This document shows, in pieces, positions 1-64,000 of a DNA stretch of 64,000 bases. The notes under the pieces are model-generated. The model was not told where the DNA came from. It saw only the letters and a program-made list of their open reading frames with translations, and searched no databases. Positions within the stretch are counted from its first letter, which is position 1. Every line of letters begins with the position of its first letter. This DNA is from Candidatus Cybelea sp. (lineage in GTDB: Bacteria > Vulcanimicrobiota > Vulcanimicrobiia > Vulcanimicrobiales > Vulcanimicrobiaceae). The DNA is taken from positions 1 to 64,000 of the forward strand of contig DASXFZ010000029.1 of assembly GCA_036489315.1 (NCBI GenBank), read 5' to 3'. The position numbers were made by a program, and so were the translations under genes.

Positions 1-182
1 TGGCGCTGGCAGCGAGTGGAGGCATAATCGTGGAGATCATTGGAACGAACTTTACGCTTGCGCTGGGCTCCTGGCGTCTGCGCTTCGTGCTGGCGATCGA
101 GGATAGCGACGAAAAGCTGAAGGAGCGAGTCGCACCTCCCCATCGCTTGCGCGTCGTCCCCGAAGACGAATTCGTCCGCTGA
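1..182 (+). CDS. 3' end of an unidentified gene (partial)
   Basis: An open frame enters from the left edge (codons begin at base 3) and stops with TGA at 180-182, leaving 59 residues. The tail has a hydrophobic, Gly-rich start, then a charged segment (EDSDEKLKER) and ends VVPEDEFVR. I recognise no family. It converges on the solute-binding protein gene on the other strand, with 38 bases between the stops. It is called coding because the frame is open to the edge and uses GC-rich codons like its neighbours. It may be a chance frame. Confidence 0.45.
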   Translation, partial: ALAASGGIIVEIIGTNFTLALGSWRLRFVLAIEDSDEKLKERVAPPHRLRVVPEDEFVR

Positions 183-220
183 CGCTTGGCGTACGAGCGA
201 AAAGGTTGGAATGAACGGCG

Positions 221-1399
221 TTACAATACAAAGCCCGTCCGTACGGCGGGACGGGCGTACTTGAATCCGTCCTTGCCGACGGTGTAGAGATAGATGTTCG
301 GAATGAGCGGATCGCCGCTGATGTTGAAGGCGAACTGTCCGACGAGCGCCGTAAACGTACCGCCGTGCTGTAAAGACGTTAGAAGCGAGGTCTTCGTCGT
401 GGCACCTCCACGCTGCGAGGCGGCGATGATCAGCTGTCCGGCGGCGTAACCGAACGCGGAGAACGCCGTGATCTGCGTCACCTCACGCTGAAAATCTGCG
501 ACGAGCTGCACGGCGCTCGTAACGCGATCGAGCGGCGGCATCGGTGAGGCGACGTAGGCGCCGTCGAGCGTCGTTGCGTAGGTCGCGATCGTGTCGCTGT
601 TGTAGAAGCCGTCCGACGCGCCGAAGTCGCCGGTGTATCCGGCCAGCCGAAGCGCGAGCGCGATCGGCCCCATTTCGGCGGTCTTGCCGCTGAGGAAAAC
701 GTAGCCCGGGGCGCGGTCGAAGATCGTTCGCGCGGCTTGCGCGGGATCGGTCTTGTCCAGCGGAAAAAGCAGCAGTTCCGAGGAGTGATGCCCGTTTCGG
801 GCCTCGGCGACGAAGCCGCGCGCGACGTCGTAGCCGTAGTCGCCGTCGAAGGCGACCGCAACGGTCGAAACGCCCCGCTTTCCGTCGAGGGCCGATCCGG
901 CGAAAAGGCGGCCGGCCGTGCTGTCTTTTGCCGGCAGCCGGTAGACGTTGTGGTACCCGCGCCCGGTAACGGCGTCGGCCGTGACGGTCGGGACGATCAG
1001 CGCAAAGCCCATATTGGCGTATCGGGAGAGCGCCGCCAGCGTCATCGCGGCCGTTAAATTCCCAACCACGCCGACGACGGTCGAGTCGGCCGCCGCGACG
1101 TTGGCATTCGAGGCGGCGAGTCCGCCGTCGTTTCGATCGTCCAACGGTTTCAAACCCCACACGTTGCCGATCGGGGCATGGAAACGATTCTGCTCGTCGA
1201 CGGCGGCTTGCACGCCTTTGACGACTTCGTTGCCGTATTTCGCCAAGGCACCCGAGAGCGTCACGTTGACGGCGATCGTCAGCTGGGGAAGAAAATTGTT
1301 GAGCTGATTGATCGGTTGAGCCGGAACGATCTGCGCGGGCGCGCGCGCAGTCGTCGCGGCCGTCGCGGTCGCCGCGGCAAGAAAAGCGCGCCGCTTCAT
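221..1399 (-). CDS. ABC transporter substrate-binding protein, branched-chain amino acid (LivK) type
   Basis: The 392-residue protein starts with a twin-arginine-like signal (MKRRAFLAAA) and a cleavable Ala-rich segment, so it should be exported. The body has the pattern of type 1 periplasmic binding proteins: LSGALAKYGNEVVKG near the start, VVGVVGNLTAAMTLAA before residue 120 and a two-lobed alpha/beta layout. Relatives bind amino acids, amides or urea. Its ATG overlaps the UbiA-type stop by 4 nt (ATGA), so it is the last gene of this minus-strand series. No permease or ATPase gene lies nearby, so it is either an orphan receptor or works with a transporter encoded elsewhere. The substrate cannot be read from sequence. 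Confidence 0.85.
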   Translation of the reverse strand: MKRRAFLAAATATAATTARAPAQIVPAQPINQLNNFLPQLTIAVNVTLSGALAKYGNEVVKGVQAAVDEQNRFHAPIGNVWGLKPLDDRNDGGLAASNANVAAADSTVVGVVGNLTAAMTLAALSRYANMGFALIVPTVTADAVTGRGYHNVYRLPAKDSTAGRLFAGSALDGKRGVSTVAVAFDGDYGYDVARGFVAEARNGHHSSELLLFPLDKTDPAQAARTIFDRAPGYVFLSGKTAEMGPIALALRLAGYTGDFGASDGFYNSDTIATYATTLDGAYVASPMPPLDRVTSAVQLVADFQREVTQITAFSAFGYAAGQLIIAASQRGGATTKTSLLTSLQHGGTFTALVGQFAFNISGDPLIPNIYLYTVGKDGFKYARPAVRTGFVL

Positions 1400-2250
1400 C
1401 GATACGCGCCCAATGTCGTCGCCAAAAAGAAGACCGAAAAGATCATGTTCGAGAGAAAGACGCGCTCGTTGATGACGAACAAATTGGCGCCGCTGCGAAA
1501 TAGGTGCTCTTCATAGAGAACCAAGACCGCGACGGCGACGACGCCGAGATAGTAAGGGCGCCCGGCGCCGTCCAGGATGCCGGCCCACGCCAGCAGGCCG
1601 AGCATTCCCAGATGCAGAGCAATGGGTACGAGCCGGCCGCTGCGCTCGCCGAAGCGAGCCGGCAGCGAGCGAATCCCCTGCGCGCGATCGACTCCGAAGT
1701 CCATCAGCGCGTAGATGATGTCGAAGCCCGCGACCCAGATCGTCACGGCGGCAAAGAGCGCAACCGCCGACGGCGTAATCCTCCCGGCAATGCCGACGTA
1801 GGCGCCAAGGGGAGCGAGACCGTCGACGGCTCCCAGCACGAAATGAGTCAGCCACGTGAAGCGCTTGCAGAGCGGATAGATCAGCAAGAGCACGACAGCG
1901 ATCGGCAGCAGCTTGAGGCACAGTGGGTTTAGCATCCACGCTGCCCATAAAAGAATGCTGAGGCCGATGGCCATCGCCCACAGCATGCTCGAAGGCGGCA
2001 GCGACCCGCTAGCGAGCGCTCGCCTTTGCGTCCGGGGGTTTTGTGCGTCGATCTCGCGGTCTAAGAACCGATTGGCCGCCATCGCCGCGGTGCGCGCCCC
2101 GAGTACCGCCAGCGTGATCCACGCCAGCTTTGCCGGCGCGGGAAGTCCGTGCGCCGCGAGAATCGCGCCGACGTAGGCGAAGGGCAAAGCAAAGAGCGTG
2201 TGCTCGATGCGGATCTCGCGCAAGAAAAGACGAATCCCGTTCAAACGCAC
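1396..2250 (-). CDS. UbiA-family prenyltransferase (quinone biosynthesis)
   Basis: A polytopic membrane protein with about eight hydrophobic helices. The first Asp-rich prenyl-diphosphate motif is seen as NRFLDREID, and a later loop reads DFGVDRAQGIRSLPARFG, typical of UbiA/MqnP enzymes. The family attaches a polyprenyl chain to an aromatic acid. Beside a UbiD-type decarboxylase it probably acts in menaquinone synthesis, possibly the futalosine route (MqnP with MqnL). The frame can be extended to 2313, but that would overlap the upstream UbiD gene by 61 nt. I prefer GTG at 2250, just after the UbiD stop; TTG at 2244, preceded by TAAGG, is also possible. The mature sequence then begins near RLFLREIRIEHTLFALPFAY, as in relatives. 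Confidence 0.88.
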   Translation of the reverse strand: MRLNGIRLFLREIRIEHTLFALPFAYVGAILAAHGLPAPAKLAWITLAVLGARTAAMAANRFLDREIDAQNPRTQRRALASGSLPPSSMLWAMAIGLSILLWAAWMLNPLCLKLLPIAVVLLLIYPLCKRFTWLTHFVLGAVDGLAPLGAYVGIAGRITPSAVALFAAVTIWVAGFDIIYALMDFGVDRAQGIRSLPARFGERSGRLVPIALHLGMLGLLAWAGILDGAGRPYYLGVVAVAVLVLYEEHLFRSGANLFVINERVFLSNMIFSVFFLATTLGAYR

Positions 2251-2252
2251 CC

Positions 2253-3779
2253 TTACGGTTCGTTTCGCGACTGCATCAGCCGTTCGTAGGCGTGCATGCC
2301 TTGCCCGGACCACGGATCGGGACGCAGCGCCTTCGCGATACGGTCGAGCCCGTAGGCGCTCCAGCGCTCGCTAACGAGGCGGCGAGTCGCGGCGTCCATC
2401 AGCATCTCCGGCGGCCATTCCCGCGTGTATCCTTCGGACGCGTCTTTACGGGTCGCGTCGATGCCGATCTTCGTGCCGTACGCGATGCTGTAGGAACCAT
2501 GGTCGAGGTCGTCGACCGGCCCCGGCATCGTCACCACGTCGCGCTCGGGCGCGAGGTTGTTGAGCACGGACCACGCGACCTCGCGCGTTTGCGAGACGTC
2601 GACGTCGGCGTCGACCACGATCAAGACGCGCGTGAGCATCATCATGTGCCCCAATCCCCAGAGCGCGTTCATCACCTTCTTCGCCTGACCCGGATAGGTT
2701 TTGCGAATCGAGACCAGGGCGAGATTGTGGAAGCCGCCTTCGACCGGGAGGTTCATGTCGACCACCTCGGGCAGCATCGCCTGCAGCAACGGCAGGAAGA
2801 TGCGCTCCGTGGCCTTGCCCAGCCACGCGTCTTCCATCGGCGGTTTGCCGACGACGGTAGCGGCGTAGATCGGTTTGCGGCGGTGCGTAATGCACGTAAC
2901 GTGAAACGTTGGATAACGGTCGGCCAAGCTATAGACGCCGGTGTGATCGCCGAATGGGCCTTCGAGCCGAAGGTCTTCGTTGTCAACGTAACCTTCGAGG
3001 ACGAACTCAGCGTCGGCCGGCACGAGGAGGTCGACCTGCTTGGCCGGCGTTAGCTCGACGGGCTTTCCGCGTAAGAGGCCGGCGAACGCAAACTCGTCGA
3101 GCAGCGGCGGAAGCGGGGCGGTCGCCGCGTAGGTGAGCACCGGGTCCGTGCCGATGGCGACGGCGACCGGTACTCGCGTGCCCCAGGCATCGGCGTGTGC
3201 GCGTCCGTGTTTGTGCCGCTGCCAGTGCATGCCGGTCTCCGTCGCGCCGTACACTTGCATGCGATACATTCCGACGTTGGTGCGCCCGCTGTGCGGGTCT
3301 TTCGTGATGACGAGCGGCAACGTGATGAACGGCCCGGCGTCCCGCGGCCAGGTCGTCAAGACCGGCAGCTTCGTCAAATCGGGCTTCTCCATGACGACAT
3401 CCTGCGCGCTCCCTGCGTTGACGGTCTTCGGGATCGCGTTTGCGAGCGGCGCGAAGGCCAGTGCACCGCCGATCTTCTCGACGATCGATCCGCTGGGCGG
3501 GCGCATCGCCGTCAGCGCGGCAACGCGCGCCGCGACTTCGTCGAGGCTCGCGGCCCCCAGCGCCATGGCCATCCGGTGCGCGGTTCCGAACTGATTGGTC
3601 AAAACGGGGAAGCTGGATCCTTTGACATCGGTAAAGAGCAGCGCCGGGCCGCCCGCCTTCACCACGCGGTTGGCGATCTCGCTGATCTCGAGCCGGGGAT
3701 CGACCCTTTCCGAAACGACGTGCAGTTCGCCGGCCTTGCGCAACGCTTCGACGAACGCCTCGAGCGAACGGAATGCCAT
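2253..3779 (-). CDS. ubiD: UbiD-family decarboxylase
   Basis: 508 residues, the usual length for UbiD enzymes, which use prenylated FMN to decarboxylate aromatic or unsaturated acids. Family landmarks are LLFTDVKGSSFPVLTNQFGT near the N-terminus, GMYRMQVYGATETGMHW with HKHGRAHADAWG near residue 180, LEGPFGDHTGVYSLADRYP, and the C-terminal block KIGIDATRK. The glutamate in EGPFGDHTG belongs to the catalytic region. It lies directly upstream of the UbiA-type gene, so prenylation and decarboxylation of the same quinone precursor are likely; in futalosine-pathway bacteria this pair would be MqnL/MqnP. It follows the histidine kinase stop by 26 nt. No UbiX flavin prenyltransferase is in the window. 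Confidence 0.92.
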   Translation of the reverse strand: MAFRSLEAFVEALRKAGELHVVSERVDPRLEISEIANRVVKAGGPALLFTDVKGSSFPVLTNQFGTAHRMAMALGAASLDEVAARVAALTAMRPPSGSIVEKIGGALAFAPLANAIPKTVNAGSAQDVVMEKPDLTKLPVLTTWPRDAGPFITLPLVITKDPHSGRTNVGMYRMQVYGATETGMHWQRHKHGRAHADAWGTRVPVAVAIGTDPVLTYAATAPLPPLLDEFAFAGLLRGKPVELTPAKQVDLLVPADAEFVLEGYVDNEDLRLEGPFGDHTGVYSLADRYPTFHVTCITHRRKPIYAATVVGKPPMEDAWLGKATERIFLPLLQAMLPEVVDMNLPVEGGFHNLALVSIRKTYPGQAKKVMNALWGLGHMMMLTRVLIVVDADVDVSQTREVAWSVLNNLAPERDVVTMPGPVDDLDHGSYSIAYGTKIGIDATRKDASEGYTREWPPEMLMDAATRRLVSERWSAYGLDRIAKALRPDPWSGQGMHAYERLMQSRNEP

Positions 3780-3805
3780 GGCGCCGTCCTTATGCGCGGG
3801 GCGGC

Positions 3806-4741
3806 TTAACCCTCGCGCGCCGGAAAGGCCGCGACGAAACGCGCACCGCCGCGGGACGAGTCGTCGACGACGACTCCGCCTCCGTGCGCCGACGCGATCC
3901 AGCGGACGATGGCCAGGCCGAGGCCCGCACCGGAACCGTCGTTTGAAAGCCGGTAGAAACGCTCGAAGACGCGTTCCCGATCGTCGCGCGGGACACCGAC
4001 GCCGTCGTCTTCGACGACGATCTCACAGACGCGGCCGTTGCATCGCGAACGAATGCCCACGGTCCGGCGAGCGTGGCGGATCGCATTTTCAAGCAGGTTG
4101 CGCACCAGTTCGCGCAAGCGGCGTTCGTCGCCGTCGACGATGGCGCTGCCTGCGCTTACGTCGAGCGTGACGCCGCGTGCGTCGGCAAGCGGCTGCGTTT
4201 CGCGCGACGTGAGGTTGACGATCGCGGCAAGATCGAGCGGTTCGCAGTGCAGCACGCGCTGTGCCGGATCTCGCGCCAGCGTCAGCAGGTCGGTGACGAC
4301 GTCGGCGGCCTCGAGCGCGGTTCGTGCGATCGTCTCGAACGCCGTGCGGCTCTCTTGCGTAGCGTTCGCGCGCGCGGCTTGCGCGACCGCGGCGATCGCC
4401 GTGAGCGGCGAGCGCAGCTCGTGCGCGGCGTCACCCGTAAAGCGGCGTTCGCGCTCGCGTGCCGCTTCGAGCGGCGCGATCGCCGTGCGCGCCAATAGGT
4501 ACGAAGCGACCGCTACGACGACTACCAGCGGCAAGTCGAATTCGGCGATCGTTGCCACGACGCGATGCATTGCCGCCGCGAACCCGGCGCTCGCCTCCGG
4601 CGTATTGAGTGCCGGGCCGAGCATCGAGCTGTATTCACGGGCAATGAAAGCGTAGGCGCCGATGCTCAGAGCTGCAAGGACGCAAATGAAAACGCAGAGG
4701 TAGAGTGCTGCCGTGCGAACGACTAACGAGGCGCGAATCAA
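3806..4741 (-). CDS. Sensor histidine kinase of a two-component pair
   Basis: 311 residues. Two membrane helices (about 10-35 and 70-87) flank a short extracytoplasmic segment of roughly 35 residues, probably too small for a large ligand domain. Next come the dimerisation H-box GDAAHELRSPLTAI with phospho-accepting His107, the N-box around RNLLENAIRHA and the G-boxes DDGVGVP and GAGLGLAIV. It phosphorylates the OmpR-type regulator encoded 61 nt upstream. The start is TTG (4741); no ATG fits. The 61-nt spacer holds an inverted repeat (GGGAGCC/GGCTCCC, 4769-4775 and 4784-4790) that could lower kinase expression relative to the regulator. The neighbouring copper and haem protein genes suggest it senses metal or redox stress; this is inference. 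Confidence 0.9.
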   Translation of the reverse strand: MIRASLVVRTAALYLCVFICVLAALSIGAYAFIAREYSSMLGPALNTPEASAGFAAAMHRVVATIAEFDLPLVVVVAVASYLLARTAIAPLEAARERERRFTGDAAHELRSPLTAIAAVAQAARANATQESRTAFETIARTALEAADVVTDLLTLARDPAQRVLHCEPLDLAAIVNLTSRETQPLADARGVTLDVSAGSAIVDGDERRLRELVRNLLENAIRHARRTVGIRSRCNGRVCEIVVEDDGVGVPRDDRERVFERFYRLSNDGSGAGLGLAIVRWIASAHGGGVVVDDSSRGGARFVAAFPAREG

Positions 4742-4802
4742 CCTTTCGTCTTTCGAAGGGATTGGCGAGGGAGCCTCCGGGACGGCTCCCGGAGCCGGCG
4801 AG

Positions 4803-5471
4803 CTACGCCTTCACGCGATATCCGATGCCCCAGACCGTCTCGATGATGCCTCTTGCGCCGAGCTTCCCGAGCTTTCGGCGCAGCTGGCTGATATAGACGT
4901 CGACGATGTTGCTCGATCCGTCAAAATCGTAATCCCAGATGCGTTCGACGATCTGCGCGCGAGAGAGGGCGATGCCGGCGTTGCGTGCGAGGAACTCGAG
5001 GAGGCGAAACTCCGTCGCCCCCAACGCGACGGGCTTGCCTTCGTACGTGACGTTACGCGCAGCGAGATCGACACGCAGCGCGCCTACGTCGAGGACGCCG
5101 AACAGGGGCCGTTCGCCGCGACGCAGCATCGCGCTTACGCGCGCGATCAGCTCCTCCTCGACAAACGGCTTCACGAGATAGTCGTCGGCGCCGCAGTTGA
5201 GACCGGCGACCCGGTCTTCGACCGCATCGCGCGCGGTCAGCATGAGGATCGGCGTCTGGACGCCGGCAGCCCGTGCGTTGCGCGCGAGAGTAAAGCCGTC
5301 GAGCCCTGGGAGGCCCACGTCGACGACCGCGACGTCGTACGTGCGGCTGACCAGATGGTCGAGCCCGGTCTCGCCGTCCGAGACGACGTTGGCCGCGTAC
5401 TTTCGCGTCTCGAGCATTTTGCGGATCGAGTCGGCGACCGCGGCGTTATCTTCTACTACGAGTATTCGCAT
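4803..5471 (-). CDS. OmpR/PhoB-family response regulator
   Basis: 222 residues in the standard two-domain form. The receiver has acidic residues ED at 7-8, phospho-acceptor Asp51 in VVDVGLPGLDG, Thr79 and Lys101 in KPF. A winged-helix output domain follows, with EFRLLEFLARNAG and DVYISQLRRKLG, ending in the usual GIGYRV. It should bind DNA direct repeats when phosphorylated by the kinase downstream. It begins 7 nt after the haem-barrel gene stop, so it is probably co-transcribed with the copper/haem genes and may regulate that operon. Confidence 0.93.
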   Translation of the reverse strand: MRILVVEDNAAVADSIRKMLETRKYAANVVSDGETGLDHLVSRTYDVAVVDVGLPGLDGFTLARNARAAGVQTPILMLTARDAVEDRVAGLNCGADDYLVKPFVEEELIARVSAMLRRGERPLFGVLDVGALRVDLAARNVTYEGKPVALGATEFRLLEFLARNAGIALSRAQIVERIWDYDFDGSSNIVDVYISQLRRKLGKLGARGIIETVWGIGYRVKA

Positions 5472-5478
5472 TGTTGTC

Positions 5479-6609
5479 CTAGTTTTTCAGCGGTCCGGGG
5501 AAGGCGATCGTGAAGGCGCCGCTGAGGAACGGATGTTGCCCCGGCGGTTGAACCTCTTGCAGCAAGACCCGGCACGGAGCGATCTGGACCGCAGCGTAAT
5601 AAACGAAGTCACGGTTGATGAACGGGTTCGCATATGCGTCGTAACGCAGGCCGAAGTAGGCGTGCGGAATCGGATAGTATTTCAGGCGCACATATCCACC
5701 CGTTGAATGCTGGTTGGTCAGAAGCCCGTCGGCGTCGTGGTCGTCGCCGTACCACTGTTCGGCTTGGAGATCGAGATCTCCGTAGCTGGCGTGGGCCATC
5801 AGTCCGTACCGTTCGTACAGGTCGGCAAAGGGCAGGCGGCCTGACGGCAAGACGCCGAGCGTGCCGCCCAGCGCGGTCCCGCCGATTTCGAAGAGGCTCT
5901 TGTTGCTTTGGGCGAGCGTCTGGCGCAGCCAGAGGCTAAACTCCGGGCTGCTGTTCCAGGTCGTCTCGCCGGTTGGGACCGGTTTTCCCCCGTAGGGTGC
6001 TCCCTGGAAAGAAGCGAACGCGACGACGCCGTCGACGCGGAGGTTGCCGACCGTCTTCTCCGCCATCAGGCCCCAGCGCGGCGACGAAAGCGGAAGGTTG
6101 TTCAAGCCGACGTGCGCGCCGTAGTAGCCGTACTGCTCGAGATCGTCGAGGCGCTGCCCCGGCGACTGCGTGAGCGGAAGCTCGAAGAGTCCCCCGCGAA
6201 CGAGCGTCTTCGTGTGCTCGTCATAGCCGGCGGCAAAGAGGAGGTAGGTGCCGCTCGGTCCTCCGGCTGCGCCCAGACTGTAGTGCAGAAACGTGGTGAT
6301 CGGTCCGAAGTTTGCACTGCCGAGGACGATGCCGCCCCCCTGCCACTGGCGGGAACCCGACGCCGGATGCTGGTCGTACTCCATCTGATAACGAATCGCG
6401 AAGACGGTCGTGCCGTGCTCGGGCAGCGGCAGACGATATCCATGATTGCGAAAGTAGTTTCCGAACGCGTTGAGTTCGGGAAGGACGCTGTGGCACTGAC
6501 CGCATTTCAGATGATAGCGTTGCGCAAAGATCGGAATCGCGCTCGCCGGCGCGCAGGCCATTCCTACGAGGAGTACCGCGAGCGCTGCGACAGCGGTGCT
6601 ATTGCGCAA
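5479..6609 (-). CDS. Monohaem c-type cytochrome fused to a predicted outer-membrane beta-barrel (Cyc2-like)
   Basis: With TTG at 6609 the protein is 376 residues: a signal peptide (about residues 1-24, ending CAPASA) and then IPIFAQRYHLKCGQCHS, with one haem-c site Cys36-x2-Cys39-His40. PELNAFGNYFRNHGY follows directly. The remaining ~310 residues have no long hydrophobic helix but alternate aromatic/aliphatic and polar residues with Gly/Asn/Asp turns, as in beta-barrels. This matches the plan of fused cytochrome-porins such as Cyc2, which carry electrons across the outer membrane; Cyc2 proteins are usually somewhat longer. The start overlaps the upstream cupredoxin stop by 11 nt; ATG at 6561 would destroy the signal peptide. 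Another small-cytochrome family with a beta-rich domain remains possible. Confidence 0.7.
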   Translation of the reverse strand: MRNSTAVAALAVLLVGMACAPASAIPIFAQRYHLKCGQCHSVLPELNAFGNYFRNHGYRLPLPEHGTTVFAIRYQMEYDQHPASGSRQWQGGGIVLGSANFGPITTFLHYSLGAAGGPSGTYLLFAAGYDEHTKTLVRGGLFELPLTQSPGQRLDDLEQYGYYGAHVGLNNLPLSSPRWGLMAEKTVGNLRVDGVVAFASFQGAPYGGKPVPTGETTWNSSPEFSLWLRQTLAQSNKSLFEIGGTALGGTLGVLPSGRLPFADLYERYGLMAHASYGDLDLQAEQWYGDDHDADGLLTNQHSTGGYVRLKYYPIPHAYFGLRYDAYANPFINRDFVYYAAVQIAPCRVLLQEVQPPGQHPFLSGAFTIAFPGPLKN

Positions 6610-7054
6610 TGATCGCCGCTCGCATCGGTGCGCCGTAGTGGAAGAAACAGCCGAAGAGATAGGTACCGGCGCGATCGACCGCGATGGTCTGCGAGGACGA
6701 TCCGGCCTGGAGCGCTCCGCTGCTGAAGCCGCCCGAGAGGCTCGTTCCGTGTTGCTGCGTTGCCGAGATGCCGAAGGGCGATCCATCGGGGAACTGCGTT
6801 GCATTCGGAATCTCCGTTGCGGTGTGCGCGAAGCTGTCGGTATTCGTGAAGTGGATCTCGGAGCCGACCGCGACGTTCGTAATGGCGGGAGTATAGCCGC
6901 CGCTTTCGCCATACGCCGTTTTCACCGGCTGGCTGAGCGTAAGATTGACGTCGATCGTGGCGCCGCCGCTGCCGCCGCTGGCGACCGGCGTTCCGCCGGC
7001 CGTGCACGCGGCAAGCAGCAGCGCGAGCATCGAGAGGAGGATCCGGCGGCTCAT
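6599..7054 (-). CDS. Cupredoxin (plastocyanin-like) lipoprotein
   Basis: 151 residues. It has a lipoprotein signal with lipobox LAAC (Cys17), then a beta-rich domain with a complete type 1 copper site: His77 (FAHTATE), Cys136, His139 and Met144 in GCFFHYGAPM. Such proteins shuttle single electrons outside the cytoplasmic membrane. It is the third and shortest of three tandem cupredoxin genes that share the ending GTYLfGCxFHY. Its ATG overlaps the stop of the cupredoxin-SCO gene (ATGA), and its own stop is overlapped by the haem-barrel start, implying translational coupling and related stoichiometry. The likely partner is the encoded haem protein. Confidence 0.88.
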   Translation of the reverse strand: MSRRILLSMLALLLAACTAGGTPVASGGSGGATIDVNLTLSQPVKTAYGESGGYTPAITNVAVGSEIHFTNTDSFAHTATEIPNATQFPDGSPFGISATQQHGTSLSGGFSSGALQAGSSSQTIAVDRAGTYLFGCFFHYGAPMRAAIIAQ

Positions 7055-8148
7055 CGCTGTGTGATCCAGCGCCGGCCGGCAAAGGCTGCGACGAGATCGT
7101 CGTCGAGAGCTGTTGAGGCCAGCATCGTCTGCGCGAGCTCGCCCGAAGAGTTGAATGCGTAAACAAAAGTAGAATGACGATCGTGGATGCCGTGCTCTCC
7201 CTCTTCGGAGATCACGTTGAAGGCGCGCATTATTTTGTGGACGTTCGATTTCGATCCGCCCGCGACGATCCAATAGCGAGGGTCGGCGTTGAAGCGATGC
7301 GCGAGCACTTGCATGTCGTGCGGTGAATCGTGTTCGGGGTCGAGGGTAATGGTAAGCAATTTCCCCTCCAGATGACGGTGCTGCATTTGTTCGGCCGCCT
7401 GCTGGAACTGAGCGTTGACGAGTGGGCACGCGTCGGTGCAGTGAGCGGCGATGAAGGTCACCGCGAGCGGTTTGCCGCGCAACGACGAGAGCGTGAAGGG
7501 ACGGCCCCGCTGGTCGATGAGCTGCGGCTCGCCGGGGGCACTTGTCGCTTTCGGGGCTGGTTTGGGAGCACGAGGTTCGTAACCGCCGCTGCCGGGCGAG
7601 GCGCTCGGACCGGGCGTCGCGCCGGCGACGACCTCGATGACGTCCCGCATCTCGAACTCGATATAGTGGAACGCGCAGCCGATGAGGTACGTACCCGGGT
7701 TCGTCAGTTTGACCTTGACGCTCTTTCCCGGATTGATCGTACCGCTGGCGTAGTTGGAGCCTAACACGCCGTTGCCGCTGGGAGAGAAGGAGAGGCTCGG
7801 ATCTTTCGGCCACTTCGCCGGCGGCGAACTCGCGACGGCAATGACGTTGAGCGTGTGCGGCGTGGTCGACGAAAGGTTCGTCACCGCGACCGTAGCTCCG
7901 GGAGGATAGGCCAACACCTGTGAGGTCTTGTTTTGAGTGTAACCGCTGACGGTTCCCCAAACCGGATCGTCTTCGACGCCGATGGTTCCGGTTGGAATGC
8001 CGACACCGATGCCCTTCGAGGGCGGCGGGGAGGGCGTAGGCCCTCCACCACCGCTATTGATGCTGCCGAGACCGCCGCCGTTCGTGCAGGCAGCGATCGC
8101 GCCGGCGGTTACGAGCGCGAAGGCCGCAGCAAGTGTTGGAGACTTCAC
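7051..8148 (-). CDS. Cupredoxin-SCO1 fusion lipoprotein
   Basis: 365 residues. After a lipobox signal (Cys21) and a Gly/Pro linker comes a cupredoxin domain (about 50-175) with type 1 copper ligands His98, Cys158, His161 and Met167. A Pro/Ala/Ser linker (175-205) leads to a SCO1/SenC thioredoxin-fold domain (about 208-360) with the copper motif CTDACP (Cys237, Cys241), the DPEHDSP strand and a likely third ligand His325 (DRHSTFVYAF). SCO proteins deliver copper to the CuA centre of cytochrome oxidase or act as thiol reductants. The fusion suggests electron or copper transfer between the two sites. It overlaps both neighbouring cupredoxin genes by 4 nt. No oxidase subunit gene is in the window. 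Confidence 0.9.
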   Translation of the reverse strand: MKSPTLAAAFALVTAGAIAACTNGGGLGSINSGGGGPTPSPPPSKGIGVGIPTGTIGVEDDPVWGTVSGYTQNKTSQVLAYPPGATVAVTNLSSTTPHTLNVIAVASSPPAKWPKDPSLSFSPSGNGVLGSNYASGTINPGKSVKVKLTNPGTYLIGCAFHYIEFEMRDVIEVVAGATPGPSASPGSGGYEPRAPKPAPKATSAPGEPQLIDQRGRPFTLSSLRGKPLAVTFIAAHCTDACPLVNAQFQQAAEQMQHRHLEGKLLTITLDPEHDSPHDMQVLAHRFNADPRYWIVAGGSKSNVHKIMRAFNVISEEGEHGIHDRHSTFVYAFNSSGELAQTMLASTALDDDLVAAFAGRRWITQR

Positions 8149-8735
8149 TGTCCCGGCGGTGTCGCTTGCGGGCCGGGAGTCGCCTTGGCTTTCACGACGA
8201 TGACGTCGCGCATTCCGTCTTGATAGTGAAAGGCACAGCCGAACAGGTAGGTGCCGGCCTTCGATAGCATGACGCTCACCGACTTGCCGGGCGACAGGAC
8301 GCCGCTCGCGAACTTCGGCCCCAGAACGCCGCCCCCGCGCGCGTTCGTGGTCAGCGACGGACTGCTCGGGAACTTGGCCGGGGCCTTTTTGATCTTTTTC
8401 ACGACGTTCATCGTGTGCGAGATGTTTTTAGAGAGATTCTCCAGCGTGATTTTCGTGCCGGTCGGGAAGCCGAGGGCTTGCGAGAACTTCGTCTGGGTGA
8501 AACCGCCGAGCGTCGCCTTCCAGTGTGGATCGTTGATCGCTCCAAGGCCTTCGCTGGGCAGTTCCTCGCCGATTGTGTCCTTCGGCACGGTCGCGAAGAC
8601 GGTGACGTTTTGATTGTACGACGGAAGGAGCACGGTATTGGCACCCGATGCGCCGGTTCCGGTACCGCCGCCGGCGCAAGCCGCAAGTGAGGCGGCGGCT
8701 ATCGCCAAAGAGAGACCCGCGAGTCGTGTTGACAT
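8145..8735 (-). CDS. Cupredoxin lipoprotein, first gene of the copper/haem operon
   Basis: 196 residues with lipobox SLAAC (Cys20) and a cupredoxin domain carrying His107 (SHTMNV), Cys167, His170 and Met175 (GCAFHYQDGM). It aligns by eye with the cupredoxin half of the downstream fusion (DPxWxxxxG...QTK..SQxLxxPxG, GVLGxxxASG, PGKSV), so the genes are recent paralogues. It is the promoter-proximal gene; the 77 nt before the TPR gene stop should hold the promoter. A Shine-Dalgarno-like GGAGGTTTC precedes the ATG. Confidence 0.88.
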   Translation of the reverse strand: MSTRLAGLSLAIAAASLAACAGGGTGTGASGANTVLLPSYNQNVTVFATVPKDTIGEELPSEGLGAINDPHWKATLGGFTQTKFSQALGFPTGTKITLENLSKNISHTMNVVKKIKKAPAKFPSSPSLTTNARGGGVLGPKFASGVLSPGKSVSVMLSKAGTYLFGCAFHYQDGMRDVIVVKAKATPGPQATPPGQ

Positions 8736-8812
8736 GAAACCTCCAAGAGAGTGTCGATTGTGCTCGCTAGGGTAGCCCGGCCGGATGAAAAAAGTATAAA
8801 GACCTTTTTTGC

Positions 8813-9625
8813 TCAGGGAACCCGGATCGAATCGCGCATCGCAGCCGCGATATTTTGCAGGGCCGGGTCTGCACCGGCGTCGCTGCAGGCTCGTTCGAAG
8901 GCACTGCGTGCGGCCGCATGCTCTCCCTCTCTCAGGAGCACGACCCCGAGCGCGAATCGCGCCCGAGCATAGGCCGGCGCGAGCGCTAACGCGCTGCGCA
9001 GTTCTCGCTCCGCCGCATCATAGCGTCCCAGGCGCTCTTCGGCGAGTGCGAGGTCGTAGTGAGCGACCGCATAGGAGGCATTTGCATGGAGGAGTTTTCC
9101 GAAGTCTTGGCGCGCGGTTACCGCGTCGCCGGCGTGCAACGCGACGATTCCGCGCGAGTAGAGCGCGCGCGCCGAGTCCGGATCGAGGGTGACGTAGCGG
9201 TCGGCGGTCGCACGCGCCTCGCCGATGTCGCCGCGCGCGAGATCGACGGCGATGAGATTGGCCATGGCGGCCAAGAAACCGGGATCGAGCGCCAGCGCCG
9301 CGCGCAGTTCGCGTGCGGCGTCGTCGTTGTGCCCGTCGTTTGCGTAGGCGATCGCGAGATCGTACCGGGCCGTCGAGCCTTTGGGTTCGGGCGGATCGAG
9401 TGCGACGATTCGTTCAAACTCGGCGATTGCCGATTTCCAGTCGTTGCGGGATAAGGCGCTCAGCCCGATCCTAAAGCGCTCCTCGACCTCGCGTTGCGTT
9501 GCGAGCGTTCGAAGCGCGGGCTCAGAGGTCGTGCGTGGAAGCGGACGAGACGTCGAATACGTTTGTCCCGTTGCCGCAGCCGTCATCAGACCGGTGAGTA
9601 CGGCGCCGGCAAGCAGAACGCGCAT
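8813..9625 (-). CDS. TPR-repeat protein, exported
   Basis: 270 residues with an N-terminal hydrophobic signal segment. At least five tetratricopeptide repeats run from about residue 50 to 250, with recurring A..Y..G and ALALDP turns (FERIVALDPPEP, AALALDPGF, RYVTLDPDSA, SALALAPAYA). TPR domains are protein-binding scaffolds, here probably periplasmic. The gene ends 77 nt before the first cupredoxin gene and starts 3 nt after the stop of a small exported protein, so it is likely co-transcribed with the latter. The function cannot be specified. Confidence 0.85.
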   Translation of the reverse strand: MRVLLAGAVLTGLMTAAATGQTYSTSRPLPRTTSEPALRTLATQREVEERFRIGLSALSRNDWKSAIAEFERIVALDPPEPKGSTARYDLAIAYANDGHNDDAARELRAALALDPGFLAAMANLIAVDLARGDIGEARATADRYVTLDPDSARALYSRGIVALHAGDAVTARQDFGKLLHANASYAVAHYDLALAEERLGRYDAAERELRSALALAPAYARARFALGVVLLREGEHAAARSAFERACSDAGADPALQNIAAAMRDSIRVP

Positions 9626-9628
9626 CGT

Positions 9629-9898
9629 TCACGGATTACCCGCGCCGGCAGGGAGTTCGGCCTGGCGCCATCCGGTAGAGGACGCCGCGCGCTCCGGTTT
9701 GCACTCCCATCCGGTCCGGCCGGCCGAAGTAATGGGGCCGAGCATCGCGGGGGCCGCCGATGGGGTCAAAACGCCCGCGATTGCGTCCTCGAGCGACTCT
9801 GCCCCGGCTACGGCAAAGTGGCCGCAAGCGATGAGGAGTGCGAGCAGCACAGAAACGACGACGGGATGGAGCGGGGTTCTTGACACTCCTTCCATCAT
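9629..9898 (-). CDS. Small exported protein of unknown function
   Basis: From ATG at 9898 (or the adjacent ATG at 9895) this gives about 89 residues: a hydrophobic export signal (VVVSVLLALLIACGHFAVAGA) and then a short Ser/Ala/Gly-rich segment with a single Cys (GWECKPERA). The frame extends upstream to 10024, but that part is basic, low-complexity and overlaps the receptor gene. No family is recognised. The stop lies 3 nt before the TPR gene start. The divergent receptor gene starts only 21 nt away. Confidence 0.5.
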   Translation of the reverse strand: MMEGVSRTPLHPVVVSVLLALLIACGHFAVAGAESLEDAIAGVLTPSAAPAMLGPITSAGRTGWECKPERAASSTGWRQAELPAGAGNP

Positions 9899-9919
9899 AG
9901 CCGAAAGTCTAAAGAATCC

Positions 9920-11770
9920 GTGAACCTCCCGCATAACGGCGCGGCGGCGCTCCTTTTGGTGATGCTGGTGGCGCTCCCCGCGCGGGCTGCGGCTCCGTTG
10001 GTTGTGGGCGCCGTCCGAGATCAAGGCGGAGTCCCTATCTCCGGCGCGAGCGTCGAGGGGCGGCGGTTCGGAGCCCCGCCGGTACTCGCAACGACCGATT
10101 CTTCCGGTACCTTTGCGATCGATGCGGCGGGCATCTCATCGGTCGTCATCCGCTGCCGGTACTGTGCTGCAGCCCAGGCGGGGGTACGCGAGGGCGAGCC
10201 GGTCGTCGTCATCGTCCGCCGGTATGCGGCGCTCGCGAGCGACGCGCCCAACGCTTCGGATATCGAGAGCCTCCCGTACGCAAACGTCGAGTCTATCCTC
10301 GGATTGCGTCCCTTTACGCTGCTGGCGCAGAGCCAGAGCCCCTATCCCGGCTCCCGCGTCAGCGACCGCGGGCTCTCGCCGGACGGATCGCTGCTGGTCG
10401 ACGACGGCTCTCCGAACTACGACATCGTCGCCGGCGGCTCTCCCTACGCGCTGATCCCCGCGCAGTTCGAGCGCAGCGCCGCGCTGCAGCCTGCGAGCAA
10501 TGCGTTTCTCTATGGTGATCAGGCCGCCGGCGGCATTGCCGACCTTAACCCTTTCGTCAGCGATTCGAACTGGCAGGTTGCAAGCGTTGGGAGCGATACA
10601 ATCGCCCGCGCGCAGGTGGGTTCCGACGCAGCGGGCGCGGTGTTCGGAGCGTTCAGCAACGATACCGAGTCGCGCCAGCGCGGTGACGTGTCGGCGACTT
10701 GGTCTCCGGGCGGCGATCAAACGCTCGCATTCACCGGCGGAAGCGAACAGGGGCGGACCTTCGGAACGCCGCTGTCGAATTACGCGGGAAGCTACTCTTT
10801 CGTCAACGCGACCTATGCGAATCCGCAGCTCGAGAACCTGTACGCCTCGGCGGCTGTAGACCGGGGAAACTATACGTTCGGCTCGGCGGCGTACTCGGCC
10901 GCCGCGATCTGGTCGGACTCGAACGTTCTGATCGGTGCGCACACGTCTGGCGCGGTCTCGGCGTTCGCCGATCTCGGACTGCGGCTCTCCACCGGCCTCT
11001 ACGATCAGCAGGCCGGGTGGTCGCTGTTGCCTAGCATCGGCGCTACGCTCTCGCAGTCGCGGCTCGACGCCGGCATTCACGCGACCGGCGCCGGCTACGA
11101 TGTCAAAGCCGGCCTCGGTGCCTTTTGGATAGATTATGGAGGCGGATTGTACGGCGTGTCGCAGCCGGCAAAGACCACGCTGGCCGCGCCGTCCTTGCAG
11201 GCGCAGCTCTTTCCCGAGGGTCGCTGGAGCCTCAATATCCAGGGCAGCGGCTCGTTTACGCTCCCGACCTTCCTCGAGCAGTACGATTACATCGACTACC
11301 CGCCGACGTCGGTGCAGCTCGAGCGCAACGAGCTCGTCGCCGGAGCCTTAACGTACACGGATCTTTCCCGCGTTCGCGTTTCGTTCGAGGAGGCCTCACA
11401 GCGGGTTACCGGGGTTACCACCGGTACGATTACCTCCGCCGGGCTGGCCGCGACCTGGCAGGTGACGCCCGAGCTCGCGCTGCGCGCGTGGACGATGCAC
11501 GTTACCGACACGGTGACGCCGTTCGTCGTCGCGGGTTACGATGAAGGCTCGGCGCCGACCGTCAATGCGATGTGGTTGACGTACGAAGCGCGCAGCCCGC
11601 TTCGCTTCGACCTCATCTACCGGCGAGATCTCCTTGACGGCACGCCGTTCTATCACGTCGACGGTGACGTTTCGGGACCAATTGCCGCACGGCTGCGGTG
11701 GTTTGCCGGCGTGGAGGATCGCATGCATCGCACGTTCCTCGATGTCGGATTGCGCTTCGGCGGTCAGTGA
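9920..11770 (+). CDS. TonB-dependent-receptor-like outer-membrane protein
   Basis: 616 residues starting at GTG. A signal peptide (to about residue 24, ARAAA) is followed by a carboxypeptidase-regulatory-like beta domain (LVVGAVRDQGGVPISGASV to about 95). Then comes a plug-like region (SDRGLSPDGSLLVDDGSP... FERSAALQPASNAFLYGDQAAGGIADL) and a barrel-like remainder with many short beta strands, ending LDVGLRFGGQ. The plug signature matches TonB-dependent receptors, though 616 residues is short for a full 22-strand barrel. The ligand is unknown. A TonB-like protein is encoded at 34 kb. Convergent with pnp, with 28 nt between stops. Confidence 0.8.
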   Translation: MNLPHNGAAALLLVMLVALPARAAAPLVVGAVRDQGGVPISGASVEGRRFGAPPVLATTDSSGTFAIDAAGISSVVIRCRYCAAAQAGVREGEPVVVIVRRYAALASDAPNASDIESLPYANVESILGLRPFTLLAQSQSPYPGSRVSDRGLSPDGSLLVDDGSPNYDIVAGGSPYALIPAQFERSAALQPASNAFLYGDQAAGGIADLNPFVSDSNWQVASVGSDTIARAQVGSDAAGAVFGAFSNDTESRQRGDVSATWSPGGDQTLAFTGGSEQGRTFGTPLSNYAGSYSFVNATYANPQLENLYASAAVDRGNYTFGSAAYSAAAIWSDSNVLIGAHTSGAVSAFADLGLRLSTGLYDQQAGWSLLPSIGATLSQSRLDAGIHATGAGYDVKAGLGAFWIDYGGGLYGVSQPAKTTLAAPSLQAQLFPEGRWSLNIQGSGSFTLPTFLEQYDYIDYPPTSVQLERNELVAGALTYTDLSRVRVSFEEASQRVTGVTTGTITSAGLAATWQVTPELALRAWTMHVTDTVTPFVVAGYDEGSAPTVNAMWLTYEARSPLRFDLIYRRDLLDGTPFYHVDGDVSGPIAARLRWFAGVEDRMHRTFLDVGLRFGGQ

Positions 11771-11798
11771 TCCGCTACGCAATCCTCCACGCGTTTAC

Positions 11799-14111
11799 CT
11801 ATTCGTCTTCGTGACGCCCCTGCGTTCGGCGGCGGCGGCGCATCGGGGGAGCCCCGGGCGCACTAGCGCTCGGCGCAGCGTCACGCGGTGCGGCGTCACG
11901 CGGTGCGGCGTCACGCGGTGCGGCGTCGCGGGGTGTGAACTCGCGCGGAGTGAACTCGCGCGGGGCGCGGCCGCCCGGATCGCCGTTGCCCGAAACGCCA
12001 CCCATCAGCGCCTTTCGGGAGAGGTTGAGGCGTCCTTGGCCGTCGATCTCCATAACCTTTACCATCACCTCGTCTCCGACTTTGACGACGTCCTCGACCT
12101 TGTCAACCCGGTTCGGCGCGAGCTGGCTGATGTGCACGAGGCCCTCCTTGCCGGGAAGGATCTGCACGAATGCGCCGATCGCGATGATCCGGGTAACCGT
12201 GCCGCGATAGGTCTCGCCGACGACGACCTCTTTGGTGAGGTTCTCGACGATCTCTCTGGCTTTGTCGCCCGACGCGCCGTCGAGCGACGTGATGAAGACG
12301 CTGCCGTCGTCCTCGATGTCGATCTTCTCGACGCCGGTGTCGGCGATGATCTTGTTGATGACCTTTCCGCCGGGACCGATGACGTCTTTGATCTTCGCCG
12401 GATCGATCTTGATCACGATCATTCGCGGTGCGTACTGCGAGAGCGCTTCGCGCGGCTGCGCGATCGCCTCGGCGAGCTTGTCGATGATGAAGTAACGCGA
12501 CTTGCGGGCTTGTTCCATCGCTTCTCGCATGATGGCGATCGTAACGCCTTGGACTTTGATGTCCATCTGGATCGCGGTGATGCCCTTGCGCGTGCCCGCC
12601 ACCTTGAAGTCCATCTCGCCCAGCGCGTCCTCGAGACCCTGGATATCGGTGAGGACGGTGTACTTGTCGCCCTTGAGAATCAAGCCCATTGCGACGCCGG
12701 CGACGTGCTCGCGAATCGGCACGCCGGCGTCCATGAGCGCTAGCGACGAGCCGCAGACCGACGCCATCGACGACGAACCGTTGGATTCGAGCACCTCGCT
12801 CATCAGGCGCAGCGTGTACGGGAACTCGTCCTTCGGCGGAAGCACGGGAACGAGCGCGCGTTCGGCAAGATGCCCGTGGCCGATCTCGCGGCGGCCGGGT
12901 CCGCGCATCGGGCGCGTCTCACCGACCGAGTATGGCGGAAAGTTGTAAAAGTGCATGTAGCGCTTGTTTTCGAGCGCGACGATGCCGTCCAGGCGCTGCG
13001 CGTCACTCGTGGAGCCGAGCGTCGCCGCCGTAAAGACCTGCGTTTGACCGCGGGTGAATATTCCCGACCCGTGCACGCGGGGCACGTAGTGCACCTTGCA
13101 CCAGATCGGACGGATCTCGTCGGGTTTACGGCCGTCCGGCCGGACTTTTTCATCGACGACCATGACGCGAAGCTCTTCCTCTTCCATGGCCTTGAGGATC
13201 TTGCCGAACTCTTTTACGGTAAGCGGAGCTTCGAGGAGCGCTCGCACGTTCTCGTCCTTCTTGCCGCAACGCGCGATCGCTTCGTCGACGGTAATCTCGC
13301 CGAACGCCTCCTCGCGCTTTTGTTTGTCGACGATCCGCATCGCTTTGGCGATGTCTTTTGCAAACGACTTTCGCACCCACTTGTCGAGCGTCGCATCGAC
13401 CGTGAGGAGCGGGAACTCGCGTTTTTTCTTGCCGTTCTTCTTTGCAAGCTGATCGATCGCTTTGACGATCTTGCGAATTTCGGCGTGCGCGAATTCGACG
13501 GCAGCGAGAAAGTCTTCCTCGGCAATTTCGTGGCCGCCGCCTTCGACCATCATCACGGCGTCGGCGGTACCGGCGATCACGATGTCCATGCCGCCGCTTT
13601 CGTACTGCGGCAGCGTCGGATTGCAGATCAACTTGCCGTCTTCGTCACGCCCGACGCGGACCGCGGCTACCGTCTTGTCGAACGGAATGTCGCTCAGCGC
13701 GAGTGCGGCGCCGGCAGCGCAGACGCCGAGCACGTCGGCATCGAGTTCGGGATCGATCGAGAGCACGGTCGCGACGACCTGCACGTCGTTGCGGAAACCA
13801 TCTGGAAAGAGCGGGCGGATCGGCCGGTCCATCTGACGGGAGCTGATCACGGCATGCTCGGGGGGACGCCCTTCACGCTTGATGTACCCGCCGGGAATCT
13901 TTCCGGCTGCATACATCTTCTCTTCGAAATCGCAGGTGAGGGGGAAGAAGTCGATGCCTTCGCGAGGCTTTTCGGACGCGGTCACAGCGCAGAGCACGAC
14001 ATTTTGGTCGCCATAACGAACCAGAGCGGAGCCATTTGCTTGCTTCGCGAGCTCGCCGGTTTCGATGACCATCGTGCGCCCGCCGACCGTCAATGTTACG
14101 GATTCGGGCAC
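11799..14111 (-). CDS. pnp: Polyribonucleotide nucleotidyltransferase (PNPase)
   Basis: 770 residues. Two RNase PH domains are joined by an all-alpha linker; the core catalytic block includes FTRGQTQVFTAATLG and FNFPPYSVGETR-type loops. A KH domain (MIVIKIDPAKIKDVIGPGGK), an S1 domain (GETYRGTVTRIIAIGAFVQILPGKEGLVHISQL) and a low-complexity tail follow. PNPase degrades RNA 3'-5' using phosphate and sits in the degradosome. The start is GTG, 5 nt after TAGGAGA. The tail is longer than in typical ~700-residue enzymes because it contains PREFT/PRDAA pentapeptide repeats and an Arg-rich end. rpsO, often adjacent to pnp, is 2 kb away beyond the transketolase genes. Confidence 0.98.
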   Translation of the reverse strand: MPESVTLTVGGRTMVIETGELAKQANGSALVRYGDQNVVLCAVTASEKPREGIDFFPLTCDFEEKMYAAGKIPGGYIKREGRPPEHAVISSRQMDRPIRPLFPDGFRNDVQVVATVLSIDPELDADVLGVCAAGAALALSDIPFDKTVAAVRVGRDEDGKLICNPTLPQYESGGMDIVIAGTADAVMMVEGGGHEIAEEDFLAAVEFAHAEIRKIVKAIDQLAKKNGKKKREFPLLTVDATLDKWVRKSFAKDIAKAMRIVDKQKREEAFGEITVDEAIARCGKKDENVRALLEAPLTVKEFGKILKAMEEEELRVMVVDEKVRPDGRKPDEIRPIWCKVHYVPRVHGSGIFTRGQTQVFTAATLGSTSDAQRLDGIVALENKRYMHFYNFPPYSVGETRPMRGPGRREIGHGHLAERALVPVLPPKDEFPYTLRLMSEVLESNGSSSMASVCGSSLALMDAGVPIREHVAGVAMGLILKGDKYTVLTDIQGLEDALGEMDFKVAGTRKGITAIQMDIKVQGVTIAIMREAMEQARKSRYFIIDKLAEAIAQPREALSQYAPRMIVIKIDPAKIKDVIGPGGKVINKIIADTGVEKIDIEDDGSVFITSLDGASGDKAREIVENLTKEVVVGETYRGTVTRIIAIGAFVQILPGKEGLVHISQLAPNRVDKVEDVVKVGDEVMVKVMEIDGQGRLNLSRKALMGGVSGNGDPGGRAPREFTPREFTPRDAAPRDAAPRDAAPRDAAPSASAPGAPPMRRRRRTQGRHEDE
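11878..11967 (-). repeat. 15-bp tandem repeats encoding the PNPase tail
   Basis: About six copies of a 15-bp unit lie inside the 3' end of pnp. Three are identical or nearly so (GCGTCACGCGGTGCG on the plus strand) and the others have diverged. They encode PREFT (two) and PRDAA (four) pentapeptides just after the S1 domain. Such a tract can gain or lose units by slippage without breaking the frame. Confidence 0.9.
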
Positions 14112-14249
14112 GGTGTCTCCTAAGTTAGTATGTATTATTACTTTTGATTAACCGCGCCGGATTCGGGCTGGGGCGGTGGGCGCCCTGCCGCGCGGGAACC
14201 TCCAAGGCTCCCGAGGTTCCGCTGTGCCGCGGCTTGTATTACGCCTCCC
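14112..14249. promoter_or_regulatory. Divergent pnp/transketolase intergenic region with AT-rich block and hairpin
   Basis: This 138-base spacer separates the divergent pnp and transketolase starts. Beside pnp is an AT-rich block (about 14122-14150, with TAATAATAC and TACATACTAA on the minus strand), a plausible -10 region. Nearer the transketolase is a perfect 8-bp inverted repeat GGAACCTC/GAGGTTCC (14195-14202 and 14213-14220) that would form a hairpin in the transketolase leader. No precise promoter can be assigned. Confidence 0.4.
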
Positions 14250-15107
14250 ATGCAGAGCCTTACGACTGAGGATTTGACCGCCTTAGAACTCAAAGCCAAC
14301 GACATACGTCAGGGCATCATTCGCTCGCTGCTGGCCGCGGGGTCCGGGCACTCGGCCGGTCCGCTGGACATGTCGGACGTTTTTACGGCCCTTTACGGGC
14401 GTCTGATGCGGCACGATCCGAAGAATCCGCAGTGGCCGGACCGCGACCGGCTGCTGCTGTCGTGCGGCCATATCGCCCCGGTCCGGTACTCGGCGATGGC
14501 GAACTTCGGCTACTTCCCGGTCGAAGAGCTGCTGACGCTGCGCAAGTTTGGCTCCCGCCTTCAGGGCCACCCGGAACGAGTGAGCTTGCCCTCGGTCGAG
14601 ACGACCTCCGGGCCGCTCGGCGAGGGTCTCGCGCAGGGCGTTGGGATGGCCTTGGGGGCGAAGATGGATGGTAAGGATTTTCACGTCTGGGTCGTCACGT
14701 CGGACGCAGAGCATCAGTGCGGTCTGCACTGGGAAGCGGTTCTGACCGGCGCAAAGTTCAAGCTCGATAACCTCACGGCGATCGTCGATCGCAACTTCAT
14801 TCAAATCGACGGCAGCACCGAAGACGTGATGCCGCTCGAACCGTTCGCCCAGAAGTACCGCGCCTTCAACTGGGAGGTGTACGAGTGCGACGGCAACGAT
14901 ATCGCAGAGTTCATCGAAACGGCGCAGCGCGCGCGATCCTATGAAGGAAAACCGCAGGTGATCATTGCCAACACGATTCCGGGTAAGGGCGTCTCCTATA
15001 TGGAGGGCGATTACCTCTGGCACGGCAAGCCCCCGAACAAGGAGCAGGCCGACGAGGCACTGCGCGAGCTGGCCGCCGACCGCGAACGGATCTTGGCCCA
15101 TGAGTAG
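14250..15107 (+). CDS. Transketolase, N-terminal (thiamine-diphosphate-binding) subunit
   Basis: 285 residues corresponding to the N-terminal third of transketolase. Landmarks are the substrate/TPP histidine in GSGHSAGPLDMSD, GPLGEGLAQGVGMALGAK, and the Mg-binding SDAEHQCGLHWEA...VDRNFIQIDG segment. With the next gene it forms a two-gene transketolase, as in many archaea and bacteria, moving two-carbon units in the pentose phosphate pathway. Its TAG stop lies 8 nt inside the start of the C-terminal subunit gene. Confidence 0.95.
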   Translation: MQSLTTEDLTALELKANDIRQGIIRSLLAAGSGHSAGPLDMSDVFTALYGRLMRHDPKNPQWPDRDRLLLSCGHIAPVRYSAMANFGYFPVEELLTLRKFGSRLQGHPERVSLPSVETTSGPLGEGLAQGVGMALGAKMDGKDFHVWVVTSDAEHQCGLHWEAVLTGAKFKLDNLTAIVDRNFIQIDGSTEDVMPLEPFAQKYRAFNWEVYECDGNDIAEFIETAQRARSYEGKPQVIIANTIPGKGVSYMEGDYLWHGKPPNKEQADEALRELAADRERILAHE

Positions 15108-16107
15108 CGGCACGGGCGTGCGGGAAAGCGCACAGACGATGCACCTGGTCGATTATCGCAGCCCCGACCTCAAGATGGTTCCGACCCGCAACGGTTTCGG
15201 AGAGGGCTTGATCGAGGCCGGCTCCCGCAATCACGACGTCCTGGGCATCTGCGCCGATCTTTCCGAGTCGACGCGCTTCGAGGGCTTTAAGAAGGCGCAC
15301 CCCGATCAGTACATCGAGATCGGCGTCTCCGAGCAGATGCTCGTTGCGATGGCAGGCGGTCTGGCGGCGGTCGGCAAGGTCCCGTGGATCGCAAGCTACG
15401 CGATGTTCAATCCGGGTCGCTCGTGGGAGCAAGTGCGCACGATCATGGCGCTCAACGAGACAAACGTGAAGATCGCGGGCGCGCACGCCGGCGTCTCAGT
15501 CGGTCCGGACGGCGCGACGCACCAAGCGATCGAAGATATAGCGATCATGCGCGTTATCCCGCATATGACGGTTGTCGTCCCCTGCGATTCGGTGCAGACG
15601 AAAAAAGCCGCACTCGCGCTCTCCGAGATGTGGGGACCGGTCTACCTTCGTTTCGGGAGAGACAAATCGGCGGTGATCACCACCGACGAAACGCCCTTTG
15701 AAATTGGTAAGGCGCAGACGTTCCGCGAGGGCGCCGACGTTGCCATTCTTGCCTGCGGGATCCTCGTCTACAACGCGTTGATCGCCGCCGACCGGCTCGC
15801 CAAGGACGGCATCGAGTGCCGGGTGATCAACAATCACACCGTCAAGCCGATGGACGAAGCCGCCGTCGTCGATGCCGCGCGCCGCTGCGGCGCGGTCGTC
15901 ACGGTCGAAGAGCACCAACGGGCCGCCGGCATGGGCTCGCGCGTCGCCGAGATTCTCGCGCAGCAATCTCCCGTGCCGATCGAGTTCATCGGTGTCGACG
16001 ACCGCTTCGGACAATCCGGCGACCCGGCGGAGCTTATCGAGTATTACGGAATGGGCGTCGACTCGATTGTCGCCGCCGCCAAGAAAGCGCGCGCAAGGAA
16101 GACGTAG
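15100..16107 (+). CDS. Transketolase, C-terminal (pyrimidine-binding) subunit
   Basis: 335 residues from ATG at 15100, overlapping the previous gene by 8 nt, so translation is coupled. It carries the pyrimidine-binding domain with the catalytic Glu context IEIGVSEQMLVAMAGG, the GPDGATHQAIEDIAIMR segment and the C-terminal domain (VITVEEHQ-like: VVTVEEHQRAAGMGS). It completes the active site with the N-terminal subunit. The split arrangement resembles 1-deoxyxylulose-5-phosphate synthase too, but the N-terminal motifs fit transketolase better. Confidence 0.94.
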   Translation: MSSGTGVRESAQTMHLVDYRSPDLKMVPTRNGFGEGLIEAGSRNHDVLGICADLSESTRFEGFKKAHPDQYIEIGVSEQMLVAMAGGLAAVGKVPWIASYAMFNPGRSWEQVRTIMALNETNVKIAGAHAGVSVGPDGATHQAIEDIAIMRVIPHMTVVVPCDSVQTKKAALALSEMWGPVYLRFGRDKSAVITTDETPFEIGKAQTFREGADVAILACGILVYNALIAADRLAKDGIECRVINNHTVKPMDEAAVVDAARRCGAVVTVEEHQRAAGMGSRVAEILAQQSPVPIEFIGVDDRFGQSGDPAELIEYYGMGVDSIVAAAKKARARKT

Positions 16108-16127
16108 TTCATCCCAATCTCGTTGTC

Positions 16128-16168
16128 GCCGCGGGCCTCGATTACCATAGTAAACGTCGGCCCGCGGC
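16128..16168. terminator. Strong inverted repeat between convergent transketolase and rpsO genes
   Basis: A perfect 10-bp inverted repeat GCCGCGGGCC (16128-16137) / GGCCCGCGGC (16159-16168) spans a 21-base loop that itself contains TTAC/GTAA. It lies 20 nt after the transketolase stop in the convergent spacer. A very stable stem without an adjacent T-run suits a bidirectional or factor-assisted terminator or an mRNA 3'-end protector. Confidence 0.55.
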
Positions 16169-16207
16169 TCCTAGAGCTTGGGCGAACTACGCCTTTCTGG
16201 AAGTCCG

Positions 16208-16231
16208 AACGCCATTAGAAGCGTTTTCTTT
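16208..16231 (+). terminator. Possible weak Rho-independent terminator for the transketolase operon
   Basis: A short stem AACGC (16208-16212) / GCGTT (16221-16225) is followed directly by TTCTTT on the plus strand. The 5-bp stem is weak, and the T-run touches the rpsO stop codon region. Confidence 0.35.
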
Positions 16232-16499
16232 AGCGGCGCAGGCCGAGGTCGGCGATGAGGCTGCGATACCGTTCGAGGTTTTTCTGGTGCAGATAGTTGA
16301 GCAAGCGGCGGCGTTGTCCGACCTGCAGCAGCAAGCCGCGCCGGCTGTGATGATCCTTTTTGTGAATCTTGAGATGCTCGGTCAACGAGTTGATCGATGC
16401 GGTGAGCATCGCGACCTGCACTTCGGCCGAACCGGTATCGTTCGATCCGCGGCCGTACTTGGCGGAGAGCTCCGCCTTGGTTTCCTTGGTGAGCGGCAC
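16230..16499 (-). CDS. rpsO: 30S ribosomal protein S15
   Basis: 89 residues, the exact family length. The whole sequence matches S15: [21 protein letters not shown], the invariant [10 protein letters not shown] loop that contacts 16S rRNA, and RRRLLNYL. It binds the central domain of 16S rRNA early in 30S assembly. It appears to be a single-gene unit with AGGAGTTTTACTCGTGCC before the ATG. Usually it is next to pnp; here the transketolase pair separates them. Confidence 0.98.
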
Positions 16500-16633
16500 G
16501 AGTAAAACTCCTTTGAGCAGGATGGTCTCGCTCGGGTACAGCGTGCTCGTTGCCGTCCCGGCGACCGGCTTAGGATAGCAAAGGCTCCGATAGGGCGCAA
16601 GGTGAGTTCGGGCAAGCGCAAAAGCGCTCGTGC

Positions 16634-17440
16634 ATGGACTTACGAATAGCGGGAAAAACGGCGCTCGTCACCGGCGCCTCCTCGGGGCTGGGGGAAGCGG
16701 TCGCGCTGGCGCTGGCAGGCGAGGGCGTTAAGCTGGCGCTCGCGGCGCGGCGCGTCGATCGACTCGAGACGGTCGCGGCCAACGCCCGCAAGCTCGGGGC
16801 GCCGCAGGCGCGCGCCTTCGAGCTCGATCTCCAAGATTCGGACTCGGTGGCCTCCGCGATCGCCGCGGTCACCAGCGGCTGCGGGCATCCCGATATCGTC
16901 GTGCTCAATGGCGGCGGCCCTAAGGCCGGACGCTTCGGCGATCTCACCCTTGCCGACTGGGACGGCGCCTACCGCCTGTTGCTGCGCGGGATGCTCCAAG
17001 TACTCGCGGCCGTGGTCCCGCCCATGCGGGCCAACCGCTGGGGCAGAGTCGTCGCCCTGACCTCGACCTCGGTCAAGCAGCCGATCGATAACCTCTTGCT
17101 CTCCAACGCGTTTCGAACCGCGCTCGTGGCGACCTTGCGGACGCTGGCCGCCGACGTCGCGCCCGACGGAGTGACGGTCAACTCCATCGCGACCGGGCGC
17201 ATCGAAACCGCTCGCTTGCGCTCGCTTTACGGCGACGACGAGGCCAAACTGCGTGCCGCCGGCAGCGAAGTACCGATCGGCCGGGTTGCCACCCCGGCCG
17301 AGTTTGCGCCGCTACCCGTTTTTCTCTGCGGCGAGCCTGCTGCGTATGTCACGGGCCAGGATCTCGGTGGACGGCGGCTTGACCCGTGGCCTTTTCGGCT
17401 AGCGACAAGCAAAGGTCGGCTTCCCGGCGGCTTCGAATGA
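16634..17440 (+). CDS. SDR-family oxidoreductase with apparent C-terminal frameshift
   Basis: A short-chain dehydrogenase with a Rossmann nucleotide motif TGASSGLG (13-20) and NGGG in place of NAGG. The region that normally holds Tyr-x3-Lys reads LLLSNAFRT (Ser157, Arg161), so the catalytic Tyr and Lys are absent; a subgroup of ketoacyl-reductase-like SDRs has a similar SNxxR block. The annotated frame ends in an atypical Arg/Pro-rich tail. From 17361 another frame reads [13 protein letters not shown] and stops at TAG 17400-17402, which is the expected SDR ending after VTGQ. So an indel lies near 17360 (two bases missing or one extra), either a sequencing error or a real mutation. Substrate unknown. 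Confidence 0.85.
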
Positions 17441-17450
17441 CCCGGCCGAT

Positions 17451-18017
17451 ATGCAGGGAGTTGAGGGAAAACGCGTGGCCGCGCTGATCGGCGATGGTTT
17501 CGAAGAGATCGAGCTCATAGAGCCGCGGCGGGCGCTCGAGGAGGCCGGTGCGATCGTGACGGTCGTCGGTACCGACGAGCGAGCGCGCCAGCGCATTCGT
17601 GGAAAACGCGGCTTGGACGACGGTCAGAGCCTTCGGGCCGAGGAGCTCGTCGGCGATTGCACCGCTGAAGACTTCGACGCGCTGCTGATTCCCGGAGGCA
17701 GCTCGCCGGATCGGATTCGGATGGATCGCGAAGTCCAGCGTTTCGTCCGCGATATCGATGCGCTCAAAAAGCCGGTGCTCGCCATCGGTCACGGAGCGCA
17801 GGTGCTGATTTCGGCACAGCTGGTGCGCGGGCGGCAAGTGACCGGCGTGCATTCGATCGCCGACGACATCCGCAATGCCGGCGGACTCTATCGCGATCAG
17901 CCTACCGTCTCGGATTCCAACTGGGTAACGACGCGAGGCAGCGAGGATCTCGCCCAGTTCAATCGCGCGGCACTCGAGAAGCTGGCGACGGCGATCCCCG
18001 TCGCGCCCGTAACGTAA
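17451..18017 (+). CDS. DJ-1/PfpI-superfamily protein lacking the nucleophile cysteine
   Basis: 188 residues of the DJ-1/PfpI flavodoxin-like fold: VAALIGDGFEEIEL with the conserved Glu, VVGT, FDALLIPGG and VTGVHSIADDIRNAGG. Active members have a nucleophile elbow A-I-C-H-G; here it reads AIGHGAQ (Gly113). A single G-for-T change in the codon (GGT instead of TGT) accounts for it. Relatives act as glyoxalases, deglycases or stress chaperones; this copy is probably catalytically altered. It follows the SDR gene by 48 nt from that gene's likely true stop and may share its transcript. Confidence 0.85.
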   Translation: MQGVEGKRVAALIGDGFEEIELIEPRRALEEAGAIVTVVGTDERARQRIRGKRGLDDGQSLRAEELVGDCTAEDFDALLIPGGSSPDRIRMDREVQRFVRDIDALKKPVLAIGHGAQVLISAQLVRGRQVTGVHSIADDIRNAGGLYRDQPTVSDSNWVTTRGSEDLAQFNRAALEKLATAIPVAPVT

Positions 18018-18035
18018 AAAGCGCGCCCAGCCCCG

Positions 18036-18626
18036 CTACGGTCTCGGGGCCCAGAGGGGATCCCAGCGCGCCAGCGTTTCGCCGTACTGCCGCAGCGCGG
18101 CAAACGCGACGATGGCACAAAACGCGAACTCGGGGAGAACGAGCCGCTCGGCGACGCCCAGCGAATACGCGACAACGCTCGTCAAGCAGGCCAACACCAC
18201 GTAGAGCGCGCGCGTCCAGCCGAGCCGGACCGTTGCCGAGAGCGCCACGAGCGAACAGGCGATGACCGCCGGCGATACGGCCAGCAGCGTCGCAGCGGCG
18301 TCGGGCGAGCCGCGGGCGATTTGAACGCCGGCGTAGACAATCGTCGCCAGTAGGCCGGCTGCACACGGGACGGCCGCCTTCGCCCGCGCAAGCTCGCGGC
18401 CGAAGAGCGGTGCGCTCTGCTCGCAGCGGTCGAGGTGGGGATGCCGTCCCGGCGTCTGATCGAGCGCGATCGCGACGGCGAGCAAGGAGCAGCAAAAAAG
18501 CGGCGCCGTGACGCCTGCCGGCTGTACGAGCGCCACCAGCACCGCGACGGAGCACGCGTAGAGCACCAGGCGGCGAGAGACGTACAGCCGCGCTTGGAAC
18601 ATTGCGGCAAAGGCGCGCGAGGTCAC
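18036..18626 (-). CDS. Polytopic membrane protein, possible partner of the ABC-like protein
   Basis: 196 residues from GTG at 18626, which overlaps the stop of the upstream ABC-like gene (GTGA). About five hydrophobic helices are visible (LVLYACSVAVLVALVQPAG, FCCSLLAVAIAL, AAGLLATIVYAGVQI, SPAVIACSLVALSAT, ALYVVLACLTSVVAYSLG, FAFCAIVAFAAL). The position and size suggest the permease half of a two-gene transporter-like unit. I recognise no specific family. Convergent with the PfpI-like gene, 18 nt apart. Confidence 0.6.
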   Translation of the reverse strand: MTSRAFAAMFQARLYVSRRLVLYACSVAVLVALVQPAGVTAPLFCCSLLAVAIALDQTPGRHPHLDRCEQSAPLFGRELARAKAAVPCAAGLLATIVYAGVQIARGSPDAAATLLAVSPAVIACSLVALSATVRLGWTRALYVVLACLTSVVAYSLGVAERLVLPEFAFCAIVAFAALRQYGETLARWDPLWAPRP

Positions 18627-19147
18627 GTAAATGCCTGCGCGGCGGCGGCGTGCGCGTGCGTCGAAAGCAGCGCGCAATCGCCGGCGACGTCCAAGATCTG
18701 CCGGGCATACGCCGCCTGCGGCCGATCGATCACCAGCAACTGCGGCATACCGATCAGCGCGCCGATCAGTGGATATGCAAAAGCCTCGTGCATGCCCTCG
18801 AGGCGCTCGCGCAGACTCGCTGCATGGCCCTGCGCCCGCCGCGCCTCGACGTTCCACAGCGCGGCACGATAGGCGATGTAGCGGCCAAACGCGGTGTCGT
18901 CGAGCGCGAGGGGCTCGTGCGGCACGAATCCCGCGATGCGTTTGCAATGCACGGACTGCACGCGCGGATCGTAGTCGCCGATCAGCACGCTTCCGCTCGA
19001 CGCCTTCGCAATCGCGGCAGCCATTAGCGCGACGATCGTCGCTTCCAACGGCGTCTCGAAGTTCAGAGCGGCGCGTTGGCCGCCGGCCAGCTCGAGCGTA
19101 ACCGGGCCGCCCGAGACGGCGGCATTCGTGAAGAACGCCTTCCTCAT
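18623..19147 (-). CDS. ABC-ATPase-like protein without a Walker A motif
   Basis: 174 residues from ATG at 19147 (ATG at 19162 or 19210 also possible). The layout follows an ABC nucleotide-binding domain: a strand, SGSVLIGDYDP (like the SGxVxxxG step), RIAGFVPHEPLALDDTAFG (like the Q-loop region) and a Walker B-like MPQLLVIDRP, then a switch-like LLSTHAH. Where GxxGxGKS/T should be, the sequence reads PLEATIVALMAAAIAKA, so ATP binding looks lost. No LSGGQ is visible either. It is coupled by a 4-nt overlap to a membrane protein gene. Likely a degenerate ABC subunit with a structural role; the identification is by pattern only. Confidence 0.6.
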   Translation of the reverse strand: MRKAFFTNAAVSGGPVTLELAGGQRAALNFETPLEATIVALMAAAIAKASSGSVLIGDYDPRVQSVHCKRIAGFVPHEPLALDDTAFGRYIAYRAALWNVEARRAQGHAASLRERLEGMHEAFAYPLIGALIGMPQLLVIDRPQAAYARQILDVAGDCALLSTHAHAAAAQAFT

Positions 19148-19202
19148 GCGCAGCAGCGCCATCGCGGCAAGAGCATTCCACGAAGGCGGCCAACTCACTG
19201 TC

Positions 19203-20927
19203 GTGCCCACGAACGCGGAGGTCGCGCAAAGACTGCTGGAGATTCGGACGCTGATGGAGCTGGCGGGCGAATCCTTTTATAAGTACAGCGCCTATGAAAA
19301 GGCGGCAGCCTCGATCGAGAACGCTCCCCCGCTAGCCGATCTCGTCGCCGCCGGGGAGCATCGAAAGCTTGCCGGGATCGGCAAGACGATCGCCTGCGCC
19401 GTCGAGCAGCTGGTCGCGTCCGGCACGTGCGATCAGCTCGAGGAGCTTTACTTGCGCTACCCGCGGACCCTGATGGAGGTCCTCGGCGTCAGCGGAATCG
19501 GTACGAAGACCGCGGCGATGCTTTTCACGGATTACGGCATAGCCTCGCTTGCCGATCTGGAAGCCGCCGTCGCTGCCGGAACGCTTCTCGGCGTCCCTCG
19601 ACTGGGAAGCAAGACGATCGAGAATTGGAAGCGCGGCATTCTTGCCTATCGGGGGCGGCAGCAGCGAACGCCTTTGCCCAAGGCCTTAGCCATCGCCCGC
19701 CTCGCCGTCGACTACCTCCGCGAGGGGCCGGCGCTCGAACGCCTCGCGTTTGCGGGCAGCCTGCGACGCAGCGAGGTGACCGTCGGCGACATCGACATCG
19801 TCTGCACCTCGCCGCAAGCGGCCGACGTGGTGGCGCACTTTGTCCGGTGGAAGAGCGCCGAAGCCGTTTTGGCGGAAGGGCCGACCAAAGCGAGCATTTG
19901 GCTGCGGGGCGGCCTGCAGATCGACCTGCGTGTCCTGCCCGACCACCTCTACGGTAATCTGCTGCAGCATTTCACCGGGTCGCGGGACCACAACATCAAG
20001 CTTCGCGAGTACGCCGTTCGCCGCAGCCTGCGCGTAAGTGAAAACGGAATCCTCAACCTCGAAAACGGCGAGGTCACGACCTGCAGCAACGAAGCCGGCG
20101 TTTACGCGGCGCTGGGGATGCAGTACATCCCGCCCGAGCTGCGCAGCGGACAAGATGAGATCGAGTTCGCGCGCAACGGTGCAATCCCGGTTCTCGTCGA
20201 CCTGCCGGATCTGCGCGGCGACTTCCACATGCACACCACTTATAGCGACGGCGACGACACGCTCGAGGCAATGATTGCGGCCGCCGCGGCTCGAGGCTAC
20301 GAGTACCACGCGATCAGCGACCACTCCGGCGGCCGACGAAAATTCGGGATGGACGCCGCAGCGGTGCGACGCCAGCGGGAAGAGGTTCGCGCGCTAAGCG
20401 AGCGCTACGGGATCGCGACGCTCTGCGGCAGCGAGGTCGACATTCTGCCGGACGGCGCACTGGACTTCGACGACTCCGTTCTCGCACGGCTCGACATCGT
20501 GATCGCTTCGGTTCACACAGCGACGTCTCAATCGCGCGAGGAGATGACGGCGCGGCTGATCCGCGCCTGCGAGAATCCCTACGTTAACATCATCGGCCAC
20601 CCGACCGGGCGCCGGTTCGAGGGATCGCCGGGCTACGAGTTCGACTACGATGCCGTATTCGCGGCGGCCGCGCGCACCGGAACCGCGCTCGAGATCGACG
20701 GACAGGCCGCACGCCTCGACCTTCCCGCGGCGCTGGCGCGCAAAGCCAAGAGTTTCGGCGTAACGTTCTCGCTCGATAGCGACGCGCATCGCACCGGGGA
20801 CTTGAGCGCGACGGAGTTCTCGATCGGACAGGCGCGGCGAGCGGGCTTGGTCGCGGCCGACGTGCTTAACGCGCGGCCGCTGGCAGAGGTGCGCGCGTTC
20901 GTCGCGCGCAAACGCAGCGCCGCGTGA
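19203..20927 (+). CDS. polX: DNA polymerase/3'-5' exonuclease PolX
   Basis: 574 residues from GTG at 19203; the frame opens at 19128, but relatives begin near this Met/Val and upstream codons would overlap the divergent ABC-like gene. The N-terminal helix-hairpin-helix 8-kDa domain (FYKYSAYEKAA, LAGIGKTIACAV, VSGIGTKTAAML) is followed by the pol-beta palm with metal Asp residues in VGDIDIVCTS and DLRV, and a C-terminal PHP domain (DFHMHTTYSDGDDT, HAISDHS, GSEVDIL, GHPTGR, LDSDAHRTGD) giving 3'-5' exonuclease/endonuclease activity. It works in base-excision-type repair. Followed with GTGA overlap by a hydrolase gene. Confidence 0.95.
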   Translation: MPTNAEVAQRLLEIRTLMELAGESFYKYSAYEKAAASIENAPPLADLVAAGEHRKLAGIGKTIACAVEQLVASGTCDQLEELYLRYPRTLMEVLGVSGIGTKTAAMLFTDYGIASLADLEAAVAAGTLLGVPRLGSKTIENWKRGILAYRGRQQRTPLPKALAIARLAVDYLREGPALERLAFAGSLRRSEVTVGDIDIVCTSPQAADVVAHFVRWKSAEAVLAEGPTKASIWLRGGLQIDLRVLPDHLYGNLLQHFTGSRDHNIKLREYAVRRSLRVSENGILNLENGEVTTCSNEAGVYAALGMQYIPPELRSGQDEIEFARNGAIPVLVDLPDLRGDFHMHTTYSDGDDTLEAMIAAAAARGYEYHAISDHSGGRRKFGMDAAAVRRQREEVRALSERYGIATLCGSEVDILPDGALDFDDSVLARLDIVIASVHTATSQSREEMTARLIRACENPYVNIIGHPTGRRFEGSPGYEFDYDAVFAAAARTGTALEIDGQAARLDLPAALARKAKSFGVTFSLDSDAHRTGDLSATEFSIGQARRAGLVAADVLNARPLAEVRAFVARKRSAA

Positions 20928-21733
20928 TCGAGACGCTGAGCACCACCACGCCCGACGGCGCCGTCACCGGAGCCAGGTTCGTGCGCCCCGCGCAAGGCCG
21001 CGCGAAATGGACGAACCTCGTCTTCGTCCACGGCGTCGGTTCAACCGCGGCGATCTGGGATTCGCAGCTGGAAGCGTTCGGCGACGACTTCACCTCGATC
21101 GCCATAGAGCTGCGTGGAAACGGCGCGCTGCGGCCCGACCCCGCGCCGGCGCTGATCACGCGCAGCGGTTTTGCCCAGGACGTGCTTACCGTGCTCGACG
21201 AGCTCGGCGTCGAGCACTTCACGTTGGTTGGCTGCAGCCTCGGAGGCGTCGTCGCGTTCGAGTTATGGGGGCGGGTCGATCGCCGCTTCGACGCGCTCGC
21301 GACGCTCGGAAGCTTCGCGCGCTATCCCGATGGAGAGCGCGTCGCCGAGACTATTCGCGCGGCAGTGCTCGATGCCGGCAGCATGGCGGTCTTTGCACGG
21401 CGGCGCGCCGCACAACTGGGCTTGCCGCCGCAACGCATGGCCGAGACGATCGATCAGATGGCGTGCAAGTCGGTGCCTTCATACCTCGCGTCGACGACCG
21501 CCACGTGGACGGGCGACTACACGCCGATCCTGTCCTCGATCACCGTACCATCGTTGATCGCGTACGGCGAGTTCGATCCGGTTGCACCGCGCGAGCGCTC
21601 GGAGGAGATTGCCGCCGGCATCGGAGACGCAACCCTGGCCGCCGTACCCAACGCCGGCCACGTCGCCAACGCGGATAATCCAGCCGCGTTCAACGCAATG
21701 CTGCGCGATTTCTTGACGCGCCTGCATTCCTAA
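20924..21733 (+). CDS. Alpha/beta-hydrolase
   Basis: 269 residues starting at GTG overlapping the PolX stop. It has the oxyanion-hole strand VFVHGVGST, the nucleophile elbow GCSLGG (Ser near residue 104), a later acid in YGEFDPVAP and a catalytic His in NAGHVANADNP. This is the classic Ser-Asp-His set of small esterases, lactonases and C-C hydrolases such as 3-oxoadipate enol-lactonase. The substrate cannot be assigned. Confidence 0.88.
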   Translation: MIETLSTTTPDGAVTGARFVRPAQGRAKWTNLVFVHGVGSTAAIWDSQLEAFGDDFTSIAIELRGNGALRPDPAPALITRSGFAQDVLTVLDELGVEHFTLVGCSLGGVVAFELWGRVDRRFDALATLGSFARYPDGERVAETIRAAVLDAGSMAVFARRRAAQLGLPPQRMAETIDQMACKSVPSYLASTTATWTGDYTPILSSITVPSLIAYGEFDPVAPRERSEEIAAGIGDATLAAVPNAGHVANADNPAAFNAMLRDFLTRLHS

Positions 21734-21752
21734 GGAACCTCGCGAGAAGCCC

Positions 21753-23228
21753 ATGTACCGATCGTTCGGGCCGCTCGTCGCTACGATCGGCGCGCTCCTT
21801 CTGCTGGGCGTGACGCCCGCGCCGTTTGCGGGAGAGTCGCCGTGGAGCGATGCGCAGATTGCGTCGTTGGGTGCGCGGCTCGATCGCGCGCTGCGCGCTC
21901 CCGCGCTGCGTGGCGCACACGTTGGACTTCTCGCCGCCGATGCGCAGCGCGGCACCGAGCTCTACACGCACGATGCGGACGGCGAGTTCGCGCCGGCCTC
22001 GGCCTTTAAGCTGCTGGTCGGATCGGCGGCGCTGCGATATCTCGGAGCGAGTTTTACCTTCGTGACGACGGTGAGCAGCGATACGGCCATCGCCGGCGCA
22101 ACGCTCCCTGGGAACCTCTATCTGCACGGCGGTGGCGATGCGCACTTGACCGCAAGCGACCTGCGTTCCGCGGCGGCGGCGCTTTTTGGGGCGGGCCTGC
22201 GCCGCGTCGACGGCGCGTTGATCACCGACGCTTCGCACGATGACGCGCAGCGCTATGCGCCCGGCTGGTCCTGGGACGATCTGCCCTACGGCTATGCGGC
22301 GGCCGTTTCCGCGCTCGAACTCGAGGACGGAACGGTGCACGTCTACGTCACCCCGGGTGCCGCCGCGGGTGCGCCGTCGACGCTGCGCATCGAACCGCAA
22401 AGCGATGCGTTCATTATCGAAAACCGGGTCACGACCGCAGTGGCGAGCGCCGACGACACCACCGACGTCGCGCGCCCTTGGGATTTGCCGTTGACGATCC
22501 GTATCGTCGGGAGTTACCCCGCCGGCGCGCCGGAATCCGACGACCTAACGCCGAGCGTTCCCGATCCGGAGCGCTATGCCGGCGACGTTTTCCTGCGCGC
22601 GCTGCGCGCCGTAGGCATCTCGGTCGCCGGCGGCGTTCGCAGCGGTGTTACGCCCGTAAAACGCAGTACGCTCTGGCGGCACGCCTCCGTGGTGATGCCC
22701 GAACTGCTCTCCGAATTCTGGCTCCCCAGCGATAATCTGATGGGCGAACTCTTTCTCAAGGAGCTGGGCGCATCGCACGCCGGCGAACCGGGAACCTACG
22801 CCAGCGGCATCGCGCTGGAAGAAGAGTACCTGCGATCGCTGCACATCGACCCCTCAACGGTCGCGATCGCGGACGGCTCGGGCCTCTCCGTGTACGATCG
22901 CGTCACGCCGCGCGACCTCGTGACGGTTCTGCGCAGCGACTGGAACGGTCCGGCGCGCGAGAGCGTGCTTGCGGCACTCCCGGTGGCGGGCGTACGCGGA
23001 ACGCTAAAGAGCGACTTCACGGGAAGCCTTCTCGACGGAAAGGTGTACGCGAAGACGGGCTCGATGCGCCACACGCGAGCGCTGTGCGGATACATCGACG
23101 CGGCCGCTCACGGCCCGGTTGCGTTCTCGCTGCTCATCAACGGCTGGCTCGGCGATGACGACCCCGGCGGTGCCGCCGCCTTGGCGCGCGCCGAAGCGGA
23201 CCTGCTCGCAGCCTTCCTCTCGAACTAG
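21753..23228 (+). CDS. dacB: D-alanyl-D-alanine carboxypeptidase/endopeptidase (PBP4, family S13)
   Basis: 491 residues with an export signal. The three penicillin-binding motifs are in order: Ser83-x-x-Lys86 (ASAFK), SDN in PSDNLMGE after a large inserted domain, and KTGSM near the C-terminus. The S13 hallmarks LHGGGDAHL and DGSGLSVYDRVTPRDL are also present. It trims or cuts peptidoglycan peptide cross-links in the periplasm. Its last 4 nt overlap the end of convergent fdhD. Confidence 0.93.
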   Translation: MYRSFGPLVATIGALLLLGVTPAPFAGESPWSDAQIASLGARLDRALRAPALRGAHVGLLAADAQRGTELYTHDADGEFAPASAFKLLVGSAALRYLGASFTFVTTVSSDTAIAGATLPGNLYLHGGGDAHLTASDLRSAAAALFGAGLRRVDGALITDASHDDAQRYAPGWSWDDLPYGYAAAVSALELEDGTVHVYVTPGAAAGAPSTLRIEPQSDAFIIENRVTTAVASADDTTDVARPWDLPLTIRIVGSYPAGAPESDDLTPSVPDPERYAGDVFLRALRAVGISVAGGVRSGVTPVKRSTLWRHASVVMPELLSEFWLPSDNLMGELFLKELGASHAGEPGTYASGIALEEEYLRSLHIDPSTVAIADGSGLSVYDRVTPRDLVTVLRSDWNGPARESVLAALPVAGVRGTLKSDFTGSLLDGKVYAKTGSMRHTRALCGYIDAAAHGPVAFSLLINGWLGDDDPGGAAALARAEADLLAAFLSN

Positions 23229-24073
23229 TCTCTCGAGGCGCGGATCCGCTGCTCGGCCGCGTAGAGGTTCGCACGATTGCCGCGCACGAAACCGGCGAGC
23301 GTAACGCCGAACTCCCGCGCCAGATCGACGGCCAGACTGCTCGGCGCGGAGACGGAACCGACGATTGGAATACGCGCCATCAAGCTCTTCTGCAAGATTT
23401 CATAGCTCGCGCGTCCGCTGACCAGGAGAATGCAGCGCGCAAACGGCAGGCGCCCGTTGAGCAGCCCCCAGCCGACGAGTTTATCGACGGCGTTGTGCCG
23501 CCCGACGTCCTCGCGCACGGCGACGACGTCGCCGTTTTCGTCGAAGAGTGCCGCCGCATGGAGTCCCCCGGTCGACGCAAAGACTCGTTGCGCGGCACGC
23601 ATCCGCTCCGGCAGTTCGTAGAGCAGCGCGGGGTCGATCGCGACGTCATCGTCGATTGGCTCGACGCCGAGGTTCCGCAGGGAGTCGAGCTGCGCCCGCC
23701 CGCAGACGCCGCACGCGCTGCCGATCGTGAAATGGCGCTCGAAACGCGACAAATCGCCCGCGATCGTGCCGGGGCGGCACTCGATCGTCACGACGTTGTA
23801 CTGCTGCTGCGGATCGAGCGCCGGATCCAAACAGTAGGTGATCTCCGCGATGTCGTCTCGCGAGCGAACGATGCCTTCGTCGTAGAGAAAGCCCGCCGCG
23901 AGCTCGAAATCGTTGCCGGGGGTTCGCATCGTTATCGCGAGCGTCCGCATCGCGGCGGCCTCACCCAAGCGCAGCTCGAGCGGCTCTTCAGTAACGATCT
24001 CGTCGCGTCTGCGCGTGCGTATTGCACCGTCGAGGGCAACGACCTCGCCTTCGACGATGCGGCCGGGACGCAT
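23225..24073 (-). CDS. fdhD: Formate dehydrogenase accessory sulfurtransferase FdhD
   Basis: 282 residues. Landmarks are TEEPLELRL, TPGNDFELAAGFL, the conserved cysteine pair in GSACGVCG (Cys121, Cys124), FASTGGLHAAALF, EDVGRHNAVDKLVG and SGRASYEILQK. FdhD passes sulfur from IscS to the bis-MGD molybdenum cofactor of formate dehydrogenase. Start ATG 24073 with GGAGG just before it; GTG 24082 is an alternative that overlaps the preceding stop. It is the last gene of the formate dehydrogenase operon. Confidence 0.96.
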   Translation of the reverse strand: MRPGRIVEGEVVALDGAIRTRRRDEIVTEEPLELRLGEAAAMRTLAITMRTPGNDFELAAGFLYDEGIVRSRDDIAEITYCLDPALDPQQQYNVVTIECRPGTIAGDLSRFERHFTIGSACGVCGRAQLDSLRNLGVEPIDDDVAIDPALLYELPERMRAAQRVFASTGGLHAAALFDENGDVVAVREDVGRHNAVDKLVGWGLLNGRLPFARCILLVSGRASYEILQKSLMARIPIVGSVSAPSSLAVDLAREFGVTLAGFVRGNRANLYAAEQRIRASRD

Positions 24074-24081
24074 CGCCTCCA

Positions 24082-24936
24082 CTACGATTCCTTCTCTTCC
24101 GGACGGCTCTGCACGTAGGCGTACCCGAAACGCCCCTTGATGCAGAGGTGGCCGCTGGTGACGTGGTTTTCGATCGGTGAGGTCACCTTGACAATTTCGT
24201 TCTCGGCGACGTGGAGCGTCAGGCGGCAGCCCACGCCGCAGTAGGAGCAGATCGTATCGGTCTTCGTCTGCTCTTCTTCGTTCCACTCGCCGCGCGAACG
24301 CAGCTCGTGCTCCGACGAGAACATCAGCGCACCCGTCGGGCAGACGCCGATGCAGTTGCCGCAATACACGCACGCCGAATCGGGAAGCGGGACGTCGTAC
24401 TCCGTGGAGATATGCGCGTCGAATCCGCGCCCGGCAACCGCTATGGCAAAGGTGTTTTGGGCGTCGGTCCCGCAGGCCTCGACGCACTTGTAGCAGAGAA
24501 TGCACTTCGAATAGTCGCGCATGTAGAGCGCGTTGTCGATCTTCGGAGGTTGTGCCGCCGTCGCCGGTTGCGGGCCGTACCTGCCCGGATCGGCACCGTA
24601 TGCTTGGCAGTACCGTGCCATCTCCGGCGCGGTCGAAACGTCGACGCTCGAGGCGAGAAACTCAAGCACCATCTTACGGCTGTGACGGACGCGCTCCGAG
24701 TCGGTTTGAATCTTCATTCCCGCTTCGGCACGCCTGGCGCACGCGGGAACGAGCGCGCGCGAACCATCGAGCTCGACGACGCAGACCCGGCAGGCGTTGA
24801 CCGGAGTCAGCGATTGCAGGAAGCACAGCGTCGGCGTTTCGACGCCGGCTTCGCCGAGCGCGTGCAGGATCGTTGCGCCGGCGCGAACGCTCGCGGGCCG
24901 TCCGTCGATGGTTATGTCGATCGTCTCTGCGTTCAC
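24082..24936 (-). CDS. Formate dehydrogenase Fe-S subunit (split-off N-terminal part of the alpha subunit)
   Basis: 284 residues. An N-terminal [2Fe-2S] ferredoxin domain (four Cys in TLCFLQSLTPVNACRVC and VPACA) is followed by two [4Fe-4S] sets (CILCYKCVEAC, CVYCGNCIGVC), then a molybdopterin-oxidoreductase Fe4S4 domain (CSYCGVGCRLTL ... GHLCIKG). It stops right after that domain. In NAD-dependent formate dehydrogenases these modules form the N-terminal third of the alpha subunit, ahead of the molybdenum domains; here they are on their own gene, downstream of the catalytic and flavin genes. The cluster nearest the molybdenum would thus sit in a separate chain. Overlaps the upstream gene by 4 nt (ATGA). 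Confidence 0.9.
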   Translation of the reverse strand: MNAETIDITIDGRPASVRAGATILHALGEAGVETPTLCFLQSLTPVNACRVCVVELDGSRALVPACARRAEAGMKIQTDSERVRHSRKMVLEFLASSVDVSTAPEMARYCQAYGADPGRYGPQPATAAQPPKIDNALYMRDYSKCILCYKCVEACGTDAQNTFAIAVAGRGFDAHISTEYDVPLPDSACVYCGNCIGVCPTGALMFSSEHELRSRGEWNEEEQTKTDTICSYCGVGCRLTLHVAENEIVKVTSPIENHVTSGHLCIKGRFGYAYVQSRPEEKES

Positions 24937-26672
24937 GTTCGTACTCCGAAGATTCCCAGATTCGTGCGGGCCGACTCAACGACGCCGGCGGCGGTCTGTC
25001 CGAGCCCGCAGATCGAGGCGTCGCGCATCACCGCGGCGATCTCCGGGAGGAGGGTGACGTCGCGCCGTTCGAGCGCTTCCTGTTGCCGGACCGTTCCGAC
25101 GCGGCACGGGACGCACTGTCCGCAGGATTCGTCCCGAAAGAAACGGGCGATGCGCAAGACGGTTTGCTCGAGATCTGCGCGATCGTCGAAGAGCATCACC
25201 ACGCCGGAGCCCAGCGTCGCTCCCGCCGCGCGGGCATCTTCGAAGGTCAAGCGCAGATCGAGCGATTGCGGCGAGAGAAAAACACCGGCCGCGCCTCCGA
25301 GCAGAATCGCCTGCAGCTCGCGCCCTCCGGCTACGCCGCCCGCCAGCTCGATGAGTTCGCGCAAGATCATCCCGTGTGGAACTTCGTAGAGCCCCGGCTG
25401 CGCGATCGCGCCCGAGAGCGAGAAAAGCCGCGTCCCCGTCGAGGCCGCCGTTCCGATCCGAGCGTACGCGGCGCCGCCCTCGCGCAGGACCGGCAGCAGG
25501 TTCGCGAGCGTTTCGACGTTGTTGATCAGCGTCGGCTTGGCGAAGAGCCCGGCCTGCGCCGGAAACGGCGGCTTGTTGCGCGGCTCTCCGCGTTTGCCTT
25601 CGATCGAGTTGAAGAGCGCCGTCTCCTCGCCGCAGATGTACGCACCGGCGCCGCGCCGCAGATCGATCTCAAAGCGGTGGCCGCGCTGCATCACGTTCTC
25701 ACCCAGCAGGCCGCTTGCGCGCGTCTTCTCGATTGCGTTCTCGAGGCGCCGCGCGGCCAGCGGATACTCACCGCGAAGATAAATATATCCACGCTCCGAT
25801 CCGATCGCGTAGCCGGCGATCGTCATCGCCTCGATCAGCGCGAACGGATCGCCCTCCATCAGCACGCGATCCTTGAAGGTTCCCGGCTCCGATTCATCGG
25901 CGTTGCAGACGAGATAGCGCGGTGCGGCGGGCGCGTCGGCGACGGCCTGCATCTTTGAAGCCGCCGGGAAGGCGGCGCCGCCGCGTCCGAGCAGCTTCGC
26001 CGCCGCAACCTCGGCGATGACGCCTTTGGAACCCAACTCGAAGGCGCGCGCGAGCATCGTGTAGCCGCCGGCGGCGATATAGCCGTCGAGGCTCTGCGGA
26101 TCGATTCGCCCGACGTTGCGTAAGAGGCTCAGATGCGTGCCGCCGGCCAGCGTGGGGCGACGATCGCTCGCCGCGCCGTCGTCTTCCATCGCTGCAACGA
26201 TCGATCGCGCGCCGGCCGGCGCGAGCTGCAGCATGGACGGCGCGAGGCCGGATTTCGCGATGAGGGCTGCCGGCGCGCGATCGCACAGACCGAGGCAAGG
26301 AGTGCGGTGAAACGCCGCGCCGGCGGCCTCGAGCTGCTCGCAAATCTCCCGCGCACCGGCCGGCATGCAGGCGATGTCGTCGCAGACGTGGGCGAGGACG
26401 GGCTCGCGCGGCGTCGTGGCAAAGAGCGCGTAGAACGTCGCGACGCCGTAAATCTCAGCCGGCGCAACCGAAAGGCGTTCGCCGATATAGTTGACCGCGC
26501 CCGCGCTGATCCAGCCGATGCGTTCCTGCACTGCGTGCAGCGCCGGCAGCAGAAGGTGGCGCTGCTCGCGCGCGCTCGCGCCGCTGCGGCCGTCGAGCTG
26601 CGTCCCCAAAAGCGCGTCGAGCGCGTGACGTTCGTCCCCTGTGGCCGTCGCCGAGTTGAAGTGGAGATCCAC
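24933..26672 (-). CDS. NAD-linked formate dehydrogenase flavin subunit (NuoE-NuoF fusion)
   Basis: 579 residues from GTG, overlapping the catalytic-subunit stop by one base. Residues ~1-165 are a NuoE-like [2Fe-2S] thioredoxin fold with Cys in HVCDDIAC and TPCLGLC. The rest is NuoF-like: GRGGAAFPAASK (NAD/FMN site), CNADESEPGTFKDR (FMN), GAGAYICGEETALFNSIEG, and the [4Fe-4S] set CGQCVPC with SICGLG. It passes electrons from formate to NAD+. The fusion replaces separate gamma and beta subunits (FdsG, FdsB). Hydrogenase or Complex I versions exist, but the neighbours fix it as formate dehydrogenase. Confidence 0.93.
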   Translation of the reverse strand: MDLHFNSATATGDERHALDALLGTQLDGRSGASAREQRHLLLPALHAVQERIGWISAGAVNYIGERLSVAPAEIYGVATFYALFATTPREPVLAHVCDDIACMPAGAREICEQLEAAGAAFHRTPCLGLCDRAPAALIAKSGLAPSMLQLAPAGARSIVAAMEDDGAASDRRPTLAGGTHLSLLRNVGRIDPQSLDGYIAAGGYTMLARAFELGSKGVIAEVAAAKLLGRGGAAFPAASKMQAVADAPAAPRYLVCNADESEPGTFKDRVLMEGDPFALIEAMTIAGYAIGSERGYIYLRGEYPLAARRLENAIEKTRASGLLGENVMQRGHRFEIDLRRGAGAYICGEETALFNSIEGKRGEPRNKPPFPAQAGLFAKPTLINNVETLANLLPVLREGGAAYARIGTAASTGTRLFSLSGAIAQPGLYEVPHGMILRELIELAGGVAGGRELQAILLGGAAGVFLSPQSLDLRLTFEDARAAGATLGSGVVMLFDDRADLEQTVLRIARFFRDESCGQCVPCRVGTVRQQEALERRDVTLLPEIAAVMRDASICGLGQTAAGVVESARTNLGIFGVRT

Positions 26673-28645
26673 TACGCGCCGCGTTCCAGGCGCACCGCGC
26701 AGGCTTTGAACTCTGCGGTGCCCGATTGCGGATCGGTCGCGTCGATCGTCAACAGATTCGTCGCGACGTCGTCGTTGTGATGGAAGGTCGTGAATACGAG
26801 CCCTGCGCGCAGCCCGGAGTCGACGTGAATGGGGACGACGATCGAGCCGCGCCGCGAGATAACTCGCGCCCGATCGCCCTCGCGCAATCCGTAGCGCTGC
26901 GCGTCTTCGGGCGAAACGTCAAGGCGCTCGCCGCGGCGCATCGGCGAACGATAGCCGCCGCTTTGCACCCCGGTATTGAACGAGTCGAGGCGCCGTCCGG
27001 TGGTGAGCCGAACCGGGTACTCTTCGTCGAGCGCTTCGACCGGCGGGTCGTGTTCTACCGCGGCGAACGGTGCGAGTTCGCCCCGAACCGGATTCTCCCA
27101 TAGCCTGGAGTGGAGGAAGAGCTCGCCCGGGTGCTGCTCGTCGTAGCACGGCCACGGGATTCCGTCGAGTGCCTCAAGCCGCGCGTAGCTCATGCCGGCG
27201 TGCCAGGGGGAGAGCGAGCGGCATTCGTCCCAGGCTTGTTCGGCGGTGTAATCCGGCCAGTCATGCCCCAAACGGCGCGCTAGCGCACAAAGGATGGCAA
27301 TGTCGTCCTGGGCCTCGCCCGGCGCGGCGAGTGCCTTACGGCATCGCTGCACGCGCCGTTCGCTGCTCGTTACGGTGCCCTCCGATTCACACCAGCCGGC
27401 CGACGCCGGAAAAACGACTTCCGCGAGCTCACCGGTCTTCGTCAGGAAGATGTCCTGAACGATCAGGTGGCGCAGACTTCGCAGCAGCTCCATCGCGTGC
27501 TCCTGATCGGCCTCCGATTGCGCTGGATTCTCGCCGATGACGTAAAGGGTCTCCAGCTCGCGCCGGCCGACGGCGGCGAACATGTCGGTGAGGTTCCAGC
27601 CGTTTTTTTGCGGCAGCGTCACGTTCCAGGCGCGCTCGAACTTTGTACGGCTCGCCGGGTCCTCGACATCTTGACCGCCGGGAAACTTGTTGGGAATCGC
27701 TCCCATGTCGCCGCCGCCTTGGACGTTGTTCTGTCCGCGCAGCGGACACACGCCGCTGCCGTAACGCCCGACGTGGCCGCAGAGCAGTGCGAGGTTGATC
27801 AGCGCGCGAACGTTGTCGACGGCGTTGTGGTGTTCGGTGATGCCCAGGGTCCAGCACAGCTGTGCGCGCGGCGCGTTCGCATACGTATGCGCGAGCTCTC
27901 GAATAAGGGAAGCGCTCACGCCCGTCGTCCGCTCGGCATATTCGAGGGTGTAGGGCTCGACGCAGGCGCGGTACGCCTCGAAACCGCTGGTCGCTCGTTC
28001 GACGAACTCGCGATTCTCCAAGCCGGCGGCCAGAATCTCGCGACCGACGGCGTTGGCAAGCGCGATATCCGAACCGACGTCGAGGCCTAGCCAGCCGTCG
28101 GCCCAGCGCGCACTGGACGTACGGCGCGGATCGACGACGTAGAGCTTTGCGCCGTTGTGAATGCCGCGCAGCACGTGATGAAAGTAGATCGGGTGCGTTT
28201 CGCGCGCATTCGATCCCCACAGGATAACGACGCCGGTGCGCTCGACCTCCTCGTACGAGCTCGTTCCGCCGCCTGCCCCGAAGACCGCCGTCAGACCGAC
28301 GACGCTAGGAGCGTGTCAAGTTCGATTGCAGCTGTCGATGTTGTTGCTGCCGACGACCGCGCGAGCGAACTTCTGAGCGATATAGTTCATCTCGTTGGTC
28401 GCTTTCGAACAGCTGAACATCCCGTACGCGTGCGTTCCGTCTCGCCGGCGCGCATCGTCGATCGCCGATGCGGCACGGTCGAGCGCCTCCTCCCAGGTTG
28501 CGCGGCGAAGCTGGCCGCCATCGCGTACGAGCGGGTGCGTCAATCGAACGTATTGTTTGCTCACGATTTGTGAATTCGCGCGGCGGCTGACGAGTCCCCA
28601 CTGCGCGTGGCCAGAGCCAAAGGAGCCGGAGGGTGCCGAGAGCAA
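26672..28645 (-). CDS. fdhF: Formate dehydrogenase catalytic subunit, selenocysteine-containing (in-frame UGA)
   Basis: 657 residues if TGA at 28316-28318 is read as selenocysteine (residue 110). The flanks read NNIDSCNRT-Sec-HAPSV, matching the Sec/Cys-His active site of formate dehydrogenases; the frame continues as GLTAVFGAGGGTSSYEEVE and LWGSNARETHP, then the molybdopterin domains (GQNNVQGGGDMG, IGENPAQSEAD) and the C-terminal binding domain (LTTGRRLDSFNTG, VFTTFHHND). A SECIS-like hairpin follows the UGA. The N-terminal Fe4S4 domain is missing; it is on the separate Fe-S gene downstream. The start is uncertain: TTG 28645 gives the longest form, GTG 28564 a shorter one. Divergent from ilvE across about 31 nt. 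Confidence 0.9.
28286..28318 (-). promoter_or_regulatory. Selenocysteine UGA and bacterial SECIS-like hairpin
   Basis: On the minus strand the UGA (28318-28316) is followed by 18 nt and then the loop GGUCU (28297-28293). The loop is closed by a 7-bp stem CGUCGUC/GACGGCG (28304-28298 with 28292-28286, one G-U pair). From memory the E. coli fdhF SECIS has the same 18-nt UGA-to-GGUCU spacing and the same GGUCU loop core. SelB would bind this hairpin to insert Sec. No selA, selB, selC or selD gene is in the window. Confidence 0.87.
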
Positions 28646-28676
28646 CCAACGGTGACTGCACAGGAGGGCTGATACG

Positions 28677-29621
28677 ATGGATCTGTCCGGGATTACCGTC
28701 TACGCGGGTGGCGGCTTCGCTCGTTACGGAGATTCGAAGGTCGGACTGCTCACCCACGGCCTTCAGTACGGGACCGGCTGTTTCGAAGGCATTCGAGGTT
28801 ACTGGCTGCCCGAAGAGCGCGAGCTCTTTCTCGTCTTGCTTCGCGACCACTACGAGCGTCTCCAAACCTCCGCAAAGATTCTGACGATGTCGCTGCCGCA
28901 CGGCGTCGACGAACTTGCCGAAATCACCGTCGAGCTCTGCCTGCGGAACAGTTTTAAAGGCGATCTCTACGTCCGTCCCTTCGCCTACAAAGCGGCCGAA
29001 GACGTCGGCGTCCGGCTGCATGGCGTCCCCGATGCCTTTGCCATCGTCCCTATCCCCTACGTGCAGTACCTCGATACCGACCGAGGGCTCGACGTCTGCG
29101 TCAGCTCGTGGCGCCGCGCCGACGACACGATGGCCCCGCCGCGCGCCAAGATTACCGGGCTCTACGTCAACTCGGCCCTGGCGAAGAGCGAGGCCGTGGC
29201 CAACGGCTACGACGAGGCGATTCTGCTCTCGCACGACGGCCACGTCTCCGAAGGCTCGGCCGAGAACATCTTTCTCGTTCGGCGAGGCGTGCTGTACACG
29301 CCCGATCCGTCGCAAAACGTTCTGGAGGGCGTGACGCGCCGCGCGATCATGGAGATCGCGCGCCAAGAGCTCGGCATGGAGGTCGTCGAACGCTCGATCG
29401 ACCGCGGCGAGCTCTACTCGGCCGAGGAGGTCTTCTTCACCGGGACGGCCGTCGGAATCGCCTACGTTGCATCGATCGATCGCCGCCAGGTCTCCGACGG
29501 CGCGATGGGCCCGGTTACCAAGCTGCTGAGCACGCTGTACTCGAGGATAGTGACGGGGCGTGAGGCGCGTTACCGGTCGTGGCTCACGCCGGTCTACGCC
29601 TCGGCCCGGGTTAAGGTGTAA
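28677..29621 (+). CDS. ilvE: Branched-chain amino acid aminotransferase (class IV PLP enzyme)
   Basis: 314 residues. It has THGLQYGTGCFEGIRGY near the start, the PLP lysine in KITGLYVNSALAK, EAILLSHDGHVSEGSAENIFLV and the closing VFFTGTAVGI. It converts 2-oxo acids of Leu, Ile and Val with glutamate. A good ribosome site CAGGAGGG lies upstream of the ATG. Divergent from the formate dehydrogenase operon; its 3' end overlaps the convergent serine hydrolase gene by 11 nt. Confidence 0.94.
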   Translation: MDLSGITVYAGGGFARYGDSKVGLLTHGLQYGTGCFEGIRGYWLPEERELFLVLLRDHYERLQTSAKILTMSLPHGVDELAEITVELCLRNSFKGDLYVRPFAYKAAEDVGVRLHGVPDAFAIVPIPYVQYLDTDRGLDVCVSSWRRADDTMAPPRAKITGLYVNSALAKSEAVANGYDEAILLSHDGHVSEGSAENIFLVRRGVLYTPDPSQNVLEGVTRRAIMEIARQELGMEVVERSIDRGELYSAEEVFFTGTAVGIAYVASIDRRQVSDGAMGPVTKLLSTLYSRIVTGREARYRSWLTPVYASARVKV

Positions 29622-30582
29622 GCGGAGCCGGCGGCGCCGGCGACGACGTATTCGTCCAGTAGGGGACGTCGGGCGAACCCTCGGGTGCGCGGATCGCTTG
29701 ATGCAGTTCGCGCCAGTGGGCGAAGCTCACTTCGTCGGCATAGGCGAGCCGCGAGATGCGGTGGATGAATTCCCGCCCGAGCTGCTGCGACGGCAGCGAC
29801 GTCGTCATGACGACGATGACGTAGGGCGCGTTGTCGGCATACACGATCCCGGCATCGTTGAGCGTATCGAAGAACGAACCGGTCTTGTGCGCGATCGGCA
29901 CGTCGGCTGGAAGCGGCTGCGGCAGCAGCGTGTTCACCTGGTCGGCTTCCAATATCGAGATCATCTCGTTTGACGACCACTGATCGACCAGCTCGCCGTG
30001 CGCCATCAGCGTCAGCAGGCGCCCGAGATCCGCCGGCGAGGTGCGAAGCGTCGCGCGAATCGACCACGCGTCGGTGCGAACGTCGCCCAGGAGGTGCGTC
30101 GTTCCCAAGCCCAGCTCCGCCATCTCGCGATTGATCGTGTGCCGCCCGACGAGCCGAATTAACATGTTGGTCGCGGTGTTGTCGCTGATGTCTATCATCT
30201 TATCGAGCAGTGCCGAGACTGGATACGTGCTGCCGCTGCGCGCACCGCTCAGGTCTCCCGAACCGTCGTCTTTGTCTTGCTGTTCGAGCGTCACGCGGCG
30301 GTTCAGATCGAAATTCCCTCCGGCCAGCGCCTCGAAGACCGCGACCATCACGGGAAGTTTGATCGTCGACGCGGCCGGCATGCTTTTGCCGGCGTTGAAG
30401 CCCGCGTTATAACCGGTATTGAGATCGACGACGTCCAATGCGCTCGGCGCGGGGAGACGGCGCGCCAGCATTCGAACGTCGCGGTTGAGCGTTGCAAAAG
30501 GGGGCGGAAGGTACGCGCTGGCCGGAGCGGCTGGAATTGCTATGCAGACAAGTGCGCACAGAGCAATCGCGCGTGCTAGCAT
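29611..30582 (-). CDS. Exported class A beta-lactamase-fold serine hydrolase
   Basis: 323 residues with an export signal cleaved near ASA at residue 23. Active-site motifs are Ser72-T-I-Lys75, SDN (133-135) and HKTG near residue 232, in the spacing of the beta-lactamase2 family. A clear ExxLN (Glu166) motif, needed by true class A beta-lactamases for deacylation, is not evident, and the C-terminus is a Pro-rich tail. It may be a peptidoglycan-related DD-peptidase or an esterase rather than a resistance enzyme. Confidence 0.82.
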   Translation of the reverse strand: MLARAIALCALVCIAIPAAPASAYLPPPFATLNRDVRMLARRLPAPSALDVVDLNTGYNAGFNAGKSMPAASTIKLPVMVAVFEALAGGNFDLNRRVTLEQQDKDDGSGDLSGARSGSTYPVSALLDKMIDISDNTATNMLIRLVGRHTINREMAELGLGTTHLLGDVRTDAWSIRATLRTSPADLGRLLTLMAHGELVDQWSSNEMISILEADQVNTLLPQPLPADVPIAHKTGSFFDTLNDAGIVYADNAPYVIVVMTTSLPSQQLGREFIHRISRLAYADEVSFAHWRELHQAIRAPEGSPDVPYWTNTSSPAPPAPLTP

Positions 30583-30674
30583 CTCCGACGTTTCGCTCAG
30601 CGCGCGTTTCGACTCCTGCCGGCGGTGCGGGTTTTACGGGGGCTCGCTCGGTCGCATGGTGAACGTCGTTGCGG

Positions 30675-31763
30675 ATGAAGGGCTCGCCGAATCCGTGGCG
30701 ATCGTTGACCGAAGGGCGGGTAACGTACGCGCTCAAGGTTCTGATGGTGGTCGTTCTGACGCTCTTTGCGGGCGAGTACGTCATCAGGATCCTCGCCCGC
30801 ATTCACGGCGTGATCTATATCCTCGTCGCTGCGGTTTTCTTGGCATACCTCATCTATCCGGGGGTCCAGTGGCTGCGCCGGCGCGTGCCCCTGATCGCTG
30901 CGATCCTTCTGGTCTATCTGGGAATGCTCGCGACGCTGGCGATCTGCGCGATGTTCGTGGTGCCGCACATCATGGACGACGTCAGTCAACTGGTTCGGCA
31001 TTACCCAGAGCTGGTCGACAGGCTTCGCTCGATCGTCTACGATCCGCGCGACCCGTTGACGTCGCGATTGCCCGGCTGGGCCCGGCGTGAGTTGGCGCGG
31101 GCCCCCCTCGATCTTGCGAACTGGGTCGAGACCCGCGGCCTGCAGACGGCCGGGCATATTGTCGTGGTCTTGGCAGGAACCGCGGCTGCCGTCGCGATTC
31201 TCATCATCGTCCCGATGGTGACGGCGTATCTGTTGCTCGACCTCGACCACCTCAAGCGCAGCCTCGCGGCCATTGTGCCGGAGGAGCGCTGGCGCGCGAC
31301 GGTTTCGCTGCTCTCGGATATCGACAACGTCATCGGCGGCTTCATCCGCGGGCAGCTGCTCGTAGCGCTCGTCGTCGGTGTCCTGATCACCGGCGCGCTC
31401 GCGCTGCTGCGGGTTCCCTATCCCTGGCTCTTTGGATTGCTCGCCGCACTTGGCGACTTGATTCCCTACGTTGGAGCGGTGCTCGCCTATCTGCCGGCCG
31501 CCCTATCCGCGGCACTTGCCAACGGCTGGCTCAACGCGCTGTTCGTGAGCATCGCCTTCGTTCTGATCTACGAAGTGGAGGGGCATCTGATCGCGCCGCC
31601 GATCGTGGGCCGTCAAGTCCGCTTGAGCCCCTTCGTCGTCGTGATCGCGGTGCTGATCGGTGCAGATCTTGGAGGGCTCTTCGGTATGCTCGTTGCGGTG
31701 CCGCTCGTCGGCGTTTTGCGCGTCATCATGCTGCGCGTGCTTCGCGCGGCAAAAACATCGTGA
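30675..31763 (+). CDS. AI-2E family transporter (TqsA/PerM-like permease)
   Basis: 362 residues from ATG 30675; a TTG lies 6 nt upstream. It has about eight hydrophobic helices with a long central hydrophilic region, and the family blocks IVPMVTAYLLLDLDHLKRSL, NVIGGFIRGQLLVALVVGVL, LLAALGDLIPYVGAVLAYLPAAL and YEVEGHLIAPPIVGRQVRLSP. Members export small molecules or act as antiporters, and the autoinducer-2 assignment is often only by name. The stop overlaps the arginase start (GTGA), so the two are co-translated. Confidence 0.9.
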   Translation: MKGSPNPWRSLTEGRVTYALKVLMVVVLTLFAGEYVIRILARIHGVIYILVAAVFLAYLIYPGVQWLRRRVPLIAAILLVYLGMLATLAICAMFVVPHIMDDVSQLVRHYPELVDRLRSIVYDPRDPLTSRLPGWARRELARAPLDLANWVETRGLQTAGHIVVVLAGTAAAVAILIIVPMVTAYLLLDLDHLKRSLAAIVPEERWRATVSLLSDIDNVIGGFIRGQLLVALVVGVLITGALALLRVPYPWLFGLLAALGDLIPYVGAVLAYLPAALSAALANGWLNALFVSIAFVLIYEVEGHLIAPPIVGRQVRLSPFVVVIAVLIGADLGGLFGMLVAVPLVGVLRVIMLRVLRAAKTS

Positions 31764-32644
31764 GCGTCGCGGCGGAGGTCGGCCGCGTCGACATCGTCGG
31801 CGTTCCGATGGACTTAGGAGCGAGCCGCCGCGGCGTCGATATGGGTCCGTCGGCCGTTCGCTATGCGAAGCTCCACGAGAAGCTGCGAAAGCTCGGAATC
31901 GCCGAGATCGTCGACCACGGAAATCTTCCGGTTCCCATCCGCGAGTCGGCCGACGCAGCCGATTCGTCGGCGAAGTTTCTCGACGTTATTACCGATGTCT
32001 GCAACGATCTCGCAACGCTCGTCGATCGAGCCGTTCGTGAGGGCGGCTTGCCGATCGTCCTCGGCGGCGATCACTCGATCGCGATGGGCACGCTCGATGG
32101 GCTGACGCGTGCGCGCGGCGCGGCGCCGGGACTCGTTTGGATTGACGCTCACGCCGATATCAACAGCCCCGACAGCTCCGCGACCGGCAACGTTCACGGC
32201 ATGCCGCTCTACTTCGCGTTGCAAAACGGTTTTGCGCTGCCCGAGAGCACGGTGCAGATCGGCTTGCGCGACGTCGACCCCGACGAGAAGCGGCTGCTGC
32301 GCGAGTGGGGCGTCAAGGCCTACACGATGAGCGACGTCGACAAGCTCGGCATGGTTCGCGTTATGGAGCTCGCACGAGCCGTTGCCGGCGCAAACGGCCG
32401 GGCGATTCACGTTTCGTTCGATATGGATGCGATCGATCCGAGCGAAGCCCCCGGCACCGGAACTCCGGTCAAGGGCGGATTGAGCTACCGCGAAGCGCAT
32501 CTCGTGATGGAGATGCTCCACGAAAGCCGTCAGCTCGGCTCGATTGAGATGGTCGAGATCAACCCGATCTTCGACGACCGCAATCAAACCGCGGCGCTCG
32601 CCGTCGGCCTTATCTGCTCCGCGCTCGGGAAGTCAATTCTTTAA
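31760..32644 (+). CDS. rocF: Arginase
   Basis: 294 residues starting at GTG. Manganese-ligand motifs are complete: GGDHSIAMG, DAHADIN, GNVHGMPL and SFDMDAIDPSEAPGTGTP. The start VDIVGVPMDLGASRRGVDMGPSAVRYA is that of true arginases rather than agmatinases. It hydrolyses arginine to ornithine and urea. Coupled to the upstream AI-2E-type permease gene. Confidence 0.94.
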   Translation: MSVAAEVGRVDIVGVPMDLGASRRGVDMGPSAVRYAKLHEKLRKLGIAEIVDHGNLPVPIRESADAADSSAKFLDVITDVCNDLATLVDRAVREGGLPIVLGGDHSIAMGTLDGLTRARGAAPGLVWIDAHADINSPDSSATGNVHGMPLYFALQNGFALPESTVQIGLRDVDPDEKRLLREWGVKAYTMSDVDKLGMVRVMELARAVAGANGRAIHVSFDMDAIDPSEAPGTGTPVKGGLSYREAHLVMEMLHESRQLGSIEMVEINPIFDDRNQTAALAVGLICSALGKSIL

Positions 32645-32783
32645 CGAACTGGCCGCTGTGACTAGCAACAGCGCCAATATTGCGAAGTCATAAGGCCTTA
32701 CTTGAAGGACCTCCGGCTCACGGCAGCCGCGCCAATCTGTGGGATGCTAGTGGGAGCAAGCTCGCAGACTACTGGAGGCAACG

Positions 32784-33728
32784 GTGCGTTACATACCGGT
32801 GCGGATTCTTTCCCTTTTCGTCGGCACTCTAGCGGTCAGCGCCTGCAATGGAATCGGCGCGGGCGGAGTCCTCGCCCAACCGGGCGCGGCTTCGGCACGT
32901 CAGCCCGACCGCGGAGAAGTTAAGGGAGACCGGCTCTACCTTTCCTCGCTTCCCTGGGTCAAGGAGTATTCTGTTTCCGGGAAGCGGCACCGCTTGCTTT
33001 GCTACGACACACTGCCGCCGATGAAACCGTACAGCTGGGGCGGAATCGGCGTAAGTGCCGCCCACGTTTTATATGTGCCGGTTCCTTCGTTGAGCAAAGT
33101 CTTTACGTTTACTGCAGATTGCGGGGCCGCGGGACCCACACTGTCCGATCCCGGCGGGGCGCCAAGTGACGTGGCGTTCGACGACAAGCGCGCAATCGTC
33201 TACGTTTCGAATTACGGGAAACGGTGCGTCCAGGTTTACGAGAACGGGGCGACCTCGCCGACACGAAGCCTTTGCGTGCCTGGATACCCATATGGAGCGT
33301 GGGCCGTTGCAGTCCATGGGGGAGATGTTTACGCTACATTGTCAAAACTGTGCGAGGACCCAAAGTACCAGTGCTCCTACCTTGTAAAGTTCCCGCACGG
33401 GCGCCAGAGAGGTGCCCACGTGCTACCGCTCAGGGAACAGAATTTCCAAGATACCGTCGGTATAACGTTCGATTTGAAAGGCAATCTTCTCGCATTTTCA
33501 GCCTTAGGCGACGTTGGCATTTATCGCCCTCCCTATAGGGGTGAACCTCGGCGAACGTGCGAAACTTTGGCTGGATATTTTGGTGCTCTGGACAGCAGCA
33601 ACAAACGTCTCTACGTCGGCGCACGAGTATTTACTTACCCAGGCTGCAAATACAAGTACACGGTCCGCTCCGGGCATTGGAGCAATGTTCCTACGGGCGT
33701 TGCAGTCGATACACAATCCGACGGGTAG
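32784..33728 (+). CDS. Orphan lipoprotein with propeller-like repeats
   Basis: 314 residues from GTG 32784, well placed behind CTGGAGGCAAC. A lipobox-like VSACNG (Cys near 21) suggests surface anchoring. The body has repeating blocks such as LYVPVPSLSKVFTF, PSDVAFDDKRAIVYVSNYGKRCVQVYENG and GITFDLKGNLLAFSALGDVGIY, the pattern of NHL/six-bladed propellers, and ten or so cysteines. No enzyme motif is visible. Codon use and base composition are less GC-rich than in the flanking genes, suggesting a lineage-specific or acquired gene. The 139-base upstream spacer holds no gene; no promoter is clear. Confidence 0.65.
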   Translation: MRYIPVRILSLFVGTLAVSACNGIGAGGVLAQPGAASARQPDRGEVKGDRLYLSSLPWVKEYSVSGKRHRLLCYDTLPPMKPYSWGGIGVSAAHVLYVPVPSLSKVFTFTADCGAAGPTLSDPGGAPSDVAFDDKRAIVYVSNYGKRCVQVYENGATSPTRSLCVPGYPYGAWAVAVHGGDVYATLSKLCEDPKYQCSYLVKFPHGRQRGAHVLPLREQNFQDTVGITFDLKGNLLAFSALGDVGIYRPPYRGEPRRTCETLAGYFGALDSSNKRLYVGARVFTYPGCKYKYTVRSGHWSNVPTGVAVDTQSDG

Positions 33729-33781
33729 TACCTGCTAAAACGCATACAAGCACGTGTTACCACTAAAACCGGAGGTTGCTC

Positions 33782-34090
33782 TTGAAGTACATGTTGACGT
33801 GGACAGAACGTCCGCAGGGCTCACCCATAGAATACGAAAATGCGCAAAAGCGGATATTAGAGGTCTTCACGCGATGGAAGGCGCCTGGCCATTTCAAGAT
33901 CGAATTGTTCGTCATTCGCGTGGGCGACTGGGGCGGCTATATGTTGCTGGACTGCGATGATCCGGCAGCCGTTCACAAGTTTTGCTCCATGCTTCCCGCC
34001 TTTGTGTTCGAGGCACGCCCCGTCATTCCAATCGATGACGCGGTCCGCGTCGAACTAGAAGCGATCGCTTTCCGCGACGAGATAAGCTAA
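33782..34090 (+). CDS. DUF3303-like small protein
   Basis: About 102 residues. It starts MKYMLTWTERPQGS and continues with NAQKRILEVFTRWKAPGHFKIELFVIRVGDWGGYMLLDCDDPAAVHKF, the ferredoxin-like alpha/beta stress-barrel pattern of DUF3303/YciI-like proteins. GGAGG at 33771-33775 lies 6 nt before TTG 33782, which sets the start; the TTG at 33776 is too close. Cytoplasmic, role unknown. It shares the lower-GC patch with the orphan lipoprotein. Confidence 0.65.
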   Translation: MKYMLTWTERPQGSPIEYENAQKRILEVFTRWKAPGHFKIELFVIRVGDWGGYMLLDCDDPAAVHKFCSMLPAFVFEARPVIPIDDAVRVELEAIAFRDEIS

Positions 34091-34129
34091 AGGTTTCGAG
34101 CGGGCCACACGGAGGCAGCGCGGCAACGG

Positions 34130-34831
34130 CTAGAGCTTGATGGTCGCTTGGCCTTCGCACGCGACGCCGCCGCCGCAAACCGCGGGATCCCAGCTCGCGT
34201 CCGCAAGCAGCGACCGGATCTTCGTCTCGGTTTGTGAGTCGACGGGAGGCGTGAAAAAGAGGTTTGTCATCTTGCCGTCGTCGCCGACGGTGACGACTAA
34301 GGTGACGTGCGCGCCGAGAGCGTCGAGTTGTTTGCGCACTTGCGGATCGAGTACCGGCGTCGGCTGCTCGGCGCCGAACGGAAGGTAACCGCCGGCGGGA
34401 CGCGCGTTCTCACTCGCGACGTTTCGCACTTGCGGCGAAGCGGTCGAGATCGGCGCGGTCGTGCCGTGCGATGCGGAGTCGCCGGCTTGCGCGACGGCGG
34501 CGACCGACGGTGCGGCCGGAGCGCTCGTCGAAAGCGGAACCTTCGCGGGTTGGCCGTGCTGCTGCAACTTCACCAACGTAACCTTGTGCGCGGGACTGAT
34601 CGTGGGCGTCGCCTTGAAATGCGGCGCGGCCGCGCGCGGGCGCGGCATCGGCCGCTGCGGCCGGACGATTTGAACGTGAAGTACGTGGGTGAAGCTCACC
34701 GTTTCGACCGCCGGCGTGTCTGCCACGGTCCAGGCGAGCGCCGGAATCGCCAGCGCGACGAGGCAATGGATGAGGACGGAGCCGAGCGTGGCTCGCTCCA
34801 TTCGCCCTCGTTCACCAACCATGGCCGTCAT
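34130..34831 (-). CDS. TonB-like energy transducer
   Basis: 233 residues. An N-terminal membrane helix (LGSVLIHCLVALAIPALAWTV) is followed by a Pro/Ala/Ser/Thr-rich periplasm-spanning stretch with RPQRPMPRPRAAAP, and then a C-terminal TonB-type beta-alpha-beta domain (HVTLVVTVGDDGKMTNLFF, SQTETKIRSLLADASWDPA). TonB transmits proton-motive force to outer-membrane receptors such as the one at 9.9 kb. ExbB/ExbD are not in the window. The ATG overlaps the methyltransferase stop (ATGA), making it the last gene of the tetrapyrrole operon. Confidence 0.8.
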   Translation of the reverse strand: MTAMVGERGRMERATLGSVLIHCLVALAIPALAWTVADTPAVETVSFTHVLHVQIVRPQRPMPRPRAAAPHFKATPTISPAHKVTLVKLQQHGQPAKVPLSTSAPAAPSVAAVAQAGDSASHGTTAPISTASPQVRNVASENARPAGGYLPFGAEQPTPVLDPQVRKQLDALGAHVTLVVTVGDDGKMTNLFFTPPVDSQTETKIRSLLADASWDPAVCGGGVACEGQATIKL

Positions 34832-35511
34832 TTTTTGCGTTTTTCCCTGCCTCCCAACGCGCGGGCGGCCCGTCTCGTGACGCCGCCGCTCCGGCAGGGA
34901 GACTCCGCGCCCCACGCGTCCCAACCCTCCGTCTGGGACCGCGCAAAGAGCTCGATGCGGCTTCGCTGCCCGCACAGGCTCTCGATCAGCGTACGAAAGA
35001 TCGCCGGCTTCTCGCTGTGCGCGCCGCGCGGCTGGAGCACGACCTGCGGTTGCGCGAGGTCGAGGATGGGAAACGGCCGCCCGGTCGGATTGGTCGTGGC
35101 GACGAGCAGCAGTTCCGAGGTCGGCTTGGTGAAGGTTGGAGGTATGCCCTGACCGGAGATGATCTCGCCGCGCCGGTTGATCTTCACCCAGACGTACGCG
35201 ACGCCGCGATAGTGCAGCTTCCATGCGTCGATCAACTTCAGGGCAAAGTCGAGCCGCGGACACGTCGCCCAAATGAAGACGGCGGCGCGTTTGTTGAGCA
35301 TCGCGCGCACGTCGATGGCGGCGAGTTGATCGAGCGACATCATCGGGTAGTGCTTGCCGGCGGCGGCGTCTTTGATCGGACTGCCGTAGTAGTACCACGG
35401 CGGATCGACGTAGACGATATCGTAGCGTTTACGCGGCAGCGGGGGAACCGCTTGATGCTCCGCCGCGGGGCGCCGCTTGGAAAGGCGTCGCGCGTGCTCG
35501 TTTTCGCTCAT
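34828..35511 (-). CDS. MT-A70 family adenine methyltransferase
   Basis: 227 residues from ATG 35511. The catalytic DPPW motif is in VYVDPPWYYYG, with KHYPMMSLDQLAAIDV, AAVFIWATCPRLDFALKLIDAWK and the SAM-related PTSELLLVATTNPTGRPF and HSEKPAIFRTLIESLCG. The family methylates N6 of adenine in DNA or RNA. No restriction gene is near, so it is probably an orphan or regulatory methyltransferase. It overlaps DUF92 and TonB genes by 4 nt on each side, an unexpected operon partner for haem genes. The C-terminus is very basic. Confidence 0.88.
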   Translation of the reverse strand: MSENEHARRLSKRRPAAEHQAVPPLPRKRYDIVYVDPPWYYYGSPIKDAAAGKHYPMMSLDQLAAIDVRAMLNKRAAVFIWATCPRLDFALKLIDAWKLHYRGVAYVWVKINRRGEIISGQGIPPTFTKPTSELLLVATTNPTGRPFPILDLAQPQVVLQPRGAHSEKPAIFRTLIESLCGQRSRIELFARSQTEGWDAWGAESPCRSGGVTRRAARALGGREKRKK

Positions 35512-36275
35512 CGCGCTCCGAGCACCGCCACCAGGGCGCCGCCAACGGTCGCGAAGAAGTTCACTGCGTCGTTTTGGAACCACGCGATGCCTCGTCGAAG
35601 GGTCGTCGGCGTTCCGCAAACGTGCGGCGACGTTTCACAATCGCACCGGCAAGCGGGACACCAGCGCAATGCCTGCAGGCTCGCGCCGAGTAGCGAGTCC
35701 AGCAGCGCGCCGGCGATGCCGCCGATCGTTACGGCAAGCAGCGGCGCGAAGCCGGTGAGCGCGGCGACCGCACCGACCAAGAGCGCGCCGCCGATGGTCG
35801 CGGCGCTGCCTTGAAACGTGATACCGCCGGAGAGTCCGGTTTGAATCTGGCGAAACGTGAGAATCGATACCGGCCGCCCGCGCGCGAGCGTACCGATCTC
35901 CGTGCCCCACGTGTCGGCCGATGCCGCGGCAAACGCCCCGGCGAACGCAACGCCAAAGGGAGCGCCGAAACGCAGCGCGCCCAGTGCGCAGAGCGCGGCG
36001 ACGCCGCCGTTAGCAAACACCTGCCAGGCGTTGCGTGCTTTTGCGGCGGGTGCTCCGGTGAGTCGCGCCTTCCGTTCGCGGCCGATGCGCGTCAGGATCG
36101 CCGACGGTATGAAGAACGCCAGAAGTATCGCAGCGCCTCGCCACTGGGTGCAGCCAAAGACGATCGTTCCGACGGCAAATGCGGCAACCGCTCCATCGGG
36201 CGAAAGTGAGCGCGCACGATACGCACCGATCGCAATGGCGGCAGCGAAGAGCGCCCCGACAGCAACGTTTAGCAC
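35508..36275 (-). CDS. DUF92 integral membrane protein
   Basis: About 255 residues from GTG 36275, overlapping the upstream CobA-HemD stop by 7 nt; the longer frame to 36407 is Arg-rich and lies inside that gene. It has six or more helices and the family blocks LSPDGAVAAFAVGTIVFG, AAASADTWGTEIGTL, and GGITFQGSAATIGGALLVG. Plant VTE6, a phytyl-phosphate kinase, belongs to this family, so a polyprenol-phosphate kinase role is possible. A Cys-rich stretch (CPACRCDCE) near the C-terminus is unusual and could bind metal. Confidence 0.85.
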   Translation of the reverse strand: MLNVAVGALFAAAIAIGAYRARSLSPDGAVAAFAVGTIVFGCTQWRGAAILLAFFIPSAILTRIGRERKARLTGAPAAKARNAWQVFANGGVAALCALGALRFGAPFGVAFAGAFAAASADTWGTEIGTLARGRPVSILTFRQIQTGLSGGITFQGSAATIGGALLVGAVAALTGFAPLLAVTIGGIAGALLDSLLGASLQALRWCPACRCDCETSPHVCGTPTTLRRGIAWFQNDAVNFFATVGGALVAVLGAR

Positions 36276-37798
36276 GTTTGCAGTGCGTAGTAGCTTTCCA
36301 GTGCGTCGAGGAGACCTTCGGTCGTGAAAACCGTGGCGACGACGTCGACGCTCAACCCCGCCTGCGCGGCGGCCTCTGCGGTGATCGGCCCGATGCAGGC
36401 AACGCACTTTCCCGCCGCAGCTGCTGCGGGCGTCGTACTCTTTCCCAGGAGCTGGACGAATCCCCGGACCGTGCTCGCGCTGGTAAAGGTGAGAACGTCA
36501 GCGCGCGCGACCTTCCGCGCGAACTCGTCATTCTTCGGGACGACGGTGCGATAGGCGGCCACGATGTCGACGCGCAGTCCAGCCTCTTCGAGCATCCGTG
36601 GAAGAACGTCGCGCGCTTCCTGCGCGCGGTACAGCAGGACGCGATCCCCGGCAGACGCTCGTGCGACGATCGCGGCGGCAACTTCCTCGCTCACGAAGGC
36701 GGGAGGGACGAGATCCGCGATGATGCCGTTAGCGCCCAAGCGCTCCGCGGTGCGATCGCCGATCGCCGCAATTTTCGCCGAGCCGGCGCGTCGTGCGTCG
36801 GCACCCTGCGCGCGCAGGCGGCTAAAGAACGCGTCGACGCCGTTTTGCGAAGTAAAAATGATCCACGCATAGCGCGCAAGATCGGCAAGCGCGTCATCGG
36901 CCGCGCGCGTATCTTCGATCGGCTCGATGGCGATCGCCGGCGCCGAAATCGGCTCGGCGCCGCGCGCGAGCAGCGCGCGCGCAAATGCGGCGGATTGCGA
37001 TCCCGCGCGCGTGATCAGCACGCGCTTTCCGAAGAGGGCTCCGGTATCGAACCAGCGCAGCTCGGCGCGCAGCTCCGCAACCGGACCGATCACGGCGACC
37101 GCAGGCGCGCCGATCTGCGCGCGCTCGACCTCATCGCAGATCGTTCCGAGCGTTCCGCTAGCGGTACGCTGGCTCGGCCGGGTGCCGTCCTGCACGACGG
37201 CAGCCGGTGTGTCCGATGAAAGGCCCGCAGCGACGAGCGCCGCGGCGATCTCGCGCAAATTTGCGGTCGCCATCAATAGAACCAGCGTCCGCCCGGGATC
37301 GGCGAGCTTCGAATAGTCGAGGCTCGGGGCCGGCTTTGTTGGGTCCTCGTGACCCGTGGCGACGGTGAATGCGGCCGCATGTGCGCGATGCGTAACGGGA
37401 ATGCCGGCGTAGGCCGGTACGGCATACGCCGAACTTACGCCTGGAACGATCTCGAACGCAACGCCCGCGGCACGCAACGCCTGTGCTTCTTCTCCGCCGC
37501 GGCCGAACACGAAGGGATCGCCGCCTTTCAAACGCACGACGCGCGCTCCGCTACGCGCGCGTTCGATTGCCAGCCGTTCGATCTCCGCCTGCGGCATGGC
37601 ATGCGCGCCGGCGCGCTTTCCGACGAAGATTCGTTCGCACGGCGGCGGCGCGAGCGCGACGATCGCGTCGCTTGCAAGAGCGTCGTAGAGCAAGACGTCG
37701 GCCCGTCCGAGAACCTCGGCGGCTCGTAACGTCAGCAGGCCCGGGTCGCCCGGGCCTGCGCCGACTAGGAAGACGCGACCGCTATTGCTACTGTTCAT
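36269..37798 (-). CDS. Uroporphyrinogen-III methyltransferase / uroporphyrinogen-III synthase fusion (CobA-HemD)
   Basis: 509 residues. The N-terminal ~250 are a SAM uroporphyrinogen-III C-methyltransferase (VGAGPGDPGLLTLRAAEVL, RLKGGDPFVFGRGGEEA, YAGIPVTHR, DGTRPSQRT). The C-terminal ~250 are a HemD domain (KRVLITRAGSQSAAFARALLARGAE, AWIIFTSQNGVDAFF, FTSASTVRGF). HemD closes the linear tetrapyrrole to uroporphyrinogen III and CobA methylates it to precorrin-2, so one chain stands at the haem/siroheme branch. The start overlaps the hemA stop by 11 nt. Confidence 0.95.
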   Translation of the reverse strand: MNSSNSGRVFLVGAGPGDPGLLTLRAAEVLGRADVLLYDALASDAIVALAPPPCERIFVGKRAGAHAMPQAEIERLAIERARSGARVVRLKGGDPFVFGRGGEEAQALRAAGVAFEIVPGVSSAYAVPAYAGIPVTHRAHAAAFTVATGHEDPTKPAPSLDYSKLADPGRTLVLLMATANLREIAAALVAAGLSSDTPAAVVQDGTRPSQRTASGTLGTICDEVERAQIGAPAVAVIGPVAELRAELRWFDTGALFGKRVLITRAGSQSAAFARALLARGAEPISAPAIAIEPIEDTRAADDALADLARYAWIIFTSQNGVDAFFSRLRAQGADARRAGSAKIAAIGDRTAERLGANGIIADLVPPAFVSEEVAAAIVARASAGDRVLLYRAQEARDVLPRMLEEAGLRVDIVAAYRTVVPKNDEFARKVARADVLTFTSASTVRGFVQLLGKSTTPAAAAAGKCVACIGPITAEAAAQAGLSVDVVATVFTTEGLLDALESYYALQTC

Positions 37799-39113
37799 CG
37801 GGCATCGCGGAGAGCAGCGATGCCGCGACTTCTCCGGCGATGTTCAATTCAAAGAGTTCGTCGAGAACGCGCGCATGTGACAGGGCTTCGGCGTGGTCGA
37901 CGCTCGCTTTGCTGCGAATCCTCAAAATCACCGAGTGCAAGAGCTTCGAGACGATCGTCAGACTCATGCCGGTGACGAGCATGCGTTCCCGTTCGCTCAG
38001 CTCCGGACAGCGCGCAAAGAGACGCTCGATTTCGGCTGCGCGAATGGTTTCGGCCTTCTGCGTCAGCCGCGCGATGATCGGATCGGTCGCGCGCGAGCGA
38101 TACCACCCCTCGAACCGCTCGACGTGTTCGGCGATGATCGTTTCGACTGCGGGAATCGCCTCGCGTCGCAGGTCGAGGCGTTCGTTGACGACCGACTTCA
38201 ACCCGTCGACGTCTACGAGCGCCACGTTGTCGATATGCGCAACTGCAGGATCGACGTCGCGCGGAACCGCGATGTCGACGATGAAGAGCGGCTGGTGCGG
38301 TCGCGTTTTCATCGCCGCGCACACGCTCGCTTCGTCGAGAACGAAGTGCGACGAGCCCGTCGACGCGACGACCACGTCGGCGACGGCGAGCGCCGACGAA
38401 AGCTCGGGCATCTCCACGACTTCCCCGAAACCGGCCTCGCCGATCAACTCGCGCGAGCGCGCGGCGGTCCGATTGCTGACGATGACGCGAGCCGCGCCCT
38501 CCTGACTCAAGCGTTTCACCGCTGCTCGCCCCATCTTCCCAGCGCCGACGACGAGCACCGCCTTACCCTGGAGACTTCCCAAACGCTGTCGCGCCGCTTC
38601 GACGGCGGCGGTGGCCAGCGAGACCGACTCGCCGCCGATACGCGTTTTTGCGCGCGCGCTCTTTCCCGCGGCGAGAGCTTCGCGGAAGAGGCGGTGCAGC
38701 GTCCGTCCGATCGAACGAGCCGCAGTCGCGGCAACGTATGCATCTTTGACTTGGCCGAGAATCTCGGCTTCGCCGATCAGCATCGAGTCGAGTCCGGTGC
38801 AGACGCGGAAGAGATGATTGACGGCTTGATGACCGAGCCGCGTGTAGAGATACGACTCGAGGTCGTAACCGGTTGCGCCGTGACGAAAGTTCGAGAGAAA
38901 CGACTTGATCTGCGCGACGCCGGTTTCGTAGTCGTCGAGCTCGGCATAGATCTCCAGGCGCCCGCAGGTTTGCAGCATGACCGCTTCCTTGACCGCTTCG
39001 TAATCCCGCAACGCGACCAGCGTCTCGGCCATTCGGGAAGGCGGGAATGCATGGCGTTCGCGGACCTCGACCGGGGCCGTGTGGTGCGAAAGACCGATGC
39101 ATGTCAGGGGCAT
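37788..39113 (-). CDS. hemA: Glutamyl-tRNA reductase
   Basis: 441 residues. It has the N-terminal GLSHHTAPVEVRE, the catalytic Cys in LQTCGRLEIYA, SMLIGEAEILGQVKDAY, the NADPH site VGAGKMGRAA and a C-terminal dimerisation helix region. It makes glutamate-1-semialdehyde from Glu-tRNA, the first step of C5-pathway tetrapyrrole synthesis. Lies 9 nt after hemL and overlaps the CobA-HemD gene. Confidence 0.96.
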   Translation of the reverse strand: MPLTCIGLSHHTAPVEVRERHAFPPSRMAETLVALRDYEAVKEAVMLQTCGRLEIYAELDDYETGVAQIKSFLSNFRHGATGYDLESYLYTRLGHQAVNHLFRVCTGLDSMLIGEAEILGQVKDAYVAATAARSIGRTLHRLFREALAAGKSARAKTRIGGESVSLATAAVEAARQRLGSLQGKAVLVVGAGKMGRAAVKRLSQEGAARVIVSNRTAARSRELIGEAGFGEVVEMPELSSALAVADVVVASTGSSHFVLDEASVCAAMKTRPHQPLFIVDIAVPRDVDPAVAHIDNVALVDVDGLKSVVNERLDLRREAIPAVETIIAEHVERFEGWYRSRATDPIIARLTQKAETIRAAEIERLFARCPELSERERMLVTGMSLTIVSKLLHSVILRIRSKASVDHAEALSHARVLDELFELNIAGEVAASLLSAMPDEQ

Positions 39114-39122
39114 ACTGGAATC

Positions 39123-40445
39123 CTACGGCCCCGGGACGCTGCTCGACAAGGGCATTTCGAGCACCTCGCTCAGCGCGGCGTCGCTCGCGGCGATCGTCAG
39201 ATCGATATCGATGGCCGTATGAGCTGTCGAGAGAAAGTTTGCTTCGTAGGGCGAGGGCGCGAAGTAGACGCCGCGATCGAGCATCGCTGCGTAGTAGCGC
39301 GAAAAGAGCGGGCGGTCGCAGGCTTGGGCACCGGTGAGATCCTCCACGGGTCCGCCAGAGAAAAACACTCCGAACATTCCGCCGGCGCGCGTCGTGTAAA
39401 TCGGCACTCCGTGGCCTTTGAAACTCGCCGCAAGCCCGTCGGTCATTCGGGTCGCGAGCGACTCGAGCTCTTCGTAGAGCCTCGGCTCCCCGGCAATGAG
39501 GCCGAGCGTTGCGATGCCGGCGGCCATGGCCACCGGGTTGCCCGAGAGCGTGCCGGCCTGGTAGACGGGCCCCTCAGGCACCAGCCTCGCCATAATCTCC
39601 GCGCGACCTCCAAAGGCTCCCACCGGGAGGCCGCCGCCAATCACCTTGCCCAGCGAGGTGAGATCGGGCTCGACCCCCTCGCGGAGCTGAGCGCCGCCGC
39701 GGCCGACGCGAAAGCCGCTCATTACTTCATCGAAGATTAGCACCGCGCCGTGCTGCGTACAGAGCCGGCGAAGGCGCTTTAAAAAGCCGGCGCGAGGCAA
39801 GATCAGGCCCATGTTCCCCGGATACGGCTCGACGATTACCGTCGCGATCGCGCCTTCATGGAGCGTGAAGGCTTGCTCCACGGCCTCGGCGTCATTGAAC
39901 GGCAGCACGACCGTGTCGGCCGCGGTGCCTTCGGTGACGCCTGGCGAGTTGGGAACGCCGGCTGTCAGCGCGCCCGATCCGGCGGCGATCAAAAACGAGT
40001 CGGCGTGGCCGTGATAGCAGCCCGCAAACTTCACGATCTTCGCGCGCCCGGTGTAGCCGCGCGCTAAGCGAACCGCGCTCAGCGTCGCTTCGGTTCCGCT
40101 CGATACGAAGCGAAGGCGTTCGATCGAGGGCATCATCGACACGATCAGCTCGGCGAGTTCGCTCTCCGCCTCGGTTGGCGTACCGAACGACGTTCCCCGC
40201 GCCGCCGCATTGGAGATCGCACGCGTGACGGCCGGATGTGCGTGGCCGAAGAGTAACGCTCCCCACGACATGATGTAGTCGAGGTACTCGTGGCCGTCCA
40301 AGTCGTAGAGCGTCGCTCCGGCACCGCTCTTCATGAAGACGGGCGAGAGACCGACCGATCCGAGTGCGCGAACCGGCGAGTTGACGCCGCCCGCAATGAC
40401 CTTTCGCGCCCGGGCAAACGCGGCGATCGAGCGTTCGAGCTTCAC
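39123..40445 (-). CDS. hemL: Glutamate-1-semialdehyde 2,1-aminomutase
   Basis: 440 residues from GTG 40445, which overlaps the nucleotidyltransferase stop (GTGA); the frame upstream of it is a basic shadow. Landmarks are GGVNSPVRA, DYIMSWGALLFGHAHP, the PLP region VSSGTEATLSAVRLARGYTGR, FDEVMSGFRVG and PLP lysine in SLGKVIGGGLPVGAFGG. It isomerises the hemA product to 5-aminolevulinate. Confidence 0.96.
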   Translation of the reverse strand: MKLERSIAAFARARKVIAGGVNSPVRALGSVGLSPVFMKSGAGATLYDLDGHEYLDYIMSWGALLFGHAHPAVTRAISNAAARGTSFGTPTEAESELAELIVSMMPSIERLRFVSSGTEATLSAVRLARGYTGRAKIVKFAGCYHGHADSFLIAAGSGALTAGVPNSPGVTEGTAADTVVLPFNDAEAVEQAFTLHEGAIATVIVEPYPGNMGLILPRAGFLKRLRRLCTQHGAVLIFDEVMSGFRVGRGGAQLREGVEPDLTSLGKVIGGGLPVGAFGGRAEIMARLVPEGPVYQAGTLSGNPVAMAAGIATLGLIAGEPRLYEELESLATRMTDGLAASFKGHGVPIYTTRAGGMFGVFFSGGPVEDLTGAQACDRPLFSRYYAAMLDRGVYFAPSPYEANFLSTAHTAIDIDLTIAASDAALSEVLEMPLSSSVPGP

Positions 40446-41008
40446 GTCGTCACCACCGCGGTGAGATCGTCGGGCCGATTGACGTTCACGAAATACCTTC
40501 CGTCGGCGGGGAGTATTCGTACCGCAAGGCGCGCGAGCAAATCGTGCATCGCCGCGCGCCCATGCCGGCGAAGCGCCGCACCTTCGCGCAGAACCGCGTA
40601 ACGATCGTAGAGGGCCGCAAGCGGCTCGAGCCGCCCGTCGTGTTCGGGCACGACGGCTTCGTCGCCGGCACGCCACGATGCCGATACTTCAGCCAGAGCG
40701 CGAGATTCGAGCTGCGGCTGATCCGCGGCGATCGCAAAGAGACGGTCGGCGCGAATCGCCGCGCACGCCGAGTAAAAGGCGGATGAGGGTCCCTGCGCCG
40801 GCGCGCGATCGACGAGCAGCGGTGCATCGAGTTGCGCGTCGATCGGCGGCGAGAAGCTTGACTTTCCGGCGATGTAGATGGGAATCCGCAGCTCGCGCAA
40901 CCGCGCAAAAATCCGCAGGATCATCGGCCGGCCGCCGGTCTCGTGTTCCAGCTTGCCTGGAAAGCGCCGCGCGCTGCCGCCCGCTAGCAGGACGATCGCA
41001 TCAGCCAT
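40442..41008 (-). CDS. MobA-like nucleotidyltransferase
   Basis: 188 residues from ATG 41008. The Rossmann-like GT-A nucleotidyltransferase N-terminus reads IVLLAGGSARRFPGK, followed by RPMILRIFARL, DQPQLES (metal-binding Asp region) and a C-terminal VNVNRPDDL. This is the molybdenum-cofactor guanylyltransferase (MobA) pattern, which would mature the bis-MGD of the formate dehydrogenase encoded 12 kb away. The LAGG(x)SxRxxGK loop is LAGGSARRFPGK. It overlaps both hemB (8 nt) and hemL (4 nt). A sugar or cobinamide nucleotidyltransferase is an alternative. Confidence 0.75.
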   Translation of the reverse strand: MADAIVLLAGGSARRFPGKLEHETGGRPMILRIFARLRELRIPIYIAGKSSFSPPIDAQLDAPLLVDRAPAQGPSSAFYSACAAIRADRLFAIAADQPQLESRALAEVSASWRAGDEAVVPEHDGRLEPLAALYDRYAVLREGAALRRHGRAAMHDLLARLAVRILPADGRYFVNVNRPDDLTAVVTT

Positions 41009-41969
41009 GACGGCGGGCGTATGCCTTAGCAAAGTAGGTAATCACGATATCGGCACCGGCCCGAACGAAGGAGGTGAGCACTTCGTCGACGGCCCGCTCG
41101 GCCTCGAGCCAGCCGTTGGCGATCGCCGCCGCGAGCATTGCATACTCGCCGCTGACGTTGTACACCGCGATCGGCACGTCGAACCGGTCGCGCGCGCAAC
41201 GAACGACATCGAGATATGGAAGCCCTGGCTTGATCATGACGATGTCCGCCCCCTCGGCGATGTCGAGCGCGATTTCGCGCAGCGCCTCGCGCGCGTTGGG
41301 CGCGTCCATCTGGTAGGTGCGCCGGTCTCCGTGCTGCGGAGCCGAGCCGGCCGCTTCGCGAAACGGTCCGTAAAAAGCCGAGGCGTATTTTGCGCTGTAG
41401 GCCATGATCGCGACGCCGGCGTGCCCTTGCGCGTCGAGCGCGGTGCGGAGTGCCTTCACGCGACCGTCCATCATATCGGACGGCGCGACGACGTCGACGC
41501 CGGCCTGCGCATACGTAAGCGCGATCCGGCAGAGCAGCTCGAGCGTCGAGTCGTTGTCGACGTCGCCGCTGGGATCGAGGATGCCGCAGTGGCCGTGATC
41601 GGTGTACTCGCAGCCGCACAGGTCGGCGATCAGCAGCATCTCCGGCAGCTCGGCCCTGATCCTCCGAATAGCACGCTGCACGACGCCCTGGGGATCGTAG
41701 GCGCTCGACGCAACCGCATCCTTACGGGCGGGAATGCCGAAGATAAGCAGGCTCTTGATGCCCAAACTAAAGAGCTCGCGGGCCTCGGCGACGGCGGCGT
41801 CGACGCTCAGGCGTGATATCCCCGGCATCGCGGCGATCGGCCCCACGTCTTCGGGACGCTCTACGACGAAGACCGGCTGCACGAGCTGATCGAGGCTGAC
41901 GCGGTTCTCGCGAACCAGCGCTCGCATCACCGCGCTGCGGCGGAGCCGCCGCGGACGAACCACGATCAC
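41001..41969 (-). CDS. hemB: Porphobilinogen synthase (5-aminolevulinate dehydratase)
   Basis: 322 residues from GTG 41969, overlapping the fusion-gene stop. Zinc-binding cysteines are in IADLCGCEYTDHGHCGIL; Schiff-base lysines are in MAYSAKYASAFYGPFR and VMIKPGLPYLD; QMDAPNAREALRE is also typical. It condenses two 5-aminolevulinate to porphobilinogen. The zinc type rather than the Asp-rich magnesium type is inferred from the cysteines. Confidence 0.96.
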   Translation of the reverse strand: MIVVRPRRLRRSAVMRALVRENRVSLDQLVQPVFVVERPEDVGPIAAMPGISRLSVDAAVAEARELFSLGIKSLLIFGIPARKDAVASSAYDPQGVVQRAIRRIRAELPEMLLIADLCGCEYTDHGHCGILDPSGDVDNDSTLELLCRIALTYAQAGVDVVAPSDMMDGRVKALRTALDAQGHAGVAIMAYSAKYASAFYGPFREAAGSAPQHGDRRTYQMDAPNAREALREIALDIAEGADIVMIKPGLPYLDVVRCARDRFDVPIAVYNVSGEYAMLAAAIANGWLEAERAVDEVLTSFVRAGADIVITYFAKAYARRHG

Positions 41970-43453
41970 CGCCGTGCTCCGGCGGCCGTCGCGCGATTCG
42001 ATAGCGCGGCCGCGAGCGCGGTGCCCAATGCGTGCGCCTCCTCCATCTTCGTCACGCGACCCTGTACGCTCGCACGCACGAGATTTCCCGGCTCGGCCTC
42101 GGCTGCTCCCATGACGACCATGTCGCTGCCGGCGAGGCGAGCGTGGATGCCGATCGGCGCGCTGCACCCGGCGTGCATCGCCGCGAGCGCAGCTCGCTCG
42201 CATTGCACGCACAGCTCGGTGGGCGCATCGTTGACGGCGGCGCGCAGTAATGCCGCAATTTCCTCATTGCCGGCTCGGGTCTCGACGGCGAGCGCGCCTT
42301 GGCCGACCGCCGGTACCATCTGCTCGAGCTCAAACGGAACGACGTGGCTCGCACCCTGCCCAAGACGGTTCAGCCCCGCCATCGCCAGCACGATGGCGTC
42401 GTACTCGCCGTCGCGCAGTTTGCGCAGTCGCGTATCGACGTTGCCGCGCAGCGTCTCGTACCGCAGATCCGGGCGAAGCCCGAGCAGCTGCGTGCGCCGC
42501 CGCGGGCTCGAGGTCCCCACGACGGCCCCCGCCGGCAGTTCGTCGAGACCTGCATAATGCTCGCTGCAGAACGCATCGCGCGGGTCCTCGCGCAGCGAAA
42601 CCGCGGCGATCCGCAGATCGGCGGCAAGCGTACTCGGAAGATCTTTACAGGAGTGGACTGCGTAGTCCGCGCGCCCGTCGCGCAGCGCGTTCTCGACCTC
42701 GGTTACGAAGACGTTGACGCTGCCGATCCGATCGATCGAACGAAGCTGGTCGCGATCGCCGCTGGTCGTGATACCCAGGAGCGTCGTGGCGATGCCGCGT
42801 TCTGCCAAACGCGCGGCGACGCTGCGGCTCTGGACGGTCGCCAGCCGGCTGCGCCGCGAGGCGCATATCGCGCTTCGGTCCGGCATGCGCGCAAGCTCCT
42901 CCACCGGCTGCTGCGCGAGTTCGCGCAGGATCTCTGCGCCTTCGTCTCGCGGGAAGAGTTCCTTGATCGCGCCGCGCATTCGGCGCAGCGTCTCGAGGGC
43001 GAGGCCGTACTCCGGACCGAAATGAGCGGAAAGCTCCCGAACGATTCGTTTGGAAAACGCCGGCGACGCGCCCGAGGAATCGGCGCTGATCGTCAACTCT
43101 CCCACCCGCAGAACCGCCGGCATCGTGAAGTCGCCGCGTTCGGGCATCGAAGCGTCGCAGGCAAGAACGTTGGCGGCGCGCGCGTCGTCGACGACCTGCG
43201 CGTTCACGGCCGTGTCGTCGGTCGCGGCGACGACGAGCGACGCGCCGTGCAGATCGTTCGAATCGTAGGCCCGCTGGGCAAACGTTCCGCCGCACTCGCG
43301 CAGAAGATCGCGCAGACGATCGCCGATGCGCTCCGCAACGACCGCGATCGGGAAGCCCGCCGCTGCGAGCGATTCCGCTTTGCGCGCGGCGACGTTTCCT
43401 CCGCCGACGATTAGCGCTCGGCGGCCATGGGAGCGCAGGGAAATCGGTAACAT
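41966..43453 (-). CDS. Precorrin-2 dehydrogenase - porphobilinogen deaminase fusion (CysG N-terminal + HemC)
   Basis: 495 residues. Residues 1-~200 are a Met8/CysG N-terminal domain: LIVGGGNVAARKAESL, AATDDTAVNAQ, DFTMPAVLRVGELTISADSSGASPAFSKRIR-like. Residues ~200-495 are HemC: SRRSRLATVQSRSVA, HSCKDLPSTL, GTSSPRRRTQLL, RGNVDTRLRKL, and the dipyrromethane-cofactor Cys in MHAGCSAPIG. HemC polymerises four porphobilinogens; the other domain oxidises precorrin-2 and may insert iron for siroheme. Fusing an early common step to a branch step is unusual. It is the first gene of the operon, divergent from the glycosyltransferase with a 50-base spacer. Confidence 0.93.
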   Translation of the reverse strand: MLPISLRSHGRRALIVGGGNVAARKAESLAAAGFPIAVVAERIGDRLRDLLRECGGTFAQRAYDSNDLHGASLVVAATDDTAVNAQVVDDARAANVLACDASMPERGDFTMPAVLRVGELTISADSSGASPAFSKRIVRELSAHFGPEYGLALETLRRMRGAIKELFPRDEGAEILRELAQQPVEELARMPDRSAICASRRSRLATVQSRSVAARLAERGIATTLLGITTSGDRDQLRSIDRIGSVNVFVTEVENALRDGRADYAVHSCKDLPSTLAADLRIAAVSLREDPRDAFCSEHYAGLDELPAGAVVGTSSPRRRTQLLGLRPDLRYETLRGNVDTRLRKLRDGEYDAIVLAMAGLNRLGQGASHVVPFELEQMVPAVGQGALAVETRAGNEEIAALLRAAVNDAPTELCVQCERAALAAMHAGCSAPIGIHARLAGSDMVVMGAAEAEPGNLVRASVQGRVTKMEEAHALGTALAAALSNRATAAGARR

Positions 43454-43503
43454 ATGGGCGCACGAAGGCTTCAGCGTCCGGCAGCCAAAAACCGCCTTTG
43501 GTC

Positions 43504-45168
43504 ATGAGAGCAAGCGCCGACGGAGCCGTTCGCGCGGCCGTCGCGGGTGCGGTGGTTGCCGCGTTGACGACCCTGCCGGGTTTAGGCGTGGGCACGCTCT
43601 GGGACAACAGCGAGACGGCGTACGGTGAAGTCGCGAAAGAAATTCTGCTGACGCACGACTGGGTCGTCATGCACCTCAACAACGTGCCGTACTTCGTGCA
43701 GCCGCCGCTCTATTTTTGGTTAGGCGCCATTTTCTCGCTCTTCACCGGACCGACGCCCTTCGCACTGCGCTTACCCTCGGCGCTGGCCACGATCGCGCTC
43801 TGTGCCTTCACCGGCTACGCCGTCGCGCGCCAGGCGGGATCGCGCGTCGGCATCTACGCGGCGGTGATCCTCGCAACGAGCTTGATGCAGGCCGTGATCG
43901 GCCGGCTGGCGATCATGGATGCCCTGCTCGACCTCACGGTTGCAATGACGATCTTTTGGTGGTTTCGCGCGCTCGAGACCGGGCGAGACCGCTATGCGAT
44001 CTTCGGCTGGATCGCGGCGGGCTTCGGATTCCTTGCCAAAGGCCCCGTCGCGCCGGTCGTCGCGCTACTGGTCATCGTGCCGTTCTTTCTCTGGAACCGC
44101 CGGATCGAGCCGATGCGACCGCCCTCGGCGCGAGCGTGGATCGCCGGACTGGCCGCGTTTCTCGTCGTCGCTGCACCTTGGCCCATCGCGCTGGTCGCAC
44201 ACTATCACCTCGCCCCGCTGCAAAAACTGATCGGCGAGTATACGATCGGGCGCTACACCGGCGTCGTCGAGAATCAGTCGGGCCCGATCTGGTACTACGT
44301 GCCGGTCATCATCCTCGGCTTCTTTCCGTGGATCGCATTTCTGCCGATGGCCTTCGCGTACGGGGTACGCGCTTTGCGGGCGGACGTGCTCGAGCACGCT
44401 GCGACCGCGCGCCTGGTTCGCCTCGCGTTTGCATGGGGCGTGATGCCGCTGCTCTTTTTTAGCTTCGCGAGCACGAAGCTGCCAAACTACATCGCGCTCG
44501 AGTTCCCGGCGCTCGCCATACTGACGGCGCTGTATTTCGAAGCCGTCGTGCGGCGTGGCGGCACGCGTTCGGCGGTTTTCTCGGCGGCAACCGTGCCGAT
44601 TACGATCGGCGCGCTCGCTTTTGCAATCTGGCTCTTCATGCGCAACAATCGCTTGACGGCCGAAATCGCGATCGCCGTTCCGCCGATGCTTGCGATGGCG
44701 GTTGCGATCTTTGCCGGATCGCTGCTCACGGCGTTTTTGGTCGCCCGCCGCTCAACGGTCAATGCCGCACCGTATGCACTCGCGCTGGCGGCGATCGTCG
44801 CCACCGACGTGCTCGCAATGACGGTGCTGCCGCACGCCGAGGCGTTCAAGCCCGTGCCGCGGCTGGCGGCCATGATTGAGGCGCAGCGCCGGCCTGGGGA
44901 CGTCGTTGCGATCCAAGGAGTCTCGGGCGGAAACGCGCTGCTCTTCTACACTCGTCCGGTCGTAGTCGCCCTCGCGCCGCCCTCCGACGGCGATCCGCAG
45001 AGCGACGGCATCGCGCCTCGCAGCGTGATCTGCACGGCAAAGCGCGCCTGGGTGATCGTGCCCGCAAACGGCGCGCAGGAGCCGACGTATGGGAGGATTC
45101 GGCGGTTGATCACGGTCGACCGCAAAGCCGCCCTCGTACTCTACGAAGGGCCGCCGTGCGATATGTAG
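43504..45168 (+). CDS. Glycosyltransferase 39 (ArnT/PMT-like) membrane protein
   Basis: 554 residues from ATG 43504. It begins with a helix and the family signature LWDNSETAYGEVAKEILLTHDWVVMHLNNVPYFVQPPLYFWLGA (conserved acidic residue and PPLY). About eleven more helices and a C-terminal soluble segment follow. GT39/ArnT enzymes use polyprenyl-phosphate sugars to modify lipids or proteins outside the membrane. The acceptor is unknown. Its stop is 6 nt from the convergent cytochrome gene. Confidence 0.88.
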   Translation: MRASADGAVRAAVAGAVVAALTTLPGLGVGTLWDNSETAYGEVAKEILLTHDWVVMHLNNVPYFVQPPLYFWLGAIFSLFTGPTPFALRLPSALATIALCAFTGYAVARQAGSRVGIYAAVILATSLMQAVIGRLAIMDALLDLTVAMTIFWWFRALETGRDRYAIFGWIAAGFGFLAKGPVAPVVALLVIVPFFLWNRRIEPMRPPSARAWIAGLAAFLVVAAPWPIALVAHYHLAPLQKLIGEYTIGRYTGVVENQSGPIWYYVPVIILGFFPWIAFLPMAFAYGVRALRADVLEHAATARLVRLAFAWGVMPLLFFSFASTKLPNYIALEFPALAILTALYFEAVVRRGGTRSAVFSAATVPITIGALAFAIWLFMRNNRLTAEIAIAVPPMLAMAVAIFAGSLLTAFLVARRSTVNAAPYALALAAIVATDVLAMTVLPHAEAFKPVPRLAAMIEAQRRPGDVVAIQGVSGGNALLFYTRPVVVALAPPSDGDPQSDGIAPRSVICTAKRAWVIVPANGAQEPTYGRIRRLITVDRKAALVLYEGPPCDM

Positions 45169-45174
45169 GAGCCG

Positions 45175-46698
45175 CTATGGTTTGTAGCTGCTGACCTGCG
45201 CTTGCGTTACCGCCGAGGCTTTATTGTTTCCGAGGCTGCCGCGAATGTAGGTGATGACGTCGGCGATGTCCTTATTCGAAAGCTGACCCTTCCACGCGGG
45301 CATCTGTCCGTTGTACGTCATGCCGGCGATGGAGATCTGGCCGTGCAGGCCGTTGAGCACGATCCCGATGACGGTTTTCGCATCGCCGGTTACGACGGGA
45401 TTGTTGGCGAGCGGCGGAAACGCTCCCGGCGTACCTTGCCCTTGCGCGCCGTGACAGGTCGCGCAGTTCGCAGAGAAAACCTTCGAGCCGTTGGCGTTGG
45501 CGACGCCGCCGGCCGCGGAGCCGCCCGTGCCCGAATTCGCTGCCGTTGCCGTGCCGGGAGAGCCCGGGAGCGTCGCCGCCGCAGCCTCGCTCAGCACGAC
45601 CGATTCGGGTGGTGACGCCGGGGCCGCCGCCTGTTTGGCCATCGTCGTAACTTGCCCGTAGATCGTGAGCCCGATTATCCCAAAGACGACGATCGCCGTC
45701 GACCATAAGAGGCCCGTGCGCCCTGCAAAGCTTCGCGTGCGGGTGCGATCGAGCCACGGCAGCAGTAGAACCACCACGAGGAATAATGTTGGGACGATGA
45801 TCGTCGCGATCAGCTCGGTGCCGATCGACAGCGGCCCGAGATGAATTTCCGCCGGCACGAGCGCCAATAACCCGAAGAGCGAGAGAAAATACCAAGCCGG
45901 ATACGGTACGAAAAACTTCGTCGGATCGGCCTTCGCGTCGAGATACGGCGGGAACGCGAACGAGAGGAAGCAGATGATGATGAAGACGATGAACGAGAAC
46001 GCGCCGTCCATGAAGAACTGATCGGGCCAGAACCGCCCGGGGCGCAACGTACGGCGATCCTCGACGACGGGGCCCGCCGAACCGTTATGGCGGAAGATCG
46101 CCAGGTGCGCGCCGACAAGCAGGACGAGCACGGCCGGCATCAGCCAGACGTGAAGCCCGAAGAAGCGGTTGATCGTCTCCGTGCCCATTCCGCCGCCGCC
46201 CTGCGCGATGTGCTGAATCATCGGACCGGCCATCGGAGCGAGGCCGGTTATATTGAGCGATACCTGCGACGCGAAATATGCGTCCATGTCCCAGGGCAGA
46301 AGATAGCCGGTGAGGCCGAGCACCAGCGTAACCAGCAGCAGCAGAACGCCGACGACCCACTGCAGTTCGCGCGGCGACTTATACGCGCCGAAAATCAAGA
46401 CTTGCAGCAAGTGCAGGAAGACCAGGGCGATCATCGCCGACGCGCCCCAGTAGTGCACCGATAGAAGGAAGTGCGTGTACGGATTGAGATAGATCGCGCG
46501 CGTCGATTCCCAGGCCGTCGCAGCCGACGGTGCGTAGAAAAACGTCAGGAATATCCCCGTGACGATCTGCACGATCATCGCGAAGAGCGTCGCGCTTCCG
46601 AAAACGTACCAATAGCTCGCGCCGCCCGGGACGTCCTCGGTGAGGAACTCCTTGGCCATCGAGACGAATCCAGTGCGCTTTTCGATCCAGTTGAGCAT
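45175..46698 (-). CDS. Cytochrome b fused to a cytochrome c domain (bc complex)
   Basis: 507 residues. The b-type core has helices with the haem-ligand histidines in LSVHYWGAS...VFLHLL and GLHVWLMPAVLVLLVGAHL, the quinone-site region and the C-terminal half with PYPAWYFLSLFG (the PEWY-like motif reads PAWY). After about residue 375 an Ala/Gly/Ser linker leads to a cytochrome c with CATCHG and a distal Met (NGQMPAW). One chain thus carries electrons from quinol to an attached haem c, as in some Gram-positive and early-branching menaquinol complexes. It starts 11 nt after the Rieske gene stop. Confidence 0.95.
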   Translation of the reverse strand: MLNWIEKRTGFVSMAKEFLTEDVPGGASYWYVFGSATLFAMIVQIVTGIFLTFFYAPSAATAWESTRAIYLNPYTHFLLSVHYWGASAMIALVFLHLLQVLIFGAYKSPRELQWVVGVLLLLVTLVLGLTGYLLPWDMDAYFASQVSLNITGLAPMAGPMIQHIAQGGGGMGTETINRFFGLHVWLMPAVLVLLVGAHLAIFRHNGSAGPVVEDRRTLRPGRFWPDQFFMDGAFSFIVFIIICFLSFAFPPYLDAKADPTKFFVPYPAWYFLSLFGLLALVPAEIHLGPLSIGTELIATIIVPTLFLVVVLLLPWLDRTRTRSFAGRTGLLWSTAIVVFGIIGLTIYGQVTTMAKQAAAPASPPESVVLSEAAAATLPGSPGTATAANSGTGGSAAGGVANANGSKVFSANCATCHGAQGQGTPGAFPPLANNPVVTGDAKTVIGIVLNGLHGQISIAGMTYNGQMPAWKGQLSNKDIADVITYIRGSLGNNKASAVTQAQVSSYKP

Positions 46699-46708
46699 CA
46701 GCGATTAC

Positions 46709-47392
46709 CTATGCTTGGTAGGAGACGACGATGCGTTGCGGGGTGTTCGACTGATACACGATCCAGGTTACCTCGGCCGCGCCGTTTTGGGAGCGCAGCG
46801 GGAGCGGGTCGAGACCGCGCGGCGCCGGCCCGGCGATGTGCGTGCCGTCGAACGTGTATTGCGACCCGTGACACGGGCACATGAAGCGGTTCTGTGCGTC
46901 GCTCCAGTTGTAGTAGCAGCCCAAGTGCGGACAGATCGGGCTGAAGACCACGAAGCCCATGCTGACGGGAGCGTAGGTCAGGTCGCCGTCCGGACCCGGA
47001 ACGTTGAAGATGTCGGGCCGCGCGGCCCGGAACTTGTCGAGGTCGATCTTGATGCCCCACGCGTACTCGTCGGCGGCCTGCTCCGGCAGGTAGCCGTCCT
47101 TATACTTCATCGTGAACGTCAGCTTGACGGGCTTTTCCGTAGCCTTCCGCAACGCATCGAGCTCTTGCGCGCTCAGCGGCGACCAGGTGCCGGCGGCGGC
47201 ATTCTTGGGCGGGAGCAGCGACCCGACGATCGGAACGGCGAGCACGAGTCCGACGATCCCGCCGATCGTCAGCGTGGCGTTGGCCATGAACGTTCGCCGG
47301 CTAACTTCCTCGGGCGTTTGCGCCGGCGAGTCGTGTGCGCCTGCCGGCGTCAGGCCGGCGTCGTGCGGGGCGCCGGCGTTCGAGTCAGACAC
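46709..47392 (-). CDS. Rieske iron-sulfur protein
   Basis: 227 residues. A Tat-type signal anchor (SRRTFMANATLTIGGIVGLVL) fits export of a folded protein; tatA and tatC are in the same gene series. The [2Fe-2S] ligands are in CPHLGC and CPCHGSQY. It accepts an electron from menaquinol and passes it to the haem c. The 150-nt spacer before it (47393-47542) has no gene and probably contains a promoter for the bc genes; no clear consensus is seen. A Pro/Ala-rich N-terminus of about 30 residues precedes the twin arginine. Confidence 0.94.
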   Translation of the reverse strand: MSDSNAGAPHDAGLTPAGAHDSPAQTPEEVSRRTFMANATLTIGGIVGLVLAVPIVGSLLPPKNAAAGTWSPLSAQELDALRKATEKPVKLTFTMKYKDGYLPEQAADEYAWGIKIDLDKFRAARPDIFNVPGPDGDLTYAPVSMGFVVFSPICPHLGCYYNWSDAQNRFMCPCHGSQYTFDGTHIAGPAPRGLDPLPLRSQNGAAEVTWIVYQSNTPQRIVVSYQA

Positions 47393-47542
47393 AATCGTTC
47401 TCTCCAGCAGCAGGTACGGGTCGCAGGCTCATTTGGGCTTAGTGTAAGCCTGACCTCTCGGCTTGCGCCAGGACGAAACTCGGACTCTGGCCCGCCCACG
47501 GGACGAATCCGGGACGCCCGTCGTTTGCCGGGGCGGCGGCCC

Positions 47543-48379
47543 TCACACCTTGTAGCTGTGTAAACCCGAGATCCAGATGTTCACGCCGAGATAGCAGAAG
47601 ATGATCGAAACGAAGCCGAGGACGCTCACCCAACTCGTCCGCAGCCCCCGCCACGCGTGCCGGGTGTGGAGATGCATGTACGCGAGGTAGACGATCCAGG
47701 AAAAGAGCGCCGCCGTCTCCTTTGGGTCCCACTGCCAGTACGCACCCCACGCCTCGTGTGCCCACATGGCGCCGGTGATGATGCCGACCGATATCAGCGG
47801 CAGGCCGATGGCAACGGCGCGATAGACGATCACGTCAAGTGCCGGCAGGCTGGGAAGCGCGCCCAGCCAGCGTGCGACCGCTGCCGACTTCGTTCCCTGC
47901 GCGTAGAACTTGAGCAGGTAGATGCACGAGAAAACGAACGCAACCAGGAACGCGGCGTACGACGATACGACGATCGGCACGTGGATTTTTGCCCAGTACG
48001 ATTGGAGTGAGGGAACCGGCGGCATCGTCCCCTCGTACCAGGTAACGCCGTAGGCGAGAAAGATCGCCGCCAGCGCGAGCACGAAGCCGCCGGCAAACCA
48101 AAGGCGGTAGCGAAACGCAAAGCCGATGAAGATCGCCACCGACATCGCCGCGAAGAGCGACAGCGAACCGTAGAGGTTGAGCAGCGGCCAGACGCCGGTG
48201 GTCTCGAACCGGACCGCCAGCTGCGCGAACTGCGCGAAGCAGCCGAGGATCGCGAGCGGAATGCCGGCTCGCGCAAACCATTCCTCTTGTGAAAAGAAAT
48301 AGATGATCAGCGCAAGCGCGCCGAGCGTGTACGAGCCGAGCGCTACCGCGATGAGGATTTCGTCCCAAGCAAAATTCAT
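47543..48379 (-). CDS. ccsA: Cytochrome c biogenesis protein CcsA/CcsB-type (haem handling)
   Basis: 278 residues, about eight helices. The WWD haem-binding motif reads WGAYWQWDPKETAALFSWIVYLAYMHLHTR, with flanking histidines in MWAHEAWG and HLHTRHAWRG. It carries haem across the membrane for attachment in system II cytochrome c maturation with ResB. The ATG overlaps the resB stop by 4 nt. Confidence 0.94.
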   Translation of the reverse strand: MNFAWDEILIAVALGSYTLGALALIIYFFSQEEWFARAGIPLAILGCFAQFAQLAVRFETTGVWPLLNLYGSLSLFAAMSVAIFIGFAFRYRLWFAGGFVLALAAIFLAYGVTWYEGTMPPVPSLQSYWAKIHVPIVVSSYAAFLVAFVFSCIYLLKFYAQGTKSAAVARWLGALPSLPALDVIVYRAVAIGLPLISVGIITGAMWAHEAWGAYWQWDPKETAALFSWIVYLAYMHLHTRHAWRGLRTSWVSVLGFVSIIFCYLGVNIWISGLHSYKV

Positions 48380-49719
48380 AAGCCGGCTGCCTTCAACGCT
48401 ACCACCAAACGCCCGAACTCGCTTTCGAAAACGTCGTACCCCTTGACGGTTGTGGCTGCCAGGCCGACGCACGACGCGCCCGTGCCGCGCCCGTCCACTC
48501 GAACGTACAGCCGGGCGGGCAGAAAATAGAACGAGATCACCAGTCCCGCGAGCAGCACGAAGGCGCCGATACCGACCAGCGGAACGCCCGGATCGTGGCG
48601 GTATTGGAAGCCGCTATAGAGGACGTATTTCTTCGGTACGAGCCGCCATCCGCCGCCCAGGTCGATCCAGGTGCCCAGCGGCACGAGTGCCTCGCCGAGG
48701 GTGCTGCCCGACTGCGAGACCGAGAGCACGACCGCCGGATCGTTGACGCGCGGGTCGGCCGTGGGCATGCCGCTCTGCTTGTCGACGGTCGGCACGAAGC
48801 GTTCGTACGAAAAGCTTCGCTGCGAGCCGGGAAGCGAGAGCGAATCGCCTTCTTGAAGCGTGCGTCCGGAGGTGTCGCGGTCGACGACGCCGTTGTGCGT
48901 TACGAGAAAGCGCATGCCGAAACCGTAGCTCGCCTGATAGTAGAGCGTGTCGTCGACGTCGATCGGATGGTTGACGCGCACCGTCAGATGCTTGGGGACC
49001 CCGTCTTTACCGGTGACGGTGACGCGTGAAACGTAGTCGACCGGCTGGTATACCATTCCGCTCTTCGTCTGCGTCGGCGCGATTTTGTAGGCAAAATCGT
49101 CGAGCTTCAGCACGGCGCCGGTCTGCGAAATCGCGGCGGTCTCGCCGGTGAGCAGCGCGACCTCGCCGGAGAAACCTCGCGCCCAGTAGAGCGCCGTTCC
49201 GGCGGCGATGATCACGAAGCCCGCGTGCGCGACCAGGACGCCTCGCCGCGCCCAGTCGTGCTTGTCGGCGAAGCTCCACTCCGTACCTTCGAAGAGACGA
49301 TGGCGCACACGCCAGCCGCGCGAGGCGAAGTACTCCGAGAGCCGCTCGCGCACGTCGTCGGGCGGCGCCGCCGCGTCGATCTCCGCGTGAAGCGGGATCT
49401 TGTCGATCTTGACCGGTCGAAGCGCCGGCAGGCGCGCGGGTATTACCCGTTTGAACGTGCAGACGGCAAGCGAGAGCAGTATCAGCCCGACGATGCCGAC
49501 ATACCACGGCGAGTGATAGACGTTGTCGAGATTGAGGCGCAGGATCGCGCGCGCCAGCGGAGCGGCGTACGAGCCGAAGTAAACACCCGCTTCTCGTCCT
49601 TGATCGATGACGACTCCCAGGAGCGTCAAGATGCCCCATACGACGAAAAGCGAGACCGCAAAGAGCACGTTACCGAACGTGCGGATGAAATCGGCGTACA
49701 GCGCGCGCGCTGCCGTCAA
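48376..49719 (-). CDS. resB: Cytochrome c biogenesis protein ResB/Ccs1
   Basis: 447 residues. Three N-terminal helices (FGNVLFAVSLFVVWGILTLLGVVIDQG, SPWYVGIVGLILLSLAVCTFKRV, GVLVAHAGFVIIAAGTALYWARG) are followed by a periplasmic domain and a C-terminal helix (VGIGAFVLLAGLVISFYF). System II c-type cytochrome synthetase partner of CcsA. The start overlaps the tatC stop (ATGA). Confidence 0.92.
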   Translation of the reverse strand: MTAARALYADFIRTFGNVLFAVSLFVVWGILTLLGVVIDQGREAGVYFGSYAAPLARAILRLNLDNVYHSPWYVGIVGLILLSLAVCTFKRVIPARLPALRPVKIDKIPLHAEIDAAAPPDDVRERLSEYFASRGWRVRHRLFEGTEWSFADKHDWARRGVLVAHAGFVIIAAGTALYWARGFSGEVALLTGETAAISQTGAVLKLDDFAYKIAPTQTKSGMVYQPVDYVSRVTVTGKDGVPKHLTVRVNHPIDVDDTLYYQASYGFGMRFLVTHNGVVDRDTSGRTLQEGDSLSLPGSQRSFSYERFVPTVDKQSGMPTADPRVNDPAVVLSVSQSGSTLGEALVPLGTWIDLGGGWRLVPKKYVLYSGFQYRHDPGVPLVGIGAFVLLAGLVISFYFLPARLYVRVDGRGTGASCVGLAATTVKGYDVFESEFGRLVVALKAAGL

Positions 49720-50474
49720 GCCGTTTTCCAGCGGCGTTCGAGCGGAACGATGATCCAGATCGAAAGCTCGTAGAGCACGTACATCGGCAGCGCCAGCAGC
49801 GCCATCGTTAACGGATTACCGTCCGGGGCCGCGAGGCCGCCGGCAACAAAGAAGCCGAAGAGCGCGTGACGGCGGTAGTGTTTGAGCGTTGCCGCGCTGA
49901 CGATCCCCAGGCGTGCCAGGCCGATCAGCACGATCGGCGTTTGGAAGATGATCGCGAAGAGCGCGAGCAGGACGATGACGAAGTTCAGCGTGGAGGCGAC
50001 GCCGAAGGTCGGCGTCGCGACGGCGTCGGTGATGTGCAGCAGCGCGGCGACGACGCGCGGAATCACCACGAAATGGGCAAAGGCCAAGCCGAGCAGCGCC
50101 AGCAGCAGCGAAGGAATAATGAAGGCGTAGACCATCCGGCGGGTGCGTGGATGAATGGCCGGCACGACGAAGAGCCACAGCTGCTGCAGCAGCAACGGAA
50201 GGCCGAGGACGATTCCGCCGACGATCGAGAACTTGAACTCGGTGAAGATGACGTCCGCCGGGCCGAACGCGTGAAGCTGCAGCCCGCCGAAATACTCGCG
50301 CATCATCCAGCGGATCACGTACTGCGACGGCCAGAAGAGCACTACCGCGATCGCGCCGACGGTGGCGATCGCGATCAAGAGACGATTACGGAGCTCCCGC
50401 AGGTGCTCCGTGATCGGCATCTCTTTTTGGTCCCACGGCGCTTCGTCAGCGCCGCGTTCGGCCAAGAGCGGCAA
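49716..50474 (-). CDS. tatC: Twin-arginine translocase subunit TatC
   Basis: 252 residues from TTG 50474, preceded by AGGAAG at good spacing; ATG 50420 would give 234 residues. The family blocks are ITEHLRELRNRLLIA, FTEFKFSIVGGIVLGLPLLLQQLWLFVVPAIHPRTRR and GLAAPDGNPLTMALLALPMYVLYELSI, with six helices. TatC recognises RR signals; the Rieske protein encoded in the same series is a natural client. Confidence 0.95.
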   Translation of the reverse strand: MPLLAERGADEAPWDQKEMPITEHLRELRNRLLIAIATVGAIAVVLFWPSQYVIRWMMREYFGGLQLHAFGPADVIFTEFKFSIVGGIVLGLPLLLQQLWLFVVPAIHPRTRRMVYAFIIPSLLLALLGLAFAHFVVIPRVVAALLHITDAVATPTFGVASTLNFVIVLLALFAIIFQTPIVLIGLARLGIVSAATLKHYRRHALFGFFVAGGLAAPDGNPLTMALLALPMYVLYELSIWIIVPLERRWKTA

Positions 50475-50498
50475 CGAGGCTTCCTACGCGCTGCGGCT

Positions 50499-50801
50499 TT
50501 ACGAGCTCGGCGTGCCCCGCCCGGGCGTGGGCGGCGGGATGGCGTCGCCGGTCGACGAGCCGATCTCGACGTTATCCATCACGTCGGCCGATGCCGTAGC
50601 GGCTCGCATGCGTGCTTCTTCGCGTGCTTTGGCCGCGGCCTCGTCGGCCTCGGCCTGCCCCATCAAGAATTCTTTTTTGGCTTGGCCGGCGCTGCGGGCG
50701 AGCTTGGGAAGCTTGTCGGCACCAAAGAGGAGTGCTCCGACGACGAGGATTCCGATGATGATCGGCGCGTCGATGATTGCGAGAAGCGGATGTAGCGTCA
50801 T
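50499..50801 (-). CDS. tatA: Twin-arginine translocase pore protein TatA
   Basis: 100 residues: a short N-terminal helix (IIIGILVVGALLFGADKLPKLARSAG, with the FG/KLP hinge), an amphipathic helix (AKKEFLMGQAEADEAAAKAREEA) and a disordered Pro/Thr tail. Several copies oligomerise with TatC for export of folded proteins. Only one TatA/B gene is seen here. Confidence 0.93.
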   Translation of the reverse strand: MTLHPLLAIIDAPIIIGILVVGALLFGADKLPKLARSAGQAKKEFLMGQAEADEAAAKAREEARMRAATASADVMDNVEIGSSTGDAIPPPTPGRGTPSS

Positions 50802-50823
50802 ATCTGTTCGAGTCCTTTGCGCC

Positions 50824-51783
50824 CTAGTCTAAGAGGGCGTCGGTAAGCTGTGCCAGGTCTTTTTTCGCTGCGGTCGGGCCGATCGGCTCCAACGCCCGCT
50901 TGGCGAGCTCGACGTAGCGAGCAATCTGAACGCGTGTCGCGCGAACGCCTCCCTCTCGCTCAATGCCGTAGACGATCGAAGGGATTGCCTCGGCCGTTCC
51001 CCCTGCGTAGTAGCCGTCGACGAGGCTGCGGAAGCTGCCGTTCCCTTCGGCAAGCGCCGCGATCAGCGGGAGGGTGGTCTTTCGCTCGACCAGATCGTTC
51101 CCCACGGGTTTGCCGAGCGACCGCTCGTCCGCGGTGACGTCGAGCAGATCGTCGCGCATTTGAAACGCGATGCCCAGGTTTTCGCCGAATTCGCGCAAGG
51201 CCTCGACCTGCGAAGCAGCGCCGCCGCCCAGGATCGCTCCGCATTGGGCCGAGGCTGCAAAGAGCGAGGCCGTCTTCTTGCGGGCGATTTCGACGTATGT
51301 ATCGAGCGCGAGGTCGAGATTGCCGAGCGCTTGCAGTTGGAGGACTTCACCGTCGCAGATGTCGGCCAGCGTTGCCGAGAGCACGTGCGGCACGGGATGA
51401 GGATACTTGAACGTGACGTTTTTGAAGATCCAAGCAAAGAGATAGTCGCCGGCGAGCACGCTCACCCGGTTACCGTAGTCGACGGCGGTGGCGTTGACGC
51501 CGCGTCTGGTCTGCGCGTTGTCGACGACGTCGTCGTGGATCAACGTCGCCACGTGAATGAGCTCCATGTACGCGGCGAGGTGCAGGTGTTCGAGGGGGTC
51601 GCCCCCGCAGGCGGCGGCGGCCAGCAGCGTGAGCCGCGGCCGAAGGCGCTTTCCGCCCGCAGCCAACATCCGTTTGATTGCTTCGGTGATGACCGGGTTG
51701 TCGGTTGTAAAGCGTTCGCGGAAGAAGCGATCGACGAGCGCCTCGAGATCCTCGTAGGTGCTCGACGGCTCGACGAGCGTCAC
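50824..51783 (-). CDS. Polyprenyl diphosphate synthase
   Basis: 319 residues. It has the first Asp-rich motif in LIHDDVVDNAQTRRG and the second in FQMRDDLLDVTAD, plus GGKRLRPRLTLLAA. It builds the long prenyl side chain (probably hepta- to nona-prenyl) of menaquinone. Beside UbiE/MenG and the UbiA/UbiD pair at the left end, it completes most of the tail-attachment steps. The ATG overlaps the ubiE stop by 4 nt. Confidence 0.94.
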   Translation of the reverse strand: MTLVEPSSTYEDLEALVDRFFRERFTTDNPVITEAIKRMLAAGGKRLRPRLTLLAAAACGGDPLEHLHLAAYMELIHVATLIHDDVVDNAQTRRGVNATAVDYGNRVSVLAGDYLFAWIFKNVTFKYPHPVPHVLSATLADICDGEVLQLQALGNLDLALDTYVEIARKKTASLFAASAQCGAILGGGAASQVEALREFGENLGIAFQMRDDLLDVTADERSLGKPVGNDLVERKTTLPLIAALAEGNGSFRSLVDGYYAGGTAEAIPSIVYGIEREGGVRATRVQIARYVELAKRALEPIGPTAAKKDLAQLTDALLD

Positions 51784-52508
51784 GGGCGCCGTCCAAAGTG
51801 GATAGCGATGGTACCTCCCATCAGCGAGAGGTAGCCGGCGTCGGCAAATCCGGCGCGCGTGAAGCGATCGCGCAGGTCGGGCGCGTTGGGATGATGCGTC
51901 AGCGAGCTGGGCAGATAGCGATAGGCCTCAGGCGATCCGCCGACGAGTCCCCCCAGCCAGGGAACGACACCGTAAAAGTAGAGATCGAAGAGCTTTTTGA
52001 CCCCTTTGTTGGGTGCCTTGCTCACGTCGAGGTTCACGAAGCGTGCACCCGGCCTCAGAACGCGGCGGATCTCGCGGAGCGCGCCATCGACGTCGACGAC
52101 GTTGCGCAGCGAAAAGCCCATCGTCGCGCCATCGAAGGATTCGTCGTCAAACGGCATCGTCATGACGTCGCCTTCGACGAAGGTCGCTTTGCCGCGCGCT
52201 CCTTTGACGGCCCGAGCCCGAGCACGTTCGAGCATCGGGCTGCAGAAATCGATGCCCGTTACGTCCAGCGTAGGCTGGCTCCGCAGCAGTCCAAAGACGA
52301 GATCGCCCGTACCGCAGCAAAGATCGAGAATTTTCGCGCGCGGCGGGGGGCCGAGCAGCCGGATTGCCCGGCGGCGCCAGCGTTCGTCAAGGCCGGCGGT
52401 CATCATTCGGTTCGCGAGATCGTAGCGGGGCGCGATCCGCGCGAACATCTCGCGAACGAAAAGCGCCTTCTCGCTTTCTGGGTGATTTCGAGTCGGTGCG
52501 GAGTTCAT
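51780..52508 (-). CDS. ubiE: Demethylmenaquinone methyltransferase (UbiE/MenG)
   Basis: 242 residues from ATG 52508 (a TTG at 52529 is possible). It contains VREMFARIAPRYDLANRMMTAGLDERWRR, the SAM motif LDLCCGTGDLVFGLL and DVMTMPFDDESFDGATMGFSLRNVVD, all typical of UbiE. It performs the last C-methylation of menaquinone and is first in the respiratory gene series that runs to the bc complex. Confidence 0.95.
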   Translation of the reverse strand: MNSAPTRNHPESEKALFVREMFARIAPRYDLANRMMTAGLDERWRRRAIRLLGPPPRAKILDLCCGTGDLVFGLLRSQPTLDVTGIDFCSPMLERARARAVKGARGKATFVEGDVMTMPFDDESFDGATMGFSLRNVVDVDGALREIRRVLRPGARFVNLDVSKAPNKGVKKLFDLYFYGVVPWLGGLVGGSPEAYRYLPSSLTHHPNAPDLRDRFTRAGFADAGYLSLMGGTIAIHFGRRP

Positions 52509-52583
52509 AGCCGTTTCGGCTGCTTCCAAATGGCGCGTCGCTCTCCCCCTAGGGTGCTGGCACCATCGTCGTGATGGTTTGCC

Positions 52584-53390
52584 GTGCTCTCACTGCGCTC
52601 GACGGGCGAGGTCATCTCGGCGCTCGCCTCCGCCCGCGACATCGCCGTCGACGCCTATACCCTTCACGGCCCGGTCCTGCGCGCCGTTGAGGCAGCCGCC
52701 CAGCGCGGCGCTCGCGTCACCGTCGCGCTCGACGGTGACCCCCACAACGATCCCAACGGGCATCTTGCCGCGGAGAACCGTCGGCTTGCGGGTGAACTGC
52801 GCGATGCCGGCGCCGCCGTCTCGCTGGGCGAGCCGGTTCATGCGAAAGCGATCCGGGCGGACGGCCGGCTCTACCTCGACGAAAAAAACTGGGGGAGTGG
52901 CGATCTGGTCGTGCGCGAGGACGACGCCGCGGCGGCGCGAGCGATCCCGATGATAAAGCACGCGGCGTTGGCGGAAGAGGCGGCGCTGCTCGACGGCGCT
53001 CCCAAGAGTGCCGGCGTCATCGTCGAGAGCGAGTCGTTCGGCTGCTGCAACCGGGTCTACGGCCGGCTGGGAGCCTTGGCGCGCGCGGGTGCCTCACCGC
53101 GGCTCCTGGTCAGCGAACGCGAACTGCGCGGCAACGCGCGCGAACGCGAAGTTCTCAACGGTCTCGCACGCAGCGGAGTGCGCGTACGCGTCTGCAGCGA
53201 TTCGGCGAAACTCGCGGTCGCGGGCGATCGGGCTTGGCTCGGCTCGGCGAACGCGACCGTCGCCTACCGTGAATCGGATTGCATCGACTGGGGAGTTCGA
53301 ACCGCTGATACGGCCATCGTCGACGCCGTCCGCGAGCGCCTCGAAACTCAGTGGCGCAGCGCGAAGCTAGCTATAGCTCTCGGGCCCTAA
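52584..53390 (+). CDS. Phospholipase D-like protein
   Basis: 268 residues from GTG 52584. The first HxK(x4)D motif is intact (HAKAIRADGRLYLDEKNWGSGD). The second is degenerate: SAKLAVAGDRAWLGSANAT has Ser in place of His, and the spacing to Asp is one residue longer. PLD-fold proteins need two HKD halves for nuclease or lipase activity, so activity may be reduced or dimeric. No signal peptide. Divergent from ubiE, with tatD overlapping its end by 4 nt. Confidence 0.78.
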   Translation: MLSLRSTGEVISALASARDIAVDAYTLHGPVLRAVEAAAQRGARVTVALDGDPHNDPNGHLAAENRRLAGELRDAGAAVSLGEPVHAKAIRADGRLYLDEKNWGSGDLVVREDDAAAARAIPMIKHAALAEEAALLDGAPKSAGVIVESESFGCCNRVYGRLGALARAGASPRLLVSERELRGNAREREVLNGLARSGVRVRVCSDSAKLAVAGDRAWLGSANATVAYRESDCIDWGVRTADTAIVDAVRERLETQWRSAKLAIALGP

Positions 53391-54148
53391 ATCCCAAAAA
53401 GCGTTGCTGCGTTGGCGTCGGTCCGCGCGACGACTTCGGCGAGCGGCACGTTTAAAAGCTCGGCAAGCTTCCCGGCCGTGTACGTCACGTACGCAGGTTC
53501 GTTTCGCTTACCGCGTTTGGGCACGGGCGCGAGGTAGGGGCAATCGGTCTCGAGCACGATCGCGCGCAGCCCGACCTCGCAGACGGCATCGCGAACCGCC
53601 TGCGCTTTCGGAAACGTCAAGACGCCGCCGATTCCCAAGAAGAGGCCGAACTCGTCGACGTACGTGCGCGCCTGGGCGGGACTGCCCGTAAAGCAGTGAA
53701 CGACGCCGCGCATTCCGGAACGCCATTGGAGGCGTAAGACCGCGCTGAAGTCTTCGAAGGCGTCGCGCTGGTGAAAAACAATTGGTACGCCGGCCTCGCG
53801 GCCGATACGCAGCTGCTCCTTGAATACCTCTGCCTGCGCGTCGCGCGGGCTGTGGTCGTAGTAGTAGTCGAGGCCGATCTCGCCCAACGCCACGACGCCC
53901 GCTTGCGCGAGCAGCGGCTTCAGGCGCGTTTCGATGTCCGCAGGAGCCTTGGCAGCTTCGTGGGGATGGATCCCTACCGCAGCGCAGAGTCCGTAGCGCC
54001 TCGCGGTGTCGACGGCCGCTGCGCTGTCGTCGAGACTTTCGCCGATCGTCACCATCGCACGAACTCCGGCCTCGCGAGCGCGCGCGATGACCTCGTCGCG
54101 ATCCGCGTCGAAGGCGCGATCGTGCACGTGACAATGCGTGTCGATCAC
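53387..54148 (-). CDS. tatD: TatD-family DNase
   Basis: 253 residues from GTG 54148, overlapping the metG stop. Metal-binding motifs: DTHCHVHD, GEIGLDYYYDHSPRDAQ, FHQRDAFEDF, HCFTGS and LETDCPYLAP. TIM-barrel 3'-5' nuclease or tRNA-processing hydrolase. The usual metG-tatD pairing is conserved. Confidence 0.95.
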   Translation of the reverse strand: MIDTHCHVHDRAFDADRDEVIARAREAGVRAMVTIGESLDDSAAAVDTARRYGLCAAVGIHPHEAAKAPADIETRLKPLLAQAGVVALGEIGLDYYYDHSPRDAQAEVFKEQLRIGREAGVPIVFHQRDAFEDFSAVLRLQWRSGMRGVVHCFTGSPAQARTYVDEFGLFLGIGGVLTFPKAQAVRDAVCEVGLRAIVLETDCPYLAPVPKRGKRNEPAYVTYTAGKLAELLNVPLAEVVARTDANAATLFGI

Positions 54149-55668
54149 GTCTGCGCGACGAGCTCCACTTTTGGGAAGAGCGGTGCGGCGGTTTTGGTCT
54201 GCGTCCCGGGCCGCAGCCCTCCCCATCGGCCCAGCGACGACGACCAGTCCTCGTCGATGCGTCCCGGCTCGCCGAGCTGCCGCCACATCTCTTCCATGCG
54301 CTCCGGCATGATCGGCTGCAGCAGGAGCGCGAGGCGGCGCAGGCCTTCGCACAGATCGTAGAGCACCGCATCGAGCTCGTCGCTGCGGCCCTCTTTGTGC
54401 AGCGCCCACGGCTTGTGCTCGTCGATCGTTCGATTCAGCGCCGTCACCAGCTCCCAAACGCCTTCCAGCGCTTCGCGAAACCGCAGTGCGAGGATGCGCT
54501 CGCGCGTACTCATCGCCAGCGCCGCGAAGCGATCCCCGAGCTCGTCGGCGGCGTTCCCTCGCGCCGGCACGGTGCCCTCGCGGTACCGCTGCAGCATCGA
54601 GAGCGTGCGCTGCAAGAGATTTCCGAGATCGTTGGCGAGATCGCTGTTGTGGCGTTGGGCGATCTTCTCTTCGGAGTAGGAAAAATCGCTTCCGAACGGT
54701 GCCTCGCGCAAGAGAAAGTAACGGATCGAATCGGCGCCGAAACGGGCGGCAAGCGCGAACGGATCGACCGCGTTGCCGAGGCTCTTACCGATCTTCTCGC
54801 CGTCGACGGTGATCCAGCCGTGCGCGAAGACGAGCTCGGGGGCGCGCTCGCCCAAGGCCCAGAGCAGCGCCGGCCAGATCAGCGTGTGGAAGCGTGCGAT
54901 CTCCTTGCCGATCAGCTGCGTCTTCGCCGGCCAAAGCGCGGCGAAACGATCCTCGTCTTCGCTCCAGCCGATCGCCGTGATGTAGTTGAGCAGCGCGTCG
55001 AGCCAGACGTAGATCACGCCCCCGCCGTCGATCGGAATGCCCCAGTCGAGGTTCGTGCGCGAGATCGAAAGATCGTCGAGACCGTCGCGCAGGATCGACA
55101 TCATCTCGTTGTAGACGCTGCGCGGCTGTACCCACTGCGGGTTGCGCTCGAAGTGCTCGAGCAGACGGTCGCGGTACGCCGATAGGCGAAAAAACCAGTC
55201 GTGCTCCGAGATCCACTGCACCTCGCGGCCGCACGTGGGGCAACGGCCGTCGACGAGCTTGGATTCGAGCCAGAACGTCTCGTCCGATACGCAGTACCAC
55301 CCTTCGTACTTGCCGAGATAGACGTCGCCGCCGGCGCGCAGGCGGTCGAAGACGCGGCGGACTTTTTCGACGTGTCGCGCTTGCGTCGTGCGGATGAAGT
55401 CGTCGTACGAGACGTGATAGGCTGCGAAGAGCTCCTTCCATCGCGGCACCAGCTCGTCGCACCACTCCTGCGGGCTCTTTCCGGCGGCCGCCGCCGCGTT
55501 GGCAACCTTCTGCCCGTGTTCGTCCGTCCCGGTCAAGAAGAACGTCGGCTGGAACGTGCGAGAGGTTCGGGCGAGCACGTCGGCGACGACCGTCGTATAG
55601 GCGTGCCCGATATGCGGATTGCCGCTGATGTAGTAGATCGGTGTCGTAACGTAATAGGTGCGCTGCAT
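54145..55668 (-). CDS. metG: Methionyl-tRNA synthetase
   Basis: 507 residues. It has the HIGH-like PHIGHAYTTVVADVLAR and the KMSKS-like KIGKSLGNAVDP, a zinc-like knuckle CPTCG plus WYCVSDETFW, and an anticodon-binding helical domain. The usual second Cys of the first knuckle is replaced by Asp (YCVSD), leaving three cysteines. No C-terminal tRNA-binding domain. A Met-specific class Ia enzyme. Confidence 0.97.
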   Translation of the reverse strand: MQRTYYVTTPIYYISGNPHIGHAYTTVVADVLARTSRTFQPTFFLTGTDEHGQKVANAAAAAGKSPQEWCDELVPRWKELFAAYHVSYDDFIRTTQARHVEKVRRVFDRLRAGGDVYLGKYEGWYCVSDETFWLESKLVDGRCPTCGREVQWISEHDWFFRLSAYRDRLLEHFERNPQWVQPRSVYNEMMSILRDGLDDLSISRTNLDWGIPIDGGGVIYVWLDALLNYITAIGWSEDEDRFAALWPAKTQLIGKEIARFHTLIWPALLWALGERAPELVFAHGWITVDGEKIGKSLGNAVDPFALAARFGADSIRYFLLREAPFGSDFSYSEEKIAQRHNSDLANDLGNLLQRTLSMLQRYREGTVPARGNAADELGDRFAALAMSTRERILALRFREALEGVWELVTALNRTIDEHKPWALHKEGRSDELDAVLYDLCEGLRRLALLLQPIMPERMEEMWRQLGEPGRIDEDWSSSLGRWGGLRPGTQTKTAAPLFPKVELVAQT

Positions 55669-55673
55669 GGGGT

Positions 55674-56513
55674 TCAGCGTTGCTTTAGCGGCGCTTTGGG
55701 GCCGGCCTTCCGCTTCGCTGCCCTCTGGTAGAGAGCGCGGCGGTCGCCAAAGCCTTGCGCGGCCAGCTGTTTTGCTACCTCACCGACCCGTTCGCCGCTC
55801 GCGAGCAGGGCATCGATCGCGGCGGTAGGATCGCCCGGCGTCCGCGCCGCGCGATAGGGTGCGATCGCGAAGGCGATCTCTCCGCGGACCGGATCGGGGA
55901 GTGCCGCGGCGACCTCCTGCGGAGTTCCGCAGAGCTGCTGTTCGTGAAGCTTCGTGTATTCACGGACGAGGAAGAGGCGGGCATCGGGGGCGATCGCCGC
56001 TAAGTCGGCGAGGCTGGCGAGAATGCGCTGCGGCGTCTCGAACCAAAGCGAGGTCACCTCGTGCCGTAAAGCGGCGCGGTAACGCTCGCGTCGCGCCGAG
56101 CTTGCGCGCGGCGGGAAGCCTTCGAACGTGAAGGTGCGCAGAGGAAACCCTGAGAGCAGCGCGACTCCCACCGCAGCGCTCGGACCAGGGAGCACTTCGA
56201 TGGCGATTCCGGCGGCGCGCGCGGCCGCAGCTAGATCGCTGCCCGGGTCGCAAATTCCGGGGGTGCCGGCGTCCGAGGTTACCGCCACGAGGCCGGTGCG
56301 CGCGCGCTCGAGGATTCCCTGGGTGACTCGTGGGGCGTTCTGCTCCCGATAACTCCAAATCTCGCGACCCTCGATCTTCAGCGCCTGCAGCAGGCGGCGT
56401 GCGACCCGCGTGTCTTCGGCGACGACGAGATCGGCTTCGCGCAGGACGTCGAGCGCGCGAAGCGTGACGTCGCGCAGGTTCCCCAGCGGCGTCGGTACGA
56501 AGATCAGGGGCAT
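55674..56513 (-). CDS. rsmI: 16S rRNA 2'-O-ribose methyltransferase RsmI
   Basis: 279 residues. It has PLIFVPTPLGNLRDVTLRALDVLREADLVVAEDTR, GLVAVTSDAGTPGICDPG, VEVLPGPSAAV-like and LLSGFPLRTFTFEGFPP, the tetrapyrrole-methylase fold of RsmI. It methylates C1402 of 16S rRNA. It ends 6 nt before metG on the same strand. Its ATG shares bases with the divergent glutaredoxin ATG (CATG). Confidence 0.95.
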   Translation of the reverse strand: MPLIFVPTPLGNLRDVTLRALDVLREADLVVAEDTRVARRLLQALKIEGREIWSYREQNAPRVTQGILERARTGLVAVTSDAGTPGICDPGSDLAAAARAAGIAIEVLPGPSAAVGVALLSGFPLRTFTFEGFPPRASSARRERYRAALRHEVTSLWFETPQRILASLADLAAIAPDARLFLVREYTKLHEQQLCGTPQEVAAALPDPVRGEIAFAIAPYRAARTPGDPTAAIDALLASGERVGEVAKQLAAQGFGDRRALYQRAAKRKAGPKAPLKQR

Positions 56514-56772
56514 GGCGGCCGAGTTCGACGCGGAGCACGTTCCTCCGGGCGCGAAGCTGGAGCTTTATATCTCGCCGAGTTGCCCGTATTGCAAGCGCGC
56601 GATGGAGTATTACGATGCGCGCCGCGTGTCGTACGTCGTTCACGACGCGCAGAACGACCGGCGCGAGCGCGAACGAATGTTCAGCTATACGGGCGGCGAT
56701 CCGACCGTGCCGGCGATCGTCGTGGACGGCGTGTACCGGCAGTCCGGCTGGGGCTCGCCGCCAAGAGGTTGA
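56512..56772 (+). CDS. Glutaredoxin-like protein
   Basis: 86 residues: LELYISPSCPYCKRAMEYYD with the redox CPYC motif, TVPAIVVDG with the conserved cis-Pro, and GWGSPPRG at the C-terminus. A small thiol-disulfide reductase. The ATG at 56512 overlaps the opposite-strand rsmI ATG by two bases, so each promoter must lie inside the other gene, or transcription starts from within. No upstream alternative start is better. Confidence 0.85.
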   Translation: MAAEFDAEHVPPGAKLELYISPSCPYCKRAMEYYDARRVSYVVHDAQNDRRERERMFSYTGGDPTVPAIVVDGVYRQSGWGSPPRG

Positions 56773-56841
56773 ACGGTTCACTAACGCGCCGGTCGGCGCG
56801 TTTCACTCAGCAACGTTACTACACAACGGAGGGCTCCTACG

Positions 56842-57150
56842 ATGGACACAAATAACCCGGCGGCTTCAGCGGGCTTCCTCGCCGGCTTTATCCTCGTTTA
56901 CGGCGTCGTGCTGATCGCGATTGTGGCCTTCACGATTTGGGTCTACTGGCGGATTTTCGCCAAGGCGGGCTACAACGGCGCGATGTCTTTGCTCAATCTC
57001 ATTCCCGGCGTGGGTCCGCTGATCTGCATGATCGTCCTTGGTTTCGGTCGCTGGCCGATTGAAGATGAGCTCGCGGCGTTGCGCGGCAGCGGCCCCACAC
57101 CGACGACGGTTCCCCCGCCGCAACCCGGCACCGGCGTCATGCCGACCTAG
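56842..57150 (+). CDS. Small membrane protein with a GYxxxxxLLNLIPxVG motif
   Basis: 102 residues. Helix one (FLAGFILVYGVVLIAIVAFTIWVYWRIF) is followed by KAGYNGAMSLLNLIPGVGPLICMIVLGFGRWPIEDEL, a second hydrophobic segment, then a Pro/Thr tail. The motif resembles DUF5684/DUF805-like small membrane proteins. A good ribosome site (GGAGGGCTCCTACG) precedes ATG 56842. Role unknown. Confidence 0.75.
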   Translation: MDTNNPAASAGFLAGFILVYGVVLIAIVAFTIWVYWRIFAKAGYNGAMSLLNLIPGVGPLICMIVLGFGRWPIEDELAALRGSGPTPTTVPPPQPGTGVMPT

Positions 57151-57154
57151 GCTC

Positions 57155-58603
57155 CTAAGGAGAGGGCTGCCAAAGCTCCGCGATCCAGCGCTCGACGTCG
57201 TCTGCCTTTGAGGGCAGAGCGCCGGAGAGATTCTGCGGGGCGCCGCTCGTAACGGCGATATCGTCTTCGATGCGCACGCCAATGCCTCGGAAGCGCTCGG
57301 GGACGGTCGCGTCGTCGGGTTGGAAATACAGACCCGGCTCGACCGTCAGCACGACCCCTTCGCGCAGCTTGCCGTACCGGTACTCTTCGTCGCGCGCCCG
57401 CGCGCAGTCGTGCACGTCGAGGCCAAGCATATGGCTCACGCCGTGCAGGGAGTACCGGCGATGCAGGAGACGCTCCGGATCGAGCGCTTCGTCGAGCGAG
57501 GCGCGCAGGATGCCGAGGTCGATGAGCCCTTGCGCGAGCACGCGCACCGCGCTGCGATGCGGCTCGAGGAAGTCGTTGCCGGCGATGGCCGCTTCGATTC
57601 CCGCGCGTTGAGCCTCCCAAACGATCTCGTAGATCGTCCGCTGCTCGGGTGAGAAACGTCCCGAAATCGGCAGCGTTCGGGTGATATCGGCGGTGTACAG
57701 CGAGTCGCATTCGACGCCGGCGTCGAGCAGAAGCAGCTCGCCGGGCCGGACGGCCCCGTCGTTACGCGTCCAGTGCAGCGTACAGGCGTGCTCGCCGGCC
57801 GCGGCGATCGTCAGATACCCGACGTCGTTGGCTTCGATCCGCGCGCGGCCCCAGAACGCGGCCTCGATTTCGCGTTCGCTCTTTGCGGTGCGCATCGCCC
57901 GAATCGCATCTTCGAACGCGAGCTTTGAGATCGCACAGGCCTTGCGCAGCTCCGCGAGCTCGTACTCGTCTTTGATCAACCGCATCTCCGAGAGATGTTC
58001 GGCCAGCTCCGCGTCGTCGTCGCTTCGTTCGAGGATGCGATCGACGCTCTCGTTATCGCCGCGCACGACGCGCAGAGGATAAGCCGCTTCGCGCAGCTCC
58101 TGCAAATAGGCAGCTAAGGTCCGCAGCGGGCGGCACTCGTCGACGCCGTAGTAAACGAGGCTCTCGTCGACGCCCCGGTGGCGGCCGACCCATAGTTCAC
58201 CCGCGACGCGATCGGTAAAAAACTCCGCGCTGCCGCGATTGTGCTCGAGGACGAAGAGCAGGCTGCGATGGCGCGCGCCCTCCGGTTCGAGCACCAAAAC
58301 GCCGCTGGGTTCTCCGTCGCCGGCGAGGTACGCAAAATCGCTCGACGCGCGAAAGCGGAAGGAGGTGTCATTCGCCCGCACTCGCTCGACGCCCGACGGA
58401 ATAACGAGGTACGTTCCGCGATACGCCTCCGAGAGCGCTTGCCGGCGCTGCGCAAATCTTGCTGCTTGCGGGTGCGGCCGGACTTCTGCCGGCCGGTCGA
58501 TCCAGTCGTGGGACATGAATTCCACCAGCGCCTTGGGCGGCTGGAAGTCGTGCTTCGCCTGGGCGGGCTCGGTCTCGGCGGGGGCGTTTCGTTCGGTAGA
58601 CAT
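57155..58603 (-). CDS. pepP: Xaa-Pro aminopeptidase (PepP)
   Basis: 482 residues with an extended N-terminal domain. C-terminal pita-bread metal ligands: LLLDAGVECDSLYTADITRTLP (two Asp), HGVSHMLGLDVHD (His), LTVEPGLY (Glu) and GIGVRIEDDI (Glu). It removes N-terminal residues before Pro using two manganese ions. It ends 4 nt from the convergent small membrane protein gene. Confidence 0.94.
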   Translation of the reverse strand: MSTERNAPAETEPAQAKHDFQPPKALVEFMSHDWIDRPAEVRPHPQAARFAQRRQALSEAYRGTYLVIPSGVERVRANDTSFRFRASSDFAYLAGDGEPSGVLVLEPEGARHRSLLFVLEHNRGSAEFFTDRVAGELWVGRHRGVDESLVYYGVDECRPLRTLAAYLQELREAAYPLRVVRGDNESVDRILERSDDDAELAEHLSEMRLIKDEYELAELRKACAISKLAFEDAIRAMRTAKSEREIEAAFWGRARIEANDVGYLTIAAAGEHACTLHWTRNDGAVRPGELLLLDAGVECDSLYTADITRTLPISGRFSPEQRTIYEIVWEAQRAGIEAAIAGNDFLEPHRSAVRVLAQGLIDLGILRASLDEALDPERLLHRRYSLHGVSHMLGLDVHDCARARDEEYRYGKLREGVVLTVEPGLYFQPDDATVPERFRGIGVRIEDDIAVTSGAPQNLSGALPSKADDVERWIAELWQPSP

Positions 58604-58639
58604 GGTTGGGGAGATGCTTCGCCTAACGCCCCGAGGGTC

Positions 58640-59026
58640 ATGCAGCCGGACCCCAGTGGAGCAAGCCAGGTGCGCGCCGCCGACGTGCTGGCAAACGAGC
58701 GGACCTATTTGGCCTACGTGCGAACGGCGCTGGCCTTCATCGCGTTCGGCTTCGTCATCGCGCGTTTCTCGCTCTTTGCTCGCGAGTTTGCCACGCTCGT
58801 TGGAGGTTCGGCCGTTGCAGCTGGCATCTCGACGCGCTTCGGCACGGCGATGGCGGTCTTTGGGATCCTGATGGCGCTCTTCGGTGCGTGGCGGTACGCG
58901 GTTACCAATCGCGGGTTGCTGGAGGGGCGAGTCACAACGCTCTCCGCCGTCGCGGGCTACGCGATCTCACTCTTCGTAGTGGTCGTCGGCGCGATCGTGG
59001 CCTTCGCGCTCATGCTCTACCACTAG
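58640..59026 (+). CDS. DUF202 (YidH-like) membrane protein
   Basis: 128 residues from ATG 58640: LANERTYLAYVRTALAFIAFGFVIARFSLF, the DUF202 signature, then two more helices (FGTAMAVFGILMALFGAWRYA, GYAISLFVVVVGAIVAFALML). Function unknown in the family. The 3' end overlaps convergent nadC by 17 nt. Confidence 0.85.
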   Translation: MQPDPSGASQVRAADVLANERTYLAYVRTALAFIAFGFVIARFSLFAREFATLVGGSAVAAGISTRFGTAMAVFGILMALFGAWRYAVTNRGLLEGRVTTLSAVAGYAISLFVVVVGAIVAFALMLYH

Positions 59027-59897
59027 CGATCTCCAGAGAAAGGTCGAGTGCCGGCGCGCCGTGCGTCAGCCAGCCGACGCTGATGATGTCGACGCCGGTC
59101 TGCGCGATGTCGCCAACGCTGGCCTCGGTGACGCCGCCGCTCGCCTCGGTGATCACGCTTCGCTGCACGAGATCGACGGCTTCGCGCAACTGCGCGGTCG
59201 TCATATTGTCGAGCAGAACGGCGTCGATCGGGCTGCGCAGGGCTTCGCGCAGCTGCGCGATCGTGTCGACCTCGACCTCGACCTTCACCATGTGGCCGGC
59301 GCGCGCGCGGGCCGCCGCAACGGCCTCGGCGATCGAGCCGGCAAGGGCGAGGTGGTTATCTTTGATCAGAATCCCGTCGTCGAGACCGAAGCGGTGGTTG
59401 CGACCCCCGCCGCAGCGAACCGCGTAGCGCTCGAGCACCCGCAGGCCGGGTGTCGTCTTGCGCGTATCGGCGATCTGCGCGCGCGTGCCGGCCACGAGTT
59501 CGACGAACCTTCGAGTCGCAGTGGCGATTCCAGAGAGCCGCGAGAACAGGTTGAGCGCCGTTCGTTCGCCGGTTAGCAGCGTGCGCGCGCGGGCCTCGAT
59601 CTCAACGACAACCTCGCCCGCCGCCACGCTCGCGCCGTCGTGCGCGTGCGGCGAGCTTTCGACGCTCTCGTCGAGCATCGAAAACGCAAGCAATGCGGCG
59701 TCGAGTCCCGCGATGATTCCGCCGCGGCGCGCAACGATTCGGGCGCGCGCACGGCGTTTGGCGTCGATGATTGCATCGGTCGTGAGGTCGCCGCCGCGGC
59801 CCAGGTCTTCGAGCAGGCCGGCGCGCACGAGCGGCGCGGCGATCAGCTCAAGCGACGCTGCGGAGTCGTGTGAACGAACGCTTTGCGAGGGCTTCAT
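59010..59897 (-). CDS. nadC: Nicotinate-nucleotide pyrophosphorylase (quinolinate phosphoribosyltransferase)
   Basis: 295 residues. It has LLEDLGRGGDLTTDAI, ALNLFSRLSGIATATRRFVE, TRKTTPGLRVLERYAVRCGGGRNHRFGLDDGILIKDNHL, VEVEVDTIAQLREAL and the C-terminal GVDIISVGWLTH. It converts quinolinate and PRPP to nicotinate mononucleotide. Its start overlaps the nadB end by 50 nt. Confidence 0.96.
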   Translation of the reverse strand: MKPSQSVRSHDSAASLELIAAPLVRAGLLEDLGRGGDLTTDAIIDAKRRARARIVARRGGIIAGLDAALLAFSMLDESVESSPHAHDGASVAAGEVVVEIEARARTLLTGERTALNLFSRLSGIATATRRFVELVAGTRAQIADTRKTTPGLRVLERYAVRCGGGRNHRFGLDDGILIKDNHLALAGSIAEAVAAARARAGHMVKVEVEVDTIAQLREALRSPIDAVLLDNMTTAQLREAVDLVQRSVITEASGGVTEASVGDIAQTGVDIISVGWLTHGAPALDLSLEIASGRA

Positions 59898-61389
59898 CGG
59901 CTTGCGGGTAGTCGCTTCGATAGTGGCTGCCGCGGCTCTCGCGGCGCGCGAGTGCCGCCTCGGCGATCAAACGCGCGGCGACGAGCAGGTTGCGCAAAGG
60001 ACTCATCCCGGCCGCAACGCCGTCGAGTTCCCCAATTCGTCTGACGGCCTCTCGCAGGCCGGCTTCGTTTCGCACCAGACCGACGTTTGCGTACATCACG
60101 TTGCGCAGATCGTCGATCGCTTGCGCCTGCGTCATATCGCACGTCGCCTCAACGGCGTCGCGACCGGCCGGGACGTGCGCCCGATCGAGCGACGGAATTT
60201 GCCGGCGAGTGCCGGAGATGTCGCTCGCAACGCGCGAGCCGTAGACGAGCGCTTCAAGCAGCGAGTTGCTCGCGAGTCGGTTCGCGCCGTGCACGCCGGT
60301 CGCGCTCGTCTCCCCGCAGGCCCACAGTCCCTCCAGAGAGGTCCGGCCCCACTCGTCGACGGCGATTCCGCCCATGTGATAGTGCGCGGCCGGGGCAACG
60401 GGAATGTTCTGCAGTCGAGGATCGATGCCGGCTTCGCTGCAAAAGCGGAAGACGGTCGGAAAGTCTTGGGGAAAACTCGCACCGATCGCGGTGCGCGCGT
60501 CGAGCCCGACGGTTCGCCCCCGCTGCTGCTGTTCGAAGATCGCGCGTGCAACAACATCGCGCGGTGCCAGCTCGGCGTCGGGATGGATGGCGAGCATGAA
60601 ACGCTCGCCGAGATCGTTCACGAGGGTCGCTCCTTCGCCCCGGACCGCCTCGGTGACCAGCGGCATCGGGTCGCGTCCGATGGCAAGCGCGGTTGGGTGG
60701 AACTGAACGAACTCCATATCGGCGAGCATCGCTCCGGCGCGCGCGGCCATCGCGACACCGTCGCCGGTCGCTTCGACGGGATTGGTCGTAAATCGATAGA
60801 GCCGGCCCATTCCGCCGGTGGCGAGCACGACGGCGGCTGTCGCGAAAGCGACGAGCTCGCCGGTCGCGTTCTGGCGTGCGCAAACGCCCTCGACTCGACC
60901 CTCGTAGAGCAGTAGATCTTCCGCGGTCGCGTTCTCGACGATCTCGATCGAGGGATTGTCTCGCACGGCTTCGATCAACGTCTTGAGGATCTCGTGACCG
61001 GTCGCGTCTCCGCCCGCTTTGACGATGCGCCGGCGCTGATGCGCGGCCTCGCGCCCGAGTGCGAGTTTGCCCTCGTCGGTCCGATCGAATCCCGCGCCGA
61101 GCTCGAGCAGCTCTTCCACGCGCGCGGGTGCGTCTTGGGTGAGGATCTCGACGATCTTCGCATCGCTGATGCCGGCGCCGGCGCGCTGCGTGTCGATCGC
61201 GTGCAGACGCGGCGAGTCGTCGGCGCCGATTGCGGCCGCGATGCCGCCCTGTGCCCAATCGGTCGCGGCGCCCTTCCCTAAGCGAGTCTTGCAGAGAACC
61301 GTCACCTTCGCAGGGGCGAGCTTCAGCGCGGCGATTAGCCCCGCGATGCCCGCGCCGACGACCAGGGCGTCGCAGCGACGCTGCTGCAC
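59848..61389 (-). CDS. nadB: L-aspartate oxidase
   Basis: 513 residues. The FAD site is VVGAGIAGLIAALK; the succinate-dehydrogenase-like flavoprotein body has GAATDWAQGGIAAA, EGATLVNDLGERFM and HYHMGGIAVDEWGRTSL with GLWACGETSATGVHGANRLASNSL. It oxidises aspartate to iminoaspartate for quinolinate. It lies 11 nt after nadA. Confidence 0.96.
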   Translation of the reverse strand: MQQRRCDALVVGAGIAGLIAALKLAPAKVTVLCKTRLGKGAATDWAQGGIAAAIGADDSPRLHAIDTQRAGAGISDAKIVEILTQDAPARVEELLELGAGFDRTDEGKLALGREAAHQRRRIVKAGGDATGHEILKTLIEAVRDNPSIEIVENATAEDLLLYEGRVEGVCARQNATGELVAFATAAVVLATGGMGRLYRFTTNPVEATGDGVAMAARAGAMLADMEFVQFHPTALAIGRDPMPLVTEAVRGEGATLVNDLGERFMLAIHPDAELAPRDVVARAIFEQQQRGRTVGLDARTAIGASFPQDFPTVFRFCSEAGIDPRLQNIPVAPAAHYHMGGIAVDEWGRTSLEGLWACGETSATGVHGANRLASNSLLEALVYGSRVASDISGTRRQIPSLDRAHVPAGRDAVEATCDMTQAQAIDDLRNVMYANVGLVRNEAGLREAVRRIGELDGVAAGMSPLRNLLVAARLIAEAALARRESRGSHYRSDYPQADEALAKRSFTRLRSVA

Positions 61390-61400
61390 CAGAGTTCCGC

Positions 61401-62441
61401 TCAGTCTTTCGGCTGGCGGCTGAAGTCGAGCATCCGCTCGACCGCGCGGCGCGCTCGGCGCGCGATTTCGGGGGCGACGGTCACCTCATATTCCATCGCT
61501 TCCAGAGAATGCAATACCTTTGGGAGCGTGTTCCGCTTCATGTGCGGGCAGAGATTGCACGGGCGCACGAAATCGACGTTTGGATAGCGGCCCGAGACGT
61601 TATCGGCCATCGAACATTCGGTCATGAGCAGAACGCGCGGCGCTGCCCTTTGCGAACCGGCACTGGAGGCAAGCCGTCCGACGTACTCGCTCATGCCCTG
61701 CGTCGAACCGACGTAGTCGGCTTCGGCCAGAACGTCCGGCGGGCACTCCGGATGCGCGAGAACGATCAGCGAGCCGTCTCCCTCGCGGAAACGCCGAATG
61801 TCCTCGCCGCGGAACCGCTCGTGCACCTCGCAGTGGCCCTTCCAGGCGATAATCTCGACGTTGGTCTTTGAAGCGACGTACTTGGCGAGGTACTCGTCGG
61901 GCAGGAAGACGACGCGCGTCGCGCCGAGGGCCTCGACGATCTCGACGGCGTTGCCGCTGGTAACGCAGACGTCGGACTCGGCTTTCACCTCGGCCGACGT
62001 ATTAACGTACGTGACGATCGGCGCGCCGGGATAGGCCTCTCGCAAGAGGCGGACGTCGGCGGCCGTAATCGAGGCCGCCAGCGAACAGCCCGCGCGCAGA
62101 TCGGGAACCAGCACCCTCTTGCCGGGGTTTACCAGCTTCGCGGTCTCGGCCATGAACTGCACGCCGCACAGGACGATGACGTCGGCCTCGGTTTGGGCCG
62201 CCTTCATCGCCAGCGCCAACGAGTCGCCGACGATGTCCGCGACCGTGTAGAAGATCTCGGGAACCTGGTAATTGTGCGCCAGGATGATCGCATTGCGCTC
62301 TCGTTTGAGGCGGTTGATCGCCGCGACGTAGGGGGCATGCAGCGGCCATTCGATGCGTGGAATGATGTGTTCGACGCGCTCGAAGAGGGGGTCGGTTTCG
62401 GCGGCGATTTCCTCGCGCAGGGGTAGATCGATGGCGCCCAT
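61401..62441 (-). CDS. nadA: Quinolinate synthase A
   Basis: 346 residues from ATG 62441; the frame upstream is basic and shadow-like. It has NRLKRERNAIILAHNYQVPEIFYTVADIVGDSL, CGVQFMAETAKLVNPGKRVLVPD, VTYVNTSAEVKAESDVCVTSGNAV, ECSMADNV and the C-terminal CNLCPHMKRNTL. Three Cys ligand a [4Fe-4S] cluster. It condenses iminoaspartate and dihydroxyacetone phosphate. First gene of a nadA-nadB-nadC operon. Confidence 0.96.
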   Translation of the reverse strand: MGAIDLPLREEIAAETDPLFERVEHIIPRIEWPLHAPYVAAINRLKRERNAIILAHNYQVPEIFYTVADIVGDSLALAMKAAQTEADVIVLCGVQFMAETAKLVNPGKRVLVPDLRAGCSLAASITAADVRLLREAYPGAPIVTYVNTSAEVKAESDVCVTSGNAVEIVEALGATRVVFLPDEYLAKYVASKTNVEIIAWKGHCEVHERFRGEDIRRFREGDGSLIVLAHPECPPDVLAEADYVGSTQGMSEYVGRLASSAGSQRAAPRVLLMTECSMADNVSGRYPNVDFVRPCNLCPHMKRNTLPKVLHSLEAMEYEVTVAPEIARRARRAVERMLDFSRQPKD

Positions 62442-62630
62442 AGAGCTTTTGGGGAATCTTGCGGGCTTGGCCGCGCCTTCTCCCCCATCTACAACCCGCC
62501 GGAGGGGCTGCCGGTTCTTACGGCGAGGCCTCGCACGCTGGGAGTCCTCAACCAAGCGTTAGAGGGGGCGGCGCTCTGGGTAGGACCGCGCACAGAGCAT
62601 ATTCGCAACAGGCTAGAGGAGGATTACCGC

Positions 62631-62825
62631 ATGAACCGCTGGTTCGCCGGGCTTATCTGCGCCGGAACGCTGGTCGCCGGCGCTACGGCGCTCGCCGCAA
62701 ACGCACAACCCGTCACGCCCGCCCCGTCGACATCACCGATGTCGTCGATGGCACCGATGGCGACCACCGCCCCTATGGGAACGGCGGCGCCGATGGCATC
62801 CGCGTCGCCGACGATGAAACCCTGA
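62631..62825 (+). CDS. Tiny exported Met/Pro/Ala/Ser-rich protein
   Basis: 64 residues with an export signal (WFAGLICAGTLVAGATALAANA) and a mature part of only about 40 residues made of SPMSSMAPMATTAPMGTAAPMASASPTMKP: six Met spaced three to six apart among Pro, Ala, Ser and Thr. A strong AGGAGG lies 8 nt before ATG 62631, which supports it as a real gene. Met-rich secreted segments can bind copper(I), but this is a guess. The 189 bases between nadA and this gene show no other feature. Confidence 0.65.
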   Translation: MNRWFAGLICAGTLVAGATALAANAQPVTPAPSTSPMSSMAPMATTAPMGTAAPMASASPTMKP

Positions 62826-63203
62826 CGCAAACCTGGCCGCGCGTGTCGATAAACTGTGGGCAATCACAATTTTCTTGTGGAGCGGTTGTGGACGACTCAG
62901 TAATGCTATTGCAACCAGTGTGTTGCTTTGATAGCATGCAGACACTTCGTTCAATGACGAAGCGCGGACCGTATCGAGCCGCGATCGGAACACGTTGACG
63001 ATCCGTCGCAATCTTGCGGCGAATCCGAGTGGCCCGGTCGAACAACCGGATCGAAACGTCGGTGGGAAGGCGGAAACGGCTTCAAACAGGCGAGAATGAC
63101 CGGAGATACGCAAAGCCCGTAACGTTTAACGCTGCGGGCTTTGCTCATTGCAGCGGCCGCCAAACAAGGCCGGGCGCCTGCGAACGGGCAATCTTGGCGC
63201 ATC
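62826..63203 (+). other. 378-base non-coding stretch with several hairpins, upstream of the OPT transporter
   Basis: No convincing coding frame is seen. The left part has four TGTsGrnnn-type boxes in one orientation (62844-62895), like degenerate DnaA boxes. The middle and right have stem-loops: CTTCGT/ACGAAG (62945-62962), a 7-bp stem CGTCGCA/TGCGGCG-type with a 4-base loop (63004-63021), CCGGT/ACCGG (63034-63049) and the 10-bp hairpin at 63110-63144. The pattern fits a structured leader or small RNA between the tiny exported gene and the transporter. No known RNA family could be matched by eye. Confidence 0.45.
63110..63144 (+). terminator. Strong hairpin before the OPT transporter gene, terminator or attenuator-like
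   Basis: Perfect 10-bp inverted repeat GCAAAGCCCG (63110-63119) / CGGGCTTTGC (63135-63144) around a 15-base loop. No T-run follows on either strand, so it is not a standard Rho-independent terminator. It ends 59 nt before the OPT GTG start and could act as an attenuator, mRNA stabiliser or the end of a small RNA. Confidence 0.5.
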
Positions 63204-64000
63204 GTGAACGATCGAGTCGAGTTGACGTTGCGCGCGCTGGTTTTGGGCGCCGCAATCACGCTCGTCTTTACCGCCGCCAACGTCTACCTCGGCCTGAAAG
63301 TTGGGCTTACGTTTGCGTCGACGATTCCCGCCGCGGTCATCTCCATGGCGGTTCTGCGCGCCTTTCGTAACTCGACGATCTACGAAAACAACATCGTTCA
63401 GACGGTGGCTTCGGCGGCCGGGACGCTCTCGGCGGTCATCTTCGTACTGCCGGGGCTCGTGATGATCGGCTGGTGGAGCGGGTTTCCATTCGCCGAGTCG
63501 TTCGGGGTCTGTGCGATCGGCGGTATCCTGGGCGTAATGTACAGCGTTCCGCTGCGCCGCGCTTTGGTCTCGGGTTCGGATCTCCCGTACCCCGAAGGCG
63601 TCGCGGCCGCCGAGGTGCTGAAGGTCGGCACGGCCGCACCCGCGAGTGCCGGCAATCGCGCCGGCCTGATGGCCCTGCTCGCCGGAACGGTCGCATCGGC
63701 GGGCTTCGCGGCGATCGTAGCCACTCGAATCTTCGCCGGACAGCTCGCCGGCTATTTTCGCGTGGGCAATGCGACCACCGGCATCGGATTCGGGCTCTCG
63801 CTCGCGCTCGCCGGGGCGGGTCAACTGATCGGCATCACCGTAGGGCTCGCGATCCTGACGGGCCTCGTGATCGCGTGGGGCGTAGCGACTCCGGTGCTCA
63901 CCTCCCTACATCCCCTCGCCGGCTCGGCGGCGGACGTCGCGACGGCGGTCTGGTCGCATCAGGTCCGCTTCATCGGCGCGGGAGCAATCGGCGTGGCCGC
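63204..64000 (+). CDS. OPT-family oligopeptide transporter (N-terminal part, cut by the window edge)
   Basis: The frame runs from GTG 63204 to the end with no stop, 265 codons. It begins NDRVELTLRALVLGAAITLVFTAANVYLGLKVGLTFASTIPAAVISMAVLR, the family start, followed by NNIVQTVASAAGTLSAVIFVLPGL, and PLRRALVSGSDLPYPEGVAAAEVLKVG. OPT carriers are proton-linked transporters of oligopeptides or metal chelates. The full protein is about 600 residues or more; the rest lies outside. Start is GTG; no ATG fits. Confidence 0.9.
   Translation, partial: MNDRVELTLRALVLGAAITLVFTAANVYLGLKVGLTFASTIPAAVISMAVLRAFRNSTIYENNIVQTVASAAGTLSAVIFVLPGLVMIGWWSGFPFAESFGVCAIGGILGVMYSVPLRRALVSGSDLPYPEGVAAAEVLKVGTAAPASAGNRAGLMALLAGTVASAGFAAIVATRIFAGQLAGYFRVGNATTGIGFGLSLALAGAGQLIGITVGLAILTGLVIAWGVATPVLTSLHPLAGSAADVATAVWSHQVRFIGAGAIGVA

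Follow-up and report, generated by a model that had tools for sequence, protein, structure and literature searches.

A cupredoxin-SCO fusion lipoprotein gene in a conserved Cyc2-like cytochrome-porin cluster of Candidatus Cybelea

Background

What is an SCO domain doing on the same polypeptide as a type 1 cupredoxin? A type 1 copper site depends on one copper and on a cysteine in the reduced state, and SCO proteins, which are tied to CuA sites, provide a dithiol and a copper site; to our knowledge, the usual view is that blue copper proteins obtain their copper without a dedicated chaperone. The question was raised by an open reading frame in the window (the whole stretch of DNA analysed, 64,000 nucleotides from Candidatus Cybelea sp.), for which an earlier note, made from the letters alone, had proposed a lipoprotein with a type 1 copper site and an SCO copper site joined by a flexible linker. 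What that note described (a real gene, both copper-site signatures, the linker and the flanking cupredoxins) stood up to the present analysis; it had missed the Cyc2-like cytochrome-porin of the same cluster and the fusion's probable single origin in the genus.

Structure of the fusion gene

The cupredoxin-SCO fusion gene lies on the minus strand, which the note had left unsaid (7051..8148; GTG start, TGA stop), and the frame runs from 8148 to 7051 through 365 codons (365 amino acids) without interruption. In order, and all on this strand, it encodes a putative lipoprotein signal peptide with the lipobox cysteine C21 (IAAC; residues 1-21, 8086..8148), a type 1 copper (cupredoxin) domain (residues 46-180, approximately; 7609..8013), a hydrophilic linker (residues 181-205, 7534..7608), and an SCO1/SenC domain (residues 206-365, 7054..7533). 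The lipoprotein assignment was made from C21 under the lipobox rule; this cysteine is kept in 14/14 fused rows that reach that far. The ligand numbering given previously was right, and each residue was located in the sequence, namely H98 (7855-7857), C158 (7675-7677), H161 (7666-7668), and M167 (7648-7650) for the cupredoxin and C237 (7438-7440), C241 (7426-7428), and H325 (7174-7176) for SCO. With an unbroken frame and all seven ligands, it is a single lipoprotein gene in which both copper-site signatures are intact, as had been claimed. A misassembly or a frameshift joining two separate genes, which the note had named as the explanation that would undo this claim, was checked and is ruled out, because 14 further genomes have the same frame, likewise uninterrupted.

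In the AlphaFold (AF2) model of the fusion, two confident domains are separated by a stretch with pLDDT below 50 (residues 182-197), in agreement with the flexible linker; since this linker is of low pLDDT and the pTM is 0.53, the mutual orientation of the two domains is undefined in the model.

Identity of the two domains

Both domains belong in themselves to known families. The type 1 ligand set (His/Cys-x2-His/Met) was invariant in the cupredoxin rows of alignment A2 (40/40) and in the rows of alignment A3 (35/35). The fusion's own cupredoxin half had no Pfam match at the thresholds used; PF00127 was matched by 11 of the 35 aligned homologues of this domain (E <= 0.01), and its gathering score (21.2) was exceeded by the paralogues that flank the fusion, CupA (23.4 bits) and CupC (24.6 bits). 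For the fusion half itself, a marginal profile match to the solved type 1 copper protein 6kol was obtained (E 0.0018), and a beta domain was predicted (AF2; strands with pLDDT 74-96 in blocks 81-180). In structure searches with the fusion model (Foldseek, VIA), SCO and thioredoxin-fold proteins took up the match lists. The domain has the H...C-x2-H...M ligand set in common with plastocyanin/azurin-type cupredoxins (PF00127) and differs from them in that an additional residue separates His from Met (H-x5-M) and in that it lies below Pfam detection. Among the A3 homologues, the loop between these two ligands has 4 residues in 18/35, 5 in 14/35, and 6 in 3/35; this varying length might tune the redox potential.

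The SCO half was matched by PF02630 (SCO1-SenC) at residues 209-337 (E 5.2e-19, 69 bits, cut-off 22.8). The motif CXXXC-Xn-H, which defines SCO according to PMC9145763, is present as C237, C241, and H325, and C, C, and H were found in 46/46 SCO rows. When compared with solved SCO structures (VIA), this half gave Z scores of 15.8-20.4, with 6n5u as the best match (Z 20.4, 156 residues, 2.5 A) and human SCO1 at Z 20.0. It has the thioredoxin-like fold, CxxxC, the distal His, and a predicted membrane anchoring in common with the SCO1/SenC/PrrC copper chaperones (PF02630), but it sits C-terminally on a type 1 cupredoxin, and it is linked to cupredoxins and a cytochrome-porin, not to an oxidase. 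Canonical SCO proteins are described as membrane anchored (PMC9145763), and the family is best known for CuA sites, not for type 1 sites (PMC7558416, PMC9145763).

Gene neighbourhood

Cupredoxin genes adjoin the fusion directly on both sides, as had been stated before. CupA, a cupredoxin lipoprotein (8145..8735, minus strand, PF00127), has its stop codon overlapping the start of the fusion by 4 bases (GTGA), and CupC, a plastocyanin-like lipoprotein (6599..7054, minus strand, PF00127), has its start codon overlapping the fusion's stop by 4 bases (ATGA). The end of CupC is in turn overlapped by the gene of a Cyc2-like outer-membrane cytochrome-porin (5479..6609, minus strand), two genes downstream of the fusion. 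These successive start/stop overlaps (CupA/fusion, fusion/CupC, CupC/cytochrome-porin) suggest that the four genes are read as one transcript, and all three cupredoxins look like lipoproteins. On the same strand follow an OmpR-type response regulator (4803..5471; Response_reg and Trans_reg_C) and a sensor histidine kinase (3806..4741; HisKA and HATPase_c). The upstream neighbours are a conserved secreted TPR protein (8813..9625, minus strand; TPR families, synteny), a small predicted secreted protein that is conserved and had no Pfam match (9629..9937, minus strand), and, divergently oriented, a TonB-receptor-like barrel with a CarboxypepD_reg-like start (9920..11770, plus strand; both Pfam matches below the gathering score). 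The latter two are conserved beside the cluster.

Throughout the genus, the order TonB-like (divergent), small secreted protein, TPR protein, CupA, fusion, CupC, cytochrome-porin, response regulator, kinase, UbiD, UbiA, and binding protein is conserved; CupA is absent from the locus in some genomes, as far as detected, and CupC is doubled in two. The conserved flank at 221..3779 (minus strand), which comprises UbiD (2253-3779), UbiA (1396-2313), and a periplasmic binding protein (221-1399), is listed as such, with no implication of membership in the same system. Elsewhere in the window (45175-46698), a cytochrome b (judged by eye) and a C-terminal CxxCH cytochrome c domain were found in one frame.

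The Cyc2-like cytochrome-porin

The cytochrome-porin gene has a TTG start, assigned by reference to its orthologues. Its product contains one CxxCH haem motif, and its model has 16 strands (mean pLDDT 78.8) and resembles porins in fold, with OprP (2o4v) at TM 0.57 relative to the query length. The segment AxPxFAQRY-x3-CxxCH-x3-PEL is invariant in 38/38 rows. In PMC8406198, Cyc2 is characterised by AXPXFAR[Q/K][T/Y], CXXCH, and PXL, with a 16-stranded barrel resembling OprO/OprP. The present protein has the single CXXCH, the 16-stranded barrel, and the PXL four residues after CXXCH (PEL at +4); the exact AXPXFAR[Q/K][T/Y] motif was found in none of the 38 rows, all of which have Q-R in place of R-[Q/K] and agree in the remaining letters. 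Because these two middle letters stand in the opposite order (FAQRY here, FAR[Q/K][T/Y] in the Cyc2 of iron-oxidase operons), the protein is named Cyc2-like, not Cyc2.

Matches to the cytochrome-porin are present in 101 of 149 genomes of the phylum (E <= 1e-10, a count that includes weak paralogues). The window's own genome has at least two cytochrome-porins, since a second, distant copy with AIPLFAHQY-x3-CEKCH lies on another contig (L105:6825-7958, contig C8). A Cyc2-like gene, possibly the present one, has been reported in one MAG of the Eremiobacterota (PMC8357290). As in the Cyc2 iron-oxidase operons, such as the rus operon of Acidithiobacillus (cyc2-cyc1-cup-cox-rus), a single-haem, 16-stranded cytochrome-porin stands beside blue copper proteins (PMC8406198 and PMC10654088); in contrast to the rus operon, the present cluster has neither cox genes nor a separate cytochrome c, and it has an SCO domain and a two-component system. 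Iron would be only one candidate for the electron donor.

Distribution and origin of the fusion

The full-length fusion was found in 15 of the 18 genomes of the genus (the window included), the other 14 proteins being 62-70% identical to that of the window, and all seven copper ligands are kept in 15/15 fused proteins. In two members of the genus (G015 and G017), the cupredoxin and SCO are separate neighbouring genes, and the locus went undetected in a third (G006, 65% complete). In a tree built from six neighbour proteins of 24 genomes, G015 and G017 are sister to the 15 fused genomes, with a support of 100 for each group; the fusion therefore most simply arose once within the genus.

The junctions are informative about how the genes merged. 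In G015 and G017, the cupredoxin ends with GGY and a stop codon; the SCO gene begins one base further on, shifted to the +1 frame, and encodes a hydrophobic signal peptide of its own. The start of the fusion linker (GGY) corresponds to these last codons of the unfused gene; GGY is kept in 13/15 fusions and is followed by the hydrophilic linker where the signal peptide stood, the distance from the GGY point to the SCO domain being 15-30 residues. The best ten-residue hydropathy was -1.68 to 0.69 in the fusion linkers, whereas the signals of five unfused SCO proteins gave 2.46 to 3.21. From this comparison, the merger is placed at the old cupredoxin stop codon, with a change of frame and the loss of the signal peptide. 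Based on dN/dS values in seven close pairs (cupredoxin 0.04-0.23, SCO 0.11-0.19, linker 0.05-0.65), the cupredoxin and SCO domains are both under purifying selection, and the linker is mostly less so.

The search for the fusion outside the genus covered 149 genomes of the phylum, in which a match of both domains was obtained only in G104, where it is interrupted by TAA. Two further candidates suggested by the lengths of their open frames (G121 and G116) were rejected, as the DNA has a stop between the genes, and none of the 31 non-fused SCO loci examined proved to be fused. Outside the phylum, 56 plasmid records matched and none covered 80% of the fusion query; among the 30 rows listed, all or nearly all matched through the SCO part. 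A scan of genome contigs with the fusion returned one relative, from the same phylum. As the search outside the phylum covered plasmids together with this one contig scan, the architecture may exist elsewhere. No title or abstract opening in the literature covered, which was partial, describes a cupredoxin-SCO fusion, and the SCO genome surveys cited in PMC9145763 and PMC11218638 may hold one. A near likeness is a pair of adjacent, co-induced genes of the same two families, cupredoxin-domain and SCO, in Haloferax mediterranei (E6P09_05575/05570; PMC11218638); in contrast to the fusion, they are separate, archaeal, and accompanied by thioredoxin and cytochrome c biogenesis genes, and the accessible part of that source mentions no Cyc2-like gene.

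Linkage of SCO with cupredoxins, the cytochrome-porin, and oxidases

Among 99 genomes of the family, SCO and the cytochrome-porin were both present in 49, SCO alone in 5, the porin alone in 3, and neither in 42 (SCO, E <= 1e-20; strong matches for the cytochrome-porin; the genomes counted are related to one another). Where the two co-occur, they lie on the same contig within 10 kb in 49/49 genomes. A cupredoxin is encoded within 1 kb of such an SCO in 40/46 loci, 15 of them fused; the six loci without one belong to G031, G111, G112, G113, G114, and G120. Two genomes (G030 and G117) have the cytochrome-porin and no SCO of the fusion type at the cut-off used, and one (G029) has it away from the cluster. 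In all four genomes of a second family (G037-G040), SCO and a cupredoxin are divergent neighbours and the cytochrome-porin lies on other contigs. Since the 1-kb linkage persists even there, a cupredoxin is the most constant partner of the SCO of the fusion type. No haem-copper oxidase gene was found in the window around the fusion; the three haem-copper oxidases of the same genome are on contigs C1, C12, and C44, and the cluster is on contig C29. The genome also contains two CuA-type (COX2) genes and, on contig C48, two further SCO-domain genes.

Role of the SCO domain

In the reading best supported, the SCO domain serves the attached and adjacent cupredoxins by reducing their type 1 sites, by metallating them, or by both, and these cupredoxins would act as carriers linking the Cyc2-like cytochrome with the inner membrane. 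We give it about an even chance (a probability of roughly 0.5); it is favoured because of the linkage within 1 kb in 40/46 loci, which is also seen with divergent genes, and because no haem-copper oxidase gene is nearby. Counting against it are the CuA sites for which SCO is best known, the six SCO loci with no cupredoxin found within 1 kb, the separate contigs of the second family, the genomes G030, G117, and G029, and the inexact match to the Cyc2 motif. One alternative follows the known role of SCO, in which the fusion would be an ordinary CuA assembly factor for an oxidase elsewhere in the genome and the cupredoxin half would merely supply the membrane anchor. The two COX2 genes agree with this, and so does the lipoprotein anchor, which replaces SCO's own secretion signal in a family whose canonical members are anchored; the distance from any oxidase gene, the two other SCO-domain genes available for such a task, and the long-term linkage to cupredoxins and the cytochrome-porin instead make it improbable. 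Slightly less improbable is a redox relay, in which SCO, through its copper or its dithiol, would be the electron partner of the attached cupredoxin in a two-centre carrier and not a maturation factor. Fixed 1:1 tethering through a linker of 15-30 residues would suit such a carrier, as would the electron carriers encoded by the surrounding genes. All metallochaperone residues are kept, however, no additional haem or redox site is present, and SCO normally cycles only slowly through its thiols and Cu(I)/Cu(II).

The merger might instead be neutral, with neighbouring genes joined by stop loss, both halves keeping their old jobs, and the tethering of little matter. In G104, G121, and G116, the genes are parted by one in-frame stop and 0-2 codons, so that fusion would be easy. 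Against this, the +1-frame start of SCO in G015 and G017 and the signal peptide encoded there mean that a merger required both a change of frame and the loss of a hydrophobic signal; every one of the 15 genomes in the clade has kept the fused frame, with a linker that stays hydrophilic, and we rank neutrality just below a CuA assembly role. Least probable of the four alternatives is a copper-stress module controlled by the adjacent two-component system, in which the cupredoxins and SCO would buffer copper in the periplasm or render it harmless. The response regulator and kinase do follow the cluster directly and are conserved, but the genes scanned gave no match to an efflux pump or a multicopper oxidase, the kinase has no obvious Cys/His/Met-rich sensor loop (by eye in the sequence), and the cytochrome-porin is left unexplained.

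If the SCO domain does serve the cupredoxins, the cluster would work as follows. From the sequence features, we infer copper binding at both sites of the fusion and lipid anchoring of its product, which would thus combine, in the periplasm, a type 1 copper electron carrier with a tethered SCO domain acting as copper chaperone/thiol reductase. Its setting would be an outer-membrane electron conduit composed of the Cyc2-like single-haem cytochrome-porin and three cupredoxin lipoproteins, one of them the fusion's own domain. Since the SCO domain is joined to one cupredoxin and would be produced along with two more, it would be well placed to reduce and/or load them; Cys237, Cys241, and His325 may hold the single cysteine ligand of each cupredoxin in the reduced state and/or pass copper to the type 1 sites. 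As lipoproteins, the cupredoxins would sit at the membrane facing the periplasm, where the haem domain of Cyc2 is also expected (PMC8406198), and would connect the cytochrome-porin with the inner-membrane chain as electron carriers. The direction, towards the inner membrane, is suggested by analogy with Acidithiobacillus, in which Cyc2 hands electrons to the blue copper protein rusticyanin; published Cyc2 operons likewise pair Cyc2 with blue copper proteins (both PMC10654088).

Conclusions

Both the genus-fixed fusion and the separate linked genes suggest that the physical partner of SCO is a type 1 cupredoxin, a partnership that is directly testable on one polypeptide and offers a test case for the copper supply of electron carriers. 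A conserved Cyc2-like gene cluster is also brought to attention, in a phylum for which a Cyc2-like gene had been reported from one MAG (PMC8357290). It is a tentative further step to regard the cis-fused SCO as a dedicated maturation factor that would serve every cupredoxin of a Cyc2-like system for electron uptake, possibly an iron-oxidising one, in soil Eremiobacterota; if true, it would represent a new class of SCO clients and a new layout of a Cyc2-like pathway.
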